Source of the DNA: Ceratodon purpureus
Lineage: Eukaryota; Streptophyta; Bryopsida; Pseudoditrichales; Ditrichaceae
Length of the DNA: 64,000 bases
Reading direction: 5' to 3'
NCBI GenBank assembly: GCA_014871385.1
Contig: CM026426.1
Coordinates: 106,622,030-106,686,029 of the forward strand
This document shows positions 1 through 64,000 of this stretch, one piece after another. The notes below the pieces were generated by a model. It searched no databases, was not told where the DNA came from, and saw nothing but the letters and a program-made list of their open reading frames with translations. Position 1 is the stretch's first letter; the number at the start of each line of letters is the position of its first letter. Made by a program: the position numbers and the translations under genes.

Positions 1-1068
1 AGCATGGCTTTGCGGAGGGAGGACTTCCCCACAGTACCTCTCCTCATGAAGTCCTTCATGAAACATGAAGCAGTACCAACAATTCCGCATCTTATTCAGG
101 AGGTCACAGATTTCAAGAAATTCATCGCGGAGTGGATGCTTGATGGCGACGATACGTTAATGGGTCACACTAAAGCACATCAGTTCAAATTCTATGTAGA
201 TTCTTCAGGATGCCCAGTCATGAAGTATAAAATCTTCTGTCACGACGACGACTGGTTGCCAAAAGGAGATGGTTGTGGCATCAAGTTGTGGAAGGAGGAT
301 TCAGAAGGTCGATCTTTATGGCCCCGTGGTGTTCCTGGTGCCGTGGCGCCTTGCGAGATGCGGCACCTGCCTGATGTGATTAAGGGCTTGTCGGGTTTTG
401 TAGATCATTGGGAGAGGCTATCTTCGGATTCAGTGGAGTCCAGAAGAATCTATGAGCCACTCTCATACTATTGGAACGATGTTAAAGAGGCTCTTTCCAT
501 CCCCTTTGATGCTGTCCCCGCCTTGGAGCATGGTTTTTGGCCATCCACGCGGCTCTCTCACTCCGTCGAAGACGAGTTTCAGGAAGATGGAACTTTGCGC
601 GAGGAGTTCGCAGAGGATGATCACTTTGTTGGTCACAAACGAAATCGCCCAGGACCGTCGTTCCGTGTTGCGCGAGACCTTTTTGCAGGGTACTTCTTGG
701 CGCTTCGACCCTGCAATGAAGACAATCGTCCTTTTTGGCTTGCGCGGGCCTTGACTGACCCTAATTCGAACCCTGACCTCCCAAACACGCTCCAAGTAGA
801 GTTCTACCGTCCAATTTTCCGAGATGAAAATGTTTTGAAATTCTATACCGGCTGGGATGTGGATGGGAGACTTCGTTGGACACTTGAGAAGGATGTACCC
901 GAGTCGTGGCAGAGTACTGATGCAGTCATAACAGCTTGGAAATCCAAAGTTAAAAAAAATGTCAACGAGCGGGGCGTTGGCAAGGATCCAACGCTGAAGA
1001 TCCCACTGGAACAACTGGACATTATAAAGGCCTCCTTGGAGAGATTTGTGTCTCCGGATTTTGAATAA
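1..1068 (+). CDS. C-terminal part of an unknown, probably transposon-encoded protein (5' end outside window)
   Basis: An open frame runs from the window edge to a TAA at 1066-1068, with the first ATG at position 4; the true start is probably upstream because the frame is already open at base 1. I do not recognise the family. From about residue 220 there is a compact block with RDLFAGYFLALRP, NRPFWLARAL, a VEFYRP segment, a LRWTLEKDVPESW segment and a closing KIPLEQLDIIKASLERF. A weaker copy of the same block lies in a broken gene at 10681-11376, so the domain recurs in the window, as expected of a mobile element. The order of a barrel-like segment followed by W/Y-rich strands vaguely resembles BAH-type modules, but that is only an impression. 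The 3' flank carries large palindromes. Coding over this length with ordinary codon composition makes a real exon likely; the function is unknown. Confidence 0.6.
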   Translation, partial: SMALRREDFPTVPLLMKSFMKHEAVPTIPHLIQEVTDFKKFIAEWMLDGDDTLMGHTKAHQFKFYVDSSGCPVMKYKIFCHDDDWLPKGDGCGIKLWKEDSEGRSLWPRGVPGAVAPCEMRHLPDVIKGLSGFVDHWERLSSDSVESRRIYEPLSYYWNDVKEALSIPFDAVPALEHGFWPSTRLSHSVEDEFQEDGTLREEFAEDDHFVGHKRNRPGPSFRVARDLFAGYFLALRPCNEDNRPFWLARALTDPNSNPDLPNTLQVEFYRPIFRDENVLKFYTGWDVDGRLRWTLEKDVPESWQSTDAVITAWKSKVKKNVNERGVGKDPTLKIPLEQLDIIKASLERFVSPDFE

Positions 1069-1341
1069 ACATGTAGCTTTGAAGTTGGTGGTCTTGAAGT
1101 TCTGAATTTAGTCAGATCCCTTATATTCGTTTGAAGACGACTGAACTGAATACCGTTCGTCCCTTCTGTTTTCAAGACAAAGGTAGATGTTTAGCTCGAG
1201 TCGACCTGATCAGTTATAGCGTATTAGTTCTAGCGTATTTATGTTTTGAATACTAGATAATTACATATATTTAATTGGAGGGAACACTACTTAAGTGTTT
1301 CTGTCCATTCCTTATTTATCATGTGTACCACATTATAGACC

Positions 1342-1370
1342 GCAGTTTAGGTCGAGGCGACCTAAACTGC
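1342..1370. repeat. Perfect palindrome, 13-bp arms, 3-bp spacer (first copy)
   Basis: Arms GCAGTTTAGGTCG and CGACCTAAACTGC flank AGG. The arms match exactly and could extrude as a hairpin or bind a dimeric protein. The second copy is at 1500-1520. Confidence 0.85.
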
Positions 1371-1499
1371 ATTTGGCGTTGAAGTTCGTACTTTACGAGT
1401 GCGGGATACCAACAGGTCACCTATAGTTCTTAGTGTAGCTTTTTACTTAGTACCCTAAAGCGTTGATTCTATATCATATGTACTGCCACATAACAGCCA

Positions 1500-1520
1500 T
1501 TTAGGTCGAGGCGACCTAAA
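1500..1520. repeat. Second copy of the palindrome, 9-bp arms
   Basis: TTTAGGTCG and CGACCTAAA flank the same AGG spacer. Both copies are followed by a GCGTTGAAGTTC segment, so they belong to one roughly 70-bp direct repeat. Confidence 0.85.
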
Positions 1521-2075
1521 CGACATCTAGCGTTGAAGTTCCTAGTTTGGATCTCTGTAGTAGAGCCGATAACATACATTTGTTGGCATGGGACTATTAT
1601 GAAGTCCGTATGTTCTTGGATTGCATATCATACTCCGGAAACTGTAGGCAGCTATGTTAGTCGAACAACTTGATTGTTTGTACAGGTCTGAAAGAGCCTG
1701 TCACGGATTCAACATTTAAGGAGTGTCGACCTTATTTGTATTTCCACACATATATATAATATAAGATTTCCCGGCATATCCGTTGTGTCCATTTCTTGTT
1801 ATTTGTTTGATGTTCATTTAGGGTGGTTCGACCTACCTTGTATTTTTTCAAGTATTTCTAGTAAACCACTACCTTCTTTCATTTCCGATTAGTACTGTGT
1901 GATCATGTCCCAAATTAATGGAAATTGCTTATAAGCTTTTCCTTGTCAAGTATGGGACCATTGTGCCCATTTTAACTCGACCTGACCTAATGCATTATTT
2001 TGGGAGATGATAAATCTCCCAAAATAACGAATATGGTGTTCTTACCTCCACCCACATACAAGGCACCAGGGTGGC

Positions 2076-4405
2076 TGTCTATTTGAACACCGGTTACAGG
2101 GTCTTCATTGACAGTCAAGTACTTGGGGAATTATGCGAGTCTATTTGACAATGAAGCGGTTTTTCCTCTACCCACGTGGAATGCGATTGAGTGGCTGTTG
2201 GAGGACTACGGACTGTCTCGAAGGGAGGAGCGGTCATGGGATTTGATCTACAAATAGATAGTAAATGTCAACTGGACTGATGCTGCCCCCGAAGCCGTGA
2301 GAACCAATGGACACTTCTCCGATTGTAGAAGGAGGTTCAAGTGGGCTCCAGATAGTCTAATTGACTCGGTGGAGTATAATTGGCCTCTAATCCCTGGTCA
2401 ATTTGACACGGCGTTGAAATTATGCCACAGCCTATGAGGGCTTCTGGCAGATTCATCACACACACCGACCCTGTGTGTTTCCGAGCAGCCATTTTTTCCA
2501 ATTTTTTGGCTCGGATTTGCAGGGATTTCAAGGTAGTGGTGAATGTGAACCGCTACGATGAGAGGAGGTCGGAGTTCTTGATCAATCTCAAGCTCCGTCA
2601 CCACTCAAGTCGTTGGGGGAGGATGCTGGAAGTCATGGCTATGACTCACTTTCTATACGGGTCTAATGGATGCTTCATCAACGAATTCAGAGGAACTCGG
2701 AAAATAGCCATTGATAACTGGCTAACTTTCCAGCATTCAAATAACACTGAATTGCTTCGGAAAGATGATGAAGTGAGAAGGGAGGTGTCCAAACTCATGG
2801 CGCAGCGGATCCAGAAGGAGAGCCATTACGGTGACCAGCACCGTAATCACCACCGACGTCATCATGTCTAGTTGACAGTAGCTACAGTGTGAGTGCAAGT
2901 TAATCTTTGTATATATTTTTTGAGTCTAGTTGACATAGTGTCCAATAGACAATGCTGGAAACTTGCCAGGAGTCAAGTAGACAAAGAGGGGGGCTATGTG
3001 AGCTGACTTTTTTTGAGAAAAGTCCCTTTTCAGTAAAAACAGTGTAAATAAGACCAAGTTACCATGTCAATTTGAAATCCATGTAGATAGTGGCTGTAGA
3101 AATCTGGTTGAGAGTCAAATGGACATAGTGTAGAATTCAGGAGACATGACCCTACCTACAGATACGACTTGTCAAATTGACACTACGTACAGGCACACCT
3201 TTTAGAAATTAAGGCATAACTAGGAATTAAGGAAGAAGAATGAATTACTTCACCACACCACACAACACTGTGTGAGTGATAGTCACATTATGTAAAAAAA
3301 TATAAAAATAGAATTCCATTGTCTAATTGATTGTCAACTTGACTCTGAGTAGCTCACTGTATACTTGATTCACAATGCTCTTTGTCAAATTGAACTATAG
3401 CTCTGATGCACAGTGTATTAATCTGTAGAATTGTAGAATCAGAATGAAGAATTGGAGCAAACTGGCTACTGTCTAATTGACAATTGAATTCATATTACTT
3501 GCTGCATAATGTCTAGTTGTCATTGGTCAAATGGACAAGATGGTGGTTCAGTATGCATCCATGTGCATGCATACATTGTCAACTTGACTTGCATGGACCA
3601 TGTCTAATTGACACAGTGGAGAGTTGGTGAGAGTTACAGTGAATGTGGTGACTCACACTGGATACTGTCTATTTGAAAATGAAGATATTGATGGAGCAGA
3701 GTGAACAGTGGGTGAGATTGTCTATTTGAACTCAGAACGGAGGAAGAGTTACTGAGTGAATAGAAAATAGAAATTATAGAAAATAAACACAACAGTTTGT
3801 CCAATTGACATTGCATTGTTGTGAATGAGAATTATGGAAGAGTGAGAATTCCAGGGGATTACTGCAACAGTGAATTGAGTATTACTTGATAGTCTTTTGA
3901 ATTAGATTGGCCATCTGAAATGGAAGACTGAAAATGACTTAGAGTTTATGGAAGATAGATTGAGTACATTGATGGATAAAAGTGGCATTAATTATTAAGG
4001 AGTGATCAACCTTAGTGATTATTAGTTCTCATTATAATAAAACTTGAATGTATTCAATTGGAAAATAGTACAGTCATTGTAATTGAGTAATACAATTGAA
4101 AGCATAGTTGTGATGAATGGTAGACTTGGAGTGTGATTGAATGTGAACGAGTAGACAATGATTGCATGTCTAATTGAAATGCGATGGATGGGAGGAAAAA
4201 GATGAAGACAAGCAAGGAGTTGCTTGAGATAAGCTAATCTATCATAACATATCCCAAAGCATCATTCATAGGCATAAATAGATTGAACACTAGATTTTAA
4301 CCTAGTAATGAATGAACTTGCATATGCATAATAAATGCATTGTCTAATTGAACTTGGAAGGGAGTGATGGCAATAAACCGAGAGATGGTACTTGTCAAAT
4401 TGAAC
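2076..4405. repeat. Cluster of at least 22 copies of a TGTCWANTTGACA-type palindrome
   Basis: A 13-bp motif, TGTC-A/T-A-N-TT-GACA, recurs through 2.3 kb. Perfect or one-mismatch copies start near 2138, 2354, 2396, 2865, 2923, 2971, 3065, 3113, 3170, 3320, 3332, 3382, 3470, 3510, 3525, 3577, 3601, 3666, 3719, 3797, 4169, 4341 and 4392. TGTCAAATTGACA at 3170-3182 is a perfect odd palindrome. Spacing is irregular, from about 12 to 370 bp. The stretch is otherwise AT-rich and, from 2880 onward, without recognisable genes. Dispersed subterminal motifs of this kind are known as transposase-binding sites in DNA transposons; that role is inference here. Confidence 0.85.
2158..2871 (+). pseudogene. 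Broken unknown gene inside the TGTC..GACA motif cluster
   Basis: Protein-like reading is visible in pieces. One frame gives LPTWNAIEWLLEDYGLSRRE up to about 2255. A second runs from about 2266 to 2436 (WTDAAPEAVRTNGHFSDC, later WPLIPGQFDTALKLC). A third, in another frame, runs from 2422 to 2871 and holds FSNFLARICRDFKVVVNVNR, LRHHSSRWGRMLEVMAMTHF and a His-rich tail. The frame change near 2430 and a stop near 2255 suggest decay, although short introns cannot be excluded. The protein is unrecognised. The recurrent palindromic motif of this region (2354-2366, 2396-2409, 2865-2877) falls inside the coding pieces, and at the last of these it even supplies the stop codon. The strongest piece is the 149-residue frame. 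Confidence 0.45.
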
Positions 4406-5550
4406 TCCCATTACCCTTGAACCAATTGAGAGTATGGATTACTTGGGTGATATGTGACTTGGGGTAATTAAGTCATTAGAGTTATAAAGAGATTCTTTTA
4501 AGGAAATACTTTGCATTCTATGATTCTTTACTTACTACAGTGACCTTTAGTTACGTTAAAAGCTAAACAAAAAGACCTATTCCCGTGACTTACCACTATT
4601 TGTAAATTTTACCAATTACAAAGAAAGTACTTCCCTCAGCTGCTTTTGCGAGCCTACTTCCTTGCATAGCCGACTGCTAGAGCCTTCTTCAAGAGGCTCT
4701 CATGGTGATCATCAGAGCTGTACTACATTTGATTCCGCACGTTCACCAAGGTTGGCGGATGATGAGTAACAGAGGCCTGACCTGACTTTCTCACAGACAA
4801 CTTTTACACATTTGACTTTTACACAGCCGAGAGTCTTCAATTTCAGCACCACCGTGAGGCTCGAGCGGCACCAACTTCATCAACACGGAACATAATATCA
4901 AGGGTTAGCATTGGTAGTAACCACCTCTAGCTTGCAAGTTTTTGCTAGCATGACTTTTCTTGCCAAACATTTTTTAGTTGTAGGCAGTTTTTTGTACTCT
5001 AGGTCTTTGGCATTGTTCCTTCTTTCCACTGTCCCTTGCATTCTCACGACAGAACTACTGGAAAAAGGGGATAATGTTAACCGGAGATTCCCCAATCTCC
5101 CTTTTCCTTTTGTTTCCCTTAGCTCCCTTTCAGATTTCATCCTTGTCCTCAACAGTCATCCAGTGAGCTGGATGAACTTAGTCACAACCGACTTGGATGA
5201 ACTCTGTCACAGCCGACTAGATGAATTCTGTCACCAGCCGACTAGATGATTTTTGTCAGTTTCTAGGGGGTTTAAGAGGAATGTTTAGGGTTTTGGAAGA
5301 TCATTCTACACTAGAGCAGGTAGAACCAGAGGGGTTTTGAGAGTTGTTAGGAACTGTTGTACCATGTTTTGGGGCTGTTTTGACCCATTTTATGTAGTTT
5401 TGACCTCTTTTTGCACTTTCATTGTACATTTCCAGCATCCTATGAGGGTTTGAAGCACTTAGTTTAGTTGGGTTTTGTAAGATTCTGATGGGATTGTAAA
5501 GGCTAGGGTTTAGTTGGTAAATCCTCCCTTTACCAGACTTTTGCAAATAG
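4406..5550. other. Intergenic stretch, no convincing gene
   Basis: A 112-codon frame at 4911-5249 (+) has no recognisable domain, and its 3' half is made of a short tandem repeat, so I do not call it a gene. The rest is AT-rich, with scattered GCCGACT motifs. Confidence 0.4.
5163..5250 (+). repeat. Short tandem repeat, about 3.5 units of 26-28 bp
   Basis: Units read approximately ACTAGATGAACTCTGTCACA followed by GCCG, with minor changes. Similar GCCGACTAG words recur near 4672, 12780-12830 and 13235. Confidence 0.7.
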
Positions 5551-5555
5551 GTATT

Positions 5556-6005
5556 TCATTCTCTGAACTTAATGCGTTTAGCTTTGCCCTTTGCATTCTC
5601 GGCATATCTACCAACATCAGACTCTACTACGTGAGAAGCTACATTCTTGTCCATTTTGGGTCCCACTTTTGGCAACCCTAAACCTAGGTAGGGACGTTTC
5701 AACAATGGACTACTACCACTTGACCCTCTAAGTGCTTCCTTAGAATAAGTCCCGGGTGGGATCTTTCCAACCTTAGAGTATGCATGAGCTGGCAACGGCT
5801 CCTCGTCGTCCACCACTATGATCTTCCTAGGATCTTGTAACACCGTAGGGTCTCCTCCCAACTCCACTCTATCATCCACGACCTCCGGAAGTGTAAGTGC
5901 TTTGCCACATCCAAACACCTCGTCTTCCCCCTCAACCTCCACGTAAGGTTGAAACGGGCCAAGAACATCACCAAGCGAAACAACAACCACCTGGACATCC
6001 TCCAT
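5556..6005 (-). CDS. MULE-associated accessory protein, copy 1 (149 aa)
   Basis: This intact 149-residue frame belongs to a family with two more copies in the window (32068-32523 and 35741-36193). Shared features are the start MEDV, a VSLGDV..PFQPYVEVE segment near residues 10-25, an acidic middle, the block HAYSKVGKIP..TYS near residues 74-89, PLLKRPY and a basic tail. No known domain is recognised. The acidic front and basic tail suggest a small nuclear adaptor, but that is inference. Upstream on the same strand are GGCGCC (6116-6121) and a TATA-like GATATTTAAG (6093-6102), as in the other copies. Unlike copies 2 and 3, this gene does not converge on a transposase: the decayed transposase lies behind its promoter, so the locus is rearranged. 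Function is unknown; the family assignment is firm. Confidence 0.75.
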   Translation of the reverse strand: MEDVQVVVVSLGDVLGPFQPYVEVEGEDEVFGCGKALTLPEVVDDRVELGGDPTVLQDPRKIIVVDDEEPLPAHAYSKVGKIPPGTYSKEALRGSSGSSPLLKRPYLGLGLPKVGPKMDKNVASHVVESDVGRYAENAKGKAKRIKFRE

Positions 6006-6092
6006 AATCGTGGATCGTTACAAAAGAGAAGTGTCCCTTTCCCAAAACAAAAAGAGAGGCAAAAATGAAGAAGATATTCTTCTCACCTTCAA

Positions 6093-6123
6093 CTTAAATA
6101 TCTAAAGGCATTGACTTGGCGCC
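6093..6123 (-). promoter_or_regulatory. Conserved GGCGCC + TATA-like promoter block, copy 1
   Basis: Reading the minus strand, GGGCGCCAA precedes GATATTTAAG by 12 bp, and the ATG follows about 88 bp later. The same order and spacing occur before the two sister genes. Confidence 0.6.
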
Positions 6124-6229
6124 CTTAGATCACGGACATTGCATCTACACCAACATTCATCCGAAGGAATGCAATCAATAACAACTAGAAATTCACAGAA
6201 TTGCATCAATTTATTTTTCTCCACCAAAA

Positions 6230-6400
6230 ATATTTAAAACAATAAAACGGTTATAGGATCAAAATGTCGTTATTGTCCTGATATTTGAAAAAGGTCTTAA
6301 ATTCACCTTTAAAAAAGGTACCATTGGAAGAATATTCTCAGAATATTCTAATTTTCTAATTTTTAGTGTCTAATTTTAGTAAAAAAAAATTTTTTTTAGA
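6230..6400 (-). mobile_element. MULE terminal region, copy 1
   Basis: On the minus strand this reads as an AT-rich block with TAAAATTAGA, a GAATATTC stretch and CCTATAACCG, in the order seen at 30075-30200 and 34860-34975. It therefore represents the conserved end of the same element family. Confidence 0.55.
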
Positions 6401-6414
6401 TTTCGGGCCTAGTT

Positions 6415-6475
6415 TCTGCTCTCTGCTCACCAAATCTCCGCTTTCTGCTCTCCGCTCTCCGCTCTCTGCTCACAT
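6415..6475 (-). repeat. GAGCGGAGAGCAGA short repeat at the MULE end
   Basis: Several 7- to 9-bp units of GCTCTCCGCT/GCTCTCTGCT sit just outside the AT-rich terminus. The reverse complement occurs at 34774-34842, next to the terminus of MULE copy 2. Confidence 0.7.
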
Positions 6476-9052
6476 ACAAGTCTTCCTCATGTACCTTTGG
6501 GGGCGTGCCGGAATCAAATAGACAATGCATCCTAAGGCAAGGGCTGGAAGCATGCACAACTTGTCCACTGTGCCTTTCAATGAAATGGCTAAGGCACAAT
6601 TATTGGCGTACTTTGTTGAGGGAGCCTTCTTGTTGCGCCAAGTCAACTTCCTTGAAGGTCTGGTGGGAAATTCATCTTGATATGCAGGAGCCATGTAGCT
6701 TGCCAAGTCCACGGACAATGGATGGTCCTGAAAAAGTCTTGTAGGTGTCATCTCCTTCCGTTGAGGCAGTATAAAGCCTGCATTTTTCAAAGAGAGGATC
6801 TCTTTCCAAATTAAGTTGGTCCCCAACTTAACTAGCCACACCTTTGGAATGCTCGGCACTGAGAGAGCCCACTTCCTCTTTGTGCCCTTCACTCATTTCT
6901 CAATATCATTGTTGCAAAAGAAGAAGTCCATGGGGTTAGTCCTATTCTTCCAATAGTTCTTCATGAGGCCCGAGTAAGTAGGTGCAGCGGTGCTCTTCCC
7001 GTCTTGTACAATTGGAGCGACTCACTTCTTCTTAGTGATTGCTTGTAGAGCATAGCATGCCTTCGCAGAAGTCGTAGGCAGACGTGTGATGTGCCAAGGG
7101 GCAGGGTTGCATGTTGTCTCTTGAACTACTATGACGTGGTACCGATCGAGGTGCTGCAGAGAGTCGTGTATTGAGAATTGCAGCTGCTCGTCATCTGTAG
7201 TTGTGAGTGATTCAGGAGTTTTCACAGGAGGTGGAGAGTCCTTGATTTGGGCAGATTTAGTTTGGACTCGTGGTCGGGATATACTGATCTTGTCTAGCCC
7301 GTGAGATTCACGTTTGTCACCAAAAGCTGTATCTTCTTTTTGCTTGAGAGAAACAAACAATTCCTCCCCATCGAGATGGAGAGTTTGGCTGCACCATTTG
7401 TCAGCGCCAGGCATCTTTAGAATGGCCTCATGAAGCGGTATGGAATTTCCTAGTTTTGTGGTAGACCTTTGAGCACGTCTCAGCTTTAGTTCCTCCTTTG
7501 ACAATCCTCTCCCAGGGTTCTCTCCCTTCAGGAATTGGTAATATGCTGAGCACTGCATGAAAGCACAGACAAAGTCATTGGTAGTTGCTACATAGAGGTC
7601 GCTCCTCCTATCCTTAGATTGCTCCTTCTACTTGTTATGAATAGATTCAGCAAGGTTATAGGACGGCATTTACACTAGTTTGTCTTCATCAAGATCTTGC
7701 AATTTGAATACTCTCTCATATTAGAAAAATGGTGGAACTATGGTAGTTGAACTATACAGAATGAACGCAAGAGGAAATATAGAGAGAGTTTTGGACTTAC
7801 CAATTTCATAAATCCACCCCATCGGCGTAACAAAAATGCCAGAAGGCTAGCTACAGCTCCAGCTGAGGTAGCGCTTGTTCAATTGCTGCACTAGATGACA
7901 CTTACCATGTCCCAATGGCCAGATACTTCGTCCTCGCCTCCGCCATGGATTTTGCATTCTTGTATTGTTGGCAAAGTCTTTAGTGCTGAGATTGCAGGTC
8001 CTGACGGATATCCGCTTTGGTATGTTTCTCCAAGGATTGCATCCAATGGAAAGGACAAGTTCTTTCTTTGTTCACCATCTTTCTAGATGCATCTCCACTT
8101 CCATATATGATTTGAACCGCATTCCAGCTGGCTTGAGCACTATTAGCCATGAAACCTATGAAATTGACATTGTCTACTTAAAGCATAGCCACATGTGGGG
8201 CGTTGAGATTCTTTCATACAACTGAATGAACTGCAACATCAGGCATATTGTCATGACTTGGCAATATGTGGAATCCTACACATGGCAAGCCATTGACAAT
8301 GAGGCTCGAAGTGATGTCTTGGACGATGAGGCTGAAAGCGTTATGGTATGTCCTTTGCCATTTTGGCATAAGTACCAACCTCTAGCCGCACAATGGGACA
8401 GGCGACCTTCACATCCACCTTTGGCACCACACTTGCCAATTTTCCACATTGGATAAGCTTCAAGGACACATTGGCCTCTTCCTTAAGGTAGCACTAGATT
8501 TCAAAGGTGTTGATGGATCTAGTTTGAAAACAAATTTGATGTCAACATTCTCTGGCACTTTAAGGTCTTGGCTAGAGACCTCCTTGCACCCTTCTTCCTT
8601 GATCTATACATATGGCTGCATTGGGCCTACATTGTAACCAAGTGTAACAGAAGTAAAATGACGTCATCTATATCAAAGAGGTTGGAAATAGCCAATACTA
8701 AAGTGAAACCGTCAATAAGCTAGACGCCACATTGAATGCACAAGTCGCGGAGGAGTTGCCACTTGCATGCAAATGTCACACATTTTTTATCATGAGTTGG
8801 CACATGAACACTTATTTACAACAAATATACATCAAGATCAATAATTTGGCGGAGCTCTAATTGCAGCTCTAGGCCCTTTCTAACCACAATGACATGATCT
8901 TTCTTTTGCAAGCAGAAATCAATTGGATCCTCCTCCCCATGTTGGACCTTGCAAACTTCTTGGCATTTAATACCGAGCTCCATCGAATCACGGTACAACA
9001 AAGATTTTGCGGTGATTGAGTTACAGACACCAACCTGATAAATATGACTCAC
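6470..9052 (-). pseudogene. Decayed MULE transposase, copy 1
   Basis: Segments collinear with the better-preserved transposase at 36448-40204 can be followed on the minus strand. 7558-7022 has YYQFLKG, the SKEELKLR region, KISISRPR and WHITRL. 6892-6470 has KGTKRKWALS, IPKVWLVKLGTNL, EILSLKNAGF and TRLF. Weaker matches on nucleotide level cover the DDE region at about 7900-8320 (for example the segment around 8135-8180 corresponds to about 38370-38420). Many stops and frame changes separate the pieces. The C-terminal SWIM zinc finger found in copies 2 and 3 is not visible; the frame runs out near 6470 at the short GCGGAGAGC repeat. The left limit of the homology beyond about 9050 is unclear. 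This is an old, inactive copy. Confidence 0.7.
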
Positions 9053-10680
9053 TCTACTTTTCCTCCTGCTTTTGCTCTCTTAGTAGACCAATATTATATT
9101 ATGAAATTCAAAAATCACGCTCAACTAATGTTCTATCTTATCCTAGCTAAAAAGCAGCAGCATATACTGCTTAAGAATGCACAACTACGACCAGCATGAG
9201 AAATCCACGTGACTAAGGCATCAAATTGCCTAAGATAGAACCAATCAACATCAAATAGAAAGCATGTATCTTAGAAGCTCCAAAGCAAAATTCGAAGGGA
9301 GGCTGAGGCTTACTAAAAAACTAGAGGTGCTTTTGTCATGAGCGTCTTAATAGGTCATATAGGTATGAATAGTTCAATAGAGCAGAGAAAACACTTCTTT
9401 GATAGCACCATCAAAATGCTGCGCAGGGATAGCGCACAAGAGTTAAGATCACATGCCTTTAATGTTTGACCTTATAGATCGAGCTCATCAATTCAGTCTC
9501 TTACAAGCACTCTGAAAACGGATTGGTTTAGGCTTTCATTAAAATGATTCGACTAATCACCACATTCTTGCTAATCAACTCAAACTTGTCATCCTCAATG
9601 TAGGAGGACGTTGTCTTGCATACTTTGACACTCCATAGGTAGAGATGAACCATGGTCAACATCCTGACTCCGCTAGAATTAATTTCATGCAGGTCTCCAA
9701 TATCAAACACATGAAGATCCTTGGTTTTGAGGCCTAGATATCAATAATTGAACCCCAAATGAAAACATTAGCGCACATGGACTGGAAGGCCTGTACTCGG
9801 GCTTTGGCTCCCCAAGCACTATGCATTTCCTCATCCTCTGCACCAAAAATCTATATATCGTAATTAAATATTTGCAAATTCATTGAAAGTGTTTTCTCCA
9901 AGCTCTTTCAAACACTAGAGTCACAACCATTTGTTTTTAAAGCCTCCAATACCATGACTTTGAACCGAGACCCAAGTATAGTGCTAGCAGAATCCGTGGT
10001 ACAAACAAATTGCATCATCAAGCAATAGTTGTTAAACTAGAAGCCTAGAGCCTATTTGCACTCAATGCCGAGGTTACCTCAAGAATACTATATTCGAAGG
10101 TCAAAAGTACTTGACTTCTGTTGTGATTGAAAGAGAGCTCCGAGAAAGGTAGATAGCCCTTCTAGGATTAGGGTTACAAATGGTTAAGAGTTTGTTCCTG
10201 CTTTACATATCCATACCCCCAATTGAAGATATCTCGCAAGGTTGATTCCAAGGCCCATAAATTTAGAATCCATAAGTGAGATGGGGGATTAATAGCCTCT
10301 TGCCGTCCCCAAGACTTGCGCAGCAAAGCCTAGAATTCAAGCTTCAAAGTCACAAGGTCTAGGACTTGAGACAATGTACATACACCATGAGTCCAACCAA
10401 GGCTTAAGACTTCATACCGCTAAAATAGCAGAATTGCAATGGCTGACATTACATATACTTGTTATAGTTGACAGTACAAATTGTTGTTATCTTATCACAA
10501 TTGTGTTAGAGACTGCCTCACCCAACAGTCAAGTAATATTAAGCCAGTTTTTTTGCAAAACTAGCATGGTAGGACTAGGTAGAAGGTGAAACTAGCAACC
10601 ACACACTTATCAATATAAGTGTAAGTGCTTGGTGACAAAATTCTTAGGTTCAAATTTGCACCTCAAGCAGGGTTATCATA
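9053..10680. other. Intergenic stretch without recognised features
   Basis: No frame longer than about 70 codons stands out and I recognise no repeat. Part of it may be the missing 5' part of the decayed MULE transposase, too worn to align by eye. Confidence 0.35.
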
Positions 10681-11376
10681 ATGGATGGACGGGGCGTAAA
10701 ATTGTCGTCAGATCACGTAACGGACGCGACGGACGAATTTTTACCTAACTATCGCACACGCTTATCAAACGAACTCCCGCACGCCAGTAAAATTACCGTA
10801 TTCACAAATTATTACTGTCTACCATGGTAGCGCCAATCATCGCGTGCACGTCACCACATTCGATGCAGACGACAATTATACAGGGGATGTGGATATTCGT
10901 CCCGGGAACGAGGATGAAGAGGAGCCTTATCCTTTCTGCCGTCCGCACAATACTAGGCCAAAGTCTTTGTTTATATCCCATATCGTGACGTGTTACGTGG
11001 CGATTGGGTTTTCTCTCGTCCGAGTAACAAAGACCACCTATCCATTTGGATGAATAGGGCCATAGAGCCTCTTGTAACAGAGCCTAGTCCTAATTATGGT
11101 AAGTTCTAGGTTTCATGGTGGACTCCGATGAAGGGCAAGAAGGAAGGTAAGAAAAAAGTTGCGAGGGAGTGCTGGACAAGACGGTGGGAGAGGGAGTTGA
11201 CGCTTGCGGAGTGGATGGAGTGTAAATCCGTTGTGTACACTCATAGGACCAAGAAAACTACGCATGTGGGGCCTACAAAGTCTCATCTAATACCCGAAGA
11301 GGTTGCGATTGCTGCCGTGGCAAACTTCGAATCGAATGGAATTTCGATGAACTGGAATGACGAGGATGAAGACTAG
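10681..11376 (+). pseudogene. Broken relative of the gene at 1-1068
   Basis: Three coding pieces are visible. The first, from an ATG at 10681 to a stop at about 10827, gives MDGRGVKLSSDHVTDATDE and ends YYCLPW. The second, around 10835-11095, gives ANHRVHVTTFDADDNYTGDV and then, in another frame, DVLRGDWVFSRPSNKDHLSI and WMNRAIEPLVTEPSPNY. The third, 11105-11376, gives VSWWTPMKGKKEGKKK, CWTRRWERELTLAEW and IPEEVAIAAVANFESNG. A GTAAG at 11099 after PNY could be an intron donor. The order G-W/F..P..D..W..RA, V.W/Y.P, RW..TLE, IPLE..I..A parallels residues 225-350 of the first gene, so I read it as the same domain. Function is unknown. Confidence 0.5.
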
Positions 11377-11382
11377 TGGGCG

Positions 11383-11750
11383 GCCCGCCGACGATTGTGA
11401 TCTTAGCTGTAGAAGACATAGGTTGTGAAGTTTCCTCTGTCGGCGTTATAGTTGTACATCGTAAACACTATGATTCCTTTGAATAAGAATTGTATATTAC
11501 CAAGCAACGGTTTACATAGACCCAATATTAATCATCTATTATGCTTGATCTTCCTTTTTTTGTTTTGATGCCTTCCTTTTCTTTCCTAAGGAATCGTCGG
11601 CTGTACGCCGAAGCTACGGACCATATTAGATAATCATCTTGACTGGTGATTCCTATAGGCTGGTCTTAATTGTAGGGCCTGTGATTTTTACGATTGACAA
11701 TGTTACATGACTACTAGGTACTAGTCGGCTGCTCGCCGACGCTTTTCACA
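11383..11750. repeat. GTCGGC/GCCGAC inverted repeats downstream of the broken gene
   Basis: GTCGGCTGCTCGCCGAC (about 11723-11739) is an inverted repeat with 6-bp arms. GTCGGCTGTACGCCGAAG (about 11587) is a near copy, and half-sites lie at about 11387 and 11442. Position and design mirror the GGTCG/CGACC palindromes after the gene at 1-1068. Confidence 0.65.
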
Positions 11751-13281
11751 ACATTGGTAAATCCATTACGCGCTTGGAGAAACTGAGAATTTTTTTTTTA
11801 TCCATTTCATGATATTCTAAGCGGAGTACAACGGTAGTGTTCCGCCCTTTACATGTTCACTTGTATCTAGTACACATCAAAGATGCAACTAAAGCCTCAA
11901 TAACAACTACTAACCGTGAATTCTACTACCACCTGATTGTGAGAGTCAGCTCTATTGAAAACGAGTTGAACAATGTCAACACACAGTAATTCTTCCGAAG
12001 ACATTGTACATGGAGAAAAGTCTCATATGGTTGCTAACGTCCATGAACCGTGCGGTCCTTTGCACTCGACTTGGCTCGGACAGTACTACACCCACTATCG
12101 ATGGATGGAAGCACGGATCCAAACGACGAATACAACGATTGCGGGCTGGCATTCAGTCTGCAACACTGATCTTGGCCAGAGTTACGACTTCCAGCATTGT
12201 CCGAGACGTCATATGCTTCGTCAATGACGCGGAGCCACCCCGCAGTTGACATCGTGTTCGTTGACACTTCCCCTCTGTGGCTGAAGTAAACACTGCCAAT
12301 ACTCTCGGACTCCTCGGACATCAGAGGAAAGGCGATGGCGGAAGCGTTAGAGATTTCAATCAACTCCATGGTGTGAGCGGCACTCCAATACCACTTCGCA
12401 CCTGCCTGGAGAAAGCCGGAATGGCTGTGTTGCGAGAACGGGCGCACTTCACCGCCCTAAACCATGGCCGCAGCTTCTTGACGTCAGCCGGTGTCTCCTG
12501 ATACTGTGGATACCCTACATTGCTACCCCGCCTCCACATCACGACGCAATATTTGCTCTCTTCTAACTTCTATAGTATGCGATTGGTTGACAAAACTTGT
12601 GGCGCTCAGCTGCTATGGCGATGAGAGTTCTGTACCAATTACTGGAAGCGGCAACTGGAGTTCTTCTCATGAGGTGGTGAAATTCTAGTTATCCACTTCT
12701 CTAGGGTTTTTGGACAACTACTGGTCAATGTGGACCTATCCTACTCGTCTGCGACTAGCTGACTACATCCTACTCTAGTCAACAGCCGCTACCCAACGAG
12801 GACCTATTCTACCCTTCCGCAGCTAGCCGAGTAGGGCCTACTCTCCTAGTACGCGGGTAGCCAACTAGGACTAACTTAACTAGGAATAACTTAGACAGAA
12901 ATAACTTAAAGGATTGGCAGATATCTACCTAAGCGTAATCAATCCACATTGTTTACTTATCTTCGTATGGTCTAACTTTGAAGGTGAGTATTATTCTACC
13001 CTGCAACGCCTCGCGCATACACATGACAACTTTCGCCAATTTCTGAATTCTGTCGAGGGCAAGGTCTCCTTTGAATGCAATTCTAGGCGTACAACAAAAA
13101 TCAAACTGGATGGATAACTTTTCTTTTTGATGTATTTCTAATCTCACATTATCTGACAATTTCTTGTCATTTTTGTATGTATTTCAAATTCCATAGGTCA
13201 GTCGAGTAAGCAAGACTTTGGCTCTCCTAGTTAGCTGCCAGCCGACTAGATTGCACATTGAACGTCGTGACCGTGAATACA
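11751..13281. other. Unassigned stretch with overlapping frames
   Basis: Between about 11970 and 12540 GC content rises and frames are open on both strands. The longest is a 137-residue minus-strand frame (12447-12034) containing WYWSAAHTMELIEISNASAI, followed upstream by a shorter frame in another phase with YPQYQETPADVKKLRPWF. This may be a decayed coding region; I do not recognise it. The remainder (12690-13280) is low in coding signal, with recurrent TAGCCGACTAG-like words. Confidence 0.25.
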
Positions 13282-13722
13282 CATTAGGGGAAAAATGGGG
13301 TCTCCATAGGGCCTTGTAAGGCAGCCCGGATTAGATGAGCTTCCTGCCTACTGACACTTCTCTGCAAAATCTCATTGGTGGATATCCTGCCCGATGACAA
13401 CAGAATTCGCCAGCCTGACAATATGATTCGCCCCGCTGACAACAGGATCCGCTAATGTCCAATGGGGTGACAACAGTGGGCACACGCTCATTGATAGTGT
13501 CATTACTACTTGTTTTGTCCAATGGGGTGAGAGCAATGGGCAACGCCTTTGCTGCAAGCGATTGGCTGGACCCCCCAAATGCCAACTACTGGCACTACTG
13601 GCAGCATTTGGCGACCTGCTGGCACCATTGGTGCCAGCAGGTAAAGTGCACGGGCATGGCCTAATTTTCAGGCACGGATTCCGACCAAAGGCCTTTTGGA
13701 GACCCCAATCTTCCCCTAATGG
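13282..13722. mobile_element. MITE, CATTAGG family, copy 1 (about 440 bp)
   Basis: The ends are inverted: the left begins CATTAGGGG and has TGGGGTCTCCATAGGGCC, the right has GGCCTTTTGGAGACCCCA and ends CCCCTAATGG. The ends match those of the MITE at 22834-23235. There is no coding capacity. Inside lie a duplicated GTCCAATGGGGTGA segment (about 13456 and 13518) and a palindrome at 13615-13641 with arms CCTGCTGGCACC and GGTGCCAGCAGG. The GCTGGCA word links it to the element starting at 55294. Confidence 0.75.
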
Positions 13723-13904
13723 TTGCGTTGTGAAGGACGAGTGCGGAGTCCTCACACACACACTCCTCAATGAGAAAAGCCTAGCAGTGGCATCCACTCA
13801 GCGGGTCGCCAAGCATCTTTCCTTCACCCGTTTCACTTCATAGATCTAAATTTCACATGTGATGTATTTCTTTTATTTAGCATCTCTAGATTTTTAAGGA
13901 TAGA

Positions 13905-14045
13905 GTTTCTAGGGTTTAGGGTTTAGAGTTTTAAGTTTGTGGTTTCTAGGATTTAGGGTTTCTAGGATTTAGGGTTTCTAGGGTTTAGGGTTTCTGGGGT
14001 TCATGGTTTCTAGGGTTCAGGGTTTCCAAGGATTAAGGTTTTCAG
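13905..14045 (+). repeat. Degenerate plant-type telomere-like repeats (TTTAGGG)
   Basis: About ten units of GGGTTTAGGG/GGGTTTCTAGG type occur in a row. They are interstitial rather than a chromosome end, as unique sequence continues on both sides. A short CCCTAAA run occurs near 18385. Confidence 0.8.
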
Positions 14046-14059
14046 TCAGCCGCTCGCTG

Positions 14060-16600
14060 AGGGGATCGGCGATGCCAGTGGGATATGGATGTCCTGATTT
14101 GAATATTATATTAGAATTCACTCATTTTATTTTATTCCTTGAGCGCGGAATGCATTTTGTCTTAAATATTTCCCTTCTTTTTGTTGAAATTTGAGGGAAA
14201 ATACATCAAATGAACGTTTATTGATGATGCAAAGTAGTCCATAAGTGAGCGTTTTGTGCATAGTTACTTAAATATCCCATTTTTGTTCTCCACAACATTA
14301 TTTTTTTTTAAATTATTTTCTTCCTTATTTAACTTTCTAATCTTATTTGCACTCCTCTCTACTTCTATCTCATTTTATCCCTTCCAATTATCGCCTTTAC
14401 TATATTTGATCTTCTATTTTTTTATTTTTTTTTAAATTTTTTTTTATCTAAATTTACCTACTTAACAAAAAAAATGAAAGATAAAATGAAATCTAGTTCC
14501 GGATTGGGGGATATCCTGTTTTTTCTAATATTCTAGGATCCCACAGTCCAAACAACATATTCTAAACCGCGTATAATGTCTCCAACATCCATCAAGGTAT
14601 TCATCCTATATGACCATATTCGTTGTTTTGAGACAACTTTTGAACTTTGAGACTTTTTGCCTACAATTTCAGCAATTGTTTTAAGACAATTTGAACTTTT
14701 TTTTTACTTTTTAATTATAGATTATCCTTGATTCGAGGATAATCTTCTCATATATAGTCAAAAAAAATTCTGACAAATATAGAATCAATCAAGGAATCAC
14801 TGAAAAATCTACAGTCAAGCATTAAATTGAGACTATGAAAAGACTCAATTTAACAAATATGGTGTTCTATTCTCTATCTGACTTATCTTGTTATTTGCAT
14901 TTTCTGTCCATGCCTTCTTGACATGCTTGAAATATAGTAGGACCTTTGACATCGGCTACAACTCCCTGTAGTCTAGTGTGGTTGTCAGAAAGATGCACTA
15001 CACGTGATCATTAATCGATTAATATGCCCCAAATTCAAAAAAATATAAAGCTTGACTTTAGCTTACTCTAGGACGTTCAATTCAGCTTGAGCATTGTCCA
15101 AAATATTTTACGAAGGCTCCCATTCTACTTTGACAAATAGGCATTTGTCCTTCAGTGCCTTGTAGGACAAGTTTCAAGTCGATCTCTGTGGAACTAGAGA
15201 TAATGAAATAAGCAATCGGTATACCATTCCGCCATTTGTCAAACACCATAACGGTGTACAATGATTACTGCATCAAATTGTATGCACAGGAAGTTTGGTA
15301 TGAGACTAGGTTTAGGTAAAAGCCAGAGTAAGTAATCACCTACTCCTTCTCGCACTACACATACGCGTACAAAATTTCTAGGTACTCAAGTTATTTCAAA
15401 CTCCACTCACTCGTAAGTCACTTGTATCAAACGTGGCGTTTACGGAGATAACACTTTTGTAGCCAAATTTCACAAGCACAGCCTTCTGCCAGGCTGTCTG
15501 AATTCGAAGGTGAAGGGGGTGTTGTCTTGTTCCTTCTTTTTGATATACAACAGACCGTGTTCTTGATAAAAGAAACGCCTTCTATGTTCTTGTCCTTCCT
15601 GAGCCTAATGCTAGCGGTCTCATTGTGCTTCAGATATGTGGACGAGAGACAATAATTTATCCCTTTTTCAATGGAGAGGATGTAGTGTTAAATTCAAAAT
15701 TTCTAAGATCCAAAATTTTCGGCATCACATAAATGTCCTTGCATTACATATCCAATTCCATTTGTAGAACAAAGTATTACATAGTATCTAAAAACAGATC
15801 TAGTAGGACCCGCAAATTAAGGGTTGTCACATACCATATAGCGCAGTGGGACCTTGTGCCAAGCATGGAAAATTGCATTACACTACACCAAAATCAAATA
15901 ATCTTCTAACATATTCTCTTTGCTAGGTAATGCGCCAAATATCATCCATTACATCTATGTCAAAATGCTGTCCATGGCCGATGGACCCATCATTTGAATA
16001 ATAGGTGCTAAAAGAGGCTTGGCTTGACAGCCAAACCCTTTAACAGGTCAACCCTCCGCAACTATGGAGAAGAGGGACCAGTCGTCGGGCAGCACGAGTA
16101 CCCTCAAATAGAATTTCAATGGGAGTGATTAATGCAACACCGGATGTATGGCTTTTTCAACAGTGCCGAGAGTGAAGAAGCACATACGAGTGATGCAAAC
16201 CCTAAACATAGAAGTACACAAGTGTAATGCCGTACTAAATGTGATGATGACACAGCCAATGACTACCACAACATGCAACTATGGTGATAGAAGGGAATCC
16301 CACAAAAAAGTAAGGGTTCACAAATGGTAAACCAATTTGCTAATCTCCACGATCCAGAAGACTAGCACTAATTTGTCCAATCTAGCTCCTCCTATATACA
16401 CCTCACATACCAGGAAGTTTAGCTCAAACCCTCATCAGAATAGAATTGAAGTCGAAAAACTTGCGAACTGGAATATTCTGAAACCACCATATAAATTCAA
16501 AGAAATTCATGGCCTTTCCTCCACATCAGCTCATTCAAGAATAAATATGGTGAGTTCCAATTGAACTTGTGTGGTGTAAATAGTGTTCATCAACAGATGA
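14060..16600. other. AT-rich intergenic stretch
   Basis: I see no gene. Two perfect inverted repeats stand out: GATTATCCT..AGGATAATC around 14718-14744 and TTAAATTGAG..CTCAATTTAA around 14823-14855. Part of the end nearest 16604 may contain the missing 3' exon of the maturase-like gene. Confidence 0.4.
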
Positions 16601-16603
16601 CAG

Positions 16604-17763
16604 TCAACCGTACTGTATCAAGGCACCCAAAAACTTGGTCATTTCAGTGCAGGCGTTAGAGACTGTGCTTGTTCGCTCGTTAATATCAAACTTCAACTTC
16701 TGTTGCAAAAATGTTTGCACTGCTTGGCGAATGGAGAGGCCGTCTTGCTTGCTACCCTTAAGACCGAAAAGAATGTTGTCAGCATACCGCAAGTACTTGA
16801 GCTTCTTACGATGCTCGTCTCCAGCGGGACTTAGTGCACCATCTTCGAACATGGAGATGAGCTCATCCTCCACGTAGCAATCGAGTTGATGGAGAAGAAT
16901 GTTGTTGCACAAGGGGGAAATGATGGAGCCCCTGACTAGCTCTGTGTTGTACTGAGTGCGGTCTGTGAGGTTATAAATATCAACGTACCCAGCATTGAGA
17001 AGCTTCCGAATTAAATCCTCCAGGGACTTGGAGTGGAGCACAGGAGCCATTAGCTCAAGAAGAATCTCATGATGGGCCTTCGTGAAGATCTTCTGCAAGT
17101 CGATTTGCACGAGCCATGACATGCCCAGCCAAGAGGAGCGCAGCACTTTCAGACAGCTGTGGCAAGAACGTCCGATGCGAAACCCATGGCTCGAGACTCG
17201 AAAAGTGGGCTCAAAAGCAGGTTCCAACAGCAACAGCAGGGCTGTCTGCACCACTTTGTCGATTGTCGACGAGATGGCAAGAGGCCGGCCCCCGTCTGGC
17301 GTCGGCAGAATCACACGCTGTGCCGGCTTGGGGACATACCTGGATAATCCAAAACGTGGCTGAATTTAACACAGTTTACATAATTGTTTCCATACTGTAA
17401 AAAAAGAAAAATCCGTTGTTCAAATTTATAAATTTCACCGATTCAGCAACAACAGACGAGTCAAGCTCAAAACCAGCCCATGTCCCCGAAAAAGAATCCA
17501 CGTTATTACCTGTGTCTCCGGAGCTCCTCTGAAATCCTCTGAAAACCTCGTTCCGTCAACTCTGTTTGCGCTCTACCGTCTATCCCCGGTGCCACTGTTC
17601 TGTGCAGCCTCTCATACGCGGTCCTGAGGTGGTCCACGTCGTATACATCCGAGTATGCGATCCCGTTATGTCCATTGTGTGACTCTTGCAGCACATGATA
17701 TAATCGATAGGGAGCACCACTACCCGGAAAGCACTGCAAATCCAATTGCAGCAACTTCTGCAT
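16604..17763 (-). CDS. Nuclear group II intron-type reverse transcriptase/maturase-like gene, two exons seen
   Basis: Exon A (17763-17510) encodes LRTAYERLHRTV, then the GIDG motif and a segment ending SEELRRHR. Exon B (17339-16604) continues RYVPKP, ILPTPDGGRPLAISSTIDKV, SSHGFRIGRSCHSCL, the first catalytic region VQIDLQKIF, RGSIISPLCNNILLHQLD, the YLRYADN box and KFLGALI near the thumb. These are the RT0-RT7 blocks of group II intron proteins. The join is by a canonical GT..AG intron of 170 bp (17509-17340), which restores the reading frame and the expected HRYVPKP context; a spliceosomal intron means a nuclear gene, like plant nMAT proteins that act in organellar intron splicing. The usual YADD is YADN, so polymerase activity is doubtful. 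The frame ends at 16604 without a recognisable domain X; a donor-like GTTGACTG there could lead to a further exon. The start is uncertain. Confidence 0.75.
17340..17509 (-). other. Predicted spliceosomal intron in the maturase-like gene
   Basis: The borders are ACAG|GTAATAACG and TTATCCAG|GTATGTCC on the minus strand, splitting an Arg codon (AG|G). Removing it fuses the two RT fragments in frame. Confidence 0.75.
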
Positions 17764-18678
17764 GTAGAAGTAGACAGGATAAGTGGAATATTCAACAATA
17801 GAAACAACATAGACATGTTTGTAAACAGATTGCTGTTAGTTAGGTAAATTATTTGAGGAGCTAATTCACGGTTTACAGTTAAAGGTCTACGCCACCTTAA
17901 GCCCCGAGGTCAAGTATAGCCGAATACCAAGCCACTTCTATGCATTTAGAACCAATTTCCTGAAGTTGACTACACCATCACGATGAATCGAACATGCTAT
18001 GTTGAAGAAATCAATTAAAAAAACGGTGGTCTTAAGAGAATACCACGCGGTCTTTTGCTAAGCGACGGAGAACACCATCAACAGCTTTCATTTTCTCTCT
18101 CCTCAGACTCTTCCTCAATCTTCAATTTCTCAACAGCGTCTTCAATCTATGCAGATCCTACTTGCTGCAACCCCTATGAACATTCACACAATTCCTGAGC
18201 TAAATTCCCGCAACATGCACAGAGCACAAAATTGACCAAACCAAGTGTAACCTTGATTAACTCCTAAACAATAATGACGAATTCCTCAATTGCGAATTTA
18301 TATAATAAGCCACAAAACCTCTCAATCTGATAACCCATAAAATTTCGTAGAGCAAAGAAAAACCACATTCTCAAGCTTAAACCCTAAACCCTAAATCTTA
18401 CACCTAATCACAAACGGACACCTAATCACACATTCTAAGCTACACACGCCAAAGGTAAAGAAAAATACTAGAACGAAACCAATGTCACCGTCCAACCATT
18501 CCCATTGGAAAAGCCATGCCATACGCGGGCAGATCAACGCAACACCACCCTCATCACCAAACTCTCAACCGAAAAGCCAGTAATTTATCCCATCCGCTGG
18601 TTATGTGTGCGGGGGTTGTGTTTAGCGACTAGCGGCTACTTCTCGAGGTCGAACAATATTGATTTTTGTGGAACAATA
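17764..18678. other. Intergenic stretch
   Basis: No gene is recognised. A short CCCTAAACCCTAAATC run (about 18385) resembles plant telomere repeats. An N-terminal targeting exon of the maturase-like gene could lie here but I cannot define it. Confidence 0.35.
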
Positions 18679-19081
18679 AGGTGGAGGCACCTATAACCGA
18701 CCAGTTAAGAGATTTGCCACTAAGATTGGAGGTGTATAAGTTGAGGGAGATTTTTCCTTGAAGGGGAAACAGGATAAGGAGGAATGCAACTTTAAAAGTC
18801 ATGTTTACTTCAATATTTAATTTACTATGAATTTTGGAAGACATTTTTTTTGTAATACATATACCTGATATGTAGGCCCACCTAAAACCGACCACCATGA
18901 CAATGCTACTACCAAAATATTCTTTTTGATTCCCTTTGATTCCCTTTCTACCAATCATGCTTGATACTTTCTTCTAGATCTTCCAAGATTTTGAATAGTA
19001 AGTGGTTGGAAATGGAGGTCGGAAATAGAGAAGTCTACTGATTAGTTGTGGGTACCTGGTCGGCTATAGTTGCCTCCACCT
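18679..19081. mobile_element. MITE with TA target-site duplication (403 bp, mariner/Stowaway-like)
   Basis: The left end AGGTGGAGGCACCTATAACC is the near-perfect reverse complement of the right end GGTCGGCTATAGTTGCCTCC followed by ACCT, with about 28-bp inverted repeats and few mismatches. Both ends are flanked by TA (18677-18678 and 19082-19083), the duplication typical of Tc1/mariner-type elements. An internal CCACCTAAAACCGACCA (about 18880) repeats the terminal motif. There is no coding capacity. Confidence 0.75.
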
Positions 19082-19083
19082 TA

Positions 19084-20060
19084 GTCTTGTATGAAACAGG
19101 AAAAACTAAAAATTAGAAGAGACCTCTCTAGAAAGCATGTGCTTCAACTCAACTCCATCATGATAATCGGAAATGTTTGATTTGAATGAGGTGGTAGCGA
19201 CACTCCAGTAACATAATTCTTAAAATCTTCAACTTTTGTAGGCGATTCATTTTTATCCAACTTCAATCTCAAAGTGTATGAAGATTGAAACGACTATCTT
19301 CAAATGCAAAAAAATCCTCTAATCCCATTGTTTCATTTGTGCACTTCTTTTCAACTGTCCAAAAAAGATGAATTCAATTTCCTTTGAATCCAAACTCTCT
19401 AAGACAATGTGTTGGAATTCTTGAATAATCGCAATTTTTAAAGCTTGTAGCTTGATTTAGATGTATTGTTTGTGTTTTTTAGAACTTGGATGAAAGATGA
19501 ATTTATGAGTTAAATTAAAAGTTGGTATTGTCACAAATCTCCTAACAGGCTTGCCACCAACTCTCAAACAACTTCACAATAATAAGATGAAGGAGAATAT
19601 AAAAACTCAATATATTCATTATAGAACTATATAAACTACAAAGATTAATATATATTGTCTAAGGCTCACCACCCAACTACAAAGAAGTGATCATAGAAGA
19701 AGTGTCTCACCTTTTCACCTCCAAGCCTTTATATACTAATTCCTTCCAAAAAAACTATTGTCTATTTTAGAGAGTTTATCCTATTCATAGATCTTTCTAT
19801 ATTCTTCTATCTCCTTTACTTCTATATCTAGAGTAAAGATAATTCATTATCATCTAAATACAACATGGTAGTCTAATTGTAGTGCACCTCATCTTGAGTT
19901 GTCTAACTTTTGTACATATATTCTCAATCTGAAGTAGTCTGACTACTGCACTAAATATGGAGCTGTTTAAGCATGTGTTAAGTATGTCGAATGGCTCTCA
20001 CGGCATTGCGGGAGAACTTCTGAGCTCCGTGAATCCCAATTAGGTGCCCTCCCATGCTTT
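19084..20060. other. AT-rich intergenic stretch, nothing recognised
   Basis: There is no convincing reading frame or repeat. It borders the C-rich 5' part of the LINE. Confidence 0.4.
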
Positions 20061-21878
20061 AGAATTTTTTTGGCCATGGCCCTGCACCTCGCCACTGTGG
20101 TAGGACCTTGCAACCTCTTTGCTCCTGTTACTGTACCCTCGCCCTTGTGCTTTACCCTCTCCCTTCTGCTCCTACTCATTTCCACAATTGGGACACCACT
20201 CACTCCCCCCGTCATTCCATTTCTTTATATCCATTCGCCCCCCACCCCACTAGCGAGCTGCCTTCAATCTGTCTGCACACGTATCTGCCCCCCAGTCTAC
20301 AGCAACTCCGTTGGCCCTCTTGGCCGCATTACCTTGGCCCTCCAAGGCCGCGCCACTCCGCCCACTTTCAAGCGCGCATTTGCTGCGTCGTCTCCGAATA
20401 GTCCCCCCCCCTCCTTCCAAGCTGCGAGTTCTTCCAGAGGAGCCCTCCACGCTCAACTTTGGCAACTACTACCCCGCCACCATGTTCAACCATGTCTCCC
20501 ATTTCTCCAGCTCCACACATTCCCACTCTCTCGCTCACTGCACTACATTTCAAACACATTATGTCAATAGCTCATTCCCATTTGCCCGCCATAATTACAT
20601 CGCTCTTACACCCGCACACATTCAACCCTCCGCTCCCCTCTTTACACACACCAACACATCTCTCCCCACACATTTCACGCACATTCCCCCCTCCCTTTCC
20701 CACTGCCATCCATCTATCCTCCCCCCCGCACACCCCTGCTGTACACCCCTCAGCCCACACCACCGCCACTCATCCCCCTACAATGACCTCCCCCCAAGCC
20801 TTCCATTTCCCACCCCGACACACCCTCGCAATCCAACTTGCACTACCAACATCCCACACCACATACACAACACCGAGCATTCATTTTACTCTAAATTTTA
20901 TTGATCATAACAAATTGCCTTTTTTCTCTTTGCCACCATTTACAAAAATCCCTATACAACCTCCCACCTCCTATCTGGAACTACAACCTTGTTCTACCTC
21001 ACCTACCACTAGATTCCTACCCAACCGCATCCTCCATCTTCCTCTCGCCATCTCCTCCACAGCTCACCATGTCTCTCTTGTCCGACCATGCACAGCCTGC
21101 CGTCCTTTACTTCCCCTCCCTCCTCTCCATATTTGCACAGACCCCCACGCCTCTGTGTGCACCCCATCCGCCCGCCTCCTCCTCACCTCCTTAGCTCCTC
21201 CCCAAACCCCCTCCAAACCCCTCTCCACCTCCCCGACAAAACGCCCCCCCCCCCTCCTACAACTTTGTCCTCTCTACTCCACCTTTCTCCTACCCACACA
21301 CTGTTTGCACACAACTTCTAGTCCACCGCACACCCCTGTGCCACTCCATCACTCAACCCCGCTTCTCCTCATTCACCCAGTCTACCAACTCCCCCTTCCC
21401 ATCGTAACCCCCCATCCACATCCACCTCTACAAATCTCACCAGCAATCCTCTGGCCCTGCCCCTTCTTCCCACATCCTCCACGATCCGCCCCCACTTCGC
21501 TCCACCCTCACTCCTCCAACCGCTGCCCACTCACCCACACACCCCACTTGTTCGTCACTCCCAGTTCCCCCACTCCCTAACTAATACGCTCAATTCCCAC
21601 TCCCATTGATCTCTCTACCCGTCCCCCCTCCCCCCTCCCAAAAAAAAATAAAAATAAAAATGCACTTCTCACATTTACCACCTCGCCACCCCTACCACGC
21701 CAACCTTGCTCCCACTATACATACCCCATCCTTTCCCACACTTGTCTACTCACGCCATTAGCTCCACAGGTACTTCCCCTCCCAACCTTCCTCTCCTCCC
21801 GTACCTTTGCATTTTCATTCCATTAAATCTACTAACCATTCATTTGCTTCAGACCTTACCTTCTCAATTCGCTTCTCA
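20060..21878 (+). other. C/T-rich, G-poor leader of the LINE
   Basis: Long frames here, up to 373 codons, are rich in Pro, Ser, Thr and His and stay open only because the strand is almost free of G and poor in A. I regard them as untranslated or low-complexity sequence rather than genes. Confidence 0.5.
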
Positions 21879-24081
21879 ATGGCCCACGTAAAAACCACTG
21901 TGAGGAAAGTGAGTACATCCAATAACTCACTCTGCTTTCTTTCTGATCGTATTACCAAAGCTGGTTCATCTAGCATCAAAAAGAAGAAACTTACGGTGAA
22001 ACTCCACGCACTTGCGCTCCAACACACCTTGGACCCTGACATGCAGAGCACCGGCGCCCACTCAAAACAGCTACTATTCACCGAGACGGTATCTCCACAC
22101 GCCACCACGGGGGACCAGCTGACCACGGATTGAACTTGCTCCCGCTGCCGCCAGCGACTTATCTCCAACGACCTTGAAAGCGACCGTGACCCTCCCTCTC
22201 GCATGTCTAACCTCAACACCGCATCGCCCGTGCTCTCGGCGACTATGCCATATCTGCTCCTCGTTGGTCCTTAGCCTGCCACTTCTGCGACTGCTACGCC
22301 CATCCTCAACTTTCCTAGCTTCCTTGGCTCTGCAACAACCTTGCCCCCCTCGACAACTGCTCCTACCTCACCGCTTTAGTTCGGCCACCCCGCCTCCATT
22401 CTAAGCCCTGGACACTCCAATTCCAACCCCACCGCAACCCAAACCAACGTTTCTCAAGTACAATCCATCCATTTTTCTGCTTTTACTCACCACCTTTGGC
22501 TTACAAACTCCGTCCATGAATCTATCAACATCCAAAGTGGACTTCCTAAATGAAGTACTTATGGCTTTGCTCAACTAGATACCTCTTGTATGATAGAAGC
22601 AGAAATTCAAGAGTACCATACTTGTAAGCACTCGTTTCCCCACGTCCCGTAGCAGCACTTCACAGCTACCCGCCCTGATGGCATCGTAGGACAAAATTAC
22701 CATCTTACTCAAATTCCTTGCGGTATTGCTGTAGACACCCAAAGAGGCCTCTACCACACTCATCAGATTGTTATTCGCTTTGACTCCGGTTACCACGAGA
22801 TGAAGAAGCCAGAAGTCGAAGCCGCTGCCCTAGCCATTAGGTGTAATTTGGGGTCTCCAAAAGGCCGTGTAAGCCTGCCCTTTCTAGGTGAACCCCCTGC
22901 TTTGGGCACCTCTGCCGCTGGCAGCGGATGCCAGAGTTGCTGCCCGCACAGGACTGCGTGGCGCACTCACAACAAAGGTCCTCGGAATATTAGTTGAGAC
23001 ATGAATGATCGGCTTGGGGTTTGGTCCCAAATGGTCAGATTGTGTCAGCCCGGCACTGTAGCTTGTGCCCTCCACACGCCTCGCGGGGAGGTCATTGGTT
23101 CGAGCCCCCGTGGCGGTTGCTGGCACCACGGTGGCACAGGACGTGCCACGTCAAAAAGTACGCGGGCAGCGCCTGTTTTTTTCTCTCACGTGCCGCTTAC
23201 ACGGCCTTTTGGAGACCCCAAATTACACCTAATGGCGCTTCGAGTCCATGGGCGTACCTCTCCCAAACAGATTTCAAGAATTGTCTCTACGTTAGTACAC
23301 CCCCACACCATAAAACTTGCTAGGTTTTTTAAAAGTAGACATGTTAAATCCTAGCACACATGGTATTGCCCTCCTTAAAGGCAAGCGCATATACACCCTT
23401 CTACTCAAAGACTTTAGTTCTGTCATAGGTAAGGTTGTGAAAGGCTTCGACTTCCCCTCCACTGCTTCAAACTACCACCTATCCATCCAAAGTCCTAGCC
23501 TCTCCCGCTTCAGCTCTCAGCAACTCTTCGGTGAACTCATCTCGCTCGGTTACCTCGGTGGCACCAACCTCGAATTCATTGGGGTGACTAAGGTAACCAA
23601 CGAGCTTGAAACCGGAGAAATCATATTAGTCTCGGAGTTGAGTAAGCAATTGCTTTTATCCACCCAAGTCTTCTTTGATAGTCACCGCCTCGTCGTCACC
23701 TCCTCCTTCCCGGATCGCTCTACAAAACCACACGCTCTTGATGCCCTCCCCTCCTCCGTCCTTGTCCGCGGGCTATCTGTAGAGTATTCCCAGGTTCAAA
23801 TCTCTGCTGCACTTCATAAAATGCTAGGTCCTAACAATGTCCTTACAGTGACATATAATCGGGCAATTGGAGATACCTTAGGGTGCCATGACGGCGTTGC
23901 TACTATATGTTGCATGAATGTCGTTGTCTACACATATTGGTGTAATAGGCACGGCATTCCCTGTCTTGGCAGACTAATTGACTTCACGCCTCACACCCGG
24001 AGCCTAACAAGGCTCACCGTGCGGCCACCACCCGTGCTTATGATCAACGCCCCACTCATGAGGTTATTGATGAGGCTATAA
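21879..24081 (+). pseudogene. LINE ORF1 (broken, split by a MITE)
   Basis: The front piece starts at ATG 21879 (MAHVKTTVRKV..) and has a basic SSSIKKKKLTVKLHALALQH segment. After an unclear middle and the inserted MITE, a 254-residue frame (23317-24081) follows with LLLKDFSSVIGKVVKGFDFP, a VLVRGLSVEYSQVQISAAL segment, ALHKMLGPNNVLTVTYNRA and a close GIPCLGRLIDFTPHTRSL. The VLVRGLS..I..AL pattern followed by strands resembles the RRM-like fold of LINE ORF1 proteins that bind the element's RNA; that is inference from pattern only. A shorter frame at 24126-24413 (EITLQAVEGRIRNHITNIGG) is helix-rich and may be its C-terminal tail in another frame. The copy is not functional as it stands. Confidence 0.5.
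22834..23235. mobile_element. MITE, CATTAGG family, copy 2 (402 bp, 41-bp perfect TIRs)
   Basis: The terminal inverted repeats at 22834-22874 and 23195-23235 match over all 41 bases (CCATTAGGTGTAATTTGGGG.. and its reverse complement). It lies inside LINE ORF1. The right arm, read on the minus strand, matches 55294-55546 over about 250 bp. Inside is a GGTTCGAGCCCC word that looks like a tRNA-gene B box, and CCGCTGGCAGCGG (about 22915), a perfect odd palindrome of the motif enriched at 55-64 kb. It looks young compared with its host element because the TIRs are identical. Confidence 0.9.
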
Positions 24082-24413
24082 CATCTTTCAAGAACAAATC
24101 CTCTGCTAACCCTACCCTATCTAAATTGGAGATTACATTACAAGCCGTGGAGGGTCGAATCCGCAATCACATCACCAACATTGGTGGCAAAATTAAGAAA
24201 TACACCACCACCGCGGTTGACACAGTTGCTGCCCAACAAACCGCCCTTCAGACCAGCCAACACTCCCTCCTACTTCACCAGTTGCAGCTACTTACCTGGG
24301 CTTCTTGTGATTACAGCAACCAGATGAAAGGTATCTTCTTGAGCCTCGACCCAGGACCTCTTGAGAGTCTCCTTTCATCCCTCAAACGTCCCTTCCTCAC
24401 CTCCTCCTCATGA

Positions 24414-26110
24414 TTAGCTCCACCCGGGATCCCATCGCGATCGCAGTAGGGCTGATTGTCCAAGTCCTTGCGCTCCTCCCTAAACTAACCGATCCACGCA
24501 CCTAGATACCATACCAATTTGCGTTGACGCCATCCACCTCTCCTGCTCCAATAGTGTGTCCACTAGAATGTGTTACGCACAACTCCAATTTCATTATGCT
24601 CTCCTCTCTCCTTCCCAATCCTTCCCTCACTTCCCCGCCTTCGAGAGGCCCCCTCCCCCGTTGCATCTTCCTCTAAATTCTAATAGATATGCATTTTTCC
24701 CATTTCTTCATGTATATGCTTCTTTTCCTCTGTTCCCTCCTTATTTCTCCTCAAATCACCTCTTTCCTCTCTCACATCCCTCGACACCCTCACAACACTC
24801 CCTCCATGCTCTTCCTCTCCCTACAAAGTTTACCCCCATATCCTCCCTTACACACCCCCTCACAGATTTTGCCCACCCAAATTACATACAACACCCCCTA
24901 ATTCGCCTCTACTTTACCACTCTCCGTCCCCCCACTCTCGTGGCCCACTCCTCCCCTCCCGCCACATCCTTCCTTCCACCAAAATTCCCTTCTCCCCCCA
25001 GGGTCACGCCCTGCTCCACTGCCACGCCCCCACCCTCCTCTGCCCTTATTTTGCGCCTCCATTACCCTTATGATCATGCTCTTTCCCAGTACGCCGCTGC
25101 CACATCTTCGGCTCCTTCCATTGCTCCCCTCACCTCCTTTCTGCATCCATCACTCCATCCCTTGCACCTCCGTCTGCAACACGCTCAACCTCTCTTTACG
25201 GCTCCCGACGTCATTCCCCGCCTCCAACGCCTTCCATTCCCTTTGTCCTTGTTGATTCTCCTCTTCTCCTTCTCCTCACCCCTCCCTCCAACAACCCCAC
25301 ACAACCTCCCCTCCCATCTCACCTTCCTAATTCACTCCCACCCTCCCCCCAAATCTTCATTGCGCCTCAAACCTACCCACCTACACACGAACGCTCCCCT
25401 GACACAGACCACAACACTCCCCTCTCTTCCCTTGCCTGCTCTGTGCCTCTACTCCTCTCCCCACTCTTTCCCCCAACTCTCTCCTCCCCCTCCCCCCCCC
25501 CCCCTCCCACATGTCCTACTTATCATCTCCACCTCCGGCTACACCCTGCACATCCACCCTTCTCCCTCCTCACCCTCCCTCTCAAGCTCTCACCTCCTCC
25601 TCACCCTCCCTCTCTAGCTCTCACCTCCTCCTTCCCTCATCTTTTCTATCCCTCATCACTTGTCACCATCTCCCCCCATATTCTTACATTGCCTTCGGCC
25701 TTGGCCTCCCAACCTCACCAATACATACCCCCACTATTTTGCCCTCCTCGTCTCCCTCAACCTCTCCCCTTCCTTCCTCTCCACGTCGTGTCCACCTCCT
25801 CCACCCTTCTTCCCTTCTTTTCTTCGTTCCCTCTCACCTATATTCCTCCCCTCCATGGACTCGGCCTACCGGCCTTGTCCAAAGCAGACCACTCTTGCCT
25901 CCCTACTACACCCCCCTTGAACCTGGCACCATGACTTTGACAAGCCGTCCTATCATACTCACTACTCCCCACCTCCGCCCCCACCTCCCTACTTTACGCT
26001 CCCTCTCCAATCCCCCTACTACTCTTATTTTCCTTCATTCAATTCCTTCCAACTCACCTTTTTCACATACCCCTACATACATCGGCGCAGTCCTAAGCCC
26101 CGCACACTCC
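24414..26110 (+). other. C/T-rich stretch between LINE ORF1 and ORF2
   Basis: It is almost free of G, with runs of C up to 15. Open frames of up to 353 codons are low-complexity. It contains a tandem duplication of a roughly 31-bp CACCCTCCCTCTC..CTCCTCCT unit (about 25562-25630) and the first copy of a 97-bp direct repeat. Confidence 0.5.
25198..25294 (+). repeat. 97-bp direct repeat, first copy
   Basis: The sequence starting ACGGCTCCCGACGTCATTCC is repeated at 26602-26698 with no difference that I can see. Confidence 0.85.
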
Positions 26111-26136
26111 ACTATTATATCACACATCACTTCCAA

Positions 26137-26178
26137 CTTCTCATTCTCACTGGTGACATTGAAACCAACCCGGGCCCA
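26137..26178 (+). other. 2A-like ribosome-skipping peptide (D-I-E-T-N-P-G-P)
   Basis: In frame with the ORF2 leader, codons spell LLILTGDIETNPGP, matching the D-V/I-E-x-N-P-G-P consensus with the usual hydrophobic run before it. In this consensus the ribosome fails to form the last Gly-Pro bond. Such peptides are known at the front of ORF2 in several LINE groups. Confidence 0.85.
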
Positions 26179-26601
26179 TGCCCAACATCTTACGTCCCCA
26201 CCCCGATATACATGAAAAACGAGCTAGAACATACTTCATCTATAACACCATCAAATTCCAACCCGAATACCAACACATTGTCAGTACCTTCTCCCCCATC
26301 TTCAAACCCACTCATCCACTCCACCACCAAACAATTATTACATTCCCACATTTACACCTCTATATTCAAATACAAAATCAATCTCCACCCTCCCATATAC
26401 TTTATGCTTTAATCATTACTATAAACCTATCTATAACCATCTGCAGTAACACATTTGCTCAACCCCAAATCCATCACTTCAATGACATCTAGACAAACAC
26501 CCTCCTAATACAACTTGCAAACCTTACTAATCCTCTAGAACAACACATCTTAACCAAGCATCCTTACACCAAATTTCTTGAGAACCATCAAGCTCTTATT
26601 C

Positions 26602-26698
26602 ACGGCTCCCGACGTCATTCCCCGCCTCCAACGCCTTCCATTCCCTTTGTCCTTGTTGATTCTCCTCTTCTCCTTCTCCTCACCCCTCCCTCCAACAA
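26602..26698 (+). repeat. 97-bp direct repeat, second copy
   Basis: It is identical to 25198-25294 and lies 1404 bp downstream, just before the endonuclease region of ORF2. Confidence 0.85.
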
Positions 26699-29600
26699 TC
26701 GACAACGACCTCTACGACTACATCCACTAAAATAGAGCTTCAACGACAATTCTCATTTCTTCCAAATAAACTCTTTACCAAATCACTTAGATGCCTTGAA
26801 CACCTCCTTGAATATGAGCATTCCCCCCCCCCCCCCCCCTCCATCCCGCTCCAACTTCCAAACAGTCTTGCCGCCTGACCAAGCACAAACAAAAATACCT
26901 ACCATGGAACAAGCATCAATACGTGGAATGCATCATCCTTGACTACGACATTACCTAATTTACAAAGCCTCATATTGAACTTTCAACTAAACACAACCAT
27001 CATTCATATTCAAGAAACTAAACTTACCACGACAAAATCTACAAAATACATCTAAAACTTGTTTCCCGTCTATAAACTTATTTTTAACAACATCCATGCC
27101 CTTACTTGGTGTATCCAACAAAGAATGCCCTACACACCTGGTAGAGGCGGACTCCTTACCTCTAATCTGCAATTGATACGCCTTTCTGGGCAATTTCACC
27201 AAAATTCTTACGTAGGCTAACATCTCACCATATCTCCAAATACTCCGCATACACAATCAACCACTACAATCATGGCTTCTTATACACATGTATATGCCTA
27301 CATACGCACATGATATTTGTCTCATCCCCCACATCCAAACTGCCATCTCAAACCAAATTGCATCACACCCAAATCACATCTACACATTATGTGGAGACTT
27401 CAACCGTGACATTGCCCTACATGGAAGACAAAACGCCAACACAGACACGCCATCACACGCAGACGACATTCTATGGAAATACTTTATTGTCTCTCTCAAT
27501 CTAGAATACATTCCTACCAACACCGCTTTCTCTAGACAAGGTGGCTACAACTCTACCTCTACTAGCCTAATGGACGGTTTCTATATCAATTCCACTCACA
27601 ATCATAGATACTCTTCCACTACAAATCTACACATGAATCTAAACTCCGATCATTACCCCGTTATCCTCCATGTTTCCCCAAATATCCTACTTACAAGACC
27701 TCCACCACCAACTACCACCTTCTAAATTTGAATTCTAAAACCCATCCCCTCTACAAATTTAGAATAATTCAACATCAAATTCTTTAAAGGCAGCTCTCTG
27801 AGATTGAACGAACTCACTCAAGTATTAGAAAACAACGACCACCTTACCTCAGAACAATGGGAAATTGCCTGTACAACGCTAGAAAAACTTGTAGACAACA
27901 TCTCAAGAACCATCGAAAACACTTGTAAAGCACCCCCCCCCCCCCCTACCAACTCTCACCAATCAAACCAAACAACGAGGCGGTTTTATACCACACAAAT
28001 TAGCTATAGAATGGAAAAAACACCTCGCCACCTATCACTTCATACAGAAAACCATCTTCATCGCAAAGAAAGACCCACACTGGCATACACACCCTATCCT
28101 AATTGAAACATGCAACCATTGTAATCTACAAGTCTCCCACCACCCACTAACAGCCACCACTTCCAACAAGTGGATTGATGTAATAGCTGCCATTGCTAAA
28201 ACTGCCAACAACAAAGCTCAAAAAATCACCACAAAATACATCAAAACTTGTATTCCTAAAGCAATATCAAAATACCGCCAACTATATGAAAAAAGCCCCA
28301 AAAAAGTCAATAGAAAAGTCTTCAAGAATTCTGAAATCTCTCCTTTAGACTCCATCACTGACACACATAATAACATCCTCAACAGCTTTGACGATATTGA
28401 CGAAATAATATACATTTAATAATTCCTTAGCAACTGTCCAACAGTCGTCACATGCACCCATCCAAATACACATCCACCTTGTTGTATATGCCGTGTCCGC
28501 CAATACCCATGGCATGACCTAGATGGATTTACAATAAACACACGTGGCCACCCTCAAATCCCCTTATATACATACTTTGACCAAGAAGCCTATTATTTTT
28601 GCCTTAAAAATCTCAAGAACAACAAAGCCCCAGGCCCAAACAAAATCCCCAACTCAATCCTGAAAAACATGCCACCACGATTCCACAAACTACTTTTTCT
28701 TTTCTAGAAACAGTGTTTCAAACAGAAACAAATTCCACCTTCATGGAGAACTAGCCTCACAGTCTTACTATACAAGAAAGGTGACCTATCACAACTCACA
28801 AATCATAGACCAATTGCACTAGCTAACACTATATACAAACTCTATACCAGTACACTCACCTCCATCCTTTCAGCCTATGGCGAACGCCATCAAATTTTAC
28901 ATCATAGCCAAGAAGGATTCAGAGCCAAACAAAGCACCTCTCGGCAACTTCAACTCCTCATTGCTACCTTAGAAGATGCCTCTTTTACACACAAAGATGT
29001 ATACGTCCAGTACATTGATTTCAAAAATGCTTTTGGCTCAATTCACCATGCTAGACTACTAGCCATAATGAAAGACCTTGGCTACCCAACCGATGCAATA
29101 AATCTCATCAAAAATATCTACTCACAATCTACCACCATATTCTCTAGAGAACACTATGGCAAAATCCAACCTATTCCGATTCAGAGAGGCACAATCCACG
29201 GCGACACTCTCAGCCCCTACTTATTCACTATATTTCTTGAACCTCTCCTTTGCTGGCTCCAACAAGGTGACAATGGCTACACCTTTGGCTCCAAAGTTAC
29301 CATATCCTCTGCCGCCTATGCCGATGACTTAGCAGCAATTGCCGACACCTTAAACTCACTACAACTCCAATTAAATAAATTAGACAAGTTCTGTGACTGG
29401 GCCGGAATGGACCTTGGCATTTCCAAATGTGCCGTGACCGGCTCTCCAAACAAATCCAAAATGAATCCTATAGCATTCAAAGCCCAGTTCTTGGCCACCA
29501 ATATAAACTATAGAAATCAGCCCATTCTAGTACTTGATCAACATGAACCATACACATACCTTGGCATAAACCTTGCACCATCACTAAAATAGAAAACACA

Positions 29601-30299
29601 AATCAACACCACAACTGCCAAAGTCATCAAACAATGCAAAGCCCTAGCAGCTTGCCTTGCCACTAAGAAACAAAAAATCAATATGGTAGATATAGTCATT
29701 TGTGCAGGCATTGCCTACAGCTTCTATGTTATACCATACTCCATCCCGGCTATCAAAAGACTTGACAAAAAGATTATCGCCCTCTATAAATCAATCTGCG
29801 GAATACCTAAAAGCACATCCAACATTGCCATACAACTCCCTCATGATTTATTTGGCATTGAAGCATACTCACTATAAAATGCCTACTTGCGATGCATTGG
29901 AGAACAACTCCAAAATGCCCTTAATGACAAAGGTCGACTTGGGAAAATTTACTATGGACTGGTACGATAAATCCTTGCCAAATTTGGCGGCTCCAAAGAA
30001 ATACCGCGCATTTACACCACCACCGAGTGTTGGACGAGACTTGTATGCAAGCAAAGAGCAGATAATGAGGTCCTAAATCTAAAAGTAGATTTTTTTTTAT
30101 TAAAATTAGAAACCAAAATTAGAAAATTTGAATAATTTGAAAATATTCTAGAGATACTTTTTTTTAATGATTTAATTTAGCCCTATAACCGTGGACTAAT
30201 TTGATATTTTTTTCAACAATCTTGTACTTTCTTCTCCCGTCCCTTGGTAATCATTTTTTGATGCGCACCAATAACTATGCGCCAGCTTCCTCTAACTGA

Positions 30300-31426
30300 T
30301 TTCTGCCCAAACTTACTCCTGTCCATCTTCCCTCATTTAAATGCTAATTAATTTCCGGAATGTACTAATTTGATAGCCGGTACATCTTGATCAACTAACT
30401 TTAAGAATCCTAGGTTAGTTTCTTCAAATTACTACATTTTGTCCATTCTTCTTCTCCATGTCATTCTTCCTTTCTATTTTATTTATTTTTTAGTTCTTCC
30501 ATTCTTTTTCCATTCTATCTGTTTTCTTATTTTTATATTTATCTTTAATTTAATTTTCATTTCATCTTTAATTTTTTGGTTTTGTTCTCCCATTCTTCTC
30601 CATTCCTTACACTTTCTTTCATGGTTTGATTTATATTTTCAACCTTTTATTTATTTTATTTATTTTTTTTTTCAACTTTTATTTAATGTTTAAACAACCT
30701 TTTATCCCTATAGTTCTGTTTTCATTTTTTAAATTTGTTTTTAAAACAATGAAAAAATTGTCAACAATCCCTGTCATTGTCACTTCACATCATCGAGTGT
30801 TGTCATGGAGTCCTGCTGCGAGTCCCGAGTCCTGCCGCGAGGGATGAGTCCCGGCGGAGGAAGGAGTCCCGTCGCGAGAGGGAGTCCTAGCTTTAAAAAA
30901 ACTCTGTATTTTTCCTATTTCAGTGAATTAATTCTACTGTGTAATAGGTTGACCAAATGAAAATAAAATTATTCTTTATTTACATCTTTATTTAAAGTTT
31001 AATATCAAAGTTGTTCTCGCTATAATTCACGAACAGTCGTGGCCGGTCACCTGAATCGCTTAGTCGTGAAACCTTCAAAGTCATATCGAAACACTTGGAA
31101 TATAGAACCTGGCGTTTCACATTTACTATTTTGTGGATTATGTAAAGTGTTGAATAGAGTTGGTCACAAAACACAAGAAAAAGAGCACTTCTCGCGATCT
31201 CCCAAGTGGAAATTTAGGAGCGTCTGGTTTTTAAATGAAAAATGACAACTTCTAAAGCGATGGGTTTGGAAGTTGATTTGACAATAAATTAGAGGATAGA
31301 TAATGCATGCATCCATTTTTTAACATGCATAACAGCCAGTTGTTTTTGAAAATTAAACGTTTTGGAAGATGTCTGGAAGTAGTTCAAAGTTACCTTGAAG
31401 ATGTCTCAAAGTAGTTCAAAGTTACC
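30300..31426 (+). other. T-rich stretch inside MULE copy 3, no gene
   Basis: It is pyrimidine-rich with low-complexity frames. At about 30802-30888 there is a short GC-rich repeat of roughly five GAGTCC..GCGAG units. Confidence 0.4.
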
Positions 31427-31648
31427 TTGAAGATGTTAGGAAGTAGTTCAAAGAGGGCAAGAAAAAGAAGTAGATTGCCCTATGTTTGTGACTTCAATGA
31501 CCCTATGAAGGAGGCAATGGAAGAGAAAATAAAAGCTCTAGAGAAATGCCTTGAGGATGAGGAGAGGACATGTGCTGCTTTGCATTGGGAAAGAGACGAC
31601 GCACTGCACCGGAAAGGAGGATTGGAGGATCAAGCAGCAGAGATCTGA
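31427..31648 (+). CDS. Short coiled-coil reading frame (73 aa), possibly an exon fragment
   Basis: SKRARKRSRLPYVC is followed by a helix with heptad-like spacing, MEEKIKALEKCLEDEERTC and ALHWERDDALHRKGGLEDQ. I do not recognise it. It precedes the accessory-gene promoter of MULE copy 3 and could be an exon of another gene captured in the element, or a fossil. Confidence 0.3.
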   Translation: MKMLGSSSKRARKRSRLPYVCDFNDPMKEAMEEKIKALEKCLEDEERTCAALHWERDDALHRKGGLEDQAAEI

Positions 31649-31958
31649 TTTGATTTGCGCAAATGGCAGAAACATGCCTCGACGACAACGTTGAGATAAA
31701 ATGATCTCATTTCGCAGATTTCGCTCATCCGGAATTTCCTCTATGGTCAAGAGGGAATGAGAGAAGTAGAAGTTTGGCTAAACTTTAATACATCATGCAA
31801 ATCCCTTGACCAAAGGTGCAGAAAGCCCATTTGGATCTTGACATAGGAGAAAATAGCATAGCAAATCCTTGTCAACAACGTCTATGAGCATACGAACCTC
31901 TCCTACCTCTTTATGTGTAGGATGTAAATCGTTGATGAATATATTGTCCGGGTTTCAA

Positions 31959-31990
31959 GGGCGCCAAGCACCTTCCTCATGGATATTTAA
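31959..31990 (+). promoter_or_regulatory. Conserved GGCGCC + TATA-like promoter block, copy 3
   Basis: GGGCGCCAA (31959-31967) and GGATATTTAA (31981-31990) are separated by 13 bp, and the ATG follows 78 bp later. Confidence 0.6.
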
Positions 31991-32067
31991 GTAGTAGCAA
32001 TAGACAATCTCTTCCTCTTTGTTCATTGTCTTTTTGAAACAAGTCTCAATTGGAGTGGGCTACGGCT

Positions 32068-32523
32068 ATGGAAGATGTCGGGATATTGCTATCTCACTTG
32101 GTGACATCGTCGGCCCATTTCATCCATGTGTGGAGGTTGAGGGGGGGAGAGGAGGAGAATGGGTGCAGCCAAGGGCTTACTGAAAAGGATGACATAGATG
32201 TAGGATTAGACATGATAGGAGAGCCTTCGGCTGTAAAAGAGCCAAGTGGGATTGTGTTGCTTGAGGAGGAGCCGGACGTGCCCTTGCTACCTCATGCATA
32301 CTCCAAGGTTGGGAAGATTCCAAGGCTAGGGACTTATTCTAGGGAAGCATTTTGTGGAAAGACTGTAGGTAGACTATTGTTAAATAGTTCCCACCTACAA
32401 TAATTGCCAAGTGTGGGACAAACAATTAACGTCAATGTAGCTTGTCCTGTAGTACAACCAAAGGTTAATAGTTATGCTGAAAATGCAAGGGGCAAACCTA
32501 AACGCATTAACTTCAAAGAATAA
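32068..32523 (+). pseudogene. MULE-associated accessory gene, copy 3 (broken)
   Basis: It starts MEDV like its sisters. The GDIVGPFHPCVEVE segment is in a different frame from the start, and HAYSKVGKIP (about 32299-32328) is followed by an inserted residue before TYSREAF. A stop near 32401 precedes a further matching tail, VNVACPVVQP and KPKRINFKE, ending at 32523. It is a decayed copy of the 150-residue protein at 35741-36193, in the same orientation relative to the transposase. Confidence 0.7.
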
Positions 32524-32783
32524 AATGGCTATAAACATCTATTGGTTGGCATTAATAAAGTACATCTGTCAGTGGATACAAAGTGCATAGCGCACTTGTC
32601 CTAGGCGGAAGCTATTGTTACACAATGTAATAAATGTGAATGACAAAACCTTTATATTGAAAAAGACAATACGAAATTTGTATTGCTGACTCAGTACAAG
32701 GAAAAATTCAAACACCAATGACTAAGCAACCCCACTAACCATTGTCCATCGTGAGAATGCGTGTCCAAAAAGTAGTACGCCTC

Positions 32784-33197
32784 CTATTTATTTGCCAAAA
32801 GGTGAGTCAAGATTCCGCTCTCTAAGACTAGCTTGACCTCGTTGAAGCTAAAGGTAGGCGTCTGGATGAAAAGGTCAGTGTATGGATCACGGTTGCAGAC
32901 CTTCAAAAGGATGTAGTACACATGCTTGCAGTAGGAGAATTGAGTCCGTCTTCGGAACTTAGTCATGGTCATTGTGAATGCAGGGCAAGTGCACCCATGG
33001 TAAGAGTTGATGGTGATTTGGTAGTGTATGATGGATGGAGTAACGCCCAAATCTAGCCCGATGATGCAACCATGGCTCGTATGAGGTATCATAGTAACGG
33101 AACGGAGGCGAGCTTTGAGGGAGTTGGAGGAGCCCATTGAGAGTTGATGTGCCGGATTTGGATGAGTGGCAGTGTGTTTCACCATCATTAGAAACAA
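32784..33197 (-). pseudogene. MULE transposase C-terminus with SWIM zinc finger, copy 3 (truncated)
   Basis: The 137-residue frame matches the last 140 residues of the transposase at 36448-37914: LSMGSSNSLKARLRSVTMIP, GCIIGLDLGV, GCTCPAF..FSYCKHVYYIL and FNEVKLVLESGILTHLLANK. The CxC..CxH pattern of the SWIM finger is intact. The catalytic part is absent. It converges on the accessory-gene remnant with a gap of about 260 bp, the same layout as copy 2. Confidence 0.8.
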
Positions 33198-34430
33198 ATT
33201 CGGCTCATGGGAGGGCCTTATAAGGCGGGTCCAGGCAGCACATATCAGTTGACTTTCAGTGGCGAGTAGTTTGCCAAGAGGGACTCGGGAGTGCGGGCAG
33301 CTCCCAATCTGTCAGCATCCGCATGCTCTGATGGTATGATGGATGGGTGAAGGTCAAGCCGTGGGCTTAGGTGGAGTCACCCGTGCCAATGCTGCGAGGA
33401 GCCTGGGCAATGGGTCCTGATGGGTTTGGAAACAAACAAAGCAATAAACAAAGAATATAGTGTGCGGAGGTTTAGGGACAGATTGGCGGCAATGTCCAGG
33501 TGTTTGAGCCACCTCGTAGCGATTTGGGCGGGAGAGCGTGTGGAGGGGCTACAATGTAGTAGCTCGCGTAGACTCGTTCAGACCGTTATGAACGTCATTC
33601 AGTAGAGGGCGCGAGTTTGCTACATGAATTCTGAAGCGAGGTTGTGTGTGAGTAGTAGTTGATCTAGCAGGATGGCCTTGAGAGATGTGACGAATGAAGT
33701 GCCCGGTAGTTATGCAGTGCAGATTTTGATGGACAAGAAATATGCTTTGGCTATTCAGAAGCGGAGGATTATTGAAGAGCAAGCGAGTCGTTCTAGTTTC
33801 CCTACACACAGAGCAACAGGCCAAACACACATTGATCTGTGGGTTGATGGGAGCTTCTACCCGCTAGATCCTACGACCAATTCTCCGCCGGAATTCAAGA
33901 CCTCCAAACAATGTTTAGAGTTTTTTGTGCCATGGTGAGAGTGGGATGTTGGGTTATACAAAGTACTTGAAGATTGCTGGTTCGAACTTTGATGGAAGCA
34001 CATGGTGGAGGCCAATGGCTGAATCATTGCAGAGTATGGTCAGGTCGTTAGAAGAAGAGTGAGAGGCTACGAGAATAAGATACAGCAGCTGCGAATCAAT
34101 GTAATCAACTCCACGTAGAAGTGAGGACCATGTCCACTCCTGAAGCATGTCACATAGAGAAACGTCAGCAGCTAGAAAGTGATGTTAAACACTGGAGTTT
34201 GCATGCTTAGAGTTAAAGGTGTTGCTAACTCAAGTAGAAAGTAATGTGGGGGCAGAGGGCTTACGATGGGAGGTCGCTATTGTGCAAGCGGTGAGCATTG
34301 AGCGAAAAGCGATGAGTGGTAACTTTTCGGATATTTTGATGAAAATATGATTCAGAGCGGTAAGATTACGGTATTTTATAGACTAACAAAAATTTAAGTT
34401 TTTTTTAAATTTCTAAATATAGTTGCTAAT
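33198..34430 (+). other. Unassigned sequence with one modest reading frame
   Basis: A frame at 33672-33938 reads TNEVPGSYAVQILMDKKYAL and HIDLWVDGSFYPLDPTTNSP and ends in FFVPW. After a frame change, LGYTKYLKIAGSNFDGSTWW follows to about 34060. The look is of a decayed coding region of unknown kind; a helix-rich tail follows in pieces. Confidence 0.3.
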
Positions 34431-34432
34431 GA

Positions 34433-34590
34433 GACCTATGACTGTGAACAATTTCAGTGAAATAAGCGGAGAAGTCGGATCTATGGCCGTGGAAATCTTG
34501 GAACCTAGTATAGTGGACAGTACAGGTCTACGGCCGTGGAATGTTGTCATAAATTCCCACATTGGTCATTGTATCTATGACTGTGGAGAT
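34433..34590 (+). repeat. CTATGGCCGTGGA-type repeats at 46-47-bp spacing
   Basis: CTATGACTGTGAA, CTATGGCCGTGGA, CTACGGCCGTGGA and CTATGACTGTGGA begin at about 34433, 34479, 34526 and 34572. The word resembles CTATAACCGTGGAC in the MULE terminus. Confidence 0.65.
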
Positions 34591-34773
34591 TTTGTATCTT
34601 GGTAGGAGTGATAACTCTGTTTTGTTATTTATAATAATGGATTATAATAATTATGGGTTGCATGGATACAGATAAAGTTATGAAGCTGTAACTAGTGAGA
34701 TACAAAAAATATTGAAAATCTTCATTCTTACTTTTCCGAGGTTGTCATAACTTGTAGTTTGAGGGAAGCTTGT

Positions 34774-34842
34774 ACGTGAGCGGAGAGCGCAGAGCGGAGA
34801 GCGGTGAGCACAGATTTGGAGAGCGGAGAGCACAGAATGGGG
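34774..34842 (+). repeat. GAGCGGAGAGC short repeat at the MULE end
   Basis: There are about six units of GAGCGGAGAGC/GAGAGCGCAGA. It is the reverse complement of the repeat at 6415-6475 and directly precedes the AT-rich terminus of MULE copy 2. Confidence 0.7.
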
Positions 34843-35630
34843 GACAGAACCTTAAAATAGCACTTTTTTTTACTAAAAATACAATATAAAATTAGAAGAT
34901 TCGAATATATTCTTAGTGTATTTTTGAAAATTTACTAATCTTAGTAATTTAATTGACCCTATAACCGTGGACTACTTACAGTATTTTCATTCAATTTGTA
35001 GTTCGTTTTCTCTTTTCTTGGTGATTAATTTTTTAACGTGCACCAATTACTATGTTCCAGCTCCTTCTTACTAGTTCAGGCATACAGTAATTCCCCTTAT
35101 CTCCTTAAATTTATATGCAAATTACTACTTCAAATGTATTGGTATTGAACCTCTGAACAGGGATCAAGTAACATTTAATTTCGTAACATTTTCTTAACAT
35201 TGCTAGAATTCATCCACCATAGTCTACATGCCTTTCTTTTTTTTTTAATTTTTTTTTAATTTTTTTGATATTTGTCTTGTATTTTTTATAAAATTTTGTT
35301 TATTCTATCTATCTTGTTAGAGGGGTCAAATCCGTCCTTTCATTTAATTCTCTCCTTCATTTTATTTTCACAATCATTTTATTTTCACATTCCATTTGTT
35401 AATCTCCTTCATATTATTTTCAACCTTCATATTAAATATTGCTATTCTTTACTTTAATCTTTTTAATTTCAATTTATATAAATGTTTTTTTTTTTTTTTT
35501 TTTTTTTTTTTTTCCTTCTTTAATTTTAAAAAAAAAATTAAATGCTAAATGACCTCTGCTAAACCTTCATCTTTTTCCATTCGGTTTAGGAGGATGACAA
35601 CTTTTAAATGAATGAATAGCCGATTTTCAA

Positions 35631-35664
35631 GGGCGCCAAACATCTTCTTCAGGGATATTTAAAA
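35631..35664 (+). promoter_or_regulatory. Conserved GGCGCC + TATA-like promoter block, copy 2
   Basis: GGGCGCCAAA and GGATATTTAAAA are separated by about 13 bp, with the ATG 77 bp after the TATA-like box. Homologous blocks precede both sister genes. Confidence 0.65.
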
Positions 35665-35740
35665 TAAGAGTAGGGAATGTCTCTGCCTCTTTTGTGTTGG
35701 TGTTATGTGAAGCTCTTTTCCGTAGTGCGGGACAGCAGCT

Positions 35741-36193
35741 ATGGAAGACGTCAGAGATATTGTTGTTTCACTTGCTGATGATGTTTGTCCATTTCAACCA
35801 TATGTTGAGGTGGAGGACGAAGAAGAGGTGATGGCCAACAGCCAAGGGCGTCCTTCGACAACGGATGTTGACGTACAACCGGATGTAAGAGCTGACCCTC
35901 CACGTTCAGAAAATTCGGATGATATCATAGTGCTAGAGAAGGACGCAGATGTGCCTTTGCAACCACATGCATACTCGAAGGTTGGAAAGATCCCAAGGGG
36001 AACCTATTCCAGAGAATCAGTTAATCGGAGGCGGGGAGGTGGGCCATTGCTGAAACGTTCATACCAAGGACACGCTCCAAGTGTGGGAACGAAAGTGAAT
36101 GCGAATGTAGTTTGTCCTGTAGTACAATCAGCGGCTGGCAGTCCTGCTGATAGTGTAGTGGGCAACCCTAAACGTGTTAGGTTCGAAGATTGA
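35741..36193 (+). CDS. MULE-associated accessory protein, copy 2 (150 aa, intact)
   Basis: The frame is intact from ATG to TGA. Residues 16-25 are CPFQPYVEVE, then comes an acidic run, residues 76-90 are HAYSKVGKIPRGTYS, followed by a basic KRSYQGHAP segment and a tail ending KRVRFED. No known domain is recognised. The sister genes at 5556-6005 and 32068-32523 conserve exactly these parts, so they are the functional ones. It converges on the transposase, like mudrB of MuDR, to which I see no sequence similarity. A role in transposition such as an adaptor or helper is inferred only from the constant partnership. The start is fixed by conservation of MEDV in all copies and by the conserved promoter. 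Confidence 0.8.
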   Translation: MEDVRDIVVSLADDVCPFQPYVEVEDEEEVMANSQGRPSTTDVDVQPDVRADPPRSENSDDIIVLEKDADVPLQPHAYSKVGKIPRGTYSRESVNRRRGGGPLLKRSYQGHAPSVGTKVNANVVCPVVQSAAGSPADSVVGNPKRVRFED

Positions 36194-36447
36194 GACATCT
36201 AATAACAAGTATATGTTTGTTGTAATAAAAGATACATGTCAGGGGATACGAAGTATATAGTGCACTTGTTCAAGATAGAATGTTTTCAAATAGAGTGCAA
36301 TCAATGTGAACGACAAAGCCTTTAATATAATGAAAAAGTCAATACACCTTCTGAATAGCTGACTTAGTACATGGTATATTACTAAAATCATTCACTACGT
36401 GACAAATGGCCATTGTGGAAACGGCAGTTCTAAAGTAGGAGGGCTAC

Positions 36448-39400
36448 CTACTTCTTCGCCAAGGGGTGACGCAAGATTCCACTCTCTAAGAGTAGCTTGA
36501 CCTCGTTGAAGCTGAAGGTAGGCGCATGGATGAAAAGCTCGGCTTCGGGATCACGGTTGCAGACCTTCAAGAGTATGTAGTATAGGTGCTTACAATACGT
36601 GAACTGAGTCTTGCCACGGAACGTAGTCATCGTCTTCTTGAATGCTGGGCAAGTGCAACCAGTGTAAGAACTGATGGTAATCTGGTATCGTGTGATGTGT
36701 GGAGCGACGCCCGAATCCAGCCCAATGATGCAACCGTGGCCCGGCTCAGGTATCATGGTGACGGAACGGAGGCGCGCTTTAAGAGACTCGGAGGAGCCCA
36801 TGGAGAGTCGCTGCGCTTGATTGGGACAAGTGGCAGTGCGCTTCACCATCTTCCCGTCTCTCTTGCCTGGGTAGCGGTCAGCGTCTACAGGGACTGGCAC
36901 TGAGCTGAGATTTGCAGGGGGCGGGGCAAAGGAGAAGAGGCGTCTTGGGGAGACCGGCTTCTTCGGCGGAAGTTGAAAGCCTGCTGCTTCGAGGGCAAGA
37001 ATCTCAGTCAGTTTTAGGTTAGTACCTAGTTTCACTGGCCAGACCTCAGGAATGGAGGGGAATTCCTGGTTCTTTGAGTAGTGTGCTACCCACTTGCGCT
37101 TAGAGCCTTTCACGCAGCGCTCAATATCGTCGGAGCAGAAGAAGAACTCAGTCTTCTCGACTAGGTTCCTGCGATAGTTAGTCCAGAGCCCAGTGTAGGT
37201 CGGTGCAGCTGTGCAATGGGGCCCCCTGACGATTCTCTCAGTGCACTTCTTCTTCGTTTCAGCTCTTTGGGCCCAGCAGCACTTCGCAGAAAGTTTGTGA
37301 AGTCTCGAAATGTGCCACTCCTTCACGTCGACCTTGGTTTCTTCAACCGCGTTGACATGGCGAATGCCGCCCTTGTTCACAGGTGAAGGTAAAGGTGAAT
37401 CAACTTCCTGGGCAGGAGATTGGGTACCTTCTACCTCGGGGTCGTGTTTGGAGTCGTCTTCCACAATGACAGGCATCTGCATAGGGCGAGCCTTGACGGC
37501 ACGTCTTGGGCCTCTTGGGCGTGAGAAGTTTGTCTTATCCGGGCGATGAGACTCCTCGTCAGCTCCGATAAAGACGTCGGCTTTTCGCTTCTGTGAACCG
37601 AAGACTTCCGCTCCAGGCATGATAGGCTGACGGGTGCAGAACTCATCCGCCCATGGCATATCGAGCATGGGCTTGTCGAGCAGTGTAGGATTTCCCCATT
37701 TCTTCGCGTTGCGTTCAGCCATCCGGAGCCGGAGTTCCTTCTTCGATGGTCCTGTTCCGCCAACGTCACCTTTGAGGAACTGGTAGTAGTTGACAACCTG
37801 TAGAAATGCCCGAACGAAATCGTCCACGGTAGCAACGTACAGGTCGTTCCCGTTGTTTCCTGAAGCTTGGAGCCACTTGTTGTGAACTGTTTCGGCGAGG
37901 TTACAGGTGGGCATCTCTGTGAGTTCTTCTTTTGTGAATTTCTGCAGATTTGACAGTACATGCCGTTAGATTCACCGATTAGAGTTTTGTAGGTTAGGGC
38001 TAGGAAACCAGTATCAAAAACATGAAAACAGAGTGCAGAGATAATACCTCGGTCATGAACCCCCCCACTGGCGGAATCGGTGGTGCCAGAATGACAGCCA
38101 CTGATCGAGTTTGATGAGCCCGCTCTCGCCAACGACCCAAGTGGATGCCCACCATGCTCGCAACGCGTGGTACAGAGTTTCGGCCTCTGCCATGCTCGTC
38201 GCATTCTTGTACTGAGTGCACATTTTCTTGTGCTGTTCCCAGAGTTCTTCGGGGAAGTGCTTCTGCGTATACGCCACCTTGTTCTGAGTCCAGTGGAACA
38301 AGCACGACCTCTCCCGGTCCTCCATTGGGTCCTCTTTGTTGCCATTGCCGTAAAGGATTCGCACTGCATTCCAATTCGCCTGTGCGTTATCCGCCATGAA
38401 CCCCTTGAAGTTCGGCGCTGCAACGCCATTGATCTCCATGACCAGGTTCAGGTTTTTCCAGAAGACGAGCTGGGCCTCCGTGTCCTCGGACTGCATGTCG
38501 CAAGTGGCGATTGTCATCACGCGGCAGTAGGTGGCGTCGTACACATGGCACGCCATGGTCGACCAGTCTTTGACGCGTTTTACATGGTCGAACATGATCC
38601 ATGCGTTCTCCAAGTCGCCACCAGCTTGCATTCGGCTGACCAAGTCGACACCACTCCCCGGGCCGACCTCCGACATCTTGAAGAGGAAGACTTTGTCACG
38701 CATAGCTCCCTGACCAGGAAATCTATTCTCTTGGACATATGCCCAGAGACTGTTACCACGGAGCTTGGTGATACCGTCCATGATTCCGTACCTTTTGAAT
38801 TTTTTGAAGGTGGCAACTTTGTTGCGGATGTTTGGTGACGCCATGTCTTTGCAGCGATCCAGAACAGGAACCAGCTCCTCCATCGTCAGCTTCCTCGGTG
38901 GTGCATCCTCGGGCTGTAGCAGGTAGCTCCCGATGAGGAGTTTGCTCGCCTCCAGGACAACGGCGCTCTTTGTTGCTTTGTTGTTCATCTCTACCTACTC
39001 TTCTATTAAGCTACTAATCTCTGCTTTAGAGTCTCTGTAGTCTCCTACTTTCACTGGATGATCATGTATTCCTATGTGAATACAAGCTCTAGTCTGATTC
39101 GGTTTGCCCACAACGTAATAAATCTTAGCCTCGCATGTAGCTACACATGATGGAGGTTCTTTACATACCTTGCACACTAGCGTGGAGTCAGATGGAGGAG
39201 GCTGGTCCATGACAAAAGCTTGCAGGGTACAGCCTTCAAACTCAGTCTCGTTAACCTCGAAGATCTTGGGAACACGCTTCAGAAAGTCACACTCCTCGTT
39301 GCTGCAGCGCAGCCATCCGACGCAGGTGGAACTTAAAAGAGAGTCCAAACTCGTTTTTGATGTTTGTTGTGATGGTCTTGGTCCACAAGTGTCCGTCGTA

Positions 39401-40204
39401 TCGTTTGTCCATTCCCAGCATTGACTTGGCGGCGAGCTTAGAGGATCCTGCAGCAGCTGGTGGCAACTCAAAAAGAACCGGACCATCAAACTTTGCAGGC
39501 AAGTACTCTACTCTCTCGTGTCTAATAGTGGAATAGTCTATCTTCTTCAAAATGTTTTTGGACCCACGCGTCTTAGCAATCTCTTTAAGGAGTGGAACAA
39601 TGCTAGCTGTGACCTGGGACAATGGAGGAGACACAATGAAAGGAGGAGCATCAGCGTGGACCTTAGGCACCAAGTTGACGGGACTGACTTCGTCATCAGA
39701 AGAGAGAGATATGACGGTCGGAGGAGGTTTCTCTACATCTGAAGTCTCGGTACCAGGCTCGACTTTGACCTTGACATCACGAGGTAAGGGAGTCTGAATT
39801 GTGCAAGTAGAAGAGCGACGGGGGGTGAGGATCTCAGTGGATGCAGCCATAAGAGAATCAGTAAGACCATAGACTCTATAGGATCCAGGAAAGAGTCTCC
39901 ACTGCAACATATTGTTCTCATCTGTCACTGATGGTTGCCCGAGAGTGTGGGTAACCTCGGCAGCAACGTCATCGAAGATCTCCTCCTCTATACTGATAGA
40001 ATCCTCACGGAAATGGAATCTGAGACTCAGACGAAGAGAGGAAACTGTAGCTAGACCATCATCATCTACGCGAAACCTAAGAGGGATTCCCATGCCTTGG
40101 GCATACAGACAGACCATCCCCATGTTCCTAGGCAAGTCAATCGTACGAGCGGAAAGAAGGGAGCACTGACTGTACGCGAGAGCAAAGAGAGAGGCATGAT
40201 GCAT
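36448..40204 (-). pseudogene. MULE (MuDR-type) transposase with zinc finger, DDE core and SWIM finger; three interruptions
   Basis: Reading leftward from ATG 40204 there is an N-terminal region with an acidic EKPPPTVISLSSDDEVSP linker, then a zinc-finger domain (39390-39000: GWLRCSNEECDFLKRVPK, CKVCKEPPSC, HIGIHDHPV). The catalytic core (38988-38055) has YDATYC (first Asp), FMADNAQANW (second Asp) and CLFHWTQ. After an intron (38047-37942) the C-terminal 497 residues include the SWIM finger CTCPAF..YCKHLYYIL. Interruptions are a frame change near 39330, an in-frame TAG at 38997-38995 (before VEMNNKATK) and a frame change in a run of seven G near 38060; the last is a typical homopolymer error site, so assembly error is possible. 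The family excises and inserts DNA by a DDE reaction in the nucleus. Confidence 0.85.
37942..38047 (-). other. Predicted 106-bp intron in the MULE transposase
   Basis: The borders CCGAG|GTATTATC and AATCTGCAG|AAATTC on the minus strand join FMTE to KFTKEELTEM in frame. Confidence 0.65.
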
Positions 40205-40732
40205 CGCTGTTGATCCTTTTATTCAAGGTGGAATGTCCATGTCAACAGTTGGGGAATGATTCTATCTGTTAGGTAACGAATGTAAGATTTTAGAGAGACG
40301 GCGCTAACTAATTACAGTGCAACTTTTTGCAGGTCTAAGTATATGAGGTAAGGTATATTTAACTCTACTTTAATATTTGAATCGTAGAGCGGATTCTATG
40401 TTTCATGATGTATTATAAGATAAGAGTCAGCCGTCAATTCAAAACTACATTTAAAAAAAAGAATATAAAAAGGAGCATGATTAAAGTGCTTGATTCAAAT
40501 CTTTCAATTTATAGTGCACTTAGATATATTCCTTATAATTAAAGGTTCATATTTAAAACCTAGCTTCAATTATAGAATTGTTAATGATACTCTTAATATA
40601 AAGTGGGCAGACAATGTGTCAGTGGTTGAGATTGTATATTAACTTAGGGTTCTAGGAAAATAGTTGTACGTGAGAGGTATTTAAGCTGGCATGAATTTCT
40701 CATGAAAGTCTTTTTGTGAGAGGGTCCTTCCT

Positions 40733-41229
40733 GTGGTTAGAAACATGAAGCAGAGTGGAGGGCCATCTCCCTCTACTTATGTTACTCCTAAACAGAGAAG
40801 GAAACCAGGCCGCACTGATTTTACGAATAGAAGAGCTAGAAAGAGGAGAGCATCACGTAAGAAGGTAGATTTTAATGTTGACCATTTGAGTGCACCCGTG
40901 AAAAGGAAAGGAAGAAGTCTGCCGGTAACTTCGAAGTTTTGAAGCCTTCGCAAACTCATTCTAGACTCTATAGTAGAGGAGAAAGACGAATTTTTAGAGA
41001 ACACGGTCGTCGAGAATCACGAGTAGGAACAGGAGGTATTCTTAAGTACAAGAGCACGTGAGGCCATGACGAAAGAATTAGTCTTTAATTGTAGTCAAAA
41101 ACTGGAGTCTCCGCAACCATCGATTACATTCAATGAGTTCTCGACAGGCGAGCCTGATTCTCAAGCAGATATGTATTTTAACTCCGATAAGGTTAGTAGT
41201 TCTAAATTGTCTAGAACCACGCTATTGTG
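40733..41229 (+). pseudogene. Basic protein-like fragment upstream of the MULE transposase
   Basis: A 69-codon frame (KQRRKPGRTDF, RRARKRRASRKK) continues past a stop in the same frame with LRKLILDSIVEEKDEFLENT and, after another stop, AREAMTKELVFNC up to about 41229. The two stops suggest a broken gene or unrecognised introns. The very basic front could be a nuclear localisation or nucleic-acid-binding region. It is divergent from the transposase. Confidence 0.3.
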
Positions 41230-41292
41230 AATAATATGTTTTTTTGAAGTATCCCTTACTGACAAAGGAGCGATATATAAGATACTATAACC

Positions 41293-42027
41293 GTGAAACG
41301 TTATTCATTGGTTAGTTTGATTGAAGAGAGTGAGATTTGCTTTGACGCACTAATGGAGGTGCCGCGGCTCTTGACCCATGAATTCAAATTCATGCTATTT
41401 TTGTATAGAGCTGCAAGAGGATGGAAGGGGTCGAGGATCAGGTCGGAGGTGCACGTGTTGGGGACTGCATCGAACTCGAGCACCTCCGAGTCGAGGCGAG
41501 GCGAGCGAGGCAAGGAATCTTGGACGCTGGGGAAGGAGGTAGAGCTATGGCTGCGCGGAGAGATGGAAATGTCGGAGGCCGCGGCCAAGGGGAAGAGGAG
41601 CAGGTTGCTCCTGAGGCGCAGGTCAGTGCTGTAGCTGGAGGCCGAGGCGACGAGGAGGCAATGGAAGGCGAGGGAGGCCGAGGCGAGGGAGGCTGAGGCG
41701 AGGGAGGCTGAGTCGAGGAGGAGGCAGTGGAGGGCGCGGCGCCTCCCATGGAAGAAGGGGAGCTGCGGCTACATGAACATGCGCCCCAACCCGAGCTCGG
41801 GGGCGATGGTGGAGGCGGGAGCGACAGAACTGAGGACAACGACGACGACGACGAAGAGGATGAGGTACAAATCACCACCTCCTGCTAGATCTCTAGAAGA
41901 AGTCATGATGGGTTTTTTGAATGTTGCTTTGATGAGGGTAATGATGCCGTACGGCAATGGCTGGAGTCTGGAGGCAGTACATTGTACTTGGATTTGTGTG
42001 TTAATGCTTATTAGTCATCTGAGGTAG
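41293..42027 (+). CDS. Uncertain reading frames, Glu/Gly/Arg-rich
   Basis: Frames overlap in all phases because of GA-rich, roughly 15-bp repeats (GAGGCGAGGGAGGCT, about 41680-41712). One phase gives an acidic product ending DDDDEEDEVQI near 41875, another EAEAREAEARE. A first exon of a gene whose intron holds the adjoining satellite is conceivable, but nothing proves it. Confidence 0.2.
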
Positions 42028-42369
42028 AGTTTAATGTGGATTTGGTATGTGGGTAATCAAGGATCCCGGTGTATGGGATTTGGGTGTTGCGAGTATTAGG
42101 GAATGAGCTTGTGGGTACTGGAGGAGGTGGGTTGTTGTGAAATGTGTTGGGTCCGCGGATTAGGAAGCATTGTGTCCATGCGCTCCAGCTGCAACGCGGC
42201 TCGACTAGTACACTCCTACCGACAACCCCTCTGCTCAAATTCTCCAAGGCCGAGGAGGCTCAAGCCTTCGATGATGCTAGGGGTGAAGAACGCAGATTCA
42301 TGTGGCTGTGAACTGTATGTGTTGCGCATGGCAAAGGCTGGGCTTGTCGCAAGAGCTACTGTTGATAGG

Positions 42370-45300
42370 GCAGGAGCTCGTGAATGCTCTTTCGGAGCAG
42401 ACACTGCCTCGGCCAGGAGGCTTCGGCCTCCCATGAGGCCAGGGCATCTTCATTAAAAAAAAATTTATTTGTTTGTTGAGAGCTCGTGAATGCTCTTTCG
42501 GAGCAGACACAACCTCGGCCAGGAGGCTTCGGCCCCCAATGAGGCCGGGGCATGCGCATTAATTTTTAATTTATTTGTTTGTTGAGAGCTCCTGAATGCT
42601 CTTTCGGAGCAGACACTGCCTCGGCTAGGGGGCTTCGGCCTCCCATGAGGCTGGGGCATGCACATTAATTTTTTTTTATTTGTTTGTTGAGAGCTCGTGA
42701 ATGCTCTTTCGGAGCAGACACTGCCTCGGCGAGGAGGCTTCGGCCTCCCATGAGGCCGGGGCATGCGCATTAATTTTTTTTTTAATTGTTTGTTGAGAGC
42801 AGGTAAATGCTCTTTCGGAGCAGACACTGCCTCGGCCAGGGGGCTTCGGCCTCCCATGAGGCCGGGGCTTCTTCTTTATTTTTTTTTTATTTGTTTGTTG
42901 AGAGCTCGTGAATGCTCTTTCGGAGCAAACACTGCACGGCCGAGGGGGCTTCGGCCTCCCATGAGGCCGGGGCATGCACTTTATTTTTTTTTGAATTTTT
43001 TTGTTGAAAGCTCATGAATGCTCTTTCCGAGCAGACACTGCCTCGGCCAGGGGCTTCGGCCTCCCATGAGGCCAGGGCATGCACATTAATTTTTTTTTTA
43101 TTTGTTACTTGAGAGCTTGTGAATGCTCTTTCGGAGCAGACAATGCACGGCCGAGGGGGCTTCGGCCTCCCATGAGGCGGGGGCATTTACTTTATTTTTT
43201 TTTGAATTTTTTTGTTGAGAGCTCGTGAATGCTCTTTCGGAGCAGACACTGCCTCGGCCAGGGGGCTTCGGCCTCCCATGAGGCCAGGGCATGCACATTA
43301 ATTTTTTTTTTATTTGTTACTTGAGAGCTTGTGAATGCTCTTTCGGAGCAGACAATGCACGGCCGAGGGGGCTTCACCCTCTCATGAGGCCGGGGCATGC
43401 ACATTAATTTTTTTTTTTATTTGTTTGTTGAGAGCTCGTGAATGCTCTTTCGGAGCAGACACTGCCTCGGCCAGGAGGCTTCGGCCTCCCATGAGGCCAT
43501 GGCTTACACTTTATTTTTTTTTGAATTTTTTTGTTGAGAGCTCATGAATGCTCTTTCGGAGCAGACATTGCCTCGGCCAGGAGGCTTTGGCCTCCCATGA
43601 GGCCGGGGCATGCACATTAATTTTTTTTTTATTTGTAAATTGAGAGCTTGTGAATGCTCTTTCGGAGCAAACACTGCACGGCCGAGGGGGCTTCGGCCTT
43701 CCATGAGGCCGGGGCATGCACTTTATTTTTTTTTGAATTTTTTTGTTGAGAGCTCGTGAATGCACTTCCGGAGCAAACATTGCCTCGCCCAGGAGGCTTC
43801 GGCCTCCCATGAGACCGGGGCATGCACTTTATTTTTTTTGAATTTTTTTTGTTGAGAGCTCGTGAATGCTCTTTCGGAGCAGACATTGCCTCGGCTCGGA
43901 GGCTTCGGCCTCCCATGAGGCCGGGGCATGCACATTATTCTTTTTTTTATTTGTTTGTTGAGAGCTTGTGAATGCTCTTTCGGAGCAGACACTGCCTCGG
44001 CTAGGAGGCTTCGGCCTCCCATGAGGCCGGGGCTTCTTCTTTATTTTTTTTGGAATTTTGATGTTGAGAGCTCGTGAATGCTCTTTTGGAGCGCACACAA
44101 CCTCGGCGAGGAGGCTTCGGCCTCCCATGAGGCCGGAGCTTCTCCTTTATTTTTTTTTTATTTGTTTGTTGAGAGCTAGTGAATGCTCTTTCGGAGCAGA
44201 CACTGCCTCGGCCAGGGGGCTTCGGCCTCCCATGAGGCCGGGGCATGCACATTAATTTTTTTTTTATTTTTTTGTTGAGAGCTCGTGAATGCTCTTTCGG
44301 AGCAGACACTGCACGGCCGAGGGGGCTTCGGCCTTCCATGAGGCCGGGGCATGCACTTTATTTTTTTTTGAATTTTTTTGTTGAAAGCTCATGAATGATC
44401 TTTCGAAGCACACACTGCCTCGGCCAAGGGGCTTCGGCCTCCCATGAGGCCGGGGCATGCACATTAATTTTTTTTTTATTTGTTTGTTGAGAGCTCGTGA
44501 ATGCTCTTTCGGAGCAGACACTGCCTCGGCCAGGGGGCTTCGGCCTCCCATGAGACCGGGGCATGCATTTTATTTCTTTTTGAATTTTTTTGTTGAGAGC
44601 TCGTGAATGCTCTTTCGGAGCAGACATTGCCTCGGCCAGGAGGCTTTGGCCTCCCATGAGGCCGGGGCATGCACATTAATTTTTTTCTTATTTGTTAATT
44701 GAGAGCTTGTGAATGCCCTTTCGGAGCAAACACTGCACGGCCGAGGGGGCTTCGGCCTCCCATGAGGCCGAGGCATGCACTTTATTTTTTTTTGAATTTT
44801 TTTGTTGAGAGCACGTGAATGCTCTTTCGGAGCAGACATTGCCTCGGCCAGGAGCCTTCGGCCTCCCATGAGGCCGGGGCATGCACTTTATTTTTTTTGG
44901 AATTTTTATGTTGAAAGCTCGTGAATGCTCTTTTGGAGCGCACACTGCGTCGGCGAGCAGGCTTCGGCCTCCCATGAGGCCGGGGCATGCACTTTATTTT
45001 TTTTTGAATTTTTTTGTTGAAAGCTCATGAATGCTCTTTTGGAGCAAACACTGCCTCGGCCAGGGGGCTTCGGCCTCCCATGAGGCCGGGGCATGCACAT
45101 TAATTTTTTTTTTATTTGTTAATTGAGAGCTTGTGAATGCTCTTTCGGAGCAGACAATGCACGGCCGAGGGGGCTTCGGCCTCCCATGAGGCCGGGGCAT
45201 TCACTTTATTTTTTTTTGAATTTTTTTGTTGAGAGCTCGTGAATGCTCTTTCGGAGCAGACACTGCCTCGGCCAGGGGGCTTCGGCCTCCCATGAGGCCG

Positions 45301-48300
45301 GGGCACGCATATTGATTTTTTTTTTATTTGTTTGTTGAGAGCTCGTGAATGCTCTTTCAGAGCAGACACTGCACCGCCGAGGGGGCTTCGGCCTCCCATG
45401 AAGCCCGGGCATGCACTTTATTTTTTTTAAATTTTTTTTGTTGAGAGCTCGTGAATGCTCTTTCGGAGCAGACATTGCCTCGGCCAGGAGGCTTTGGCCT
45501 CCCATGAGGCCGGGGCATTCACATTAATTTTTTGTTTATTTGTTTGTTGAGAGCTCGTGAATGCTCTTTCGGAGCACACACTGCCTCGGCCCCGGGGCTT
45601 GGGCCTCCCATGAGGCCGGGGCATGCACTTTATTTTTTTTGGAATTTTTATGTTGAAAGCTCGTGAATGCTCTTTTGGAGCGCGCACTGCCTCGGCGAGG
45701 AGGCTTCGGCCTCCCATGAGGCCGGGGCATGCACATTAATTTTTTTTTTATTTGTTAATTGAGAGCTTGTGAATGCTCTTTCGGAGCAAACACTGCACCG
45801 CCGAGGGGGCTTCGGCCTCCCATGAGGCCGGGGCATGCACTTTATTTTTTTTTGATTTTTTTTGTTGAGAGCTCGTGAATGCTCTTTCGGAGCAGACACA
45901 ACCTCGGCCAGGGGGCTTCGGCCTCCCATGAGGCCGGGGCATGCATATTGATTTTTTTTATATTTGTTAATTGAGAGCTCCAAAATGCTCTTTTGGAGCA
46001 GACACTGCACAGCCGAGGGGGCTTTGGCCTGTGATGAGGCCGGGGCATGCATATAATTTTTTTCTTAATTTGTTTATTGAGAGCTTGTGAATGCTCTTTT
46101 GGAGCAGACACTGCCTCGGCCAGGGGGCTTCGGCCTCCCATAAGGGCGGGGCTTCTTTTTAATTTTTTTTGGAATTTTTTGTTTGAGAGCTCGTGAATGC
46201 TCTTTCGGAGGAGACACTGCCTCGGCCAGGGGGCTTCGGCCTCCCATGAGGCCGGGGCTTCTTCTTAATTTTTTTTGGAATTTTTTTGTTGAGAGCTCGT
46301 GAATGCTCTTTTGGAGCAGACACTGCACGGCCGAGGGGGCTTCGGCCTCCCAGGAGGCCGGGGCATGCACATTAATTTTTTTTTTATTTGTTATTGAGAG
46401 CTTGTGTATGCTCTTTCGGAGCAGACACTGCACGGCCGAGGGGGCTTCGGCCTTCCTTGAGGCCGAGGCATGCACTTTATTTTTTTTTGAATTTTTTTGT
46501 TGAGAGCTCGTGAATGCTCTTTCGGAGCAGACACTGCCTCGGCCAGGGGGCTTCGGCCTCCCATGAGGCCGAAGCTTCTTCTCTATTTTCTATTTATTGG
46601 TTTGTTAAGAGCTCGTGAATGCTCTTTCGGAGCAGACACTGCCTCGGCCAGGGGGCTTCGGCCTCCCATGAGGCCGGGGCATGCACATTAATTTTTTTTT
46701 GATTTGTATGTTGAGAGCTCGTGAATGCTCTTCTGGAGCAGACACTGCACGGCCGAGGGGGCTTCGGCCTTCCTTGAGGCCGGGGCATGCACTTTATTTT
46801 TTTTTGAATTTTTTTGTTGAGAGCTCGTGAATGCTCTTTCGGAGCAGACACTCTCGGCCGAGTGGCTTCGGCCTCCTTTGAGGCTGGGGCTTCTTCTTTA
46901 TTTTCTTTTAATTTGTTAATTGAGAGCTCGTGAATGCTCTTTCAGAGCAGCCACTGCCTCGGCGAGGGGGCTTCGGCCTCCCATGAGGCGGGGGCTTCTT
47001 CTTTATTTATTTTTTATTTGTTTGTTGAGAGCTCGTAAATGCTCTTTCGGAGCAGACACTGCCTCGGCCAGGGGGCTTCGGCCTCCCATGAGGCCGGGGC
47101 ATGCACATTAATTTTATTATTTTTATTTTTTTGTTGAGAGCTCGTGAATGCTCTTTCGGAGCAGACACTGCCTCGGCCAGGGGGCTTCGGCCTCCCATGA
47201 GGCCAGGGCATGCACATTAATTTTTTTTTTATTTGTTAATTGAGAGCTCGTGAATGCTCTTTCGGAGCAGACACTGCACGGCCGAGGGGGCTTCGGCCTC
47301 CCATGAGGTCGGGGCATGCACATTAATTTTTTGTTTATTTGTTTGTTGAGAGATCTTGAATGCTCTTTCGGAGCAGACACTGCCTCGGCCAGGAGGCTTC
47401 GGCCTCCCATGAGGCCGGGGCATGCACATTAATTTTTTTTTTATTTGTTTGTTGAGAGCTTGTGAGTGCTCTTTCTGAGCAGACACTGCCTAGGCCCGGG
47501 GGCTTCGGCCTCCCATGAGGCCGGGGAATGCACATTAATTTTTTGTTTATTTGTTAATTGAGAGCTCGTGAATGCTCTTTCGGAGCAGACACTGCACGGC
47601 CGAGGGGGCTTCGGCCTCCCATGAGGCCGGGGCATGCACTTTATTTTTTTTTAATTTTTTTGTTGAGAGCTGGTGAATGCTCTTTCGGAGCCGACACTGC
47701 CTCGGCCAGGGGGCTTCGGCCTCCCATGAGGCCGGAGCTTCTTCTTTATTTTTTTTTTATTTGTTAATTGAGAGCTCGTGAATGGTCTTTCGGAGCAGAC
47801 ATCGCCTCGGCCAAGGGGCTTCGGCCTCCCATGAGGCTGGGGCTTCTTCTTTATTTTTTTTTAATTTGTTAATTGAGAGCTCGTGAATGCTCTTTCGGAG
47901 CAGACACTGCCTCGGCCAGGGGGCTTCGGCCTCCCATGAGGCCGGGGCATGCACATTAATTTTTTGTTTATTTGTTTGTTGAGAGCTCGTGAATGCTCTT
48001 TCGGAGCAGACTCTGCCTCGGCCAGGAGGCTTCGGCCTCCCATGAGGCCGGGGCATGCACTTTAGTTTTTTTGGAATTTTTTTGTTGAAAGCTCGTGAAT
48101 GCTCTTCTGGAGCGCACACTGCCTCGGCGAGGAGGCTTCGGCCTCCCATGAGGCCGGGGCTTCTTCTTTATTTTTTTTTTATTTGTTTGTTGAGAGCTCG
48201 TGAATGCTCTTCCGGAGCAGACACTGCACGGCCGAGGGGGCTTCGGCCTCCCAGGAGGCCGGGGCATGCACTTTATTTTTTTTTGAATTTTTTTGTTGAG

Positions 48301-49806
48301 AGCTCGTGAATGCTCTTTCGGAGCAGACACTGCCTCGGCCAGGGGGCTTCGGCCTCCCATGAGGCCGGGGCATGCACATTAATTTTTTTTTTATTTGTTT
48401 GTTGAGAGCTCGTGAATGCTCTTTCGGAGCAGACACTGCCTCGGCCAGGGGGCTTCGGCCTCCCATGAGGCTGGGGCTTCTTCTTTTTTTTTTTTTTATT
48501 TGTTTGTTGAGAGCTCGTGAATGCTCTTTCGGAGCAGACACTGCCTCGGCGAGGAGGCTTCGGCCTCCCATGAGGCCGGGGCTTCTTCTTTATTTTTTTT
48601 TTATTTGTTTGTTGAGAGCTCGTGAATGCTCTTCCGGAGCAGACACTGCCTCGGCCAGGGGGCTTCGGCCTCCCATGAGGCCGGGGCATGCACAATAATT
48701 TTTTTTTTATTTGTTAATTGAGAGCTCGTGAATGCTCTTTCGGAGCAGACACTGCACGGCCGAGGGGGCTTCGGCCTCCCATGAGGCCAGGGCATGCACT
48801 TTATTTTTTTTTGAATTTTTTTGTTGAGAGCTCGTGAATGCTCTTTCGGAGCAGACACTGCCTAGGCCCGGGGGCTACGGCCTTCCATGAGGCTGGGGCT
48901 TCTTCTTTATTTTTTTTTAATTTGTTAATTGAGAGCTCGTGAATGCTCTTTCCGAGCAGACACTGCCTCGGCCAGGGGGCTTCGGCCTCCCATGAGGCCG
49001 GGGCTTCTTCTTTATTTTTTTTTTATTTGTTTGTTTAGAGCTCGTGAATGCTCTTTCGGAGCAGACACTGCCTCGGCCAGGGGGCTTCGGCCTCCCATGA
49101 GGCCGGGGCATGCACATTAATTTTTTGTTTATTTGTTTGTTGAGAGCTCGTGAATGCTCTTTCGGAGCAGACTCTGCCTCGGCCAGGAGGCTTCGGCCTC
49201 CGATGAGGCCGGGGCATGCACTTTATTTTTTTTGGAATTTTTTTGTTGAGAGCTCGTGAATGCTCTTTCGGAGCTGACATTGCCTCGGCCAGGACGCTTC
49301 GGCCTCCCATGAGGCCGGGGCATGCACTTTATTTTTTTTGGAATTTTTATGTTGAAAGCTCGTGAATGCTCTTCTGGAGCGCACACTGCCTCGGCGAGGA
49401 GGCTTCGGCCTCCCATGAGGCCGGGGCTTCTTCTTTATTTTTTTTTTATTTGTTTGTTGAGAGCTCGTGAATGCTCTTCCGGAGCAGACCCTTCACGGCC
49501 GAGGGACTTCGGCCTCCCATGAGGTCGGGGCATGCACTTATTTTTTTTTTGAATTTTTTTGTTGAGAGCTCGTGAATGCTCTTTCGGAGCAGACACTGCC
49601 TCGGCCAGGGGGCTTTGGCCTCCCATGAGGCGGGGGCATGCACATTAATTTTTTTTTTATTTGTTTGTTGAGAGCTAGAAAATGCTCTTTCGGAGCAGAC
49701 ACTGCCTCGGCCAGGAGGCTTCGGCCTCCCATCTGGGAGGAGGCCGGGGCATCTTCATTATTTTTTTTTTATTCGTTTGTTGAGAGCTCGTGAATGCTCT
49801 TTCGGC
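42370..49806 (+). repeat. Satellite array, about 70 tandem units of roughly 106 bp
   Basis: Each unit has a GC-rich part of about 72 bp starting GCTCGTGAATGCTCTTTCGG and an AT-rich spacer of about 33 bp. Inverted repeats recur in every unit: TGCTC..GAGCA, GGAGGC-TTCG-GCCTCC and GGCCTC-CCAT-GAGGCC, followed by a run of 8-10 T. Two main GC variants exist (CTGCCTCGGCCAGG and CTGCACGGCCGAGG), and three spacer types (GCATGCACATTAAT.., GCATGCACTTTAT.., GGGGCTTCTTCTTTAT..). The CACGGCC variant is usually preceded by a spacer ending ATTTGTTAATTGAG and followed by the CACTTTAT spacer, a sign of higher-order units. Overlapping minus-strand frames of about 99 codons are by-products of the periodicity. 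The array ends within a unit on the right (GCTCTTTCGG|CCTACAGC). Confidence 0.95.
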
Positions 49807-49992
49807 CTACAGCATTTTTGTCCTTATTTTTTAATTTTGACTAAATTTTAGCTTCTTTGAATGAATTCGCATTATGTTTCGGAATTTCTCTTTACTGAGA
49901 GAACAGTTTTTAAAGTTTCAAATGATATTAGTTTGATTTACTGAAATGCCCATTATGTTCTCTTTGAATTTCAGAGTACTCCGCAGCGGAAT

Positions 49993-52900
49993 ATGGGGAC
50001 CAAGAGTGAAAGTAAGGGGCCTGAGGAAACTGAGGTTTATTTCTTAAAGTATTCCCCTTTTTATGTTGAAATTTACATATTAAAATTGAGCAGTAGAAAG
50101 TTCTTTCAATTGATTTGAAAACTCTAACTTCCTCATATGTCTTGTACTTGCAGGTAGGCTCTGATGCTCCTGATATGTCTGTCAATTCTCCAATCTCTGT
50201 GATCAACCTTTCGGACCTGTCAGACCCAGAGGATGAGCGTCTTTGTACCTGTGATTTAGCCATTCCTTTAGATGTAGAGACTGGACCTTTTGAGGTCCAG
50301 TCACCCCAGTACATGCCTACTTCGCCTGTTTATGAGCCCACCTCTCCTGTGTACATGCCGACGTCGCCACGTCTTGGTACTCCGCCGTCTTCGCCAAATC
50401 CTCCTGCTTCACCTTTGGTGTTGAGGAGGCCCGCCCATGTTGTCTTTGCCCTTCCTGCTATACTGCCCAGCGCTTGCCGTCAAACCAGACGATTTTGGAG
50501 GAGGCGCCATCATTGGAATAGTAGAGAGGCTAGGGAGTACTATGGAAGGGGTCCTCGTAGAGTTGCAAGGCATTGATACATGGTGCCTTAGATGAAATTC
50601 TCTAATGGCATTGTTCTTATTCTCTTTTATTTATGAGAAAATCTCTAAGTATCTAGTAAATTCTGTTATTTATAATCTGTAATGTTCACATTGATTGTTG
50701 ATTTTTATGGCTTATTGCAGATAACTCAGGTAACTCAAACAGAGGATGTGTTGCCAACATCGTCAAAGCCCTCGGATTTGAAAGACGCTGTACATGGGGA
50801 ATTGCTTCATCGAACTCAACATAAAGTTGACTCTAACAATGTCATTAATGCAGCCCGTTTTCAGCCTTTGAGGAAGTCTCGTCTGCTTGTCCCACTGTGT
50901 AGAATGATTGCAATGGCAAAAGTCAGGCCGGTTGGCGAAATGGGCGTGCAGCATCTGGAGAGGGAGTTCGTGAAGGGTTACAGAGATGGGGACCGCGTAA
51001 TGTACATTTCCATGTACAACACTGAGGAGATTTCAATGGATGTCACGGACGAAGTGAAGGCAAAGTGGAGCCCATGCTGGCGCAAGGCAAACGAAGCCTT
51101 CAAAGCCGACCTCCAAGCAGACGATGACCTCAATCAATTCAGTGGCAAAATGTTTTTTGTTTGGGAAGGTAATCATCGTCTATCAGCTTGGTTGCGACAC
51201 ATCAACAAGCACCATGCCGACGACCCCGCATGGCACATCTCTGTGCATTGCATCATATTGGACCCACGCGGGCAAGTGGGCAATCTTCTACATGCCATGC
51301 ACGATATCAACTGGTGAGAATCTTTATACTCCAGTGTCTTAAATTTGATTTCGATGCTCCCTTCCTTTATCATATGTTTTCTGATTATGTACTTTTCGAC
51401 ACAGGTCAACTGAGAATGACCATGTCAAGAGTAATCTTCCAGCGAAGCTATTCCGCATCCGCTCTTTCGGTGTCATGAAGTTAGAAGAATTCAAAGATCT
51501 TCTCAGTCAGGAAGAGTATGAAATTTGTATGCAGAACAACCGCGTCAAGGACCGATGGTTTACCTTGACTACGAAGGTTTTCATTGCATTTTTATACCGC
51601 GTAAGTTCTTATTCAATGAAGCCCCTAGTACCATCGCCAACTAGTAGCATCGCCCCTAGTACCATCGCCCCTAGTTCCTTTCTCTATCTGATGCATTGTA
51701 AGGAAAGGGTACACTAATATGAACATATTGTGTTCCCGTGTACAGAGAGAGATTGCAGTCGCCTCAGATCAAGCGGCAAGAGCGTACAAGGATAACACCC
51801 CAATAGAGGATCAATCTGAATCTGGAGTTTGGGATGCGATGACTACTGCAGCCAACAACTTCGTCAACGCAGTAAAAAAAAAGTACTTCACCAAATACTT
51901 GGCTATTGCAAATCCGAAGAATGGTGACGACTTCCTTGCTGAGGTTAGACCTTCACCTCTAATACTTGAGTTATTTGCATCCTACTTCATTCCCACCACC
52001 AGAGTTCAAGGAAGCCGACCTCGACCGCTGGCTAAACAGGGCTTCATTCTGGGCTGGGGTACGGTATCCACATTCAAACTTACTAATTCCTGTTGTCTTC
52101 CTAACACTTTCATTACCGTTGTCTAATACAGCTGACTGTCTTCTGTAGTTGGAAGAAGCGGTCATCCAAGAGTTCGAAGGAATCTGTAAGGCTGAGGAGG
52201 TGGACATCAATTGGAATGCATACCCTGATGTTCAGCGACCAGGGGATTACGTTGAGGGTTGGCGTATTCTCCTTTGGGACAGAGCATTTCCGGCATTCCT
52301 TGGATCCAAGGCTAAGAAGACTTTTGATAAGAAGACGATTTTCACAAAATTCCTTGGAACGGCCAATGTTGTCAAGCGAGTCACCTACAGGTAAGATTCT
52401 TTCCTCAAACATATGTGCATTTTGAATCCTGTCGTTCCTCTCTGCCACGTACTAAGTCATTAAAAAATTGGCTCTTACCAGGTACTTCAAGAGGGAGCTT
52501 CTTCTAAAGGGCGCCATCACTGTCCAACAACTCCCGAAGTACTTTACTTCATGGGTCGATACAGGCTCGGACCGGTGTATGTACACTGATCAGCAGTTGA
52601 AGAGGTACAAAGCTCCCCACTTGGAAGCAGGATGTTGGTATCAGGATTGCCTCCGTGGTTTCACAGTTGATTTCTGAGACCGATGTGAAGTCATTACTTG
52701 ATATCCGAGCGCCGGTGGTCGAAAACTCCAACGACGGTTCTGAAGAAGACGAAGCACATCAGAGTCAATCATCTGCACCTCCACCGAAGAGAGGGAGAGC
52801 TCGGCGACTATAAACTCTGGGTTCAAAGTCTCAGACCTCACAAGATACTGGGGCTGAGTCTTCCTCACCAGGGAAGGAGACACCCAACGCTTCTCCAGTT

Positions 52901-54573
52901 ATAGACGTCCCAATGCCAACGTCGACCACAGCGAATGCGCCTTCATCCATTGGTGCTTCTGAGATCTCACGAAGTCTCATTGAGAAGAGGAAGGCCAAAC
53001 TATATCCTCAACCAACTTCTTCCGCTGGAGCTTCGATTTCCACACATGTTTCCGTCTTCAATTCATCTGTGGATTCCATGTTACGGCGAAATAAGAGAGA
53101 GGAGAGAAAAGGTGGCGACCCGGATTGGATCAAGACTCAAGACTTCATTCGCAAGGTATGTTCCTATATTTTTACATTTCATGGATTCAGCCACCTCTAC
53201 TCGCTTTGTAGTTTCTAACTGTGCTTTTTTCATTCCTCAAGTTTGGAGCAGGCCGCGAAAACGAAGTTCCGGACCGGTGCAAACAAGAGGACCATCTGGG
53301 AGTCGACTTGATCATTGCCGACATCCCTGAGAATCTTCTCGTCCCATCCGTTTCCGTTCCCCCCACGAGTATTCCGCCTTGGAACTCTCGCGAGAAGGAT
53401 TATGTGTACGACATCTTCCATTTTGCAGATAAATACCTGCAGAAAGATGGTGCCATCTGCCTCATCTACAACATTGATCAGAAGCTGGCTAAGGATATCG
53501 ACGAAGAAGCTGCTGGTGGTGACTACGTGCTCTTCAAGGACTGGTGGGGCGTCAATGTCCTCGGCCTCACTTCTCCTGCGAACCCCGAGAACTTGGTACT
53601 TTTCGTAAACATACCCTTCTCTTTACTTACTGATAACCCTTCCGCTTCATTTTACTCACTAGTTTTGCTTCACTGCAGACTATGCGGTTCTGGATTCGCG
53701 TCTACGTTCGTAGTGGCAGTACTTTCTCCTTCCAGACAAAGAAATCCGAGCTGATACATGGACTCCTCAACATTACCGAGAGTGATGCCATTTTCAACTT
53801 CACCGATGTGGAATCTCAGCTCATGAATGGGGAGGTGCCGTGGAGAGGCCCAAAGGAGAAATCCCCTGAGATGATGCAGAGCATCATTGAGGAGCTGTCC
53901 AAGCCCGGCGACATAGTCCTTGATTGGAATGCTGGGACAGGTAACTCTTCTTACATATCTCTGCTTCATTTTTCCTCTCATTTTTTCCACAGTTTCTCAT
54001 TTCTTTGTTTCTCTCCGACTTTCAGGGGCCTCCATCAAGGCCGCCCAGGCTGTTGGTCGTCACATTCTTGCTTTTGAGGAGGACGAAGCCATATTCAACG
54101 CCCTTCTCAAACCGAGCATGGCTGGACCATCTGCCATGGGCCCTCCTAAACATCCAAGGCCGGCAGCAGCAGGCGAAGCGCCTCCAAAGAGAGCAAGACC
54201 TGATAAGTGGTGTAAGTCTTCTATTATTTGTTCAAATTATCCAATCATTACTTCTCTTTCCAGCTCTACGTACTCGATCTAACCACAATCGGTTCTCTAT
54301 TGCAGAGTAGTTTCGGCAACACCGCCACGTGGGCCAAGAGCAGTGTCCACTCCATCGTGGCGTCTTCATTCCAGCCCGATTCAGCCTTTCATACTTCCGG
54401 ACTACGCAGAGGACTTAGCACAGGCGTTTCAATCTGGAGCCCTGACATATGTTCCTAGTCGGCCAAGTACTTTTGATCCCAGGGCCCTTCTATTCGTTGA
54501 TGACGAGGCGGTAGAAGGAGATTCAGAGTCATCTAGTTCTGAGAGTGGAAGTAGCGATGGTAGCATGTTCTGA
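49993..54573 (+). CDS. Multi-exon gene: Pol II tail-like repeats, ParB-like domain, permuted DNA-methyltransferase-like domain
   Basis: The proposed exons are 49993-50034, 50154-about 50576, 50721-51313, 51405-51600, 51746-51943, 52005-52058, 52149-52390, 52482-53155, 53242-53595, 53679-53940, 54026-54211 and 54308-54573; nearly all joins are GT..AG and keep frame. Exon 2 has YMPTSPVYEPTSPVYMPTSP (50310-50369), like the RNA polymerase II tail. Exon 3 holds a ParB/Srx-type box, VWEGNHRLSAWLRH (about 51160). Exons 9-11 form a methyltransferase of beta-type order: DLIIADIPENL (53320) in the place of DPPY, then KPGDIVLDWNAGTG|ASIKAA and GRHILAFEEDEAIF, the AdoMet-binding motif I. DPPY reads DIPE, so catalysis is doubtful. 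The tail is acidic and Ser-rich. Whether exon 2 joins exon 3 is unproven, because its frame ends in a stop; the long exon 8 seems to have about two interruptions, so this copy may be decaying. Confidence 0.65.
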
Positions 54574-55293
54574 GTTTGAAGGAGGCTTCGGTCTTTCATT
54601 GTTTTCATTGGATTTGATTTGATTTAATTGGAGTTCATTGCGTAATCCTTCGTCTACTCTACTACCCTGAACCTAAACTTGTTACAATTCTCATTTCCAA
54701 ATCGTCTCCACGTATGTAGAGGATGAAATGTCACAACTGTAATGCTTGAAATATAATATGAAGAATGACATGTTACAAAAGAAATGCTCAAAATTTAAAT
54801 TGCGCTGTAACTTATATTTTAACCATTCAAAATCCCACATTTCCTTAGCCATGTTACCTATTCTTGACTTGGTGTACATCTTGGTATCTGCTACTCCATT
54901 ATTGTACACGAACTCTGAAATATTCTACAAACTTTTAAGACCATTTATTTTAGTTGGTTTCGAGTTGTCTTATTCCTAGAATCGTCTATATTATCTAAAA
55001 CCATCATGCTGGAATACTCGTATCTAGATCCAATAAATGACCAAATCTAAAGGAATGTATTCGAACACCCCGCTAGAGTTCACAGTACTAATCCTTCGGA
55101 GGATATACAGTCCAACTCTTGTCCATATCAAACCAGCAAGTTTCGCCATCCGATATGATCACTTCGGGCAGCTGAACAACTGGATTCTCATCGACGTTTG
55201 ATAGCAAGGAATACGGGATTAGGGACAACTCCATAATACGGAGAAGCTCATTCGTACAAAGCACTGTCCAACGCCATTCACCTTCACCAACAT
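54574..55293. other. Intergenic stretch between the methyltransferase-like gene and the 55-kb element
   Basis: It is AT-rich with no recognised gene or repeat. The methyltransferase-like gene's 3' UTR is expected here, but no clear signal stands out. Confidence 0.4.
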
Positions 55294-55546
55294 GCATTAG
55301 GAGAAAAATCAGGTCACAAAAAGGCCGTGTAAGCGGCACGTGAGAGAAAAAAACGGGCGCTGCCCGCGTACTTTTTGACGTGGCACCAAACATGCCACCG
55401 TGGTGCCAGCAACCGCCACGGGGGCTCGAACCAATGACCTCCGAGCGAGGCGTGTGGAGGGCACATCTACAGTGCCGGGCTGACAGCGGACTGGCGGAGC
55501 AAGGACCAGATCCCGAGCCGACTGCTCATGTCAGCAAACTTTCTGC
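55294..55546 (-). repeat. Terminal region shared with the 402-bp MITE
   Basis: It is homologous to the reverse complement of about 22985-23235: the outer 20 bp have diverged, then near identity covers GTGTAAGCGGCACGTGAGAG, the GTACTTTTTGACGTGGCAC segment, GGTGCCAGCAACCGCCACGG and GGGCTCGAACCAATGACCTC. On the minus strand this contains the GGTTCGAGCCCC word. Confidence 0.8.
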
Positions 55547-56236
55547 CAGCACTTTGAACGAGGAAATTATGAGTCCGCCCACCTACCTCCCCCACCGACG
55601 ATGAGTGAGTGCCGAAGTTTTTGAACTTCGTAGGGAGAGTGAGTGCAGCCAGCAGGTGTTCGGCGCTACGGGAGAAGGCACGCACTTGGGAGATTGGTTG
55701 CAGCCAGCGGGAGTTGGGGCTGAGAGGATTCCAGCTGAATTGGGAAAGTGGGTGTGGGTTAGTGCGAAGGGAGAGACACATGATTGTGGAAATTCGGTGC
55801 CGGCAGCAAGAGTTAGCACTTGCTGGGAGTTGACTAGGTGATTTGGGGTTGTGGGTAATGTTCATGTAGCGAATTGTGCTTGAGTAGTTACTTGCTGAAT
55901 CAAGGTGGAAGTGCGGCTTTCTTCGCTGTCAACTCGATGTGCCGTTTGCTGCCAGCGAGCTACAGAACTAGGTAATTTTTTTTTCAATATGATCAATTCC
56001 ATGTCTTGACATGATCCAAGCTTTCCTGCCTCCTGGGGGCAACGTTGTGATTAGGCATGAATTCCTCAAACTTCATCTCTGATTACAAACTCAGGATTTT
56101 CCTCTCCTCAAGTGCTTAAACTATGCAAATTTGATTTTCTCTGTGCTGGCAGCATGTTCCCTCGCCTTGGTTGGTACGAAAGGGAGGTGTTATAGTTCAT
56201 TTCTGTGTCTCCCAATACCTTGGGGTTTAGGGAAGC
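55547..56236 (+). other. Leader region before the BAH-like gene
   Basis: No confident gene is seen. It contains further GCCAGC words (about 55545, 55652, 55698, 55934 and 56147) and short overlapping frames. A first exon or the promoter of the next gene may be here. Confidence 0.35.
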
Positions 56237-57475
56237 ATGGCCAGACGGCCAAAATCGATAGTTCAGAGCGTAATTTTGCACAACGATCAAGATGTCCACG
56301 GCAATTGGATCCCAATGAGGCTGGACCGGGATTCGTGGGTTCTGCTGCAACCAAAGTCGGAAGGGCCTTGGGGTAGAGAGGCAAGGCGGCATGGTGGAGA
56401 TAATTTTCGAGGGGCCTTCAAGGCTCAAATCGTGGATTTCTCATGGACACCTGGTGTGCGTGGAGCAAGCAACCTGGATAAGGTGCTTGTTCGGCATGCG
56501 TATCAGCCTCGCCAATTAAGCTTGGATCCCGCTGTGGCAGCAAGTAGGCAATGCACGGCAAACTACCTATACTCCTCGCACTTTGATGATTGGGTGCACC
56601 CCACGTCTATCATCAGTCCCATTCTTGTGCTCCATGCAGAGATTGGGGAGGCGACGCGGAATGGTCGAAGCCATATAGACTTGTTGGACACGCGTACATT
56701 CTTCCTTGGTGGCGTATATTTTCCCCCGGTAGAGCCTACGTTGTACGGGAGGATAGAACCAATCCCGCTCCCTGGTTTCAACGACGTGGAGTGGCCTTTG
56801 CCAGACATGCACACCTCCGAAGCCTTCAGGACGAAGCTGACAGCAGATTTTTCGAATGCGATGAAAGCGTCCACTGGCAGTAGTTTCGCCCATGAGCAAT
56901 GGTTTATGCCTGTCCATGTTATGGTGGACTTGTTTGCGATCGCATGTGACAGCATTCGGCGCACTCCTACACTCTTCGTTCTACACTCTCCGTCGGAGGC
57001 ACTCCTAAGTAGTCTGATGAATCCAGGATGGGCTGAGAAGTTTCACATTGGCCAAGATGTTATCAAGTGCGATGTGAATAGGTCCAGCGTTGTCTTCAGG
57101 TACCATGTGGGCAGGCAATTATTATACACCAGGTTCCAGTATACAAGGTTTCGGGGTGCTGCCAACAACAGATGGGATGCGATTGACCATCTACCAGAGG
57201 TGGAGATGGTAGAAGTCTGCTGTACATTTAGAGGGAGACCAATGCCAGCATTTGAAGTGGGCAAGGACTGGCCTGTATCCCACTTGCGCCATGAAATTGC
57301 AATGACGCTCGGAGACGATGATCCCAAAGAGTACAACATGGTTCTGGTGGAAGCAGACGGTTCACGTGAGAAAAAGGTACATGTAAGCAGCATCACCCCA
57401 TTGGTTTTAGATATGGAAGGTGCTGCTGCTTGGTATCAGCATAATTGTACTAACGCATTATGTTGGAGGCATTGA
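56237..57475 (+). CDS. Unknown 412-residue protein with a BAH-like N-terminal region
   Basis: The frame is uninterrupted from ATG 56237 to TGA 57475. Residues 20-130 (DRDSWVLLQPK, NFRGAFKAQIVDFSW, VLVRHAYQP, NYLYSSHFDDWVHPTSII) have the spacing of a BAH domain: a regulated start, an interface strand, a polar wall and the YSSH..D..HP..I close. That fold reads chromatin marks in other proteins. The middle (TRTFFLGGVYFPPVEPTLYG, FAHEQWFMPVHVMVDLFAIA) is unrecognised. Residues 330-395 (VCCTFRGRPMPAFEVGKDWP, VSHLRHEIAMTLGDDDPKEY) could form a ubiquitin-like fold. It is the first gene after the element's terminus, on the opposite strand to its two neighbours. GCCAGC/GCTGCC words occur within the coding sequence (about 57157 and 57243). 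Domain calls are pattern-based only. Confidence 0.6.
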   Translation: MARRPKSIVQSVILHNDQDVHGNWIPMRLDRDSWVLLQPKSEGPWGREARRHGGDNFRGAFKAQIVDFSWTPGVRGASNLDKVLVRHAYQPRQLSLDPAVAASRQCTANYLYSSHFDDWVHPTSIISPILVLHAEIGEATRNGRSHIDLLDTRTFFLGGVYFPPVEPTLYGRIEPIPLPGFNDVEWPLPDMHTSEAFRTKLTADFSNAMKASTGSSFAHEQWFMPVHVMVDLFAIACDSIRRTPTLFVLHSPSEALLSSLMNPGWAEKFHIGQDVIKCDVNRSSVVFRYHVGRQLLYTRFQYTRFRGAANNRWDAIDHLPEVEMVEVCCTFRGRPMPAFEVGKDWPVSHLRHEIAMTLGDDDPKEYNMVLVEADGSREKKVHVSSITPLVLDMEGAAAWYQHNCTNALCWRH

Positions 57476-58118
57476 TGTAGATCAACATACGTAATGAGAG
57501 GCGTGTACTTCTTGGTGAGGTGGCGGTTCCCAAAACCATCAAGATAGTAGAGGTGTAGGACAACAACGATTTCACCACGGCATTAAGGTGATCTATTAGT
57601 GTCTTCACAAGTCTGCCTACAGTATTTGAGATGACTCCATGTTTCACTAGACCAATGCCAGAATGACTATTACACTTGTAAGGGACTATGCTTTGTGCTT
57701 GACAGATCATGTATGGTACATATATGGTCAATCATGTAACCTTCCCCCTTGATGAATGAAAGTCTTCTTCTAGAACATGTTGCTGTCAGCACACATTAGG
57801 GTTCACGACCAAGGCGACTTCCATACCATCACGACCAATGTGGCAGCCACATGTACAAGATAGAAATAAAAAAGGATAACATTCATCATAATTATCGAAA
57901 AAAAATGAGGTTCGGTTTTTTTAAAGTCTGACCCCACCCCCCCCCCCTCCCAATCGGAACTACTTACACACTGCGGCCAGCAACTACTTGCTGGCACCGC
58001 AGCTGTGAAAATAGAGTCGAAAATCAGGGCAGCAAATGTAAATGCAACGTGGCACAAACTAATAGCCACTAATACTAATCCGCTATGGCACTATGAACCA
58101 AAAAAAAAACCACAGACT
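57476..58118. other. Convergent intergenic region
   Basis: The 3' ends of the BAH-like and RING-like genes face each other here. A perfect inverted repeat GCCAGCAA-CTAC-TTGCTGGC lies at 57976-57995, and a run of C at about 57938-57950. Confidence 0.5.
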
Positions 58119-60029
58119 CTAAGCCTCTACTGAGGTCGCGATGGCATCAACTAGCTTCTCCAGGGCAGATCCAGCCGGGTCTTGAGATGTCCCCCCGGAC
58201 TTGGTGGTACTGGAGCTGAGTCCACCACCATGAGTGGCTGTGTCCTCGGCCTCCTGGCGTGGAGGGGCTTGTGTCCCCCGCTGGAAGCTGAGGTCATCTG
58301 ACTTCTGGGTGCTCGCAACACCATCGCCATCCCCTCCATCTGCTGGCAGCACGGCCGTGGATACCAGGGGCTGAGCGGAGATCTTGGCGATGACATACGG
58401 ACCCGAAGCCTCGGACTCCTCCAGAAAGCGAGTCTTCTTCTTGACTTGGTTTTCCTCCCCCAAAGGAGGAGAAGAGCGCTCAGCGGCCCTCTTGCTGCCA
58501 GCAACGGGGCTCTGGAGGTCTGGTGCTCCCACCTCGGACTTGAGAACCTCAAGGAGGTGCTGCAGCTCCGCTTGAGCCGACTCATGCAGTGGAAATCCCC
58601 ATTGCCCAAGCCATCTTCCACTCAAGGAGCGGCAGCAACGGCTACACTTGGCGTCAAGGGAGAAGACAACCTCAAACATGCAATGTGGGTGTGCTGAGCA
58701 GCCGCAGTTCAAGGGTACACAAGCAGCGTCAACAAAGTACCGCGCACAGAAGGGGCAAGGGTCGGAAACCTGAATGGGGAGGGCTCGAAACTCGGATGGC
58801 AGGTGTGGGAGCACACTCTTCGGGCGAATGAATGCCGCTGCCAGCTCCAGGGTCATGATCTCCACGCTAAGAGCACCAATCTCGGCCTTGCACCTCTCTA
58901 TGTCCCCCATCAAAGCATCCATCTGCTTCTCCTTGTTGTCAATGCGAAGCTGGGCTTCTTCGGCAGCCTTGCTCGCATTGGCCATCTGATCACCACCTAG
59001 ACGGGCCAGAGCATCCAATCGCTTCTTCTCTGCCGTGTTGCCAGCGGCCGCGGCTATCTTGCTGGCAGCACGGTGGGCAGCAATCTCCTCATAGAACCGG
59101 CCCTCCTCATCCTCCTTCTCCTGCATAGAGGTCCTCTCGTTCTTGATATCTCCTTCAAACAACTCCCTCTGAGCCTCCTCCTTCGTGAGGTCGGCCTGAA
59201 ATCTCGCCTTCTTGGCCCTGGCCTGGTCCAGCTTCGCCTTCGGATCCGTGCTGGGTCGGTCTTCATCCTTGCTGCCAGCAAGTGAAGACTTGGGCAAGCT
59301 CTCCTCCTCAGTGATCAAGGGCGCCTTCGACTTGAGGTGGCTTCGAGTGCGACCCCGAGCTCCCAATGCTGCAGGCGCTCCCTTGCTACTGCTCCCCGTA
59401 ACAAGGACCCCGTGGCTAGGTCCAATGCCGACTCCCTCAATGGCCATGACCGTGTTGCCAGCAGAGGGTCTGTCGGGGATGTGGCCAGCGAGCACGTCGA
59501 TGAGGGCCTCGATCTGCTCTCTGAAGGCTGGGGGTGTGAGCTTGAGAGGGTTGCGGGCATCTTTCTTATCACGTGCCTTCTGCAAGGTCGTGGCTTTCTC
59601 TGCCCAGTTGACGTCTTCGCCCAGCTCGAAGGTCACATGACAGCCTCGAAGGAAGGAGGTACCAAATGTCCCGTTGTCAGGGCCTTCACCTCCATACACC
59701 TTCGCATGCTGGAGTGTGTAAGCCTCGACAGCCTGCTTGTCGGTGCAGTCAGCAATGTGGTGGCGCCCTCCATGTCGTTCCGGCCACCTCTTAATGAACA
59801 AGGATTTCTTGCATACCTTGTCACTGCTGAGCTCGGTGAAGGAGATCCCTTTCTTGCACAGCCCAAGCGCACGGTTGAAGAAATCGACGTCGTAGTTTGC
59901 GCTCTTCCTACCAAGAAGAAAGGGCGCCATCACCACGGCCTTGTCCGCCACATCCTGCGGTAGAGCCTTCAGGTCGAAAGGGAGGTCCCACTGCGTGAGA
60001 ACACCGTCGTCCTTGCTGCCAGCAACCAT
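58119..60029 (-). CDS. Coiled-coil protein with a RING-like zinc finger (636 aa)
   Basis: The frame is intact. I start it at the ATG at 60029 (MVAGSKDDGV) because the upstream extension lacks an ATG. The N-terminal 150 residues (WDLPFDLKALPQDVADKAVV, RWPERHGGRHHIADCTD) are unrecognised. Residues about 250-400 form a long charged coiled coil (KLDQARAKKARFQADLTKEE, KEKQMDALMGDIERCKAEIG). About residues 425-475 carry a RING-type metal pattern: CPFCARY, VPLNCGCSAHPHC, AKCSRCCRSLSGRW, that is C-x2-C..C-x-C..H-x2-C..C-x2-C. RING fingers usually recruit ubiquitin-conjugating enzymes; that role is inferred. The Ser/Gly-rich tail is disordered. The palindromic word TTGCTGSCAGCAA occurs repeatedly in the coding sequence, giving AGSK three times. 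Confidence 0.75.
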   Translation of the reverse strand: MVAGSKDDGVLTQWDLPFDLKALPQDVADKAVVMAPFLLGRKSANYDVDFFNRALGLCKKGISFTELSSDKVCKKSLFIKRWPERHGGRHHIADCTDKQAVEAYTLQHAKVYGGEGPDNGTFGTSFLRGCHVTFELGEDVNWAEKATTLQKARDKKDARNPLKLTPPAFREQIEALIDVLAGHIPDRPSAGNTVMAIEGVGIGPSHGVLVTGSSSKGAPAALGARGRTRSHLKSKAPLITEEESLPKSSLAGSKDEDRPSTDPKAKLDQARAKKARFQADLTKEEAQRELFEGDIKNERTSMQEKEDEEGRFYEEIAAHRAASKIAAAAGNTAEKKRLDALARLGGDQMANASKAAEEAQLRIDNKEKQMDALMGDIERCKAEIGALSVEIMTLELAAAFIRPKSVLPHLPSEFRALPIQVSDPCPFCARYFVDAACVPLNCGCSAHPHCMFEVVFSLDAKCSRCCRSLSGRWLGQWGFPLHESAQAELQHLLEVLKSEVGAPDLQSPVAGSKRAAERSSPPLGEENQVKKKTRFLEESEASGPYVIAKISAQPLVSTAVLPADGGDGDGVASTQKSDDLSFQRGTQAPPRQEAEDTATHGGGLSSSTTKSGGTSQDPAGSALEKLVDAIATSVEA

Positions 60030-60840
60030 GGTTGCGACAAAGCACGCACTTGTTAGTGACACAATGTACCCTAGTATGTAAGCTCACTAACTCTTAAGTA
60101 CATTATGTAGGAAATAGACTCCGCAAATGCATACTCTCTTTGCGGACAGCAAACACTGTAGCTAAAAAAATTGAGCATTGGCTTCTTCAGTACAGTTCAG
60201 CGAATTCTTTGCTCTGACTACCTCCTAGAACAGTGCACTCACACGTGCTACAGAGTGTGTCTCCTTAGCATAGACTAAGTTCAAGTTGAAAATCCGAGCC
60301 CAACTAAATGAGTGAATTGGAAATTCAGAGTTCAAGATGGGAGCTTACCTAAGTTGCGGCGCGGCCTCCAAGTTCCGGCCTTGGCCTCCACCGGCGTCCC
60401 TCCTGCACCTCGCTTCCGCCCCAGCTCTCGCGCCCCACGTCGTTGCCGCACTCTGCTTTCGCGCAGATGTTGCTGCTGCACCCCAGCTCTCGCGCCCACC
60501 TTCCGATGCCAACCGTCCCGCGCCTACCTCGCGCGCCTCAGCCAGCTCCCGCAACCTCCACGGTGCTTCACCGCCGACCCTTCGCTGCTGCACCGTCGTG
60601 CACCCCAGCTCCCGCGTCAAGACTGCGCCCTCCTCCGGCAGCAGCTCAGTTGCGAGCTCGTTCCTCAGGTCGGAGGTGCGGGACTCCCTCTGCTGTCAGC
60701 AACGTTGTAAAGAGGGGGGGAGGAGAGCGCTCCTGCCCCTCTTGACACCGCGGGGGTTTGCAAGCCCGCGGTCATGGGTGCTTGACCGGGGCATTAATGT
60801 ACTCCCCCTCTCAGCCTGTCCCATCACATTAAGGAGCTAA
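60030..60840. other. Leader of the RING-like gene, C-rich block with hairpin
   Basis: From 60340 to 60700 the plus strand is C-rich, with Pro/Ala/Ser-rich frames up to 167 codons that I do not trust as genes. A hairpin with arms ACCGCGGG/CCCGCGGT lies at 60747-60772. Confidence 0.35.
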
Positions 60841-61737
60841 AAAAAATATCATCAATTCCGGAAATAAGAGAAGTGGTTGGGAAATTTTTAATAAATTATT
60901 ATAATTTTTAATAAATCTCGAAGATCATAAAAACAAAAAAACAAAAAAACAATGGGAGGAAAAACATAAAGAGTGGAGGAAAAATATAAAGTATGGGAAA
61001 AATTAAAAAAACAATGGGAGGAAAAACATAAAAAAATGAGTAAAAACCCAAAAACAAATGATGAGAGATAAGAGAATTCTCTGAAGTTGGAAAGAAAACA
61101 AAATCAAAATAAAAACCAAATGAAAATAAACACGAAACGAAAATAAAAAGACAATAAAACCTTACTCGGCAATTTTCAAAATACTTGACTATTGGGATAA
61201 AATAAGAGAAGTCGAGAAACTAACTAAATCTAAAAATGAAAAGGAAAATAAATAAACCTAAAAACGTAAATTAGTAAGTTAATAACCCAAAAAAGAAAAG
61301 GTTTAAAATAATAATATGTGGGAGGAAAAATCTAAACAGAAGAAAACCTTAGATAATGAAGGATTAGGGAGATGTCCAAAATCTATATGGAAAAAGAATT
61401 AAATGAAGATAAAAGTAATGGTGGAAAAAAATGAGAAGGGAGAAAAAAGAAAAAAGAAAACATGTATCTCCAGAAAATGGGTAGAGAAAAAAAAAAAAAA
61501 AAAAAAAAGGAGGAAAAAATCCGAAATGGGGGATAAATATAAAGAATGGGGGGGAAAGAGAATAAAATTAAATTAAAAAACAATGGGAGGAAAAACATAA
61601 AGAATGGAGGAAAAAAATAAAGAATGGAGGAAAAAAATAAAGAATGGGGAAAAAAAAAAAGGAAAGGGAGAAAAAGAAAAAAGAAAAATGTATCTCCAAA
61701 AAACGGGTAGAGAGAAAAAGAAAAAAAAAAAAGGAGG

Positions 61738-61770
<33 letters not shown>

Positions 61771-62590
61771 TAAAAACCCAGAAAACAAATGATGAGAGAT
61801 AAGAGAATTCTCTGAAGTTGGAAGGAAAACAAAATCTAAACAAAAACCAAAATGGGAAAAAATAGAATAAAAAATAAATAAAGATAAAAGCTCCAAAATA
61901 AAAAATAATGAACGGTAAGAGAATTATCTGAAATTGGATGGAAAAAAATAAAAGAAAGACAATATAAAAACCAAATGAAAATAAAACCTTATTTGAGCTT
62001 TGAAATTAAAAAGATAAAATAAAAAAAAATAAAAAAACATACAACACGATAAAAATCTAAACAGAAAATAAAAACCAAAATGAAAATAAAACCTCACTCG
62101 GAAATTTTAAAAATACTTGACTATTGGAAAAAAATAAGAGATGTCGGGGAACTAACTAAATTTAAAAATGAAAAGGGAAATAAATATAAATAAAAAAACA
62201 AATTAGTAAGTTAGTAACCAGAACAAGAAAGGGTCTTAAATAATAATTTGTGGGACTTAAATGACATGGAGACATAATCTAAACCAAATGAAATTTAACC
62301 CTTATTTAGCAATTTCAAAAATACTTAAATGCAGGGGAATAAAAAAATAAAAGATAAAAGAATTATCTTACTCTTATTTGTCTGAGTATGGACGATGTTT
62401 CTTTGACTATGTATTCGCACATCTACTAAATTTTGAGAGTGAATTGACTAAATTTTTGAATTTTTTAATATTATTTTTAATGAAAGTGTACATTTGAAGA
62501 CAATTCAAGCGTTCATGTAACTACTCGCTTCACTATCCTCTCTATAGAATACAGTATCTTTGAAAGGCATTACTTCTTTGTAACATTACC
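60841..62590 (+). repeat. A-rich purine stretch with internal duplications
   Basis: The plus strand is dominated by A and G, with poly-A runs at about 61490-61508 and 61738-61767. Blocks are duplicated: AAACAAATGATGAGAGATAA followed by GAGAATTCTCTGAAGTTGGA occurs at about 61050 and 61785, and an ACTCGG..AATTT..AAAATACTTGACTATTGG block at about 61163 and 62097. CAATGGGAGGAAAAACATAA occurs at about 60950, 61012 and 61580. Phe-rich minus-strand frames are a by-product. Confidence 0.75.
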
Positions 62591-62639
62591 CTTCTACAAA
62601 ACATTGTATACCAAAAAAAACTCCATGACTCTGAGCTCC

Positions 62640-64000
62640 CTAGTCGCTGTCAGCATGTGCAATGTCGACATCGGGGGCAATATCCTCCCCGGCACCCCTG
62701 TTGCCAGCATCCGCGATGTCCTCATCGTTGTTAGCAGCGTCCCTCTGTTCATCTTCCTCGCCCCCACTGCCAACCATGTCCCCGTTGGCATTCCATTCCT
62801 TCTCTTCTTCCATCATCCAATCTCCTTCGTCCTCCACGACTTCTTCAAGAACATATGCTCGTCCAACACGCCTCCTCCTTGACCTCCACTCCTGGCAGGC
62901 AATGGCAGCGTTTGATTGTTGCCACCGCTCGCGTCTCCTGGCCGCCTCAATGGCCCGTGCTCCGTCATCCGGGTCAGGTACAGCTCCCTGGATTTCCATT
63001 TTTTTCCTATATCGATGTTGTATGTTTCGGTACCAATGCTGGATCTGCTCGAGAATCGCACTAGTACGGGCTTTCCCACCACCATGGGCTGTATGTGCCT
63101 AATGTGCTGCCTTCGCTTGGTGGTGAGATTTCTCCATGCCTTGGCAGCTCCAGACTCCAAGGCTCTTATAGTGTTCCACAAACCAAGTGGAGTGCCGTAC
63201 AATTACGTGCTGTCAACAAGAAGAAGGAAGTTAAAAGCCGGATACTTAGGTCAAGTAGACAACAGTATGGTTAAAAGCCGGATACTTAAGTCACTGAAGA
63301 AACACCAAAAGTGGACAACAGACAGAGCCGTGAGCATACCATATAATGGGTAACATGCTCCTCTCCAAAGGCCTTTAAGTATGCCTTTCCCCACTTGTGT
63401 ATCTTCCGCTTGAATTGCATCCGTTGCTCTGCTGTCAACACCAATACTGTCAAATTTGGTACGACATCTTCAAAGGCTTGCCACATCTGGTACTTTGCAA
63501 TGCGGTCAGCCCCATTTCCGGCATTATTATTCTCACCTTGACATATATCCTTCCAGGCCTTATCATTGCCAGACCAAACGCTTGGCCTAAAAAGCCTGCT
63601 GGCAACGGTACCACTCAAAGAGGGTTTTTGCGGCACGTTTCCGGTGTTGCCACTGAGCTTGGGGTCCCTCTTAATCTCCACGTTTCTACCATGAGCCCCA
63701 ATCGCGGACAACGACTTCTCCATTTGTTCAATTGCAGTAGCCCTCAGTCTCTGATTCTGTATGTTCCAAACATACATGATATGCATGTGCACTATCTTCT
63801 CCGTCAATCGAACCAAGGCATGCAATGTACAAATGTGTACTCTGGACAAAGGAATCGGTAGGATAGGCCTCCACCTAGTAGATGTTGCCATGTCACAAGG
63901 TTCCTCAGGTACGCTGCTGGAAAATAGCCCCCCCACCCAGTTTGCTTTACCACGGCTCTTGATGGCAGCGTTTGCCTGGCTTCCTGTCCCCGCAGTGGGC
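62640..64000 (-). pseudogene. Transposase-like gene, 3' part (5' end outside window)
   Basis: Coding is open from the right edge (QANAAIKSRGKANWVGGLFS) to about 63350. It contains HICTLHALVRLTEKIVHMHI, SLSGTVASRLFRPSVWSGND, AFEDVVPNLTVLVLTAEQRM and WGKAYLKAFGEEHVTHYM, then GTATGC, a likely donor. The next exon starts after an acceptor near 63210 and reads VIVRHSTWFVEHYKSLGVWS, CQGMEKSHHQAKAAH, an in-frame TAG, then AHTAHGGGKARTSAILEQIQ and HWYRNIQHRYRKK, followed by a basic and then acidic tail ending at 62640. The lHAlvRltE helix and the later G.wS.QG.EksHh.aK..H..T..gG....S..Q...W pattern look like the C-terminal half of a DDE-type transposase, where the final Glu lies in the GMEKSHH segment. 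The superfamily is not identified. One stop suggests this copy is dead or misassembled. Confidence 0.5.

Follow-up and report, generated by a model that had tools for sequence, protein, structure and literature searches.

A probable CMCT-type DNA transposon of the moss Ceratodon purpureus that inserts without target-site duplication and carries a dispersed palindrome

A three-gene transposon and its MITEs

The 64,000-nucleotide stretch of Ceratodon purpureus DNA analysed here (the window) ends in the left three-quarters of an 11,328-bp DNA transposon, a member of what we term family I, whose remaining 2.6 kb lie past the window edge. It has imperfect 40-bp terminal inverted repeats (TIRs) and holds three genes, a purine-rich spacer and a dispersed palindromic motif; two MITEs lie elsewhere in the window (Table 1).

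Table 1. Features of the transposon and of related MITEs, in window coordinates (element coordinate + 55294 = window coordinate)
Feature	Position	Strand	Basis or remark
MITE, family II-like parent	13282..13721 (440 bp)	.	End matches to family II
MITE, family I-like parent	22835..23234 (400 bp)	.	40-bp perfect TIRs
Family I transposon copy	55295..64000, on to 66622 (C6:106688651)	+	Alignment to copies and two paralogous empty sites
Left TIR, CATTAGG...	55295..55334	+	36/40 bases match partner ending ...CCTAATG at 66622
Palindromic motif GYTGNCARC, dispersed	55479..64000	.	27 sites in the 11.3-kb element
Gene 1 exon 1 (380 aa)	56237..57376	+	76% amino-acid identity to family II; dN/dS 0.13, rough
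Gene 1 exon 2, short, probable	57481-57558	+	Assigned by eye; GT-AG borders, joined identically in families I and II
Gene 2 (636 aa), coiled coil and Cys/His cluster	58119..60029	-	dN/dS 0.35, rough
A/purine-rich spacer between genes 2 and 3	60850..62500	.	Sequence
Gene 3 exon C, H(4)H and predicted catalytic E	62640..63209	-	Premature TAG near 63100 in the window copy; uninterrupted in copies L012, L021 and L028
Gene 3 exon B, two predicted catalytic Asp and C(2)C	63340..64000, to 64448 beyond the window	-	First Cys of C(2)C is Arg in the window copy
Gene 3 exon A	64557-65826, beyond the window	-	

A preliminary description of this sequence had proposed a large DNA transposon with three genes inside, and both points are borne out: an inverted partner of the left terminus lies well within tens of kb, 2.6 kb beyond the window, and other copies of the terminus carry all three genes in unchanged order. 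The terminus itself had been recognised correctly, save that comparison with empty sites places its first base at 55295 and not 55294. At least 40 copies of it, 94-100% identical, occur in the genome, so it is not due to chance; the genomic copies likewise rule out chance or an assembly artefact as the source of the element. The ends CATTAGG...CCTAATG (5'-CA..TG-3') were present in 28 of 30 fetched copies, the other two each having one mutated end. Whereas the family may include an autonomous parent, as had been suggested for this stretch, the window copy is not one, because its gene 3 has a premature stop.

A sister family of 10.8 kb, family II, has the same three genes in identical order. 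Among the matches listed, 32 of its 40 left ends are identical across 300 bp, and its sequences thus point to a very young family that would have spread very recently. Among the 111 best-scored gene 3 matches, 74 lie on the largest, sex-chromosome-like contig, which makes up 30% of the genome, and family I appears, among the matches listed, to be over-represented there.

The ends of both MITEs match transposon ends, as first claimed, and on their sequences the two are deletion derivatives, one family I-like and one family II-like, as internal deletion of the element would yield. The first was initially given as 22834-23235; its TIRs are indeed perfect, and the 402 bp and 41-bp TIRs of that description took in flanking bases (true lengths 400 and 40 bp). 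The right arm of this MITE runs collinear with the transposon terminus for 192 bp at 90% identity (E = 3e-71), which is shorter than the 250 bp proposed. The second MITE, also rightly called related, ends one base earlier than thought (13721, not 13722), and its ends are nearer to family II (82% identity over 121 bp, 91% over 67 bp) than to family I (at best 75% over 67 bp).

Three conserved genes, including a probable transposase

Between families I and II, dN/dS is 0.13 for gene 1, 0.35 for gene 2 and 0.18 for gene 3, values that are rough because dS is near saturation (1.2-1.5); on this comparison all three genes look selectively maintained. Searches of their products against PDB sequences returned nothing below E 0.012.

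The product of gene 1 had been called BAH-like, a label that found no support in Pfam, shuffle-controlled alignment or hhalign. The window protein had no Pfam match at E 10 and its relative noise only; when the two proteins were aligned (SW) with four real BAH domains, 155 to 558 of 1000 shuffles reached the score, and hhalign gave a probability of 0.2%. A KVxxRxxYxP...SSHFD register is still visible by eye in gene 1. Gene 2 encodes a cluster, C-x2-C-x13-C-x-C-x2-H-x2-C-x11-C-x2-C, of C4HC3 type, conserved in both families. Its metal-ligand spacing fits the earlier RING-like label, judged against the RING consensus; a Pfam search gave no RING match and nothing above cut-off. Genes 1 and 2 would be accessory proteins retained under selection. 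Our literature search found no publication combining a BAH domain, a RING finger, a transposase and a DNA transposon.

In gene 3, residues D14, D111, C131-x2-C134, H361-x4-H366 and E386 are the same in family II and in the family I copy L012, while in the window copy C131, the first cysteine of C(2)C, is an arginine, so that a zinc ligand is changed. The best local alignment to RAG1 sets H361, H366 and E386, with no gap between them, on RAG1 H937, H942 and E962. The distance from the second D to CxxC is 20 residues in gene 3 and 19 in RAG1, and by eye an LH precedes the helical insert in both. The gene 3 core scores 60 against RAG1 (shuffle mean 36), which 4 of 2000 shuffles matched, and the scores of the whole protein were reached in 3/500 and 1/500 shuffles; this test is not very specific, because gene 1, expected to be unrelated (10/500 and 29/500), and family II gene 2 (39/500) also score. 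With hhalign the probability was only 7.6% (E 0.0046, single comparison).

Searches of gene 3 against Pfam, NCBIfam, PDB sequences and phages gave no identifying match; the lowest E-values (0.0055 in Pfam, 0.012 in PDB) belonged to coiled-coil or unrelated entries. A search for viral relatives produced 170 stretches matching a pattern and 0 confirmed, and the phage search likewise none. At the level of motifs, with hhalign weak, gene 3 has the D, D and E and, between the second D and E, the C(2)C and H(3-4)H of CMCT transposases. Going by these residues, the right-hand gene, earlier termed transposase-like, probably encodes a transposase of the CACTA/Transib/RAG1 ("CMCT") kind, with D-D-E, C(2)C and H(4)H. 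DDE chemistry is strongly suggested for its product, which as a RAG1-type enzyme would cut where the TIRs end in CA...TG.

Insertion without target-site duplication

We compared the flanks of the 28 copies, out of 30 fetched, that have both standard ends. None shared 3 bp or more (0/28); 2 bp were shared in 2/28 (1.75 expected) and 1 bp in 9/28 (7 expected). For the window copy, paralogous empty sites at 2 loci are exact at the junction. Empty sites were then sought for 14 further copies; among the matches listed, 9 had no uninterrupted site, and the other five were exact in four cases and showed 1 bp in the fifth, giving exact insertion in 5/6 copies overall. A weak A/T preference lies three bases from the junction (47/56 flank positions in the 28 copies, P = 2e-5). 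ATG as a target-site duplication (TSD), suggested by the window copy alone, was rejected because copies carry the right-end ATG regardless of flank.

Together these counts strongly suggest unstaggered joining. The ends would be joined to the target without a stagger, occasionally with 1 bp, and insertion would therefore add only the element. That this is instead a CACTA-like element whose 3-bp TSDs decayed or were lost through recombination is very improbable: its CATTA ends do resemble CACTA and CMCT motifs are present, but family II, with its largely identical left ends among the matches listed, is too young for decay, and the empty sites are exact in 5/6 copies. Least probable of all is a transposon like Spy (PHIS), from an established group that likewise leaves no TSD, since Spy inserts in AAATTT where we see only the weak A/T preference, and since the motifs C(2)C plus H(4)H are of the CMCT kind and differ from those of Spy transposases.

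A palindrome dispersed along the element

GYTGNCARC occurs at 27 sites in the family I element and 28 in that of family II, with mean spacings of 425 and 383 (about 400 bp) over 11 kb and a coefficient of variation of 0.9. The form GCTGNCAGC is found 16 and 18 times in the two elements versus 2 over 133 kb outside them, an enrichment of about 100-fold, and genome-wide there are 962 occurrences of TTGCTGNCAGCAA versus 8 of the reversed pattern. Among the matches listed, 49/50 motif sites lie within the family, and four stretches chosen by the motif alone were all family members (4/4). Coding exons hold 18/27 sites in family I and 15/28 in family II, and sites in genes exceed those in codon-shuffled (synonymous) controls. 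Just 10 sites are common at aligned positions between the families; with so few aligned despite totals of 27 and 28, site density has been maintained as the positions themselves turned over.

The palindrome would be a putative binding site for a protein dimer. The simplest candidate is a product of the element itself, either that of gene 2 or that of gene 3 through its coiled-coil N-terminus. Such binding would let the element recognise its own copies and act on them, and the motif is perhaps a self-recognition tag; who reads it, and for what, we only infer.

One reading, which we entertain as a tentative possibility, is that the sites are an anti-silencing address: an element protein may bind along the whole copy and strip or block repressive chromatin, as VANC does for Arabidopsis VANDAL elements, which are MULEs. 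The copy-specific density of the sites, its retention while positions turn over and the apparently very recent spread of family II are consistent with this, as is the action of VANC21 via a short, densely occurring motif. Both systems are multi-gene plant transposons with a short element-specific motif. Against it, VANC motifs are chiefly noncoding tandem repeats in one orientation, whereas here the motif is palindromic and more than half of the sites are coding, and the Pfam search showed no VANC homology in the element's proteins.

Rather doubtful, on our analysis, is a role in transposition, in which a TNPA-like accessory protein would use the sites to pair the ends or compact the element. 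CACTA elements have many short sites for an accessory protein, and the MITE-like pieces L104 and L107, both about 400 bp long, retain two palindrome sites each. CACTA sites, however, crowd into the subterminal few hundred bp, while those described here are scattered through 11 kb.

We think it improbable that the motif is a host-protein site, a silencing signal (CTG and CAG give it two contexts for CHG methylation) or an ancestral repeat retained by common descent. The 10 sites at aligned positions would fit descent, but the majority of sites are not common to both families; the excess over synonymous shuffles in genes also argues against this group of explanations, and general CHG richness is no explanation because the wider YTGNCAR pattern is enriched only 3-4 times.

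Relation to known transposons

The Lanisha transposons were reportedly described by workers on the moss Ceratodon; among the listed publications that use this name, one deals with transposons. This superfamily (Maumus, McDaniel and Carey 2020, Repbase Reports) has been placed in the CMCT clade as an EnSpm-similar DNA transposon lineage with C(2)C and H(3-4)H (PMC12730594), and the preliminary claim of a new transposon is accordingly doubtful. Gene 3 resembles Lanisha, as described, in these motifs, and the element probably belongs to this named group. CMCT elements have 5'-CA..TG-3' termini like those found here, but are reported to generate TSDs of 2-5 bp (PMC12730594), in contrast to the present element.

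CACTA/EnSpm elements are large, with accessory genes and a RAG1-like DDE transposase with zinc ligands, and share the CA..TG ends; they differ in having CACTA rather than CATTA ends and a 3-bp TSD, the present motifs are spread element-wide, and none of the Pfam CACTA models was matched by the element's proteins. RAG1, Transib and ProtoRAG share the register of H, H and E and the spacing described above, but have other ends and a 5-bp TSD, and we recognised no RAG2 or Kelch partner in the element.

Our main reading, to which we give a probability of about 0.8, is that of a cut-and-paste CMCT transposon (CACTA/EnSpm-Mirage-Chapaev-Transib/RAG1), probably Lanisha, with blunt joining, accessory genes 1 and 2, a palindrome read by the element itself and MITEs arising by deletion. 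Its TSD-less insertion and dispersed palindrome go beyond the published descriptions that we found. A bolder proposal, in our view unlikely, is that a RAG1-type plant transposon with unstaggered joining has an element-wide palindromic address, running through coding as well as noncoding sequence and read by its own protein, that exempts the family from silencing; this would be a second, independent origin of VANC-like self-recognition. Our literature search found no publication combining even three of the following four: a transposon, a palindromic motif, its presence throughout the element, and anti-silencing.

If blunt insertion holds, target staggers within the RAG1/CACTA enzyme group would run from 0 to 5 bp, a range useful for asking what sets the stagger in enzymes ancestral to V(D)J recombination. 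The palindrome, for its part, would offer a directly testable case of a transposon marking its own copies.

Boundaries and genomic setting of the element

The stretch beginning at 55295 is a copy of a DNA transposon. When 39.5 kb from window 54001 onward was compared with seven other loci, the unit was seen to start at 55295 and to end at window coordinate 66622, the flanks being independent in the other copies. The preliminary description had placed a terminus here and proposed looking to the right for an inverted copy of it, and both are borne out: the ends read CATTAGG...CCTAATG, the partner end lying at 66622. The terminal inverted repeats (TIRs) match at 36 of 40 bases, and the element measures 11,328 bp, 8,706 bp of it inside the window. 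The seven other copies range from more or less complete to internally deleted or interrupted.

The window lies on contig C6 (110.5 Mb of the 362.5-Mb genome); the size and the presence of one huge contig agree with the V chromosome of Ceratodon purpureus, a moss. The element is hosted by another repeat (window 54001-55294 and 66620-67559, the latter beyond the window), whose copies in stretches L024-L027 are 92-95% identical; unoccupied ones supply the empty site.

Insertion without target-site duplication

Flanks were collected from 30 copies, 10 belonging to the family of the window element (family I) and 20 to a sister family (family II); two family II copies with one end mutated were left out of the count. 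Among the remaining 28, shared flanks of at least three bases were found in none, two bases were shared in two (1.75 expected) and one base in nine (7 expected). At the empty site of the window copy, seen in two other copies of the host repeat, the two flanks are joined exactly. With the joined flanks of 14 further copies as queries, the best 40 places scored contained uninterrupted paralogues for five and none for the other nine. Nine uninterrupted places were examined, in which four copies proved exact at the junction and the one at C10:15416500 had one extra base; together with the window copy, the duplication is thus zero bp in 5/6 copies and 1 bp in 1/6. The clearest target preference is for A/T three bases from the junction (47/56, P = 2e-5 against 57.5% AT, this being one of 12 positions examined). 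Among the TIR transposons considered for comparison, Spy (PMC4482050) is the one that likewise lacks target-site duplications (TSDs), but it is of another kind.

Three genes and a likely DDE transposase

Gene 1 (+ strand) encodes about 405 aa, a short second exon included. It had been called BAH-like, a label that finds no support: its similarity to BAH domains is at the level of shuffled sequences (hhalign probability 0.2%), and searches of Pfam and NCBIfam returned nothing above noise. The end part of exon 1 resembles, by eye, a ubiquitin-like fold. Gene 2 (- strand) encodes, as judged by eye, a coiled-coil protein, with a Cys/His cluster. Its supposed RING-like nature draws on the spacing of these residues, which is the same in both families and fits a C4HC3 RING.

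Gene 3 (- strand) is made up of three exons and encodes 963-982 aa. Its product starts with an N-terminal coiled coil, and the core contains D14, D111, C131/C134, H361/H366 and E386 (numbering from family II and family I copy L012). According to PMC12730594, members of the CACTA/EnSpm-Mirage-Chapaev-Transib/RAG1 (CMCT) clade share two motifs that lie after the second D and before the E, C(2)C and H(3-4)H; they also make TSDs of 2-5 bp and mostly end in CA..TG. Both motifs are present in gene 3, and the element ends have the CA..TG. For mouse RAG1, PMC4914335 gives D600, D708, C727/C730, H937/H942 and E962. Aligned locally to RAG1, gene 3 scores best over a single ungapped stretch that places H361/H366/E386 on H937/H942/E962. 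Its score was attained by 4/2000 shuffles for the core, by 3/500 and 1/500 for the whole proteins, and by 0/2000 for a 90-residue end region picked after the resemblance was seen. Two results speak against the relationship: hhalign gave 7.6% probability, and, of the controls, gene 1 also scored somewhat high (10/500 and 29/500 shuffles), with gene 2 at 263/500 and 39/500. Gene 3 is best described as a likely, not proven, DDE transposase.

In the window copy, exon C of gene 3 carries a premature stop where L012, a further copy (L028) and family II have glutamine and where copy L021 is also uninterrupted, and the leading cysteine of C(2)C is replaced by Arg. This copy may still be mobile in trans.

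Two families across the genome

With part of gene 3 as query, the best 150 of 880 candidate places were scored: the best 111 are family I-like (83-100% identity) and the remaining 39, at 77-81%, mostly belong to the second family. Family II, described from one copy examined end to end (10,801 bp), agrees with the window element in genes, order, strands and kind of ends; the preliminary description had suggested looking for full-length copies with this gene order. Between the families dN/dS is 0.13, 0.35 and 0.18 for genes 1, 2 and 3, indicating that all three are conserved although dS is 1.2-1.5. Over 300 bp, 32 of the 40 family II left ends among the matches listed are identical, and the 40 right ends listed show 98-100% identity, so this family has spread very recently. 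C6, 30% of the genome, holds 74 of the best 111 family I-like gene 3 places and 7 of the 40 family II left ends among the matches listed.

In four family II loci the left end is only 2.7-6.2 kb away from the right end; judged from these ends, the loci are probably young deletion derivatives.

Family II loci with closely spaced ends
Feature	Location	Identity to full element
Family II ends, short spacing	C7:11553997-11556688	98-100%
Family II ends, short spacing	C2:14737823-14741317	98-100%
Family II ends, short spacing	C2:6409292-6415479	98-100%
Family II ends, short spacing	C1:24061880-24067516	98-100%

A third end variant (CATTAGGTGCAAA...), which resembles the TIRs of the MITE that starts at 22835, occurs in three family I copies (L071/L072, L081/L082, L089/L090), perhaps a further subfamily. 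Two copies that elsewhere match the window copy well, C6:76619200 and C6:86918100, fail to align to it upstream of gene 2 (window 60057-61040), where copies seem to have swapped sequence. At C10:4795453 and C10:4803124, gene 3 matches of the 78% kind lie 7.7 kb apart in opposite orientation, an arrangement that would be expected of two copies with right ends facing.

A dispersed palindrome

Copies of the palindrome GCTGNCAGC number 16 in the window element and 18 in that of family II. A further 133 kb taken from elsewhere in this genome contains two, and Markov simulations give 0.2-0.4. The looser GYTGNCARC is found 27 and 28 times, respectively (11 in the 133 kb), with 18 and 15 of these sites in coding exons. 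When the synonymous codons of the six gene sequences were shuffled, its count was attained by 3/1000 shuffles for one of them and by 0/1000 for each of the other five; for GCTGNCAGC the figures are 0/1000 in genes 2 and 3, and 50/1000 and 19/1000 in gene 1, where there is a single site. The whole genome has 962 occurrences of TTGCTGNCAGCAA and 8 of its reversed control. Placement covers 50 listed sites of the 962, which all lie on contig C1. Copies mapped at both ends hold 23 of them and places judged to be copies by a single end or by exon B hold 13, while of 14 apparently outside copies, 13 are in diverged or MITE-like family members. The remaining one, L105 (C1:8291878), is the sole listed site outside any recognised copy, with only 20-24-bp matches to family II around it. 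On the sites listed, these counts, controls and placements therefore suggest that the motif is nearly a signature of this transposon.

Only 10 motif sites are at aligned positions in the two families, a pattern suggesting that density is kept alike while positions change. One site, at window 63209, coincides in each family with the acceptor at which exon C of gene 3 begins (GTTGACAG/C, slash at the junction, minus strand), so splicing may be the reason why some sites are retained.

Assignment and proposed mechanism

Maumus, McDaniel and Carey are authors who reportedly work on Ceratodon. Lanisha was proposed by them as a novel superfamily, as referenced in PMC12730594. The window transposon is probably Lanisha.

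Most likely, gene 3 would cut at the TIR ends and then insert bluntly, with genes 1 and 2 as helpers, and the motif would be read by a protein of the element itself. This putative reader is probably a homodimer, since its site is a palindrome. It could serve transposition, yet we consider a little more likely a role in anti-silencing, by analogy with the VANC model of Arabidopsis as outlined in PMC5735166 and PMC10398659.
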